Shown: positions 1 to 27,948 of the stretch, piece by piece
Layout of the letters: the number at the start of each line of letters is the position of its first letter
How positions within the stretch are numbered: the first letter of the stretch is position 1
Virus record (IMG/VR): IMGVR_UViG_3300030085_001229
Coordinates: 1-27,948 of that record
DNA length: 27,948 nt
Strand: one strand, 5' to 3'
Source: a virus
The notes under the pieces: generated by a model
Databases searched by the model: none
What the model saw: the letters and a program-made list of their open reading frames with translations, nothing else
What the model was told of the DNA's origin: nothing
Position numbers and translations under genes: made by a program

Positions 1-623
1 TAGTCAAGGAACAAAAACATTTGATGATGGCGCAAGAATCAGAAGATTTAAATGAGATTGCAAATACTGTATCTAACTTAGTAGAAGCATGTACAAATAA
101 TACTATTCAAGCAAACTCCTCACCAGTATTTGATATAGAGTATATCTTTTTAAAGATTAGATCAAAGTCTGTAGGTGAGACAGCAAGAGTTATTGTAACT
201 TGTCCAGACGATGAAAAAACAAAGGTGCCAGTTACAATACCACTTGATGAAGTTGAAGTACAAATGTTTGACGATCATACAAATGTTGTGAATGTCACTG
301 ATACAATTAAAATCGTTATGAGATATCCAACACTAAATGACTATGCCTCGTATCTAAAACAAAATGATTCAAAACATATCTTTGATATGATAAATCAATG
401 TGTAGATGAAATACACTTTGATGAGAAAATCTATAAAAGAGTAGACATGACACAAAAGGATGTTGAAGAGTTTATAGATCAGATGAATACAGAACAGTTT
501 CAGAAAGTGACACAGTTTTTTGAAACTATGCCTAGACTTAGACATGAAATAAAAGTGACTAATCCTAATACAAAAGTAGAGAGTGAGGTTATGTTGGAGG
601 GCCTCCAGAGTTTTTTAGGGTAA
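1..623 (+). CDS. gp26: T4 gp26-like baseplate hub / tail assembly chaperone-like protein, 5'-truncated by the window edge
   Basis: The frame is open back to base 3. The first visible residues (VKEQKHLMMAQES) look like the internal VKEEK-x-LL-x-A-x-ES segment of the T4 gp26 family (T4_baseplate), so the true start lies upstream, roughly 40-50 codons by family comparison from memory. Family hallmarks follow: FDIEYIFLKIRSKSVGE early, a central acidic helical part, FFETMPRLRH near the C-terminus, and the closing LEGLQSFLG. In T4 this protein is needed to assemble the baseplate hub. It lies 30 bases before gp51, in a block ending with a tape-measure-like gene. The last codons contain a slippery heptamer (611-617) that could send a share of ribosomes into the gp51 frame. 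Family assignment is confident; a chaperone role is inference. Confidence 0.85.
   Translation, partial: VKEQKHLMMAQESEDLNEIANTVSNLVEACTNNTIQANSSPVFDIEYIFLKIRSKSVGETARVIVTCPDDEKTKVPVTIPLDEVEVQMFDDHTNVVNVTDTIKIVMRYPTLNDYASYLKQNDSKHIFDMINQCVDEIHFDEKIYKRVDMTQKDVEEFIDQMNTEQFQKVTQFFETMPRLRHEIKVTNPNTKVESEVMLEGLQSFLG
596..617 (+). promoter_or_regulatory. Candidate -1 programmed frameshift site (internal SD plus T TTT TTA)
   Basis: In the gp26 frame the codons are AGT TTT TTA GGG TAA, so 611-617 is the canonical X XXY YYZ heptamer T TTT TTA two codons before the stop. A strong internal Shine-Dalgarno, GGAGGG at 596-601, sits 9 nt upstream, an arrangement like the SD-stimulated -1 site of E. coli dnaX. 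Slipping back one base enters the frame that begins AGG at 617 and runs unbroken through gp51 to the stop at 812-814. The fusion would add 65 residues. GGAGG and CCTCC (596-606) are also self-complementary. Site and open frame are seen directly; use of the site is inferred. Confidence 0.55.
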
Positions 624-652
624 TCCTTTCGCATGATACACTAGAGAGTTAT

Positions 653-814
653 ATGAAAATAAACTTCGCCATGATACAACATCATCACTGGAGTTTAGAA
701 GAGATAGAAAATATGATGCCATGGGAAAGGGAAATATATGTAGGATTATTATCCAAGTGGATAAAAGAAGAAAATGAGAGAATGGAGAAGGAAAAACAGA
801 GAAGAAAACAATAA
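653..814 (+). CDS. gp51: T4 gp51-like baseplate hub assembly protein (53 aa; possibly the tail of a gp26-gp51 frameshift fusion)
   Basis: This short frame carries the block NFAMIQHHHWSLEEIENMMP followed by WEREIYVGLL, which I recognise as the conserved core of gp51-like proteins of T4-like marine phages (MMQHH-x-x-SL-x-x-IE-x-M-x-PWE pattern). In T4, gp51 is a catalyst of hub assembly that is not in the virion. The C-terminus is a charged helix rich in Glu, Lys and Arg. ATG at 653 has only a weak GAGAG upstream. The same frame is open back to 587, and the residues just before the ATG (LSHDTLESY) look like part of the family's N-terminus. That favours synthesis by -1 frameshifting from gp26 at 611-617, either alone or alongside initiation at 653. 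It is followed 20 bases later by the EF-hand membrane protein. Confidence 0.72.
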   Translation: MKINFAMIQHHHWSLEEIENMMPWEREIYVGLLSKWIKEENERMEKEKQRRKQ

Positions 815-834
815 ATAGTTCAAAGAGAGGAACA

Positions 835-1179
835 ATGATGGCACAGAAGAAACTAGAAAAGGGAAGTGAGTATGAACACCTTGATATAGATGGCGATGGT
901 ATTGTTACAGATGAAGAGCTTGATATGGATGAAAGAATGATGAGATTAGAGAATGAAGATAAAAGACAAGATGCACAAAGATACATGGCATGGTTTGCAC
1001 TATGGGGTATGTTGTTATATCCCTCTTTAGTTGTAATTGCACTGTTAATAGGATTAGATCAAGCTGCAAAGATACTAGGTGATATGGCCGCAGTTTACTA
1101 TGTCTCCGTAGCAGCGATTGTGGCCGCATACTTTGGTACACAAGCATTGAACAACAAGAATAATGGAGTCAAGAAATAA
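835..1179 (+). CDS. Two-TM membrane protein with one canonical EF-hand loop
   Basis: The 114-residue product starts at ATG 835 (or the next ATG, 838) behind AGAGAGG. Residues 17-28 form a textbook 12-residue EF-hand calcium loop: DIDGDGIVTDEE, with Asp at positions 1, 3 and 5, Gly at 6, a hydrophobic residue at 8 and Glu at 12. A charged stretch follows. Two hydrophobic helices span about 52-74 and 80-105, and the tail is basic (NNKNNGVKK). Its stop overlaps the start of the tape-measure-like gene (TAATG). I do not recognise the family. Between hub/chaperone genes and the tape measure, it could be a virion or injection-associated membrane protein or a holin-like protein. Calcium binding follows from the motif; the function is unknown. 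Confidence 0.75.
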   Translation: MMAQKKLEKGSEYEHLDIDGDGIVTDEELDMDERMMRLENEDKRQDAQRYMAWFALWGMLLYPSLVVIALLIGLDQAAKILGDMAAVYYVSVAAIVAAYFGTQALNNKNNGVKK

Positions 1180-3077
1180 TGGCTGACAAATTTGATCCAC
1201 AGATTATTGCAGAACTCAAAAAACAAAATGAGGAACTAAAAGCAAATCGTGAAGCACAAAAACAATCAGACATTGAAGCAAAAAAGTATAGTGCAGAACA
1301 AGTTGCAGAGATAAGAAAACTCGCATCCTCTAATAAAAAAGGTGTATCTAAAGCTGCAAAAGAACAAGCCCAGAATGATATAAAACAACTAGACAATCAG
1401 GCAAAACTTCTTGGTATATCAGCAGAAGAATTGACTGCTAGGCAAAGAGAAAAAGATGATATAGAAGCACAGAAACAAAAACTAGATGAGATGAGAGCTG
1501 CAATAGAAGCTGCTGGTGGTAATGCAGATGAGAACCTTGCACTACAGAGAGAACAGGCTTCTATCGCAAAACAAGAAGCAAGACTAGAAGCAAAAAATAA
1601 ATTAGGTATGGCTGGTAGAATGAAAGAGGAAGCGAAAGATAGGGCTGCATCTCTCAAGGCAACTCTTTCATCACTCACATCACTAGAGGGATTGAAAGAT
1701 GGTCTAAAAGGACTTGGTGGTGGTGTAGTAGATATGGCGAAAAAGGGTGGTGGTGGATTGATGGATATGCTTAAAAAAGGTGCATTAGCACTTGCACTCC
1801 CAGCAATCTTTGCATTTGTAAACAGTAAGTATTTCGATCAACTTAAAAACTTTATCATGGATAAGGCAGTTCCTGCTGTTATGGCACTTGTAGATGTATT
1901 TAAAACATATATCATTCCAGCACTTACAAGTGTTTTTAACTTCCTAATGAAAGAGATATATCCAATTATTGAAAAAGTGTTTATCGACACTTTCAAGAAT
2001 ATCAAAAATTTGTTTGGTGATATCAAGGGTGCATTTGACAAGTTTGCAAGTGGTGACTTCCTTGGTGGTATCTCAGATTTAATTCTTGGTATCGGTAAGT
2101 TTTTTAGGGGTATTATGGACACAGCAATAACTGCTATCTATAATGTAATTGCTTCAATCTTTGGACTAGAGAAATCAGATTCTATATTTGGTTCTATCAA
2201 AAATTTCTTTACAAGTGCATATGATTCAGTAGTTGGTTCTTTGAGTAAATTTGGAAACTTTATAAAAGACACAGTTATGTCTGGATTTAATAATATCAAA
2301 AAGTTTTTTGGTTCTATATTTAGTTTTGGTAAAGACATTGCTTCTAAAATCTTTTCTGGCGCCAACTTTCTTTTAGATTTTGTCAAAGAGAAGTTTCAAA
2401 ATGTCATAGGTTTCTTCAAAGATTTATTTTCATTCAAGCCAGGCGATAGTTTTGCAACTAAGTTTATAGATATCATTTTGGCACCATATAACCTTGCAAT
2501 CAATTTTATCAGAGATATCTTTGGGTTTGGTAAAGATGAACAAGGTAATGTTAAACCTTTTAGTCTTGGTAAATTTATCATGGGTATTGTTGATGATGTC
2601 ATAGATTGGTTTGGTAGTTTCTTTGATTTTGACATAGGTGGTTTAATGTCTGGCGATGGGGATGCTATGAAATCAGTTCTGAGGGCGATGTTACCAGCAC
2701 CAGACTTTCTATCTTTTACGCTACCAGAAATAAGTCTCGGCCCTCTTGGTAAGTTTGGTGGACAAAAAATAAATCTTAATCCTATACCAGATGGATACTA
2801 TAAAATGGCAGGTATTGATCCTAAAACTGGTTTAGATGTTGAGACAAATAAAAATGCAGTAGAGAGTGTTACTACAGACCCAGTTGCAGAAGCAGAAAAG
2901 AAAAAGTTTATCACTGGTTCAGAACAAATGAAAAATCAACAAGGACTGGCAGGACAAACTACGATAATTGATGTAAGTGATAAAAAGAAAATAAATCAGC
3001 CAACCACAACATATCAAGGGCAGTCATTGTTATCAAACAACAACCGCCCCGATAGTACAGTTCATGCTTTCTACTAG
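1179..3077 (+). CDS. Large tape-measure-like tail protein (possible gp29-position counterpart)
   Basis: The product has 632 residues. Residues 1 to about 150 are a long charged coiled coil rich in Lys, Glu, Gln and Ala, interrupted by a second coil around 90-150. After a Gly-rich stretch (GLGGGVVDMAKKGGGG, near 180-197) comes a long run of amphipathic and hydrophobic helices (about 200-500) with recurring FF, FG and IFGF/FSFGKD motifs and a GDFLGGISDLI segment, all typical of tape-measure proteins. The C-terminal 100 residues are polar and low in structure. Gene order (chaperone-like genes immediately upstream) supports a tail-length or hub role. The start overlaps the stop of the EF-hand gene. 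Its stop shares two bases with the gp32 stop on the other strand. It is structural by composition and context; I cannot identify it further by sequence. Confidence 0.6.
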   Translation: MADKFDPQIIAELKKQNEELKANREAQKQSDIEAKKYSAEQVAEIRKLASSNKKGVSKAAKEQAQNDIKQLDNQAKLLGISAEELTARQREKDDIEAQKQKLDEMRAAIEAAGGNADENLALQREQASIAKQEARLEAKNKLGMAGRMKEEAKDRAASLKATLSSLTSLEGLKDGLKGLGGGVVDMAKKGGGGLMDMLKKGALALALPAIFAFVNSKYFDQLKNFIMDKAVPAVMALVDVFKTYIIPALTSVFNFLMKEIYPIIEKVFIDTFKNIKNLFGDIKGAFDKFASGDFLGGISDLILGIGKFFRGIMDTAITAIYNVIASIFGLEKSDSIFGSIKNFFTSAYDSVVGSLSKFGNFIKDTVMSGFNNIKKFFGSIFSFGKDIASKIFSGANFLLDFVKEKFQNVIGFFKDLFSFKPGDSFATKFIDIILAPYNLAINFIRDIFGFGKDEQGNVKPFSLGKFIMGIVDDVIDWFGSFFDFDIGGLMSGDGDAMKSVLRAMLPAPDFLSFTLPEISLGPLGKFGGQKINLNPIPDGYYKMAGIDPKTGLDVETNKNAVESVTTDPVAEAEKKKFITGSEQMKNQQGLAGQTTIIDVSDKKKINQPTTTYQGQSLLSNNNRPDSTVHAFY

Positions 3078-3976
3078 TTAGATGCTAATTTCTCAAAGTA
3101 TGACATAGTATCGTCATCTTCTTCCTCGGCCTTTTGGGCCTTGTTATTGAAATCATCAGCACTCATAATAGGTTTAGTATCAACAACTGGTTCTACTGGA
3201 TCATCCATAATAGATTCTGCTGTCTTTGCAGTTACAGTTCCAGATAGAACGACATCTAGACGAGTCTTGAGTTCGTCATAAGATTTAAAGTTAGTCGGTG
3301 CAAGAAACTCTTGTAAGTCATGTTGACTATTAAAGACTTCTTCCATCTTCTCATCATTATCAAACAATGCAGATGGAGCATCAAACTCTGACTTATCATA
3401 GTTCCAATAACCATCTACTTTTCTGATTTTAAGTTTGAAGTTTGCACCTTCATCCAAATCAAAAGCATTTAGAGGTTTCTCATCTTCAAATGCTGGTGTT
3501 GCGGCCTCTGAGATTTTATCCCAAATCTTTTTACCATATCTGAACAAGAAAACTTTACCTTCGTTCTCTGGATGTTTAGGGTCACTTACGACATAGATAT
3601 TTGAGTAGTAAGACAACTTTCTCTTTTGTTTACGAGCAAGTTCCTTATCTGACTCTACACCACTGTTCCACAATGCAGTATTGTGTTCTGACACTGGATC
3701 TTTTTGCCCAGGCAAAGTAGTAAGAGAGTTCTCAATATACCACTGTCCAGTTGGGCCTTGAAATGCATGAGAATACAATTTTACCCATGATTTCGTCATG
3801 TCGGTTGCAGGCAAGAAACGAATGACAGCGTAACCATTACCAGATTTATCTAGTTCTGGTTTCCACATTCTTTCGTCTACATATGATTTTTTCTCTACTT
3901 GAGGTTTATCATCTTCCTTGATTGCACCAAGTAGTTTGTCCAAGGACTTGGACTTTCTATACTCTTCTAATGACAT
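3074..3976 (-). CDS. gp32: gp32-like single-stranded DNA-binding protein
   Basis: The product has 300 residues, matching T4 gp32 (301). It has a basic N-terminus for cooperative binding, then the OB-fold core with the diagnostic stretches SYYSNIYVVSDPKHPENEGK and FRYGKKIWDKI, the equivalent of T4's SYWANILVVKDP...NEGKVFKYRFGKKIWDKI. The C-terminus is acidic (AEEEDDDTMSYFEKLASN), the usual partner-binding tail. The ENSLTTLPGQKDPVSEHNT region stands where T4 has its zinc-binding Cys-rich segment, and the whole protein contains no cysteine, so zinc is not bound the T4 way. The start is well supported by AAGGAG 7-8 bases upstream. The protein coats replication and recombination intermediates. It is the last gene of the minus-strand block and converges on the tail gene. 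Confidence 0.95.
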   Translation of the reverse strand: MSLEEYRKSKSLDKLLGAIKEDDKPQVEKKSYVDERMWKPELDKSGNGYAVIRFLPATDMTKSWVKLYSHAFQGPTGQWYIENSLTTLPGQKDPVSEHNTALWNSGVESDKELARKQKRKLSYYSNIYVVSDPKHPENEGKVFLFRYGKKIWDKISEAATPAFEDEKPLNAFDLDEGANFKLKIRKVDGYWNYDKSEFDAPSALFDNDEKMEEVFNSQHDLQEFLAPTNFKSYDELKTRLDVVLSGTVTAKTAESIMDDPVEPVVDTKPIMSADDFNNKAQKAEEEDDDTMSYFEKLASN

Positions 3977-3977
3977 T

Positions 3978-4751
3978 TTATACTCCTTTTTCGTATGTTT
4001 CGTATGTTATCGTTTGTATATTTGTGCCTGTAGTTTCAATCCATTCATTACGATCATCAATCTTATAGAACTTCGTATTAGGAAACTCTTTAAGTATAGT
4101 CTTAAATTGATTATCCCAGTTTATAGTATTGAAACCTTTGGCGGTTTCGGATACATAATTCATTGTACCCTTATACATGTTATTTATAGGTTTACCATAA
4201 TCATTTCCATCAAAACCTACCATGTATAATTCTGTTGCACCACTTTGACATGCAAGATGTATCGCAGTGTTCCCACAAGACCATCCTTTTGGAAACTGTA
4301 TGGTTTCTACCATATCTTTAACATCTACATGTGTAATATATAATCCTACATTATAAGATAACTTTTCTCTCAAGTCATTCTCATCTAAATTAGGATTAAG
4401 TGCCATATATTCTTTTATTGTATTCTCTACAGATTCTTGTGTTTTACCTTGAACTACACAACCACTGTTAATTTCTCTTTGTTCTGTTTCGTGTATCTTA
4501 CCTTCTTCCCATCCCATAATCAGACTTTCTACGCCAAACTCTGGTGGTAAAACTTCCCAATCTGTAAAATAACATTTATTCTTTTCTGCATATCCACTTT
4601 CGTATATCTCTTGTTGCATATTATAGTCTACAGAAACTAGATTGTCAACATCTAAATCACGATAGGCTGCATTACATCCCCAAGTGATTGTCCACTCGTT
4701 ATGTGACATGACTCTTCTAGATTCACCATTTCCGTAAACTATATGTTTCAT
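3978..4751 (-). CDS. Rossmann-type protein resembling the DUF115/MptE-like or GT42-like superfamily
   Basis: The product has 257 residues. The N-terminus (KHIVYGNGESRR, residues 2-13) is a nucleotide-binding-like loop after a first strand, followed by SVDYNMQQE. Near the C-terminus GWSCGNTAIHLACQSGA leads into ELYMVGFDGND, the G-x(n)-A-x(n)-G-x-x-x-IYL-x-G-x-D arrangement that I associate with DUF115/MptE-like pyrophosphokinases and sialyltransferase-like (GT42) folds. Such proteins use nucleotide-activated substrates, so a cell-surface or small-molecule transfer reaction is possible, but the substrate cannot be read from the sequence. It lies immediately upstream of gp32 (1 bp gap) and overlaps the 2OG oxygenase gene by 4 bases, so it is co-transcribed with both. 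Confidence 0.5.
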   Translation of the reverse strand: MKHIVYGNGESRRVMSHNEWTITWGCNAAYRDLDVDNLVSVDYNMQQEIYESGYAEKNKCYFTDWEVLPPEFGVESLIMGWEEGKIHETEQREINSGCVVQGKTQESVENTIKEYMALNPNLDENDLREKLSYNVGLYITHVDVKDMVETIQFPKGWSCGNTAIHLACQSGATELYMVGFDGNDYGKPINNMYKGTMNYVSETAKGFNTINWDNQFKTILKEFPNTKFYKIDDRNEWIETTGTNIQTITYETYEKGV

Positions 4752-5452
4752 TTGGACATACTTCTTGTTATCTCACCCTCAGCATTATTACTTTGCACTG
4801 AATATTCTGCCTGTTCTCTATTAAAGAATCTTTCTTCTTTCTTGAAGTTTAGTTTGTAATGATCTCTATCTGATAGATTTGCAAGTATATTAAATGCAAG
4901 ACTTACTCTAGTGTGTTCTGTATTATTCTTTGCAAACCCATGATACAAGTATGAGTTAAACATAATCAAAGAACCTTTTGTGCATGGAAAAGCAAGTTGA
5001 TTCTGAAAGTTTGGATTACCTCTGTTATAGTGTTTTCTCAATGACATAAATGGGTCAGTATTAAATGCAACCTTTTCAAAAACCAAAGGTGGATGCTGTG
5101 GAACAGACTCAAAGTAATATACACCACTGATAATAGAATTACCATGATTATGTGTATTCTGATGTGAGCCTGGCTTTGCTTCGTTTATCCAACTCTCATG
5201 TATCCAATATTCATCGTATGCAATCTGCATGACATTATCAAGATAGTCTTTTGTACATTCCTCAAACCAAACTTTTAAATCTTTCATCTCTGGTTTTTCT
5301 ACGATGTTTGGTAACTCATCACCAAACTGTGTAGTATTAGGATTGTTACCACCCTGACCAACAAATTTAAAATCACTCTTGTAAACTGGTGGATTAGGAT
5401 TATTATAAATCTTAATTACACCTAGAGGGAATATTGGAATGCCACCATTCAT
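4748..5452 (-). CDS. 2-oxoglutarate/Fe(II)-dependent oxygenase-like protein
   Basis: The product has 234 residues. The core WINEAKPGSHQNTHNHGNS, then SGVYYFE, followed by KGSLIMFNSYLYHGF and HTRVSLAFNI, fits the putative 2OG-Fe(II) oxygenase family common in marine T4-like phages (TIGR02466/2OG-FeII_Oxy_5 type). Likely metal ligands are His101 and/or His103 with the distal His171, and Arg182 is placed to hold 2-oxoglutarate. These enzymes hydroxylate proteins, nucleic acids or small molecules; the phage target is unknown. It overlaps both neighbours by 4 bases (ATGA), so it belongs to a translationally coupled set with the Sm-like protein and the DUF115-like protein. The fold is confident; the substrate is unknown. 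Confidence 0.8.
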   Translation of the reverse strand: MNGGIPIFPLGVIKIYNNPNPPVYKSDFKFVGQGGNNPNTTQFGDELPNIVEKPEMKDLKVWFEECTKDYLDNVMQIAYDEYWIHESWINEAKPGSHQNTHNHGNSIISGVYYFESVPQHPPLVFEKVAFNTDPFMSLRKHYNRGNPNFQNQLAFPCTKGSLIMFNSYLYHGFAKNNTEHTRVSLAFNILANLSDRDHYKLNFKKEERFFNREQAEYSVQSNNAEGEITRSMSK

Positions 5453-5724
5453 AATTTTAGTCCACTAACTATTTCCGTATATGCCTTATTTATGTCTGGA
5501 TTAGACTTTGTGACCATCACAACACCACCAGCACGAAAGATTGCACTTTTAGCGTTCTCTTCGCCTGTCATACAAACACCTCTTGCAAATCCCATTTTAC
5601 CTTCTGGCGTATTTACAATCATTTTTGGATTATCTAGATGAACACCAGTATCATCATTCTTGTCTAATCGACCAACAAACTCACCAGCGTTGGTCAGAAC
5701 TGTAACTAAATCACCTTTGTTCAT
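5449..5724 (-). CDS. Sm/Lsm-like small protein
   Basis: The product has 91 residues. The N-terminal half (KGDLVTVLTNAGEFVGRLDK, then DTGVHLDNPKMIV) matches the Sm1 motif pattern: hydrophobic strand, x-x-G-x-x-x-x-G-x-L, D-x-x-x-x-x-L. The remainder is a second strand pair containing GVVMV. From memory, an Sm-like protein of presumed cyanophage origin has been solved structurally, so phage-encoded Sm folds are known in marine phages. Host Sm-fold proteins such as Hfq bind RNA and assemble as rings; whether this one does is inference. It has ATGA overlaps with both neighbours. It is not Hfq itself, since no Hfq Sm2 motif is visible. Confidence 0.6.
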   Translation of the reverse strand: MNKGDLVTVLTNAGEFVGRLDKNDDTGVHLDNPKMIVNTPEGKMGFARGVCMTGEENAKSAIFRAGGVVMVTKSNPDINKAYTEIVSGLKL

Positions 5725-5900
5725 CTTTTCACCCTATATCCTTTCGGCCACATTGGTTTCCTCATAGAGAGTTCTTTTACTCTCTCCATAAGTTCTTTGT
5801 TTTTAACAACCAATTCTGCATTGTTAAACTCCAAAGTTTTAATGCGATCTTTCATAGTGTCGCACTTTGCTTCAAAAAAACCTTCACTTCTTTTTGACAT
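5721..5900 (-). CDS. Small coiled-coil protein, function unknown
   Basis: The 59-residue product is read from ATG 5900, which has AGGATGG about 5 bases upstream. An earlier in-frame ATG at 5909 sits right on the purine stretch and is less likely. Residues from about 10 to 45 form one heptad-like helix (DTMKDRIKTLEFNNAELVVK, then NKELMERVKELS), with a short basic tail. It is the first gene after the promoter at 5941-5969 and overlaps the Sm-like gene by 4 bases, so it opens that operon. There is no recognisable enzyme motif. Confidence 0.7.
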   Translation of the reverse strand: MSKRSEGFFEAKCDTMKDRIKTLEFNNAELVVKNKELMERVKELSMRKPMWPKGYRVKR

Positions 5901-5940
5901 AATTACCATCCTATCTATGCCTGTTTAAATTATTAGAATC

Positions 5941-5969
5941 ATAGTATCACAAAACCCACCTAATGTCAA
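5941..5969 (-). promoter_or_regulatory. Sigma-70-type promoter TTGACA-N17-TACTAT
   Basis: Read on the minus strand, TTGACA is at 5969-5964 and TACTAT at 5946-5941, with a 17-base spacer, in the only gap (about 70 bases) between the gp33-like gene and the coiled-coil gene at 5721-5900. It would drive the operon 5900 down to gp32. It matches the other TTGAC(A/T)-N17-TAnnnT promoters in this window. Confidence 0.7.
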
Positions 5970-5972
5970 CTA

Positions 5973-6194
5973 CTAAATTGGTAATTTTGCATGTTTAGGT
6001 AAGAAATGTAAATCTCTTGCATTTGCTTCAATCTTTTCTTTTAGTCCTTTACTGATTAGTCTTGCAACTGTATCAGGCTCTATATTCTCTGTGTGACAAT
6101 AATCTAATACAGCATCCATATGTGATATATTTTTCTCTTTTGCAATAGACTCTATTTTCATAGAGAATGATTTAGAGTTTTGTTTAAATTTCAT
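5973..6194 (-). CDS. gp33: gp33-like late-transcription accessory protein
   Basis: The product has 73 residues. Its pattern (FSMKIESIAKEKNISHMDAV, then LDYC, then RLISKGLKEKIEANARDLHF, then the LPKHAKLPI tail) is the one I know from gp33 homologues of marine T4-like phages. T4 gp33 binds host RNA polymerase and links it to the sliding clamp for late transcription. The product is helical and compact, shorter than T4 gp33 (112 aa) as usual in marine phages. It overlaps the upstream membrane-protein gene by 4 bases. The presence of TATAAATA boxes in intergenic positions here is consistent with a working late-promoter system. The assignment rests on motif memory, so it is moderate. Confidence 0.65.
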   Translation of the reverse strand: MKFKQNSKSFSMKIESIAKEKNISHMDAVLDYCHTENIEPDTVARLISKGLKEKIEANARDLHFLPKHAKLPI

Positions 6195-6532
6195 TCGTGT
6201 TCTCCACCAACATCGTTTGGATCTAGTGGTATTCTTTTACCATTGTGATATATCGCTCTTGAACGACTTGGTGTACGATAACCCCAATCCATGTCTCGTG
6301 TAACTTTGAATGTTGCAACTGTTACGACTATCGCACCAATAATAATTAAGTGAGCGATTGCAGTAAAACCAAATACCCACATACTACCAAAGTACATAGA
6401 AAATGCTACACACCACATCCATGCTAATATCTGCATGACCATATGTCTTACATTTAAGTCTGGGATATGTCTTAGTGGATTCACATCGGCGTTCATTACA
6501 CCTTCCCAAGAATCATAAATAAATTTTCTCAT
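6191..6532 (-). CDS. Two-TM membrane protein, function unknown
   Basis: I start this at ATG 6532 (MRKFIYDSWEG), which has GAGG five bases upstream, giving 113 residues. An in-frame GTG at 6583 would begin inside the stem-loop that follows the tmRNA and has no ribosome-binding site. Two hydrophobic helices (about MVMQILAWMWCVAFSMYFGS and WVFGFTAIAHLIIIGAIVV) span roughly residues 32-80. The soluble C-terminus is basic then polar (RTPSRSRAIYHNGKRIPLDP, ending GGEHE). It follows the tmRNA coding piece directly and overlaps the gp33-like gene by 4 bases. The protein looks conserved in marine phages, but I know no function. Confidence 0.75.
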   Translation of the reverse strand: MRKFIYDSWEGVMNADVNPLRHIPDLNVRHMVMQILAWMWCVAFSMYFGSMWVFGFTAIAHLIIIGAIVVTVATFKVTRDMDWGYRTPSRSRAIYHNGKRIPLDPNDVGGEHE

Positions 6533-6554
6533 TTCAACCTCATAAAAATTAAGT

Positions 6555-6584
6555 GGTGGTGTTTCTGTTTCCAAGTACACCACC
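6555..6584 (-). terminator. 8-bp stem-loop after the tmRNA tag, terminator-like or tmRNA 3' structure
   Basis: GGTGGTGT (6584-6577) is perfectly complementary to ACACCACC (6562-6555) with a 14-nt loop. It is followed by ACTTAATTTTTA, a weak U-rich run. It could define the 3' end of the tmRNA coding piece, by termination or as a processing boundary, or be a post-tag helix. It lies entirely upstream of the next gene's preferred start (6532). Confidence 0.5.
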
Positions 6585-6724
6585 GAAACTCAGTAGTATT
6601 AGGCTGCGAGAGCGTAATCTACAGATGCAAAATTATCGTTTGCATTTACTTTTTTGACCTATTAGGCAGTCATCCCACAATTCTACTCTCATCTATCTCT
6701 GTCTGTCGATCCTATTTCAGCCCC
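6555..6724 (-). ncRNA. ssrA: tmRNA coding piece with proteolysis tag ANDNFASVDYALAA
   Basis: The 5' end GGGGCTGA at 6724 continues as AATAGGATCGAC, the equivalent of E. coli TTCTGGATTCGAC. A structured stretch follows, with CCT-AAT-AGG as a small hairpin before GTCAAAAAAGTAAAT. The resume codon is GCA (6643-6641). The encoded tag is 14 residues, ending at TAA (6601-6599); with the tRNA-borne alanine it would be AANDNFASVDYALAA. ANDN at the start is typical of alphaproteobacterial tags and LAA is the ClpXP-type degron. The 3' end is not certain; an 8-bp hairpin at 6584-6555 lies just past the tag. Confidence 0.88.
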
Positions 6725-6739
6725 ATCAAAAGCACATGA

Positions 6740-6865
6740 TTAGAACAAAAGAAAGATTGGATCAAGTGGTGTATTAACACCAATTCTGTGATTACCTTTC
6801 CACCACTCATAAGTTCCCCAACTTAGCATGATGGTTATGAAGATCGCAATCATTATTTTACCCAT
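6740..6865 (-). CDS. 41-aa hydrophobic mini-protein encoded inside the tmRNA intervening segment
   Basis: ATG at 6865 follows GGGG with a 5-base gap. The frame runs 41 codons to TAA at 6740, only 15 bases before the tmRNA coding piece begins. The product starts MGKIMIAIFITIMLSW, a single hydrophobic helix, followed by GTYEWWKGNHRIGVNTPLDP and IFLLF. Phage genomes of this type carry many such tiny membrane proteins. The segment is otherwise expected to be excised during tmRNA maturation, so translation would compete with processing or use the precursor. The ORF and its ribosome-binding site are visible; expression is not shown. Confidence 0.45.
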   Translation of the reverse strand: MGKIMIAIFITIMLSWGTYEWWKGNHRIGVNTPLDPIFLLF

Positions 6866-6883
6866 GTAAACCCCATGTGTTTT

Positions 6884-6947
6884 TGGTGGAGCTGATGGGT
6901 ACTGCCCCCATGTCCAGCCCAGCCTTTAACTCGTATCAACGAATTGT
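6884..6947 (-). ncRNA. ssrA: tmRNA acceptor piece
   Basis: The piece begins near 6947, a plausible start just below the TATAAATA box. It opens with a hairpin, AATTCGT/ACGAGTT (6945-6939 with 6934-6928, loop TGAT). After AAAGGCTGGGCT comes GGAC, then a T arm of five pairs, ATGGG/CCCAT, enclosing a 7-nt loop GGCAGTA, then C-AGCTCC-A-CCA. E. coli tmRNA has the same architecture (GGAC, T arm, CAGCTCCACCA). The loop departs from the usual UUC-purine consensus, which is odd. Ends are inferred from structure, not mapped. Confidence 0.85.
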
Positions 6948-6952
6948 AAGTA

Positions 6953-6984
6953 TATTTATATCATAACTTACATGGCATTGTCAA
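6953..6984 (-). promoter_or_regulatory. tmRNA promoter: TATAAATA late box with TTGACA upstream
   Basis: On the minus strand TATAAATA occupies 6960-6953, the exact T4 late-promoter consensus, about 6-13 bases before the predicted acceptor-piece start. TTGACA at 6984-6979 lies 18 bases upstream of TATAAA, so the same site also reads as a sigma-70 promoter. It overlaps the 3' end of the secreted-protein gene. Confidence 0.65.
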
Positions 6985-7411
6985 GTCTTATCTTTGTTCC
7001 TTGAATAATTTTTTCCATGCCTTTTAAATCTTTACCACTTGCAAGAACACACCCATATCCATTTTCATGTAATTCCACCACAGTGAATGCTTGTGTCTTT
7101 AAGTTTACTGATACAAATATTTTTACTTGAAACTCTTCATTACTAGTACGATCTACCATATCACCTAATCCGTTAATTATAGGTACTTGCGCCTGTACAC
7201 TAGATAGTTTTGATATTAGCATATCTGATCTTTCACACACCAATGGTCTTTCAATCATGAATGGAAAAGGTGGTGCTGAAAATTCTTCGTATTTATATTT
7301 GTTTTCAAGTTCTTTGTCTTTTGGTTCATAAAGAGGGCTTTCTGTAGCAATAGATTGACATGCAAAGAAAGCCACAAAAAGAACCACTAGTAGGTTAGTT
7401 AGTTTTTGCAC
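6968..7411 (-). CDS. Small secreted or membrane-anchored protein, function unknown
   Basis: I take GTG at 7411 as the start: AAGGAG lies 7 bases upstream, giving 147 residues that begin with a short charged end (QK) and a hydrophobic signal (LTNLLVVLFVAFFACQSIA). An ATG ten codons earlier has no comparable site and would put extra basic residues ahead of the signal. A Cys in FFACQ could suit a lipoprotein, although FAC is not an ideal lipobox. The mature part is mixed alpha/beta with three further Cys, ending in KLDN-like polar residues. The start overlaps the end of the nuclease gene by 17 bases. No family recognised; export is inferred from the N-terminus. Confidence 0.65.
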   Translation of the reverse strand: MQKLTNLLVVLFVAFFACQSIATESPLYEPKDKELENKYKYEEFSAPPFPFMIERPLVCERSDMLISKLSSVQAQVPIINGLGDMVDRTSNEEFQVKIFVSVNLKTQAFTVVELHENGYGCVLASGKDLKGMEKIIQGTKIRLDNAM

Positions 7412-8081
7412 TTTCTTGCTCCTTTTGAGTGAAGTCTGCAACTGCTTGCTCCAACAAAGGTAAATACTCTTCCTTATCTTTTACGAACTCTTGGACAGTT
7501 CCATCTTCGGTTACGACAAGTATTACCACTTGTTGCACTGGAATACTTGTTCTTTCTTCAAACATTTCAGCGTATGCTGAACCTTGAATGTAGTAGTTTT
7601 CGTTCCATGAATCACTTCGTTCTTTAGTAGAGGTCTTAAAATCAATAATTGATAATACACCATCATACTCTGCGATACAATCGACTCTGCCTGCCACCTT
7701 ATATTTATCAGAATATAACCCACACTCTTGTGATTTTATCATGTCAATTTTGCATAACGCCTCTTCGGCAAGTCGTGTGAATAGACAATAAGGCAGAAAA
7801 TCTTTTTTTGCTTTGTTTATATCAAACTCGTTATTTAGAAAGTCCTCACACATATGGTGAACTTTAGTTCCACGAGTCATTGCTTGTCGTGACACATGGT
7901 TTGCAACTTCGTTACCAACTCTTTTACGCCACTCAAATAGTGCCTCTTTATTTCTTACTGATAATACTGTGGTAATAGACGGATATTCGTTTCCGTCTGG
8001 TGTAAGATAAAATCTTTTCTTATCTATATTTTTTGTTTTAAGTTCTGGTAGTTCAACTGTATCATGATTAAATGTTTTCAT
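7395..8081 (-). CDS. RecB-like PD-(D/E)XK exonuclease
   Basis: The product has 228 residues. The nuclease core is visible: GTKVHHMCEDFL near 71-82 (the GxxxHxxxE helix of RecB-family nucleases), GRVDCIAEYDG with Asp134, and LSIIDFKTS with Asp147 and Lys149 forming the D...D-x-K active site, then a helix with YYIQGSAYAEMF (QxxxY motif). Proteins of this family degrade DNA from ends and in phages serve in recombination, DNA processing or host DNA breakdown. SITTVL at 35-40 is the usual phage-family N-terminus. It starts directly after the lysozyme gene's stop (1-base gap) and its end overlaps the secreted protein. Confidence 0.85.
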   Translation of the reverse strand: MKTFNHDTVELPELKTKNIDKKRFYLTPDGNEYPSITTVLSVRNKEALFEWRKRVGNEVANHVSRQAMTRGTKVHHMCEDFLNNEFDINKAKKDFLPYCLFTRLAEEALCKIDMIKSQECGLYSDKYKVAGRVDCIAEYDGVLSIIDFKTSTKERSDSWNENYYIQGSAYAEMFEERTSIPVQQVVILVVTEDGTVQEFVKDKEEYLPLLEQAVADFTQKEQESAKTN

Positions 8082-8082
8082 T

Positions 8083-8526
8083 TTAGGTTATACCTCGCAT
8101 CCTTTCTACTAATCTATCTGCTCTGTTTGTAACTTGACGATACCACCTACTGTCAACCATTTCATCTGCGGCCTTATTCCAATCTCTGGCATCTACTCCT
8201 GCCTTCATACCTTTAAATTTAGATAATCTTGGATAGCCCATATTGAACATCATGTTCGCAATGATTTGCTGACACTCCTCTGGTAAATCATCAAAGTCCT
8301 CATATAGTGATTCACAATCACTTATAACTGTTTCTAAATCTGACTCAAACGCTTGAATTACTCTATCGTCTGTAATCTCTGTTCCTACTTCCATGCCATA
8401 CTCTGGGTCACCTTCTATAATTAGATGGCCTATACCGAAAGTAGGCAAACCAAGATGATCAAGATATATCTCATGCTTGATACCCTCATCAATCTCTAGT
8501 TGTTTTCTTAATGCTACAATATCCAT
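8083..8526 (-). CDS. T4-type lysozyme (endolysin, GH24)
   Basis: The product has 147 residues from ATG 8526, which overlaps the phoH stop as TAATG. The frame is open upstream but the extra residues are read from the phoH coding region. RKQLEIDEGIKHEIYLDHLG, then LPTFGIGH, matches T4 lysozyme's RIDEGLRLKIYKD...TIGIGH. This places the catalytic triad at Glu14, Asp23 and Thr29 (T4 Glu11, Asp20, Thr26). The C-terminal lobe has MMFNMGYPRLSKFKGM and SRWYRQVTNRADRLVERMR, again as in T4. It cleaves the peptidoglycan glycan strand at lysis. No signal peptide is visible, so it needs a holin. It lies far from the spanin genes. Confidence 0.93.
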   Translation of the reverse strand: MDIVALRKQLEIDEGIKHEIYLDHLGLPTFGIGHLIIEGDPEYGMEVGTEITDDRVIQAFESDLETVISDCESLYEDFDDLPEECQQIIANMMFNMGYPRLSKFKGMKAGVDARDWNKAADEMVDSRWYRQVTNRADRLVERMRGIT

Positions 8527-9230
8527 TATTCCATCCCTATTCCTAGTTTTGTTTTTTGAATTAAGTAGTTTCTTACGAACCCACTTCTTACTATGTCGCC
8601 TATAGTAAACTCTGTACAATTAAATTCTTTCATCTCTTCTGCAATCCTTAGAAAATCCCAAAGTCCATTTCTCTCATGTGTCTTTAGTAAGTCTGATTGA
8701 CTAAAATCACCACAGAATGATATCTTAGAATCTTGTCCAAGTCTTGTTGTAATTGTGTCAAGTTCATGAAAATTTAAATTCTGGCATTCATCAACTATAA
8801 TTATTGCATTGTCAAAGGTCAATCCTCTCAAGAAAGATGTAGATAGAAAATATAGAGTTCCTTGATTTACTAACTTATCATACAACATTTGAAATGCTTG
8901 TTCATTTGGTTGTTCAAACATAAACTGAACCATATTAGAGTAAGGAACTTGATAGAGTGCAGACTTATCATTCTCATCGCCAGGCAAGAATCCAATCTCT
9001 CTTGTAGGTATCAAAGATCTAACTATAATAACTTTATCCCACTTTGTAGTGGTATCTAATACTTCTTGTAATGCAAGATACAATGATACGAATGTCTTAC
9101 CAGTTCCAGCAGCACCATACAAGAATTGTGATTGACCAGTTTTCCAACTTTCAAATACAACTTTTTGGTTATCTGTAACTGGTTTTATATTAACCAAGTG
9201 TTTACTTGTAATTTCTAATTTTTTACTCAT
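8526..9230 (-). CDS. phoH: PhoH-like P-loop ATPase
   Basis: The product has 234 residues. Walker A is GAAGTGKT (39-46), followed by IIVRSLIPTREIGFLPGD, a strongly conserved PhoH segment, and Walker B IIIVDECQN. A conserved Asp/Gln region, SFCGDFSQSDL, follows (sensor-like). PhoH-family ATPases are among the commonest genes of marine T4-like phages. E. coli PhoH is induced by phosphate starvation, and related proteins act as RNA helicase-like ATPases, but the phage role is unproven. ATGA-type overlap with the upstream methyltransferase and TAATG with lysozyme mean it is translated as part of one operon. Confidence 0.92.
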   Translation of the reverse strand: MSKKLEITSKHLVNIKPVTDNQKVVFESWKTGQSQFLYGAAGTGKTFVSLYLALQEVLDTTTKWDKVIIVRSLIPTREIGFLPGDENDKSALYQVPYSNMVQFMFEQPNEQAFQMLYDKLVNQGTLYFLSTSFLRGLTFDNAIIIVDECQNLNFHELDTITTRLGQDSKISFCGDFSQSDLLKTHERNGLWDFLRIAEEMKEFNCTEFTIGDIVRSGFVRNYLIQKTKLGIGME

Positions 9231-9799
9231 TTTCTACTCCACTTTGCATAATATCGCATAGGACTTTTTTCATTGTCGATTTCAAACTCTAACAAATCAA
9301 ACCCATACTTATCTACAAAATATTTATTACTCTCCAAATCCCAAGGAAAATATTTTACATTATTTGGTGTCCAATTATTAACACCCATATTTTTAATATC
9401 TTTTTTTTGAAGTTTCTTGCCAGTATTTTGTCTCCAAAAAATAGTGTCACCACCATTAGTTATTTTACTTAAATGTTCTATTTGCATTTCTACATATTCT
9501 TTACTGTAAAAATTTATACTACCCAAAGCCAGATAAGTATCAAACTCTTTATGTGGTGTGTAATCTTCAAATTTTATCATCTCATCTGCAGCTTCATTAT
9601 ATGGATCAATCCCATATAGATCATCAAAATATGGTTTCCACATATTTGTACCACAACCTATATCTAATACTTTTGCATCTCTAGGAATCTTTCTTAAAAG
9701 TTCAAATCCAGTGTATCTATATTTGTAATATAAACTTTGGACTCTTTTTTCTATGGTATGTCCTTCTTCTGACAAATGAAAGTTCTCTGGTTTATACAT
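9227..9799 (-). CDS. Class I SAM-dependent methyltransferase (first of three paralogues)
   Basis: I start at ATG 9799 (MYKPENFHLS, 190 residues). An upstream TTG eight codons earlier lies deeper in the preceding gene. Motif I is VLDIGCGTN, followed by MWKPYFDDLYGIDPYN with the acidic residue at the end of strand 2, as expected for SAM binding. FDTYLALGSINF is the motif IV-like strand. The C-terminus (KSPMRYYAKWSRK) is strand-rich. The GCGxNxxK signature recurs in the two methyltransferases at 10194 and 10874, so the three look like paralogues. Substrate unknown; no DNA-methylase NPPY motif is present, so protein, RNA, glycan or small molecule are all possible. Confidence 0.75.
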   Translation of the reverse strand: MYKPENFHLSEEGHTIEKRVQSLYYKYRYTGFELLRKIPRDAKVLDIGCGTNMWKPYFDDLYGIDPYNEAADEMIKFEDYTPHKEFDTYLALGSINFYSKEYVEMQIEHLSKITNGGDTIFWRQNTGKKLQKKDIKNMGVNNWTPNNVKYFPWDLESNKYFVDKYGFDLLEFEIDNEKSPMRYYAKWSRK

Positions 9800-10178
9800 C
9801 TTTATAAGTGTGTTTTTTCCCAACTACTTCTGTATTATTTAAATTATGTTTAGTTGATTTACTAACACCAACCCCTAATCTATTATCAATCTTTTGTCTT
9901 GCTTTCTTTTTCGCATTTGACTCACTATTACCATATCTCTCTGCAAGAGGTGAGTTTGGATGGGCCTCAGATATTCTCTGCATGTTTTCTTTCCATCCAC
10001 TATCCTCTTTATGTGTCATTCCTTGAACACCACTTACAATCGCAGGGGCAACCAGAACTTGTCTCACATCTGGATTATCTTCTAAATACTTTTCTTTTTC
10101 TGCAATAGTCATGAAGTCTGTCCAAAGTTGCATTTGGTCTCCACAACACTCCTCTCTTTTAAATGTATATGTCGGCAT
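9792..10178 (-). CDS. FmdB-like phage protein with degenerate zinc ribbon
   Basis: The product has 128 residues starting MPTYTFKREECCGDQ. MPTY(T/E)(F/Y) is the hallmark start of FmdB-type putative regulatory proteins and of a related family in T4-like phages, whose usual C-x-x-C ribbon is here reduced to adjacent Cys11-Cys12. The next helix (SMTIAE-like, EKEKYLEDNPDVRQVLVAPA) and the SGWKENMQRISEAHPNSPLA segment fit that phage family. The C-terminal part is Lys/Asn-rich. GGGAGA precedes the ATG. It sits between the first and second methyltransferase paralogues. The function is unknown. Confidence 0.65.
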   Translation of the reverse strand: MPTYTFKREECCGDQMQLWTDFMTIAEKEKYLEDNPDVRQVLVAPAIVSGVQGMTHKEDSGWKENMQRISEAHPNSPLAERYGNSESNAKKKARQKIDNRLGVGVSKSTKHNLNNTEVVGKKHTYKDV

Positions 10179-10193
10179 AATTTTCTCCCATGT

Positions 10194-10877
10194 TTATATA
10201 TGTGTCCATCGCCACACATATCTAGGATTCTTTATCAAATCCTCACCATCTTGACACATTCCTATACTTTCCCTATGTTCTGGCACTTGTTCTTGTATTC
10301 TCCAATGGTCTTTTGTCATCAATCTTGTATCCGTGATACCAATACCATCTATCTGTGTTTTAAAACCAACCTCATCACCCAACATTGTAATGTTCTCTTC
10401 ATTCCATATTGTTCTCTTACTATTTGCATGTAATATAGCAGTTCCATCTTTTTTTAGTAGATACTTTATTACTTTAATAACTCTTCTATTATATTCCCAA
10501 TCCTCTGGCGCATCTAGTTCATAAACTGACCATGGGCCAAAACAAAATACAAAGTCTGCAACATTAGGTTTGAAGATATCAGGCAAAGTATTTACATCTC
10601 TTTGTAAATCTACTTGTGGTAAATGTGTAAGGTCTACACCAATAACATTTCTTACAATCGGTTTGAAATAGTTAGCACCACACCCCAGATCAATAACTAA
10701 ATCTGGTTTATGTGCCGCTATCTCATTTGCTAACTTTTCACCAGAGAGAGTTCTGTATTTTGGTAGATTTTGTCTAGTAGCAAAATCCACTGGATTTGTA
10801 TATCTCTCTCTAACATCATCTATTTCTACACCACTAATATTTCTTTTTTGGTGTAGTCTGGAATCATAATCGTTCAT
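10194..10877 (-). CDS. Class I SAM-dependent methyltransferase (second paralogue)
   Basis: The product has 227 residues. Motif I LVIDLGCGANYFKP (about 62-75), then NVIGVDLTHLPQVDLQRDV with the acidic strand-2 end and a further Asp pair, and DFVFCFGPWSVYEL as the motif IV region, are the classic order of a class I methyltransferase. VIKYLLKKDGTAILHANS is the motif VI strand. The C-terminal region is Trp- and Arg-rich (KNPRYVWRWTHI). It overlaps the next upstream methyltransferase by 4 bases (ATGA). Compared with its neighbours it keeps GCGAN-x-FK, so common origin is likely. The substrate is not evident. Confidence 0.78.
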   Translation of the reverse strand: MNDYDSRLHQKRNISGVEIDDVRERYTNPVDFATRQNLPKYRTLSGEKLANEIAAHKPDLVIDLGCGANYFKPIVRNVIGVDLTHLPQVDLQRDVNTLPDIFKPNVADFVFCFGPWSVYELDAPEDWEYNRRVIKVIKYLLKKDGTAILHANSKRTIWNEENITMLGDEVGFKTQIDGIGITDTRLMTKDHWRIQEQVPEHRESIGMCQDGEDLIKNPRYVWRWTHI

Positions 10878-11677
10878 CGTGCCATCTCAAAGTGCATCCT
10901 TGGTCTTACCCTAGTTTCACCCTCAACATATTCGTCTTTATTAAATCTTCTATTCCACTCGTTCACCACAACCTCTTGTACATTTCCAGAGATTTTAAGT
11001 GGATCACATCTTGGATCTGTAACCACAGCATCTTCTGGCGCTTTAACACCCAACTGTGTATAGCCTGGCTTCTTCTCTACATTACTTGTAACACCATCAT
11101 AATACATTTGTAAATGTTCATCTGTCATCATACTTACATCTGTATGTTCTGCTTCTATGTTTATAACATCCATGTTAAATTCTTTTGCCCAGAAGTGAAC
11201 CTCATCAAATGTCCACTGATAATATGGATATCCTGCTTTCTTAGCTCTTTTATCATCGCCTGGCCCGCCTGGCCTTGCATGTCCAAATATCCTTGGTGCC
11301 ATCTTAGTAAAGATATCAAAGTTCATATACATATCTTCCATAGTTCCAAAGTTAAATGTTCCTACACAGTATATCATATCAAACTTTGGATGTTCTTTTA
11401 GATAAAAGTTTCTAACATTATCTACAATGTCAGGCCCAGTAGGATGTCCAAAGTCACGATACTCTAAAAGGTCAATACCAGTAAGCCCAGGGATGTGTTC
11501 TTTAAATTTATTTGCACCACAACCAACATCTAAAACTGTATTTGGTTTTACTTTTTCATTTATATACTTTACGCCTGGAGCTCCAGTGCAACTTCTATAC
11601 ATAGAAAAGTTTCTTAATACTGGATTAGAGAAATCTGAAAAGTGTCTTTTTAAATTACTTATTTCTGTTTTGTTCAT
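10874..11677 (-). CDS. Class I SAM-dependent methyltransferase (third paralogue)
   Basis: The product has 267 residues. TVLDVGCGANKFKEH is motif I, LTGIDLLEYRDFG carries the acidic strand-2 end, and FDMIYCVGTFNFGTMEDMYM is the motif IV region. A following segment, PRIFGHARPGGPGDDKRAKK, is a long charged loop not seen in the other two paralogues. The N-terminus (SNPVLRNFSMYRSCTGAPG-like) is also distinct and may shape substrate choice. GAGG precedes the ATG. Its 5' end overlaps the small coiled-coil gene by 23 bases. No target-recognition domain is visible. Confidence 0.78.
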   Translation of the reverse strand: MNKTEISNLKRHFSDFSNPVLRNFSMYRSCTGAPGVKYINEKVKPNTVLDVGCGANKFKEHIPGLTGIDLLEYRDFGHPTGPDIVDNVRNFYLKEHPKFDMIYCVGTFNFGTMEDMYMNFDIFTKMAPRIFGHARPGGPGDDKRAKKAGYPYYQWTFDEVHFWAKEFNMDVINIEAEHTDVSMMTDEHLQMYYDGVTSNVEKKPGYTQLGVKAPEDAVVTDPRCDPLKISGNVQEVVVNEWNRRFNKDEYVEGETRVRPRMHFEMAR

Positions 11678-11894
11678 CTACTACCTCATAATGTTCACCA
11701 GTGTTTCCATTTTGTCCTATGATGTCCACCCTTCTTGTATATTGATCTTCATCTCTTTCCCATTTTAGCATATTGTTTTCATCTACTAATTCTTTTATTC
11801 TTTTATATAAAGTATATTTTTCTTTTGTTAGTTGTGCAATCTCACGCCGATAGAGATCGGCCTGAGATATACCACTCTGGGATTTCTCTTCCAT
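11655..11894 (-). CDS. Small coiled-coil protein, function unknown
   Basis: The product has 79 residues. Residues 12-48 make one heptad-like coil (ADLYRREIAQLTKEKYTLYK, then RIKELVDENNMLKWERDED); the C-terminus is polar (NGNTGEHYEVVDEQNRNK). ATG 11894 is preceded by GAGAGGAAAG about 8 bases away, a good site, although this places the start 53 bases inside the end of the upstream gene. It overlaps the third methyltransferase by 23 bases. No recognised family. Confidence 0.65.
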   Translation of the reverse strand: MEEKSQSGISQADLYRREIAQLTKEKYTLYKRIKELVDENNMLKWERDEDQYTRRVDIIGQNGNTGEHYEVVDEQNRNK

Positions 11895-12408
11895 TTATCT
11901 TTCCTCTCCATGTTGCAAATCTTTTCTTCTCATTTATATAGTATTTACGATAGGCCCCAATGCTGTCACCAACAATCTTACAATAATCAGGCATCGCTTG
12001 TGGCATTGGTGTAAGTCCATCACGCTTTAAATTTTTAGGTGGTCTTTGTAACCATAACCAAGGTTTACTTGCACCATGTTGTTTACCATATCTATAAGTA
12101 AACTCTGCAAGTGTAGCAGTATACAAAGAAAATAAATGAAAATAATTTGCAGTAGTTTCTCTACACCACACTGCTGATGGATGATTGATATGTCCTGCTT
12201 TGTATAGATTATCTTCTCTGTCATCATCTAAACGCCACCTTTTAATTCTGCGATTATTTGCAGTTCTATCAATCCACATTGTACCATCTAATAATCTGTG
12301 TGCAGTAGAAAGTAACTGTGCATACTCAATAGGCATTTTAACGACATGTTTATCCAGATGCCACTTGGCACTCTGGATTGGATTCTCGTGTAAATAAAAT
12401 ATGTTCAT
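11842..12408 (-). CDS. Conserved viral protein with DKHVVKM motif, function unknown
   Basis: The product has 188 residues beginning MNIFYLHENPIQSAKWHLDK, then HVVKMPIEYAQLLSTAHRLL. I recall this H-x-DKHV-x-KM...E-x-AQ-(L/M)-L-x-TAH signature from uncharacterised proteins of T4-like marine phages and algal viruses. Further conserved-looking points are HINHPSAVWCRET and an aromatic stretch (NYFHLFSLY). The many invariant-type His, Lys, Glu and Trp residues suggest an enzyme, but I know no activity. ATG follows GGAGG with a good spacing. The promoter at 12429-12457 (TTGACT-N17-TATAAT) lies just upstream within the DUF4385 gene. Confidence 0.7.
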   Translation of the reverse strand: MNIFYLHENPIQSAKWHLDKHVVKMPIEYAQLLSTAHRLLDGTMWIDRTANNRRIKRWRLDDDREDNLYKAGHINHPSAVWCRETTANYFHLFSLYTATLAEFTYRYGKQHGASKPWLWLQRPPKNLKRDGLTPMPQAMPDYCKIVGDSIGAYRKYYINEKKRFATWRGKINGREIPEWYISGRSLSA

Positions 12409-12856
12409 TTTGCCTCCATTCTTTTCTCATTATAATATAAGTAGGGTCAGAAGTCAAGGATTTTCTATAGTACCTAAAAATCTTTGCAGACTCAGCTTTC
12501 TTGTTAGTCAATGCATCTTTTTCTTGTGGCCTAACATTACCCTCTGAATCATATTTCCTACCACTTCTATGATTTGCATATCTTCTTGCCCTTGTAAATC
12601 CCATCTCTAAAAATTTACGACACATATCCATACCGACAAAATCTTTTTTTTCTTTATAACTATTATAAAGATTGTATATTTTTACAGCACTTTCTTGTGC
12701 AATTTTAGGTGTTTTAAATCGCCAGTGTTTACATATAACATCTGTATATGGTCTAACTAGTAGCACACCTTGCTCACCACGACCAATCCTATATCTAGGA
12801 TCATTCGGTTTAAATAAAGTATTTTTATAATCTAAATCATAATCAAATTCAATCAT
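12350..12856 (-). CDS. DUF4385 family protein
   Basis: The product has 168 residues. MIEFDYDLDYK, YRIGRGEQGVLLVRPYT, HWRFKTPKIAQES, DFVGMDMCRKFLEMGFTRAR and RYANHRSGRKYD are the ordered conserved blocks I associate with DUF4385, a family of unknown function found in phages and some bacteria. It is rich in conserved Arg, Tyr and Trp. Its end overlaps the next gene by 59 bases and contains that gene's promoter. ATG is coupled to the previous gene's stop by one base (TAATG). The function cannot be deduced. Confidence 0.75.
   Translation of the reverse strand: MIEFDYDLDYKNTLFKPNDPRYRIGRGEQGVLLVRPYTDVICKHWRFKTPKIAQESAVKIYNLYNSYKEKKDFVGMDMCRKFLEMGFTRARRYANHRSGRKYDSEGNVRPQEKDALTNKKAESAKIFRYYRKSLTSDPTYIIMRKEWRQNEHILFTRESNPECQVASG
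12429..12457 (-). promoter_or_regulatory. Sigma-70-type promoter TTGACT-N17-TATAAT
   Basis: Minus strand: TTGACT at 12457-12452 and TATAAT at 12434-12429, with a 17-base spacer. The transcript would start about 10-15 bases above the ATG at 12408, whose GGAGG lies in between. The site is inside the 3' end of the DUF4385 coding region. It has the best -10 match of the promoter set in this window. Confidence 0.72.
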
Positions 12857-13053
12857 TACTTTTTAAGTACCCATATCACCTTTTCTGAACCATCTTCATA
12901 TTGCAAAGGTATTGCTGGAACATCTTGATTTCTATCTTTCCAATCATATTCCCATCTATAACCTTGTTCATATTGTTTATTTGCTGTTTTAAAAAAAGTG
13001 ATGTTATCGTATATGAACGAACCCATCACTGACACTATAAGTGTTTCTAACAT
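12856..13053 (-). CDS. Small protein with N-terminal hydrophobic helix
   Basis: The product has 65 residues beginning MLETLIVSVMGSFIYDNITF, a likely membrane anchor or uncleaved signal, followed by a polar domain with several aromatics (YEQGYRWEYDWKDRNQDVP). GGGAGA lies 6 bases before ATG 13053. Its stop touches the DUF4385 start, and only one base separates it from the SleB-like hydrolase gene. No recognised family. An envelope location would suit the neighbouring wall hydrolase, but that is inference. Confidence 0.65.
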   Translation of the reverse strand: MLETLIVSVMGSFIYDNITFFKTANKQYEQGYRWEYDWKDRNQDVPAIPLQYEDGSEKVIWVLKK

Positions 13054-13054
13054 G

Positions 13055-13534
13055 TCATTTCTCCCACCGATAGAAAATATGATTCCCTATCACCTTTGTT
13101 TTTGTTTTTGTTTCAGCCCATTCAGGCAATACATAATCTGCATGATAATGTGTTGCACCTTTAGTTATAGGTTTTAACTTACCATGTAACACTCCGTTTG
13201 CAACCCATGTTGCAATCTGCCATGCATTATGGTCATATTTAGGGATTTCATCTGACTTGCCATCACAATACCAACTAAATTGGCATCTGTCTCTGATAGG
13301 ATAATATGTCCTTTTGTATTTTGGTAAATCTTTTTGTTTCTTGGTTTTCCAAGATTCTCTTGTGGGGCCTTGATATACTACTTCGCAAACTGTATTTGGA
13401 TATCTAGTGTCGGCGACACGATTCATAACAACTTCTGCTACTGCAATCTGTCCTTCTACACTTTGATTTTTTGCTTCGTGAAATACATTCATGGATAAAC
13501 ATAGTAGAGCCGCACTAAGCATTGTGACACTCAT
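13055..13534 (-). CDS. SleB-like cell-wall hydrolase with signal peptide
   Basis: The product has 159 residues from ATG 13534, which has AAGGAG about 8 bases upstream. A short hydrophobic N-terminus (MLSAALLCLSM) precedes the domain. NVFHEAKNQSVEGQIAVAEV, then VMNRVADTRYPNTVCEVVYQ, then DRCQFSWYCDGK and GATHYHADYVLPEWA is the Hydrolase_2/SleB pattern, with Glu20 in FHEA as the expected catalytic acid. These enzymes act on peptidoglycan. With the T4-type lysozyme at 8083 the phage thus has two wall-degrading enzymes; this one might act during entry or be exported. It overlaps the HELVH gene by 20 bases. Confidence 0.85.
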   Translation of the reverse strand: MSVTMLSAALLCLSMNVFHEAKNQSVEGQIAVAEVVMNRVADTRYPNTVCEVVYQGPTRESWKTKKQKDLPKYKRTYYPIRDRCQFSWYCDGKSDEIPKYDHNAWQIATWVANGVLHGKLKPITKGATHYHADYVLPEWAETKTKTKVIGNHIFYRWEK

Positions 13535-13937
13535 TCTTGTACTCCTTTAGTAAAACTTCTTGCAAGTGGTATGCTTCTTTTTCCCAAGGTAGATTATAAT
13601 AATCTATGTAAAGGTATGCTTCACCTTTCCACTTTGATTCTAAACCATTGGTATCCACCAACTCTCTTTTCAAGAATTGTTTCACATGAACTAATTCATG
13701 TAGTACACAAGTAATAAAGTCATCACCTTTTTGTCTTTTATCGATCTCAATATGACAAGCATTACCATCCACATGATAACACCATCCGTTCACATCATCT
13801 TTCATTTTCGTGAGATCTATTTCAATGTTAAAAGACTTGAATCTTTTAAAATACTTGGCACAAAACCACCATGCAATATCTTCAACTAACCATCTCTGCT
13901 TCTGAGTTCCACCATTTACAATAACAAATTTATCCAT
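13515..13937 (-). CDS. HELVH zincin-like putative metallopeptidase
   Basis: The product has 140 residues. VLHELVHVKQF (His80, Glu81, His84) is the HExxH zinc signature on a helix, preceded by a strand (NACHIEID). Downstream, LYIDYYNLPWEKEAY supplies a conserved PWE-x-EA(Y) block, where the Glu of EKEA could be the third ligand. This arrangement occurs in short SprT-like or phage-specific zincins. Whether it cleaves proteins is not established. It overlaps the SleB-like gene by 20 bases, so the two are probably translated together. No signal peptide is present. Confidence 0.7.
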   Translation of the reverse strand: MDKFVIVNGGTQKQRWLVEDIAWWFCAKYFKRFKSFNIEIDLTKMKDDVNGWCYHVDGNACHIEIDKRQKGDDFITCVLHELVHVKQFLKRELVDTNGLESKWKGEAYLYIDYYNLPWEKEAYHLQEVLLKEYKNECHNA

Positions 13938-13948
13938 AACAATATCTA

Positions 13949-14074
13949 CTATTTATTAAAATTAAAGTTGGCGACACAATCTTTTTCACTTATCTCATCA
14001 TATATTGATTGTGTCGCCGTCTGCATGCCCTCTTTTGATGATGAGATTTGAGAGGCGAGAGCATCAGAAACCAT
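13949..14074 (-). CDS. 41-aa small protein, function unknown
   Basis: The product starts MVSDALASQISSSKEGMQTA and continues TQSIYDEISEKDCVANFNFN to a final Lys. ATG 14074 overlaps the stop of the preceding small gene (TAATG). A longer frame is open upstream, but it would run across the upstream small gene and has no ribosome-binding site. The product looks helical and polar with one Cys. No known family. Confidence 0.5.
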   Translation of the reverse strand: MVSDALASQISSSKEGMQTATQSIYDEISEKDCVANFNFNK

Positions 14075-14181
14075 TAGTCCATACAACCTTTCATCAAACC
14101 TTCTGTTGCACATGGGTCTTCTATGTAACCCACAACCATAATACAAACAACAATTAAACTAAATGCAATCCAAGTTTTCAT
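14074..14181 (-). CDS. 35-aa small membrane or secreted protein
   Basis: ATG 14181 follows GAGAGG with a 5-base gap, directly below a strong promoter. The product is MKTWIAFSLIVVCIMVVGYI then EDPCATEGLMKGCMD: one hydrophobic helix with a short Cys-containing tail. It is the first gene behind the 20-nt leader shared with the gene at 15203-15406, so it is likely expressed early and strongly. No known family; it could be a small membrane-acting host-takeover protein, which is speculation. Confidence 0.6.
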   Translation of the reverse strand: MKTWIAFSLIVVCIMVVGYIEDPCATEGLMKGCMD

Positions 14182-14185
14182 AATA

Positions 14186-14205
14186 ACCTCTCATCTTCAT
14201 TATGT
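14186..14205 (-). repeat. 20-nt leader repeat, copy 1
   Basis: This 20-base stretch is identical to 15411-15430. On the minus strand it reads ACATAATGAAGATGAGAGGT, lies just downstream of a TTGACA-N17-TATAGT promoter, and contains the GAGAGG ribosome-binding site for the ATG at 14181. Confidence 0.85.
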
Positions 14206-14970
14206 TTATACTATACCATGTTCAAAGAACAATGTCAAGTCTTTTGTTGATAATCTTTCTTTAGCAGTATTAAAATATTTTTTATCTCTTTCTATACCAA
14301 TAAATTTTCTGTTTGTATTCTTACAAGCAACTCCAGTTGTACCACTACCCATACATGGGTCAAGAACTACATCATTTTCATCACTATATGTTTTTACAAG
14401 ATACTCCATAAGTGATATAGGTTTTTGTGTTGGATGTAATTTACCCTCTGATTCAGCTGTTTTAAAATAGATAACACTACGAGGATACCTTAAACCATCT
14501 TCATTTTTTACATGGACAGCTTTTGTTTGTTTACCATAAGATTCTGTATCTCTTACTGCTGTGCCTTTATCGTATGGTTCACCTTTAGTCATTTGTGGAT
14601 TATATTTACATAATTTTTTGTAAAACACAACTATATCCTCATGTGCTTTTAAAGGCATTTTTTTAGAATTAAGATAACCAGTTGCTTTAGATTTTTCCCA
14701 GACTAAACAATATCTGAACATTTCATAGTTTGTAGATATAAGTTTTGTTGTGAATGGTTGTTGTGCAGTTGATATAATAGCTGAATTTGGTTTACATATT
14801 ATATCAACATATTTCCAAAATTCATCATAATCAATAATAGTATCCCATGTGTTTCTTTTGTTCAAAGTTCCATATGGAAAATCTGTAAGTAATAAATCAA
14901 TACTTTGTGGTTTGATTTTATCAAACACATTAAACATATCATCATTATATAACTTTACTTGGTCAACCAC
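14206..14970 (-). CDS. Beta-class DNA methyltransferase (N6-adenine or N4-cytosine)
   Basis: The product has 254 residues, starting at GTG 14970 with GGAG about 8 bases upstream. Motif IV comes first: LLLTDFPYG (Asp30, Phe31, Pro32, Tyr33), a DPPY-type motif with Phe in place of the first Pro. Motif I follows near the C-terminus: VVLDPCMGSGTTGVACKNTN, with RKFIGIERDKKYF. HPTQKPISLMEYLV is the usual N6_N4_Mtase segment. Order IV-then-I places it in the beta group. No cognate restriction gene is seen, so it is probably a solitary methylase protecting phage DNA or marking it. A promoter for the following small genes lies over its 3' end. Confidence 0.9.
   Translation of the reverse strand: MVDQVKLYNDDMFNVFDKIKPQSIDLLLTDFPYGTLNKRNTWDTIIDYDEFWKYVDIICKPNSAIISTAQQPFTTKLISTNYEMFRYCLVWEKSKATGYLNSKKMPLKAHEDIVVFYKKLCKYNPQMTKGEPYDKGTAVRDTESYGKQTKAVHVKNEDGLRYPRSVIYFKTAESEGKLHPTQKPISLMEYLVKTYSDENDVVLDPCMGSGTTGVACKNTNRKFIGIERDKKYFNTAKERLSTKDLTLFFEHGIV
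14210..14238 (-). promoter_or_regulatory. Sigma-70-type promoter TTGACA-N17-TATAGT
   Basis: Minus strand: TTGACA at 14238-14233, TATAGT at 14215-14210, 17-base spacer. It overlaps the last codons of the DNA methylase gene. It starts like the promoter at 15435-15463: both read TTGACATTG at the -35 and ATGG just before the -10. The conserved 20-nt leader follows. Confidence 0.78.
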
Positions 14971-14984
14971 TTAACAAACTCCGT

Positions 14985-15188
14985 TTAGTATGGAATATAA
15001 TCTATATCTGTTCCGTATTCAAAATGTCCATTGTCCATATCAAATACACACTTTTCAACCAAGTTGTTCCAAATCTCATTGACAGCGATACCCTCTTTGT
15101 CACCGACTTTTTCACACAACTCAATCTTTTCAATCTTTGCAGTACCGAACTTGCCGTATACTGTATCACCAACTTTCACTTTATACAT
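14985..15188 (-). CDS. 67-aa small protein, function unknown
   Basis: The product starts MYKVKVGDTVYGKFGTAKIE, resembling a small beta-barrel (KVGDTV...G.A.I strands, SH3-like), and ends with an aromatic tail (DIDYIPY). AGGAGAG about 7 bases before ATG 15188 is a strong site. It lies between the gene at 15203 and the methylase, probably in one transcript from the promoter at 15435-15463. The fold guess is weak; no family known. Confidence 0.65.
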   Translation of the reverse strand: MYKVKVGDTVYGKFGTAKIEKIELCEKVGDKEGIAVNEIWNNLVEKCVFDMDNGHFEYGTDIDYIPY

Positions 15189-15202
15189 AACAATCTCTCC
15201 TA

Positions 15203-15406
15203 TTAACTAAAATGGTCGCCAGTTTGAATATCAAAAATCTCTTGTTCTGCAATCTCAACAGCCATTGTTGAATTAGGAAATGCTTTCTTTACTGCATTGA
15301 TAACATCAGTAGTTGTAGCATTTTGGTCTACCAAAAGACCATCTTGGTCAAAGAACTCCCAAACGACTTCTTGAACATCCATTATATAACTTTTAACTTT
15401 ACCCAT
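15203..15406 (-). CDS. 67-aa small protein, function unknown
   Basis: The product is MGKVKSYIMDVQEVVWEFFD, then QDGLLVDQNATTTDVINAVK and KAFPNSTMAVEIAEQEIFDI. An N-terminal acidic strand/helix precedes a helix that starts after TTT. MDVQE with an acidic aromatic segment is a pattern I have seen in marine-phage hypotheticals, without function. It is the first gene after the promoter at 15435-15463 and carries the shared leader with GAGAGG 5 bases before ATG. Confidence 0.65.
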   Translation of the reverse strand: MGKVKSYIMDVQEVVWEFFDQDGLLVDQNATTTDVINAVKKAFPNSTMAVEIAEQEIFDIQTGDHFS

Positions 15407-15410
15407 TTTT

Positions 15411-15430
15411 ACCTCTCATCTTCATTATGT
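15411..15430 (-). repeat. 20-nt leader repeat, copy 2
   Basis: Identical over 20 bases to 14186-14205, again between a TTGACA-N17 promoter and an ATG, and again supplying GAGAGG. The conserved block covers the presumed start of the transcript through the ribosome-binding site, so the RNA leader itself may be what is conserved. Confidence 0.85.
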
Positions 15431-15434
15431 ATAT

Positions 15435-15463
15435 ACAGTACCATAGTTTTTGGGCAATGTCAA
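15435..15463 (-). promoter_or_regulatory. Sigma-70-type promoter TTGACA-N17-TACTGT
   Basis: Minus strand: TTGACA at 15463-15458, TACTGT at 15440-15435, spacer 17. It lies in the roughly 90-base gap between the genes at 15203-15406 and 15499-16044. Apart from the -10 core it parallels the promoter at 14210-14238 base for base around both boxes. Confidence 0.75.
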
Positions 15464-15498
15464 CCCCCCTAATAAGTCATTGGAATTACAGCGTTTTT

Positions 15499-16044
15499 TT
15501 AGGCACCAGAAGCACTGCCAGGCATCTGGGGATACGAATCATCTGCGGCGATTCGGTTTCCTTGTTTATCTCTAGTGACAGCAGGTGATGATGCATCAAT
15601 CATCATATAGTTGTCATCCCAATCAAAGGCCTCTTTTACCACTGCATGAGATAAACCTTTATATCTTTGGTGTAGTCTTTTATCTTTTGTAGTAACTAAA
15701 ACCTCTGCTTCACCTTGACATAATCCCTCTAACATTTGGATAAACATCATTTCTCTTTTGGTTTTACTGAGATTTCTATCTGCACCTTTGATGAAGTGCC
15801 ATAACTTATTTGCCTCAGTGGCAAGTCTAGTATGTTCAGTTCCTTCAGGCGCCTCGTTTACACGATATGGAACTGAGCCCTCTGGAATATCCCATTCTAT
15901 TTTAGGATCAAAAGATGCTTTGATAATCTTTCTAAATCCCTCTGTGTTATATTGTCTAAGGATAGATACTTTCTGTTCCTTAGATTTTGCTTTATGAACC
16001 TTATCTAATATTTCATGATAAAGTAATGTATAATTATCAGCCAT
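15499..16044 (-). CDS. Conserved marine-phage protein (DUF6433-like), function unknown
   Basis: The product has 181 residues. The blocks KVSILRQYNTEGFRKIIKAS, FDPKIEWDIPEG, PYRVNEAPEG and QMLEGLCQGEAEVL resemble a family common in T4-like marine phages that I recall as DUF6433. It often stands next to replication genes, as here with RNase H. It is mostly helical with a disordered, Ser/Gly/Ala-rich C-terminus. ATG 16044 overlaps the RNase H stop by one base. It may take part in replication by association, but there is no motif that says how. Confidence 0.6.
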   Translation of the reverse strand: MADNYTLLYHEILDKVHKAKSKEQKVSILRQYNTEGFRKIIKASFDPKIEWDIPEGSVPYRVNEAPEGTEHTRLATEANKLWHFIKGADRNLSKTKREMMFIQMLEGLCQGEAEVLVTTKDKRLHQRYKGLSHAVVKEAFDWDDNYMMIDASSPAVTRDKQGNRIAADDSYPQMPGSASGA

Positions 16045-16886
16045 TAAAACTCTCCTATTTGTTCTGTTAGTTCTCTCAATCTCTTATCCGTAAAATATGG
16101 AAAGAGTTTTGAACGATCACCACAAGGCGCTTCACAAAAATCTACCATGATAACTTTTTCAAGTACCTCTGGTATCTTTTTCAAGTCAATTAACTTTTCG
16201 TTTCTAATATAGTTTCTTTTGACTTCTTCATCAAAATCATCAATATGCATATTCATCCAAGTTTCAATCTTCTTTTTAGTCAAAGGCCGTTGTCTCAATC
16301 CTTCTGTAAAAGTATGATCAGGCGATAACACATTTGGTATGCCATCACTTGTATCACCTTTTAATATGTGTTGTTTTATATATGTCTCTGGGTCTTCACC
16401 ATTCACATGTTTCTTTAGGATAGGACTATACTGTTTGACATTTGGATATGTCTGTAGTTGTATAAAATCTTTATCACCACTTACAATCATAATCTTTTCA
16501 TCTTGGAAATGTTTACAAAGAGTTGCAATTATATCATCTGCTTCTGCACCATACACCTCAATCATTTTGTATGGTAGGTTCTCTTTAAATTCTGATTTGA
16601 TTTGATTTAGACATTCAAAGATAGCGTTCCAATCCTTACTATCTTTTTCTCTACCTTTTTTTCTATTATGTTTATACTGTTCAAAGTAATCTCTACGCCA
16701 GTAATGTTTAGAATCATATGTAAGAACTATCTCACCAAACTCTTCACTAAACATACCCCTATACAATCGTATTGAGTTCAGTATCATGTGACGAATCATC
16801 TTATCATCTACATCATTACTATTCGACATTTGTTGAGACATCATAACTGATGCCAAACAAATCTGATTCATATCAACTATTATCAT
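16044..16886 (-). CDS. rnh: T4 RNase H-like 5'-3' exonuclease (FEN family)
   Basis: The product has 280 residues (T4 RNase H is 305). MIIVDMNQI supplies the first acidic residue (Asp5). LTYDSKHYWRRDYFEQYKHN then RKKGRE is the family's Asp plus basic arch/helix. YGAEADDIIATL, SGDKDFIQLQ and KGDTSDGIPN provide the clustered metal-binding acids and the helix-hairpin-helix region of FEN nucleases. In T4 this enzyme removes RNA primers from lagging-strand fragments together with gp32, which is also present here. It overlaps its neighbours on both sides (1 and 14 bases), so translation is coupled. Confidence 0.92.
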   Translation of the reverse strand: MIIVDMNQICLASVMMSQQMSNSNDVDDKMIRHMILNSIRLYRGMFSEEFGEIVLTYDSKHYWRRDYFEQYKHNRKKGREKDSKDWNAIFECLNQIKSEFKENLPYKMIEVYGAEADDIIATLCKHFQDEKIMIVSGDKDFIQLQTYPNVKQYSPILKKHVNGEDPETYIKQHILKGDTSDGIPNVLSPDHTFTEGLRQRPLTKKKIETWMNMHIDDFDEEVKRNYIRNEKLIDLKKIPEVLEKVIMVDFCEAPCGDRSKLFPYFTDKRLRELTEQIGEF

Positions 16887-17220
16887 TACTTCCCTCTAAG
16901 TCCTTTATGTACTTATTAACTGCTTCTCTTAATGGATGTTTATATCCTACTTCGCCCATAATGATACACTTTATGACATCTGTTAAGAATCTTATATCAC
17001 CCATCATTCTTTTACTTTCTATTTGGAAACCCTCGTGTTTTAAATCTTCCAAAAAATTGATAACGATATTCTGAGTCATATCATCAATAAATAACATATC
17101 TTGTTGTATCTTATTTACTTTATCCCTTTTGGCTTTAGACTTCTTAACATAGTCTGCAAACCATTTATCAGGCCCTTTGACTATTTTATCGTCTAACCCC
17201 TTGGAACTATCGTCACCCAC
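16873..17220 (-). CDS. Conserved phage protein of unknown function beside RNase H
   Basis: The product has 115 residues from GTG 17220, which is preceded by AGAGG about 8 bases upstream; no ATG occurs before residue 42. An N-terminal charged region is followed by helices including MTQNIVINFLEDLKHEGFQI and GDIRFLTDVIKCIIMGEVGY. It looks like a protein commonly found next to rnh in marine T4-like phages, but I know no function. It overlaps the upstream gene by 28 bases and RNase H by 14. Confidence 0.6.
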   Translation of the reverse strand: MGDDSSKGLDDKIVKGPDKWFADYVKKSKAKRDKVNKIQQDMLFIDDMTQNIVINFLEDLKHEGFQIESKRMMGDIRFLTDVIKCIIMGEVGYKHPLREAVNKYIKDLEGSNDNS

Positions 17221-17528
17221 TTAATTTTCCTCTCTTGTTCTTTACCATAAAAGTCATCTAAGTATTGTCCACCTCTTAGATAACCTCTAAGATTTCTAAT
17301 GTAAGATTCTACATCAGCAAGTTTTGCAATAGCACCTTTATCTTTGTTTCTAACTTGCCTTTTCAACTCTGGAAGTTTATCCTTATTCCATGCAATATAT
17401 TCTTTTACATTCTTTGCAGATAAAGCATGGTCATCTGGCAGTTTTAAAACCTCTGCATGAATTGATTTGTTTTCTGCTGGTTTCTTTGCAGCTCTAACCT
17501 TTGCCATTCTATCGTGTATATCTACCAT
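17193..17528 (-). CDS. Basic helical protein of unknown function
   Basis: I start at ATG 17528 (MVDIHDRMAKVRAAKK, 111 residues) because GAGG lies 5 bases upstream and the start then overlaps the bS21 stop by only 7 bases; the ATG 13 codons earlier has no site. The product is rich in Lys, Arg, Ala and Glu, with helices such as VKEYIAWNKDKLPELKRQVR and GAIAKLADVESYIRNLRGYL. Charge and size would suit RNA or nucleoprotein binding, and it is directly downstream of bS21, but that is inference. No recognised family. Confidence 0.6.
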   Translation of the reverse strand: MVDIHDRMAKVRAAKKPAENKSIHAEVLKLPDDHALSAKNVKEYIAWNKDKLPELKRQVRNKDKGAIAKLADVESYIRNLRGYLRGGQYLDDFYGKEQERKIKWVTIVPRG

Positions 17529-17809
17529 TCGCCCCTCGCTTCCATTTCTTTCACTTTCTTTTGCCATCTTTTTGCACCAGCCTTTTTTGCAATCCTTTTT
17601 CTTTCAGATGGTTTTTTGTACCCATCTGATCTGTCTCGCATTTCTTTCATGATACCTTCATTGAGCATTTTCTTTTTCAATACTCTGATGGCTTTGTTAA
17701 CATCATTATTTCTAACTATAACTGTCAAACCACTCATCTCCTTTGGTTTGTCATTACGCTTTGTTTGGAATTGGTTTTTAGGTTTCCAACCTCTAGTAAA
17801 CTTTCTCAT
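17522..17809 (-). CDS. rpsU: Ribosomal protein bS21
   Basis: The product has 95 residues. From residue 25 it reads MSGLTVIVRNNDVNKAIRVL, then KKKMLNEGIMKEMRDRSDGY, then KKPSERKRIAKKAGAKRWQK, the bS21 layout: V-I-V-R-x-N strand, A-x-R-x-x-K-K helix, Y-x-KPS-x-(R/K)KR, and a basic C-terminal helix. bS21 sits on the 30S platform near the anti-Shine-Dalgarno region and affects start selection. Phage copies, including in pelagiphages, are known and are thought to exchange into host ribosomes. A basic 24-residue extension (MRKFTRGWKPKNQF...) precedes the core. The internal ATG at residue 25 has AAAGGAG too close to serve, so I keep the long start at 17809. Confidence 0.88.
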   Translation of the reverse strand: MRKFTRGWKPKNQFQTKRNDKPKEMSGLTVIVRNNDVNKAIRVLKKKMLNEGIMKEMRDRSDGYKKPSERKRIAKKAGAKRWQKKVKEMEARGEW

Positions 17810-17817
17810 GCAATTTA

Positions 17818-18237
17818 CTATTTCTTAAACTTAGTGTTATAAGTTCTTCCGTTGTATCTAAATGTGATAACAGAATGAGAATACATAGTTTCCATAGATT
17901 CTTTATATCTTGTCATAGTTCTACAACTCATCTCTGTACCATTGACAGTAGAATTTTGATTTCCAAGAATACCACCAATGATAGCACCAGCAGTTGCTCC
18001 ATCTGGTAAGTCTTTGGTAATATTTTGACCAATAGCACCACCGATAAGAGCACCTAGTAAAGTATCATGTGTTTTATCTCTTTGAACATCAACCTCTGAA
18101 CAAACTTCTACATTAAAAGGTGATCTTTTAATTACTGTTTTTGTGTGATCTACAATGGATATGATTGTTCCTTCTGCATATGCAGAAGTAGTTAGGGCAG
18201 CCATTACTGCCGATATTACGATTATTTTTTTTAACAT
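17818..18237 (-). CDS. Glycine-zipper outer-membrane-type protein (17-kDa antigen-like)
   Basis: The product has 139 residues. The signal peptide is MLKKIIVISAVMAALTTSAY with a cleavage-like AYA-EG site. LLGALIGGAIGQNITKDLPD, then GATAGAIIGGILGNQ, is a double glycine-zipper (Rick_17kDa_Anti/2TM type) that inserts in or packs against the outer membrane. A beta-rich C-terminus (SVITFRYNGRTYNTKFKK) follows. Such envelope proteins are seen in marine phages; roles in superinfection exclusion or envelope remodelling are possible but unproven. AGAGG precedes ATG. Both a TTGACA-type and a TATAAATA promoter element lie directly upstream. Confidence 0.8.
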   Translation of the reverse strand: MLKKIIVISAVMAALTTSAYAEGTIISIVDHTKTVIKRSPFNVEVCSEVDVQRDKTHDTLLGALIGGAIGQNITKDLPDGATAGAIIGGILGNQNSTVNGTEMSCRTMTRYKESMETMYSHSVITFRYNGRTYNTKFKK

Positions 18238-18262
18238 TTTTTAACCTCTTGGTTTGTTATAT

Positions 18263-18298
18263 TATTTATAACTTAACATAAAATGAAACCAATGTCAA
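18263..18298 (-). promoter_or_regulatory. Combined promoter: TTGACA-N17-TAAGTT overlapping TATAAATA late box
   Basis: Minus strand: TTGACA at 18298-18293 and, 17 bases on, TAAGTT at 18275-18270 (a weak -10). TATAAATA occupies 18270-18263. The gap of about 57 bases before the glycine-zipper gene contains nothing else. The TTGACATTG start matches the promoters at 14233 and 15458. The late box could add a second phase of expression. Confidence 0.55.
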
Positions 18299-18633
18299 GT
18301 ATTTTTTTTATGTAGTTCTGCAAAATATTCTGCATCTACTAACACTAGAGGCTTTGTTTTGTTACGCTTTAACACTACAATAGGTTCATAGTCTTTAGAG
18401 TTTTCACAAGCCTGTTCATATGATTTCCATATGTTTATAGACTCTTGATTTTTACACTCTATAGAATATGGAAACTTTTCTCTTGCAGCTCTTGCCATAA
18501 TTAAATCTTCTCCACCAGCACCCATACTTCTAGATTCTATGTCCTCTGGATGTATATCTAACTTTTCTATTAGTAAATCACGAAACCATTGTTGGAGTCG
18601 TCTACCTTTTGCTTTCGCACTTTGTGTTTTCAT
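18295..18633 (-). CDS. Small PD-(D/E)XK-type nuclease
   Basis: The product has 112 residues. SRSMGAGGEDLIMARAAREK, then FPYSIECKNQESINIWKSYE QA in outline, gives the D...(E-x-K) core: Asp in GEDLI, Glu-Cys-Lys in IECKN, preceded by a helix with KGRRLQQWFRDLL. This resembles Holliday-junction resolvase-like or VRR/restriction-type phage endonucleases. Short size suggests a stand-alone catalytic domain acting as a dimer. It overlaps the SGNH-like gene by 32 bases and ends just before the glycine-zipper promoter. Branched-DNA processing is a plausible role; the substrate is unproven. Confidence 0.7.
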   Translation of the reverse strand: MKTQSAKAKGRRLQQWFRDLLIEKLDIHPEDIESRSMGAGGEDLIMARAAREKFPYSIECKNQESINIWKSYEQACENSKDYEPIVVLKRNKTKPLVLVDAEYFAELHKKNT

Positions 18634-19354
18634 AAAAATACCTTGCTATCAATTCATGTCCTTTTGCATTTGGATGACTATCGAGCGGTGATATAGTCAT
18701 ACCTTTATTTATATCAAAAAAACTGTTACCCCCAAGTTCTGATACAAAAGGCCAACCTATGATATTAGTATCATCTATGTCATATTTAAGTGTTATTTTA
18801 TTGTATTGTTTCACTAATCCATCCCAATCACCTTTATAAACAATATTTAATAGATTTGGGCCGCACCATTGAGTTAGTTTTATATTATAGTGTTTACATA
18901 ATTTTTGTAAAGTAATTATATTTTGTACGAAAACAGTAATTTGATATTCTGATGCTTGTGTAGGATATCTAAATCCTTTTAACATGCTGTGAAAAACACT
19001 ACCCTCAATCATGGAATAGTACCAATCTAGTGAATCAACACGAGCTTGTCCTCTACGATAAGTAGTATTTGGATTAAAATTCATACCATAAATCCAAAAT
19101 CTAAATATACCAGACCATAATATAGCGACAGTTTTAATATCTTCATGATTGTTAATTATCTGATTTATAGCGTGTTGGAATATTTGGTCGTTACCGGCAC
19201 CAGAGACACCAAAGTTTTTATACTCTAAATGTAAATGTTCTGATAATAATTCAGGCCATCTAGGAAAAGATACATCACCACTAACAGTATGTGTGTATTC
19301 TTCTACTGTGTAACTACATCCAAATGTGTATAATTTAGTCCTCGTACTCGTCAT
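18602..19354 (-). CDS. SGNH/GDSL-like hydrolase
   Basis: The product has 250 residues. KLYTFGCSYT places a nucleophile-type Ser14 after a strand (block I, G-x-S). NFGVSGAGNDQI gives the block II Gly and block III-like Asn55. ILWSGIFRFW is a further core strand. SPLDSHPNAKGHELIARYF provides the C-terminal Asp225-x-His227 pair (block V). That order fits SGNH hydrolases, which remove acyl groups or act as esterases on glycans and other polymers. A similar protein occurs in marine phages, target unknown. It overlaps the zinc-ribbon gene by 20 bases upstream and the nuclease gene by 32 bases downstream. Confidence 0.75.
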   Translation of the reverse strand: MTSTRTKLYTFGCSYTVEEYTHTVSGDVSFPRWPELLSEHLHLEYKNFGVSGAGNDQIFQHAINQIINNHEDIKTVAILWSGIFRFWIYGMNFNPNTTYRRGQARVDSLDWYYSMIEGSVFHSMLKGFRYPTQASEYQITVFVQNIITLQKLCKHYNIKLTQWCGPNLLNIVYKGDWDGLVKQYNKITLKYDIDDTNIIGWPFVSELGGNSFFDINKGMTISPLDSHPNAKGHELIARYFYENTKCESKR

Positions 19355-19496
19355 CGTAAAACTCTACATCATCTTCCATTTCATCATCTAATGAGTCACC
19401 ACAAAAAGGACATAAAGATATTTGGTATTGTCGTGTGGACATACTGTGTTTTATAGAAAACTCAGCGTCACACGACTCGCATACAATTAGTTTCAT
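19335..19496 (-). CDS. 53-aa zinc-ribbon protein with acidic tail
   Basis: ATG 19496 overlaps the glutaredoxin stop (ATGA) and the frame runs to TAA at 19337-19335. The product is MKLIVCESCDAEFSIKHSMS, then TRQYQISLCPFCGDSLDDEM and an acidic tail EDDVEFYDDEYED. Two C-x-x-C knuckles (Cys6/Cys9 and Cys29/Cys32) 19 residues apart make a zinc ribbon. Small zinc ribbons of this shape are frequent in T4-like phages, without assigned roles. The acidic tail suggests a protein partner rather than direct DNA binding. Confidence 0.72.
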   Translation of the reverse strand: MKLIVCESCDAEFSIKHSMSTRQYQISLCPFCGDSLDDEMEDDVEFYDDEYED

Positions 19497-19726
19497 GTAA
19501 TATTCTTTCTATGAATAAATTCATTTAGTTGTGAATATCCACCAATAAGAAACTCGTTTTCGTCTAGTATTTGTGGAACTGTTCTATGGTTGTTTTCTTT
19601 CATGAATTTCATACCATCTGCATCTTCCCATATGTTTATCTCTTTATATAGGATGTTATTTTCTTTCATGATTTGTTTCGCCATATCACAGAAACCACAA
19701 CCATCTCTTGTGTATATCGTATACAT
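19493..19726 (-). CDS. Glutaredoxin
   Basis: The product has 77 residues, a full-length short glutaredoxin. MYTIYTRDGCGFCDMAKQIM has the active-site C-G-F-C (Cys10, Cys13). HRTVPQI has the cis-Pro loop (TVP), and FLIGGYSQLNEFI has the GG motif that binds glutathione. Reduced glutaredoxin supplies electrons to ribonucleotide reductase, and the NrdJ gene ends exactly where this one begins (shared base at 19726), so the pair is a functional unit. Whether a B12-type reductase takes electrons from it in vivo is inferred. Confidence 0.93.
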   Translation of the reverse strand: MYTIYTRDGCGFCDMAKQIMKENNILYKEINIWEDADGMKFMKENNHRTVPQILDENEFLIGGYSQLNEFIHRKNIT

Positions 19727-21645
19727 TATATCTCACACCCCCCAGCAGCTGAACATGCAAGTTCTTGAGAACCGATAGTCATATCTTGACTTTCATACTC
19801 TGCTAGTTTAGTCCAATCTACATTTTTAGGCATCTTACTCAATAGTTCTTTATAGTCTTTCTCTTCACAATCTTGATAAGGCGCTTGTTGATATGTATGT
19901 TCACTAAATGGTAAGAATGATACACCAGACATCCAATCAAAGTTTTTGTAAACCCATGAACCCACTTCCATCCACTCATGTTCTTTTACAGAAATAGTTA
20001 CAGATGGTTTATGCTCACACCAATGTTTCTGGTATGTCAACCACAACTCTAGTTGTTCAATCGCTGTCATATCAGTTCTGAATACAGCGCCTTTATCTAC
20101 TTTCATAGGAAAAGAAAATACAGCAGTATTAGATGGATTCATAACATCATCTTCAACTGGAAATCCTATATCTGTCATCATCTTTGTAAGTGGATCTTTC
20201 TTATCACCACGAACAGTTCTAATATAAAATGGATTATGTCTTGCATGGATACCAGAGGCTGCATCTACAAGTTGTGATACAGTTCCACTTGGTTTGACAC
20301 AAGTAATAGATACAGATTGATTGATACCTAACTTTTTTGCCCACTCTTTATTTGTATCAATTGCTGTCTGTCTCAAAGTATTAAGAAGGTTTTCTAGATT
20401 ACCACTTTTCCCATTTGTAAGTTTACAATCCATAATACCAGTGAGTGATACACCTAGTAGTCTTTCTTCTGCACAATTCTTTTTCCACATTGCAGATACA
20501 TATTTAAAGTTAGTTAGTGTGGATTGAAAAGTTCCAAGGATAGTCGCTAGTCTAGTTTTTTCTATTAGACTTTCTTCTGTATCACCAGGCCTTACAACTA
20601 CCTCTGAAAGATTACAAAACTCTCTGTCTCGTAAGATAATCTCACTACAAGGATTCGTGCCAAACTCATATCCCTCTATGGTTCTTCGTCCACTTTTCTC
20701 TGCCATATTATTTGCAGAAGCACGATTGAAGATACCTCTTTCTCCAGACTTAGAATCATAAAGTGCTTTCCACTCATCCATAAAAATACCTATGTCTGGT
20801 TTCTCTGTATAACATGCAGAGTTATTTGCAAGTGCTCTCTGTCCATTTTGTTCCCACCATGAACCAGACTTTGCATGTCTCATTCTATCGTCTGATAGGT
20901 TTGATAGACTAATCAATGCACTTCTACGAACACCACCGACTACTACAACCTCTGCAATCTTACATACAATATCATGACACTCTAGTGATGATAATTTTCT
21001 ACCTTTTGCAGTTCTAAACACTTCTACTGTAAATGCAAAAAGATTTTGTAGTGGTGCAGGCCCAGATGCTCTACCACCAAAAGTTTTGAGTGGAGCACCA
21101 GCAGGTCTGACTTTTGATAAATCCCACTTTGGAACTTGTCCAATATACAACATACCGACTAGTTCTTTAAATGCCTTTGCCCAACCCATTTTACTATCTG
21201 CAACTGTAATTACTGTATCTGAATCATGAAACTCTTCTGCAACTGATGGTAGTTCATTTATATGTTGTCTCTCTACTGAAAATCCAACTCCAGTTCCATT
21301 CATCAAAATATATAAAATTTCATCAAACGATTGGATGCGATTTACTGCTACATAAGAACAGTTGTATCCAGCGATGTTCTCTCTTCTTAGCGCCTCCCCA
21401 GCAGTCATTAAACACCTCATAGATGGCATGACCTTAGTAGAAAGTACGGCTTCCTCTAGTTCATCTTTAGTTTTTTTATCTAATTTATAGCCAGTCATTT
21501 CTTCTAAATGACCCTCAAAAAAGTTAAAATATCTACTTACAGTTTCACCCCAAGTTTCTCTACGACCTTCTTCAGGCAACCATCTTGAGTATCTTGATAG
21601 GTGAATAAACTCTTGATACGATGTTGGTAAAAAATTATTAGGCAT
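19726..21645 (-). CDS. nrdJ: Class II (adenosylcobalamin-dependent) ribonucleotide reductase, monomeric type
   Basis: The product has 639 residues. MPSMRCLMTAG, IAGYNCSYVAV and MNGTGVGFSVER fit the monomeric class II enzymes (Lactobacillus RTPR type) rather than NrdA. The radical-site motif is NPCSE (Asn331, Cys333, Glu335). The redox pair is Cys96 (GYNCSY) with Cys344 (REFCNLSE). The C-terminal shuttle cysteines are Cys631 and Cys637 (ACSAAGGCEI). It reduces ribonucleotides to deoxyribonucleotides for phage DNA synthesis and needs coenzyme B12 but no oxygen. It is shorter than RTPR (739). ATG overlaps the primase gene by 8 bases and the stop shares a base with the glutaredoxin start. T4 itself encodes class I and III enzymes instead. 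Confidence 0.93.
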   Translation of the reverse strand: MPNNFLPTSYQEFIHLSRYSRWLPEEGRRETWGETVSRYFNFFEGHLEEMTGYKLDKKTKDELEEAVLSTKVMPSMRCLMTAGEALRRENIAGYNCSYVAVNRIQSFDEILYILMNGTGVGFSVERQHINELPSVAEEFHDSDTVITVADSKMGWAKAFKELVGMLYIGQVPKWDLSKVRPAGAPLKTFGGRASGPAPLQNLFAFTVEVFRTAKGRKLSSLECHDIVCKIAEVVVVGGVRRSALISLSNLSDDRMRHAKSGSWWEQNGQRALANNSACYTEKPDIGIFMDEWKALYDSKSGERGIFNRASANNMAEKSGRRTIEGYEFGTNPCSEIILRDREFCNLSEVVVRPGDTEESLIEKTRLATILGTFQSTLTNFKYVSAMWKKNCAEERLLGVSLTGIMDCKLTNGKSGNLENLLNTLRQTAIDTNKEWAKKLGINQSVSITCVKPSGTVSQLVDAASGIHARHNPFYIRTVRGDKKDPLTKMMTDIGFPVEDDVMNPSNTAVFSFPMKVDKGAVFRTDMTAIEQLELWLTYQKHWCEHKPSVTISVKEHEWMEVGSWVYKNFDWMSGVSFLPFSEHTYQQAPYQDCEEKDYKELLSKMPKNVDWTKLAEYESQDMTIGSQELACSAAGGCEI

Positions 21646-22636
21646 TTCTCTTTCTCCATATTGCGAACTTCATTCTGGCCATGTTACCAGAAAATGTATT
21701 TTTACTTATAATGTTCATAATCTCATGTTTTGACTTACCAGACAAAATCATGTCGTTAATATCTTTCTCTTTAATATCATCAGGCCATAGTACAACTTTA
21801 TAGTCCAAATCTATTATCTCTCTAATTCTCTTTAGTATTTCTACACTTCGTCTTTCATTATCAAATATGATCACTTTGTTTTCTTTATCTAACTTCTTAA
21901 AATCAGCACCAGCAACAGCAATACAATTATCTAGAAAAAGACTATCTATCGGGCCTTCTACTACATAAGTTAATTTATCCTTTTGTAGTCTATGAAGTCC
22001 GTATATGTTATCCTTTTTTTCGTCTAGATTGATTGTAATATATTTCGGTTTTTCCTTTCCAAACGCTCTACCTTGTAAAGCAAACATATTTTTATCTTCA
22101 TCCAAGAATGGAATGACCAATCGTGGATGGTCTCCATCTAGTGATGGAAACTTGTTAGGAATTATAGTGTTCACCCATGTAAAAAACTTAGGTGCATAAA
22201 ATAATTCAAAGTGTCGATTTGTGGGAATCTTGCGATTGTCCACCCATTTCTTCACTGGATGATCCCATCTTAGTGAAGAGACTTTTTTTAGTTTCGTAAG
22301 GTGGCCACCTTTCAGAAACCTTGGTTTTTGAAACTTACCTATGTCATACTCTTCCTCTTGTGGTTGAGTTTTTTTGTAAGTTTCTAGTATATAGTCTTTA
22401 CAGATCTTTGAATCAACGAAATCTAGAAAATTTTTTAAACTTTTTCCTACACCACAATTATGACACTTATATACCAGATTTTGTTCTTTTTTGAATATAA
22501 AACCCCTAGCTTTTGTGCTTGACTTTTGACTATCTCCACAATAAGGACACCTAAAATTCCATAGGTAATCACCCTTTTTCTTGAATTGAGATAGTTGGCT
22601 TGAGACTATATTTACATACTTGATTTCATTATACAT
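21638..22636 (-). CDS. gp61: DnaG-like primase (T4 gp61)
   Basis: The product has 332 residues (T4 gp61 has 342). An N-terminal zinc ribbon, RCPYCGD...YKCHNCG (Cys30, Cys33, Cys58, Cys61), recognises the template. TYVVEGPIDSLFL has the Toprim Glu, and KVIIFDNERRS with VVLWPDDIKEKDINDMI gives the Asp residues of the catalytic domain. The enzyme makes RNA primers with the replicative helicase, which is not in this window. ATG 22636 sits only 7 bases below the -10 of the promoter at 22644-22672, so the message may be leaderless. The end overlaps nrdJ by 8 bases. Confidence 0.9.
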   Translation of the reverse strand: MYNEIKYVNIVSSQLSQFKKKGDYLWNFRCPYCGDSQKSSTKARGFIFKKEQNLVYKCHNCGVGKSLKNFLDFVDSKICKDYILETYKKTQPQEEEYDIGKFQKPRFLKGGHLTKLKKVSSLRWDHPVKKWVDNRKIPTNRHFELFYAPKFFTWVNTIIPNKFPSLDGDHPRLVIPFLDEDKNMFALQGRAFGKEKPKYITINLDEKKDNIYGLHRLQKDKLTYVVEGPIDSLFLDNCIAVAGADFKKLDKENKVIIFDNERRSVEILKRIREIIDLDYKVVLWPDDIKEKDINDMILSGKSKHEIMNIISKNTFSGNMARMKFAIWRKRNA

Positions 22637-22643
22637 GTATATG

Positions 22644-22672
22644 ACTATACACTAAAATGTGGGCAGAGTCAA
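22644..22672 (-). promoter_or_regulatory. Sigma-70-type promoter TTGACT-N17-TATAGT before primase
   Basis: Minus strand: TTGACT at 22672-22667, which includes the TGA stop of the gene at 22669-23055; TATAGT at 22649-22644; spacer 17. The predicted transcript start falls at or within a base or two of the ATG at 22636. It would drive primase, nrdJ, glutaredoxin and the genes below. Confidence 0.7.
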
Positions 22673-23055
22673 GAGGGAAATGAAAGAAATTTGTGTAGTA
22701 GAAAACCAACCACAATAGAACCACCAAGAATGATATGTCTCCACTTTTCTAGAAGACCAACCCTATCATTTATTTCTTGTCTCATGATGTTAATCTTCTC
22801 TGTTTGGTCTGATATTCTTTTGTGCAATATCTGTAGTTGTTCTGCAACATCCATTCTTCGTGTTTCTATAGTTTTGTTTAAATCGTCTTGTGCTTCCTCT
22901 TGTCTAGAAAGTTTCTCTTCATGAACCGCTAACATTCTGTTGATAGAATTAGATACATCTGAGATTTTTCCAATCGCTGTATCTAATCTAAGATGGATTT
23001 GTTTTATATCTTGAACTTCTTTTTTTAGTATCTCAACTTCTGTTTCTAAGCTCAT
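22669..23055 (-). CDS. Coiled-coil protein with C-terminal TM helix (XhlA-like layout)
   Basis: The product has 128 residues. Residues 1-97 are a long coiled coil (ETEVEILKKEVQDIKQIHLR, later EEAQDDLNKTIETRRMDVAE). It ends with LLEKWRHIILGGSIVVGFLL, a single membrane helix, and a short tail. Layout, and the LEKWR entry to the helix, resemble XhlA-type lysis accessory proteins and similar marine-phage proteins. As it lies at the end of a block of membrane proteins below the spanins, a part in lysis is possible, although no holin signature is clear. It overlaps the gene at 23033-23281 by 23 bases. Confidence 0.6.
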   Translation of the reverse strand: MSLETEVEILKKEVQDIKQIHLRLDTAIGKISDVSNSINRMLAVHEEKLSRQEEAQDDLNKTIETRRMDVAEQLQILHKRISDQTEKINIMRQEINDRVGLLEKWRHIILGGSIVVGFLLHKFLSFPS

Positions 23056-23281
23056 CTAATTCTCTTTCTAGTTTTTCTAATCTCTTTTTTAGATTAGGGA
23101 ACTTCTTCATTTGTTTTTCTTCAGCAGTTAAAATATTTATATCATATCTTTCTGCTGCCCAATTGTAGAATCTTTCTACTTTAGTATAAAACCAAATGCC
23201 TACTTTTGTTTTCTTAAACCAAGTAGCAGAAGCATCTCCTATGATACTTGCACCAATCGCTTTTAGTAAAAAGAACCACAT
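23033..23281 (-). CDS. Small membrane-associated protein, function unknown
   Basis: The product has 82 residues. MWFFLLKAIGASIIGDASAT is a hydrophobic N-terminus (possible membrane helix or re-entrant segment), followed by aromatic stretches (WFYTKVERFYNWAAERYDI) and a C-terminal coil (NLKKRLEKLERELDELRNRS). Overlaps its upstream neighbour by one base (23281) and its downstream one by 23. A TATAAATA match occurs inside this gene, probably by chance. No family known. Confidence 0.6.
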   Translation of the reverse strand: MWFFLLKAIGASIIGDASATWFKKTKVGIWFYTKVERFYNWAAERYDINILTAEEKQMKKFPNLKKRLEKLERELDELRNRS

Positions 23282-23505
23282 TACTGAAGTTCCAATATTT
23301 TAGTAGGATGCTTCGTACCAGCTTTTTCTTCCATTTGTAGTTTGCCTTTCTGACAAACCCATCTAGGCCCACCTGGCCCTTGGTTTCTTTTAATTACTCT
23401 TTTTACTTGCAAACACTCACCTAATGATTCTCTAGGTGTAAACTCTGTGGGTGTGTCTGCGCCACTCATAAACATCATAAGAATAAACCCAGTGAAAATT
23501 TCCAT
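23281..23505 (-). CDS. Small protein with N-terminal signal or anchor
   Basis: The product has 74 residues. MEIFTGFILMMFMSGADTPT looks like a signal peptide or short membrane anchor. The rest is polar and basic, with Cys31 (GECLQVKRV) and Cys50 (RWVCQKG) that could form a disulfide in the periplasm. It is within the membrane-protein block controlled by the late box at 23957-23964. No family known. Confidence 0.6.
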   Translation of the reverse strand: MEIFTGFILMMFMSGADTPTEFTPRESLGECLQVKRVIKRNQGPGGPRWVCQKGKLQMEEKAGTKHPTKILELQ

Positions 23506-23514
23506 AGTTGTTCC

Positions 23515-23940
23515 TTACTGTATAACTCTTTTATTGATAATCCCTTCACCTATCTTATCTTTTAATTTATCAATATCTCCCTCTAGTTTTTCTATTCTTT
23601 GTTTGTAAAAATCTAGTGTGAGTTTTTGTTGTTGGTCATATGGCGCCTTACCAGTTTCAATATTTTGTGAAAGTTTTTCTAACTGTCCAGCAAGGTGTTC
23701 AATCAACATAAACTGTTCTGCATCAGCAGGAAGTGAACCCATCTCACCTCTAGGCCATTTTATACGAAACTCTGTGTTCTTTTCTACATCATCAGACATC
23801 AAAGTTATATCGACCTCTACTTTGTTTAGTCGTTCAATAATACCAAAATAAGCCCAAGTTGCTACTGCAACTGCAACGATAATAGATATCATATTCCTTA
23901 TCGGCATTGCTACATTAGTTTCATCTGAAATCTTTGCCAT
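23515..23940 (-). CDS. Single-pass membrane protein with C-terminal coiled coil
   Basis: The product has 141 residues. A membrane helix MISIIVAVAVATWAYFGIIE (about 17-36) leads directly into an acidic and helical periplasmic or cytoplasmic region, with a closing coil (YKQRIEKLEGDIDKLKDKI). KWPRGEMGSLPADAEQF sits between. A comparable protein is frequent in marine T4-like phages, no function assigned. It is the first gene after a TATAAATA late box and has AAGAGG about 8 bases before ATG. Structural or lysis roles are both possible. Confidence 0.65.
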   Translation of the reverse strand: MAKISDETNVAMPIRNMISIIVAVAVATWAYFGIIERLNKVEVDITLMSDDVEKNTEFRIKWPRGEMGSLPADAEQFMLIEHLAGQLEKLSQNIETGKAPYDQQQKLTLDFYKQRIEKLEGDIDKLKDKIGEGIINKRVIQ

Positions 23941-23956
23941 ATTTGTACCTCTTAAT

Positions 23957-23964
23957 TATTTATA
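23957..23964 (-). promoter_or_regulatory. T4-type late promoter box TATAAATA
   Basis: Minus strand TATAAATA at 23964-23957, 17 bases above ATG 23940, in the 74-base gap after the DUF1353 gene. The 7-bp inverted repeat at 23967-23984 abuts it. Likely drives the membrane-protein block 23940 to 22669. Confidence 0.68.
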
Positions 23965-23966
23965 TA

Positions 23967-23984
23967 TTGTCAATCTTTTGACAA
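23967..23984 (-). repeat. Perfect inverted repeat TTGTCAA-4-TTGACAA
   Basis: Seven-base arms, 4-nt loop, immediately upstream of a late box. A third TTGACAA-like copy lies about 25 bases away at 24009-24014. It could be an operator next to the promoter or a hairpin closing the upstream transcript; the U-run expected of a terminator is absent. Confidence 0.5.
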
Positions 23985-24014
23985 AGAACTTTATTTGACT
24001 CTATTGTTTGTCAA

Positions 24015-24494
24015 CTATTCCTTGGCCGAAGCAGCCCACCTACCGAATATTCTTACTGCACGATAACATGCCCAGATTTTCCAACCAGACACTTTTGGTT
24101 CAGCAGATTTCATACCATGAAGAAATACTTTGTCTGCGATATATCTTCCTTGTTTCCAAGTCTTTTTTTCTTTTACTTTTCCACCACCATGCCAATAGAA
24201 GTTTCTAAGTTTTGCATACATATGATCGTGGATTACAGCTGCTCTTGCAACATCCCAAGGTGCGATAAATGCCCACACTGCTCTAGGAACAGAAGCAAGG
24301 TCAGTTTTCATACCTTTACCACATGTTACTTTCCCAGTACCTTTCCCAGTATCCTCTACTTTTGCACCGACTTGTGTTAGTATTTCAATATCATTGTTGT
24401 TTAAGTGTTCTGTTTCAAATGACAAACTTTTTTCCAAAATCCATGTTCTAGGTGGTGTGAACTCAGCACTAATTTTACCATTGAACTTGCCCAT
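24015..24494 (-). CDS. DUF1353 family protein
   Basis: The product has 159 residues. MKTDLASVPRAVWAFIAPWD, then VARAAVIHDHMYA, is the diagnostic DUF1353 core (TD-x-AS-(V/I)PR ... AA-x-IHD-x-x-Y) that is frequent in phages, with invariant-type Asp and His residues. The biochemical role is not known. It lies between the o-spanin gene (2-base gap) and the membrane block, so late expression with lysis genes is likely. C-terminal Trp/Arg-rich helices (KIWACYRAVRIFGRWA) are unusual and could touch a membrane. Confidence 0.75.
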   Translation of the reverse strand: MGKFNGKISAEFTPPRTWILEKSLSFETEHLNNNDIEILTQVGAKVEDTGKGTGKVTCGKGMKTDLASVPRAVWAFIAPWDVARAAVIHDHMYAKLRNFYWHGGGKVKEKKTWKQGRYIADKVFLHGMKSAEPKVSGWKIWACYRAVRIFGRWAASAKE

Positions 24495-24496
24495 GG

Positions 24497-24862
24497 TTAC
24501 TCCTTTTTCTTTGGATCATCTGTCACTGCTTTCTCATAATAGATGATGATTTCTTTTTGTTGTTCTATGTACCTTCTCAACTCTGCCATGTCCAGTGCCA
24601 AGTTTTCATACGATGGAACTGATATCGCATAAAATACATAGTCTTTATTATCCTTTGTAAATCTCTGTTTGAACTCTTCGTAGTTCTTCTCTGTTACCAC
24701 AAAAAATTTTACTGGTAACATCTTTACTGGTTTAGGCCAAGGTTTTACTTCTATAACTGGTTTTACAATCTTAGTTACAGTTACAGTTTCTTTCTCTGGC
24801 TTCCAACTACAACTAGCGAGTAGTAATAGACTCAAACATATCCAAAACTTTTTGTGATGCAT
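24497..24862 (-). CDS. Outer-membrane spanin-like lipoprotein (o-spanin, Rz1-like)
   Basis: The product has 121 residues. MHHKKFWICLSLLLLASCSW is a lipoprotein signal with lipobox LAS-C (Cys18). A Pro-rich linker follows (VKPVIEVKPWPKPVKMLP), as in Rz1 proteins, then a folded domain and a C-terminal coil. Spanins bridge inner and outer membranes and fuse them in the last step of lysis. The gene overlaps the i-spanin-like gene by 50 bases, the classical Rz/Rz1 arrangement. It is longer than lambda Rz1. Assignment rests on layout, lipobox and overlap. Confidence 0.72.
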   Translation of the reverse strand: MHHKKFWICLSLLLLASCSWKPEKETVTVTKIVKPVIEVKPWPKPVKMLPVKFFVVTEKNYEEFKQRFTKDNKDYVFYAISVPSYENLALDMAELRRYIEQQKEIIIYYEKAVTDDPKKKE

Positions 24863-25190
24863 TATTTATTCTTTCCTCTGTTTCTGCAGGCTTTAATAAA
24901 CTATCTTTTGGTAAATCTATCTTACTTAGTTTCTTTCTAAGTGCATTACCATATTGTTCTGCCTTAACTAATTTTGCAGATAATTCTTGATTTAACTCTT
25001 GTTGTTTTTTGTAATTGTCTTTCATCGCTTGAATAGTTGCTTGATTCTGTTTATTTGCAACCTCTAACTTTGCATTACTGTCTCTTAATGTTGCAAGTCT
25101 TTGTTGTGTGTCATTATAGTAATAATATGCACCATACCCAACACCAGCAATTAAACCTACAACTACTAACAATCCATAAACTTTAATCAT
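24813..25190 (-). CDS. Inner-membrane spanin-like protein (i-spanin, Rz-like)
   Basis: The product has 125 residues. MIKVYGLLVVVGLIAGVGYG plus AYYYY is an N-terminal signal-anchor, followed by a long periplasmic coiled coil (LEVANKQNQATIQAMKDNYK, continuing to residue 90) and a polar end. This is the topology of an Rz-type i-spanin, the partner of the overlapping lipoprotein. It starts 17 bases below a TATAAATA box, and GGGG lies between. It would act at the end of infection after the lysozyme has cut the wall. Confidence 0.72.
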   Translation of the reverse strand: MIKVYGLLVVVGLIAGVGYGAYYYYNDTQQRLATLRDSNAKLEVANKQNQATIQAMKDNYKKQQELNQELSAKLVKAEQYGNALRKKLSKIDLPKDSLLKPAETEERINNASQKVLDMFESITTR

Positions 25191-25206
25191 ACCTTACCCC
25201 TTGTAT

Positions 25207-25214
25207 TATTTATA
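25207..25214 (-). promoter_or_regulatory. T4-type late promoter box TATAAATA
   Basis: Minus strand TATAAATA at 25214-25207, across the last codons of the radical SAM gene and 17 bases above the i-spanin ATG. The position is the same as the late box before 23940, which favours real use for a lysis gene. Confidence 0.68.
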
Positions 25215-26274
25215 ATGTGTATTCTACTCTAGCGTCTATGTTTTTTTGTGTACCACACTGTGAATAACATTCTAGAATATTATTTTTTGGGTCATTACTC
25301 CATAGTAATTGTACATAATCTTTCTGTTTTTCATATTCATTTATTATCTCATCCCAACTATATTTTCTTAAATCTATTTTCATATTTTTTAGAATTTGTA
25401 CATGTTTATGTTTGTGTCCAATATGATTTGGATCATACTTAGATGCAAATTGATAATTACCCCACCAACAACAAGGTAAAACATCTCCATCACATGCGAT
25501 ATATAATTCTTCTATTTTCATAGATTTACATCGTATACCACATCCAGAGTCTTTAAAAGTTGATTCTGTCCATTTTTTTAATTCGTTTTTTTGTGGAACA
25601 TAACTTGGTGTTCCACCAAATTTATCAAACATTTGTTGTTGAATCTTTTTTACTGGTGGTATTCTTGGTTCTCTTATTACACCATCTACTAAAATGGTAC
25701 GATTATTTCTTCTAAGTTCAAATTTTTTAAAACCTATCTTTTTTGCAAGTTCTCGTGCTTCATCTATTTGATGTTCGTTATGTTGAAATGCTATAAATAC
25801 CCAAGTTGCTCTACCACCATTATCTATAAATGTTTGTGCATTTTTAATAATCGTATCAAAATTGGTATTTCTTCTATATAAATGATTTGTATCTCTCAAC
25901 CCATCTATACTAAATCTTACATGACTCTTTCTTCTTGTCATGGTTTTTGCAAGTTTCGTCCACCACTCTGTATTTCGCAAAGAACCATTTGTTACGACAT
26001 GTACCTTACATTCAAATTGTTCTATATATTCTACTATGTCTATGAGTTTAGGATGAATTGCTGGATCACCATAATTACCACAAAAATTAACACGATCCAT
26101 GTTTTTCCAAGGAATTTTTTTAAGAGTCTCTAATTGTAAATCTATCCAACCAGAGTTTTCTATAAATTCTGTTACACCACTAGGTCTAGTAGATGTTCTC
26201 CCACAAAGAGGACATCCAGCATTACACCTATTAGTAAGTTCTATATGTAGTTTTCGTATTGTTGTTGGTATCAT
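25210..26274 (-). CDS. Radical SAM protein with SPASM-like C-terminus
   Basis: The product has 354 residues. CNAGCPLC (Cys17, Cys21, Cys24) is the CxxxCxxC cluster-binding motif of radical SAM enzymes. VNFCGNYGDPAIHP provides the GGE-like SAM-binding strand region, then VHVVTNGSLR and VRFSIDGL follow the barrel order. The C-terminal part has DSGCGIRCKS, EELYIACDGDVLPCCWW and YSQCG, Cys spacing like a SPASM/auxiliary cluster domain. Such enzymes modify peptides or link sugars and other small molecules. No peptide substrate gene is evident nearby, apart from the 54-residue basic protein just upstream. Target unknown. Confidence 0.85.
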   Translation of the reverse strand: MIPTTIRKLHIELTNRCNAGCPLCGRTSTRPSGVTEFIENSGWIDLQLETLKKIPWKNMDRVNFCGNYGDPAIHPKLIDIVEYIEQFECKVHVVTNGSLRNTEWWTKLAKTMTRRKSHVRFSIDGLRDTNHLYRRNTNFDTIIKNAQTFIDNGGRATWVFIAFQHNEHQIDEARELAKKIGFKKFELRRNNRTILVDGVIREPRIPPVKKIQQQMFDKFGGTPSYVPQKNELKKWTESTFKDSGCGIRCKSMKIEELYIACDGDVLPCCWWGNYQFASKYDPNHIGHKHKHVQILKNMKIDLRKYSWDEIINEYEKQKDYVQLLWSNDPKNNILECYSQCGTQKNIDARVEYTL

Positions 26275-26285
26275 AATATATCATA

Positions 26286-26450
26286 TCACTTATACTTATC
26301 TGATTTTCTCTTAGTTCCATCTGATCTAGGTATCAACCCTTTTGCTTTTAGATGTGCTTTATCTGTAAATCCTGCTTTTCCTGCTTTGTATCTTTTCATC
26401 GCATCAGCAGTATTTGGTGCTTTCTCTGTAAACTGTTTAAAAGTTTTCAT
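26286..26450 (-). CDS. 54-aa basic protein, conserved in marine phages by resemblance
   Basis: ATG 26450 overlaps the stop of the phosphatase gene (TAATG); the frame ends at TGA 26288-26286. The product is MKTFKQFTEKAPNTADAMKR, then YKAGKAGFTDKAHLKAKGLI, then PRSDGTKRKSDKYK. The FTDKAHLKAKGLIPR-x-DGTKRKS section is reminiscent of a short segment in phage proteins I have seen in T4-like marine genomes. It is strongly Lys-rich and probably binds nucleic acid or a virion component. It lies 11 bases before the radical SAM gene, so it might be its substrate, but that is only positional. Confidence 0.65.
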   Translation of the reverse strand: MKTFKQFTEKAPNTADAMKRYKAGKAGFTDKAHLKAKGLIPRSDGTKRKSDKYK

Positions 26451-27948
26451 TAACCACCACCCTTTGCAATCATGATTGCGGCCATGTAATCATTTGCATC
26501 CTTTTCATTTTTATAAACCTTTTTCAATTCTTTTTTATGTTTGCCCCCAGGCGTCATTACTCGTCTACCTTTTTTGAATACATCTGCATAAACACCAAAT
26601 CTACCATCAGGCATTTTTCTAACATCTGCAGCCAAATATTGTTCCTGACCACCATTACCACCACCAGCACCATTACCACCACCAGCATTTCCGTTACCAC
26701 CAGCAGCGCCGTTTCCATTTCCACCATTACCATTTCCGTTACCATTTCCACTACCACTTCCATCATCTCCACCACCATTTCTGGAACTAGATGAACCTAC
26801 AAATGGATAAGCATAACCTACATATCTAGGAACACATTGTCTTAGTTTCTTGTCATACTTAAAGCCAGGCGGACATTTTGTTTGTTCTACCATCTCTTTT
26901 GCTTGTTGCATTTCTTTTGTTTTCTTTTTCATCTGTTCTATGTATTGTCTAAACACATTTGCTTCTGCTGTCTTACCCATCTCTTTTGCTCTTTGTTCCA
27001 TCGCAATCGCAGCTTGTATTTTATGTGCATGTTTTTTACCAGACTTTTTAATTATATTTACAGACTTTTTTGCTGTTGCAACATCTTTGAATCCTAATCC
27101 ATGTATTGTTCCTCTAGGATTTTCATCTGTGTATAAGTCACTGTGTTTATCAGAACCAGCAGGTTGTCCTTTCTTTCTAGGTATTCTTGGATTATTTTTT
27201 GCCATGATATTCGGTTCACCAATACCCTCACCTATAGGTTTTATACCATAGTTACTCTTGTTCATGAGTAAATACATTTTTTCTGCAAGTACATTACCAA
27301 CCACATAATCTTGTAAATAGTGAAACCCAGCAAGAACTCTACCATAACCACACTCTTTTGCAGCTTTGATAACTCCTTCTTTATGTTCTGGAAACTTATT
27401 AGATACATACAAACCAACCAACATTGATTGAGTTGCATGTCCACTTGGATACGCTGGGGTTTTGTTTGTTGTACTTGACATCGGTTTTATTATTGAGGTT
27501 CTTGGTGTTGGATGATGAAAAGGTCTTCTAAGATCAAATAAATTTTTAAAATATTTTATAGTGGGTTTACACTGCATGACAATATCATCCATCTCATCAT
27601 CATGAAACTCTAAACCATTTTCTTGACAATACATATCTATGGCATAGAAAGCATGTTCATCATGATTACGAATTGATTCTTCGTCCTCTGCTGTTCTTCT
27701 ATCCATAAGTATTTTAAGTTTTTTTACTTCCTCATCATAGTCTCTACTTGGTTCAGGCAATGATATTTGTAAGTGTGCATTTTTTGGAAAGAACTCAAAC
27801 TCCTCGTTGAAACTCTCAAAAGATAGTTTTGTATTTGATGTTGCAAAGTTCTTTTTTCTCATAACTGTTTTTGCAATCAAGTCAAAACCTTTACCATCGT
27901 ACTTCAATGCAAAAGGCATATTGATATCAGTTCTCATATCATTAAGAA
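26450..27948 (-). CDS. PAP2-type acid phosphatase/haloperoxidase-like protein with Gly/Asn-rich linker, reaching window edge
   Basis: From ATG 27937 this is 495 residues; the frame is open to the window end, so the true start may lie upstream. The PAP2 site is complete: K-x6-RP (KNLFDLRRP), PSGH (TPAYPSGHAT) and the R-x5-H-x3-D motif (GRVLAGFHYLQD). It hydrolyses phosphomonoesters or lipid phosphates in related enzymes. A Lys-rich helical section follows (KKSVNIIKKSGKKHAHKIQA), then a CPPGFKYDKKLRQCVPR loop, a low-complexity stretch of Gly, Asn and Ser (about residues 390-437), and a basic C-terminal domain (KKELKKVYKNEKDANDYMA). No signal peptide is visible. The multi-part layout suggests a virion-associated protein. 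Confidence 0.75.
   Translation of the reverse strand, partial: LNDMRTDINMPFALKYDGKGFDLIAKTVMRKKNFATSNTKLSFESFNEEFEFFPKNAHLQISLPEPSRDYDEEVKKLKILMDRRTAEDEESIRNHDEHAFYAIDMYCQENGLEFHDDEMDDIVMQCKPTIKYFKNLFDLRRPFHHPTPRTSIIKPMSSTTNKTPAYPSGHATQSMLVGLYVSNKFPEHKEGVIKAAKECGYGRVLAGFHYLQDYVVGNVLAEKMYLLMNKSNYGIKPIGEGIGEPNIMAKNNPRIPRKKGQPAGSDKHSDLYTDENPRGTIHGLGFKDVATAKKSVNIIKKSGKKHAHKIQAAIAMEQRAKEMGKTAEANVFRQYIEQMKKKTKEMQQAKEMVEQTKCPPGFKYDKKLRQCVPRYVGYAYPFVGSSSSRNGGGDDGSGSGNGNGNGNGGNGNGAAGGNGNAGGGNGAGGGNGGQEQYLAADVRKMPDGRFGVYADVFKKGRRVMTPGGKHKKELKKVYKNEKDANDYMAAIMIAKGGG

Follow-up and report, generated by a model that had tools for sequence, protein, structure and literature searches.

The gp26-like and gp51-like reading frames of a marine T4-like phage are very probably connected by −1 programmed ribosomal frameshifting, which would yield a short protein, TAC-N, and an extended one, TAC-NC, in the manner of the lambda G/GT pair. 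The window, that is, the whole stretch of DNA that was analyzed, comprises 27,948 nucleotides (positions 1-27,948 of the IMG/VR record IMGVR_UViG_3300030085_001229), and the locus at its beginning (Table 1) is a predicted tail assembly chaperone cassette. An earlier note on this DNA had proposed a −1 frameshift joining gp26 and gp51, and the proposal is supported by the arrangement of the frames, the slippery heptamer, the SD-like element, and their conservation; selection in the −1 frame and a fused counterpart in phage T4 are likewise evident from sequence comparison. From these observations we infer that slippage occurs, at whatever rate, and that the products act as chaperones.

According to the proposed mechanism, most ribosomes would translate TAC-N (gp26-like, 234 aa) and terminate at 621-623. 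A minority would be at U UUU UUA (611-617) while GGAGGG pairs with the 16S anti-SD; both tRNAs would then slip one base back and the −1 frame would be read to position 814, giving TAC-NC, a gp26-gp51 fusion of 298 aa. Both TAC-N and TAC-NC would coat the tape-measure protein, whose gene lies downstream, and deliver it, as in lambda G/GT.

Table 1. Coordinates of the features at and around the gp26/gp51 junction of the window
Feature	Position	Strand	Remarks
TAC-N, gene 26-like, 3' part	1-623	+	Zero frame 3-623; 5' end outside the window
SD-like putative stimulator GGAGGG	596-601	+	9 nt upstream of the heptamer
Slippery heptamer T TTT TTA	611-617	+	X_XXY_YYZ phase in the gp26 frame
TAC-C, gp51-like C-terminal domain, −1 frame	617-814	+	RVILSHDTLESYMK...RRKQ stop; joined to TAC-N by the predicted shift
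TAC-N zero-frame stop TAA	621-623	+	Just past the heptamer
Weak possible stem-loop CUUUC (626-630)/GAGAG (644-648)	626-648	+	−2.9 kcal/mol, not significant in the window; strong hairpins occur here in some relatives
First in-frame ATG of the gp51 frame	653-655	+	Likely start for a gene caller; inside the conserved domain
Small membrane protein, 114 aa	835-1179	+	From the ORF list; between TAC-C and the tape measure gene
Tape-measure-like protein, 632 aa	1179-3077	+	phrog_1535, phrog_58, and others

Gene content of the locus

TAC-N belongs to the Pfam family T4_baseplate (PF12322; E=2.7e-58) and matches phrog_150 (E=1.2e-56). Its complete gene (2917-3621, 234 aa) is found on L002, a near-identical contig with 100% identity to the window across 1198 shared bases, where it is preceded by genes for head closure, DNA end protector, and tail tube proteins (the last one matching phrog_45 with E=7e-31). 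TAC-C matches phrog_634, “baseplate hub assembly catalyst” (E=1.6e-29), and, in addition, the C-terminal columns 231-281 of phrog_150, which is gp26's own family (E=2.8e-8). The matches of the 632-aa protein to “tail length tape measure protein” phrogs have E values of 2e-9 to 1e-8. The order of the tail tube, TAC-N, TAC-C, and tape measure genes is conserved, with the small gene at 835-1179 intervening, and is lambda-like, a resemblance that had been suggested earlier on the basis of the tape-measure-like gene downstream. The product of this small gene shows a weak Pfam match to Phage_holin_3_6 (E=0.012) and contains, besides hydrophobic segments, an EF-hand-like loop (DIDGDGIVTDEELD); a hypothetical gene occupies the corresponding position in Mosig and Melnitz-3.

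The structure of TAC-N was predicted with confidence (pLDDT 91). A fold search of the PDB with this model produced no significant match, the HK97 chaperone 2ob9 appearing at noise level (E=5, probability 0.18), and no match was found when the TAC-N sequence was searched against solved structures. Clear fold matches of the model were limited to viral gp26-type models.

Conservation of the slippery heptamer

Relatives were gathered by protein similarity, in a nonexhaustive search of sequence collections: a first set of IMG/VR loci was fetched with the gp26 protein, and another 80 loci, forming a set of their own, were fetched with the gp51 part as the query. Dropping sequences at least 90% alike left 101 nonredundant loci, 44 of which were studied in detail; the other 57 were added afterwards. 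All P values given here are naive because the relatives share ancestry and their sequences are not independent.

At positions 609-623, the gp26 frame reads AGT TTT TTA GGG TAA, so that T TTT TTA is present in the correct phase exactly where the earlier note had placed it. The plus-strand genes of the window contain four TTTTTT runs (at 516, 611, 2100, and 2304), of which the run at 611 alone is in phase for slippage; the number of in-phase sites predicted from codon usage is 0.22 for the visible part of gp26 and 0.004 for its last four codons. Conservation of heptamer and frame among relatives had been named in the earlier note as a check of its proposal. The pattern nnT TTT TTN was found at the same place and in the same phase in all 101 nonredundant loci (the last base being C in 41, A in 37, T in 22, and G in 1), and because every one of these loci carries it, a chance origin of the in-phase heptamer is removed altogether. 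Wherever the gp26-fetched loci extend past gp26 and contain a detectable gp51, the latter is in the −1 frame and TTTTTT[A/C/T] is found at the junction; in L010, the gp26 stop is reached and the contig ends before gp51 could show. The zero-frame stop follows 7 or 10 nt beyond the first T in nearly all relatives. In the 44 loci, the codon preceding the Phe codon always ends in T and the Phe at the heptamer is always encoded by TTT, with naive codon-usage probabilities of about 1e-10 and 3e-9, respectively, both computed before one row, Melnitz-3 (L056), was re-registered. In Escherichia coli, U_UUU_UUA is less shift-prone than A_AAA_AAG (PMC5009743), so the yield of frameshifting could be low.

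Coding in the −1 frame ahead of the first ATG

The −1 frame, translated as FFRVILSHDTLESYMKINF..., is open from 611 to the stop codon at 812-814, and the stop-free passage into gp51 noticed earlier is therefore real. Between the heptamer and +132, this frame contains a stop in none of the 44 loci, and each of the other frames is stopped in all 44. The residues ahead of gp51's first ATG evolve as −1-frame protein, judging by the changes among similar sequences of the 44 loci: at +15 to +41, upstream of the first ATG of the window, there are 170, 147, and 325 substitutions at −1-frame codon positions 1, 2, and 3, respectively, a purifying pattern that bears out the earlier impression of genuine family sequence in this segment. 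The predicted tryptic peptides for the junction region of the window are VESEVMLEGLQSF[L/F]R and VILSHDTLESYMK.

Alternatively, gp51 could be a gene in its own right, with translation beginning at ATG 653 through coupling or reinitiation once ribosomes have terminated at the gp26 stop. Public annotations do show a separate coding sequence, GAGAG at 644-648 could serve as a weak SD for ATG 653, and stop and start codons overlap as TAATG or TGATG in L060, L061, L062, and L071. However, the heptamer phase is invariant even where TAATG is present, the −1-frame codons upstream of 653 are under selection, and the strong SD-like motif about 15 nt before the heptamer is too distant from these starts. 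No ATG, GTG, or TTG occurs between the upstream −1-frame stop (584-586) and 653. The earlier note spoke of gp51's only ATG; the one at 653 is indeed the first in frame, but others follow at 671, 713, and 716. ATG 653 is seldom present in relatives, many of which have no start codon at all ahead of the conserved SHxxL block, and start positions vary, so an independent gp51 start is not a general solution. Relatives with a gp51 start before the SHDTL block and no slippery site had been named in advance as evidence against frameshifting; the close-match relatives examined all have the heptamer. Taken with these observations, separate initiation of gp51 appears highly improbable.

Putative stimulatory elements

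The GGAGGG reported in the earlier note is found, as stated there, 9 nt ahead of the heptamer. Pairing with the anti-SD in the 44 loci peaks at offset −15, with a mean of −6.65 kcal/mol versus 0.01 (sd 1.35) over all offsets. An SD-like motif is present at the fixed distance in about 85% of the relatives (87% of the 101 loci are at or below −4 kcal/mol, compared with 14% at a control offset). The Glu codon at this site is GAG in 21 cases and GAA in 5, against a background of 31% GAG (naive P=2e-7), and in some loci the motif has moved by one base and the amino acid has changed (CGA GGG). In the window, the element is part of a near-palindrome, GGAGGGCCTCC (596-606), and could be masked if this sequence folded back on itself; these letters are identical in L005 and partly so in L006.

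Downstream of the heptamer, folding at about +6 to +48 is stronger than in codon-preserving shuffles, locally, in both data sets; the excess just past the heptamer amounts to −7.9 sd in the 44 loci and, for the 57 later additions, lies between −4.6 and −12.9 sd. Part of this excess is accounted for by an 8-bp hairpin with a 4-nt loop, located at +12 to +31 from the first T, 5 nt past the heptamer, in nine relatives (L004, L077, L094, L096, L101, L108, L123, L136, and L141). Because these nine loci were chosen for folding, only compensatory changes count as evidence for the hairpin, and 11 changes on both sides were observed, compared with none when the partner was slid. These compensatory changes argue for selection on a downstream hairpin in some of the relatives. 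In the window itself, no significant structure was found (z of −0.7 to −1.8), and the 8-bp hairpin is absent from it and from many close relatives; the hairpin has therefore been gained or lost repeatedly or is fading. A single structure common to all relatives was considered and rejected, as RNAalifold gave none on 14 marine relatives; the downstream hairpins sit in differing registers and in only a subset of the relatives.

A homopolymer run at the very place where two frames join could also suggest that RNA polymerase, rather than the ribosome, slips on the T run and shifts the frame. Against this, the run often consists of just six Ts, its codon phase is invariant, which polymerase slippage would not need, and the conserved SD-like element and the hairpins are found at ribosomal spacing; we give this possibility even less credence than separate initiation.

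Counterparts in phage T4

Phage T4 gp26 is the homolog of TAC-N and terminates where TAC-N terminates. The T4 gp51 protein matches PF12322 across its first 201 residues and phrog_150 over columns 13-280 of 282, including the C-terminal part that corresponds to the −1 frame of the window, and it aligns with the gp26-gp51 fusion over nearly its whole length (hhalign E=1e-16). By these alignments, T4 gp51 consists of a gp26-like domain fused in frame to the C-terminal domain described here, that is, TAC-N plus TAC-C, and because of this, the fused TAC-N/TAC-C protein is the expected product of the window's locus. T4 gp51 is required for baseplate assembly and is absent from the particle; gp26 and gp51 are both listed as hub assembly chaperones (PMC3004832). 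T4 differs from the phage studied here in that genes 26 and 51 are separate and lie on opposite strands, with gp51 being a fusion within a single frame, and in that gene 26 has no slippery site left at its end, where the T run has been replaced (GAG TTC TTT GAG). What this phage would produce from a single gene by frameshifting is thus encoded by two genes in T4.

Relation to earlier work and known systems

Vladimirov, Gautam and Davidson reportedly identified 26/51-family chaperone genes in T4-like phages; they are also reported to describe frameshifting as seemingly conserved in several T4-like groups and T4 as encoding both forms as separate genes 26 and 51. Their paper (Virology 2022) is cited in passages of PMC10885494 and PMC12846349, the latter referring to it for poly-T −1 frameshift signals in the TAC-N genes of T4-like phages. 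This kind of frameshift is, going by those passages, already known as a prediction, and the view taken in the earlier note, that it was not established for the T4 family, has to be given up at least to this extent: it had already been proposed there. In open-access text, a direct description of gp26/gp51 frameshifting was not found, only papers citing Vladimirov et al.

The lambda G/GT system likewise has a short form and a −1-frameshifted long form encoded between the tail tube and tape measure genes. Its heptamer differs (G GGA AAG in lambda). The signal resembles that of E. coli dnaX in combining a heptamer with an SD-like element about 10 nt upstream and, in some relatives, with a stem-loop that begins 5 nt after it; it differs in having U UUU UUN in place of A AAA AAG, in belonging to another gene with another purpose, and in that the stem-loop is weak in the window.

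Distribution and annotation

The heptamer and the frame relation were read directly in members of Kyanoviridae (S-SM2, S-CRM01, Mosig, and Melnitz-3), in Straboviridae outside the T4 group (Aeh1, PX29, AS-yj, Ci1, and PG216), in Rhizobium phage AF3 (Pootjesviridae), and in Vibrio phage D490, Stenotrophomonas phage Marzo, and Xanthomonas phage X1. With the arrangement repeated in more than 100 independent contigs as well as in cultured phages from several families, and with purifying selection on both sides of the junction, a sequencing error or a decayed gene, for which the frame change alone would speak, is refuted by the relatives and has practically no probability left. A −1-frame gp26/gp51 relation in the absence of TTTTTT was seen in the Ackermannviridae Klebsiella phage 0507-KN2-1 and Salmonella phage PST-D24 and in Vibrio phages D493 and K474. 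These four loci (L063, L068, L069, and L073) contain the candidate sites G ATT TTC, A CTT TTC, and G CTT TTT, which recall the type of site in T7 gene 10.

We consider it likely that the signal is a composite of the dnaX type, in which U UUU UUN is preceded by an SD-like element and, in some lineages, followed 5 nt later by a stem-loop that compensatory changes preserve; that both the SD-like element and the heptamer have been kept across Kyanoviridae-like phages, non-Tevenvirinae Straboviridae, Pootjesviridae, and other phages; and that, in T4's group, the change of gene 51 to an in-frame fusion was accompanied by loss of the signal.

Of the 16 public records with this arrangement that were inspected, none is annotated with one joined coding sequence; the gp51 part appears in them as a separate short gene with an arbitrary start, as “hypothetical,” or is missing. 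Reading the locus as one frameshifted gene would correct such annotations, in a group of phages that is common in marine data. It also offers a reason for T4 having both gp26 and gp51, and the T4 gp51 fusion gives a clear test of the proposed chaperone function in a model system.
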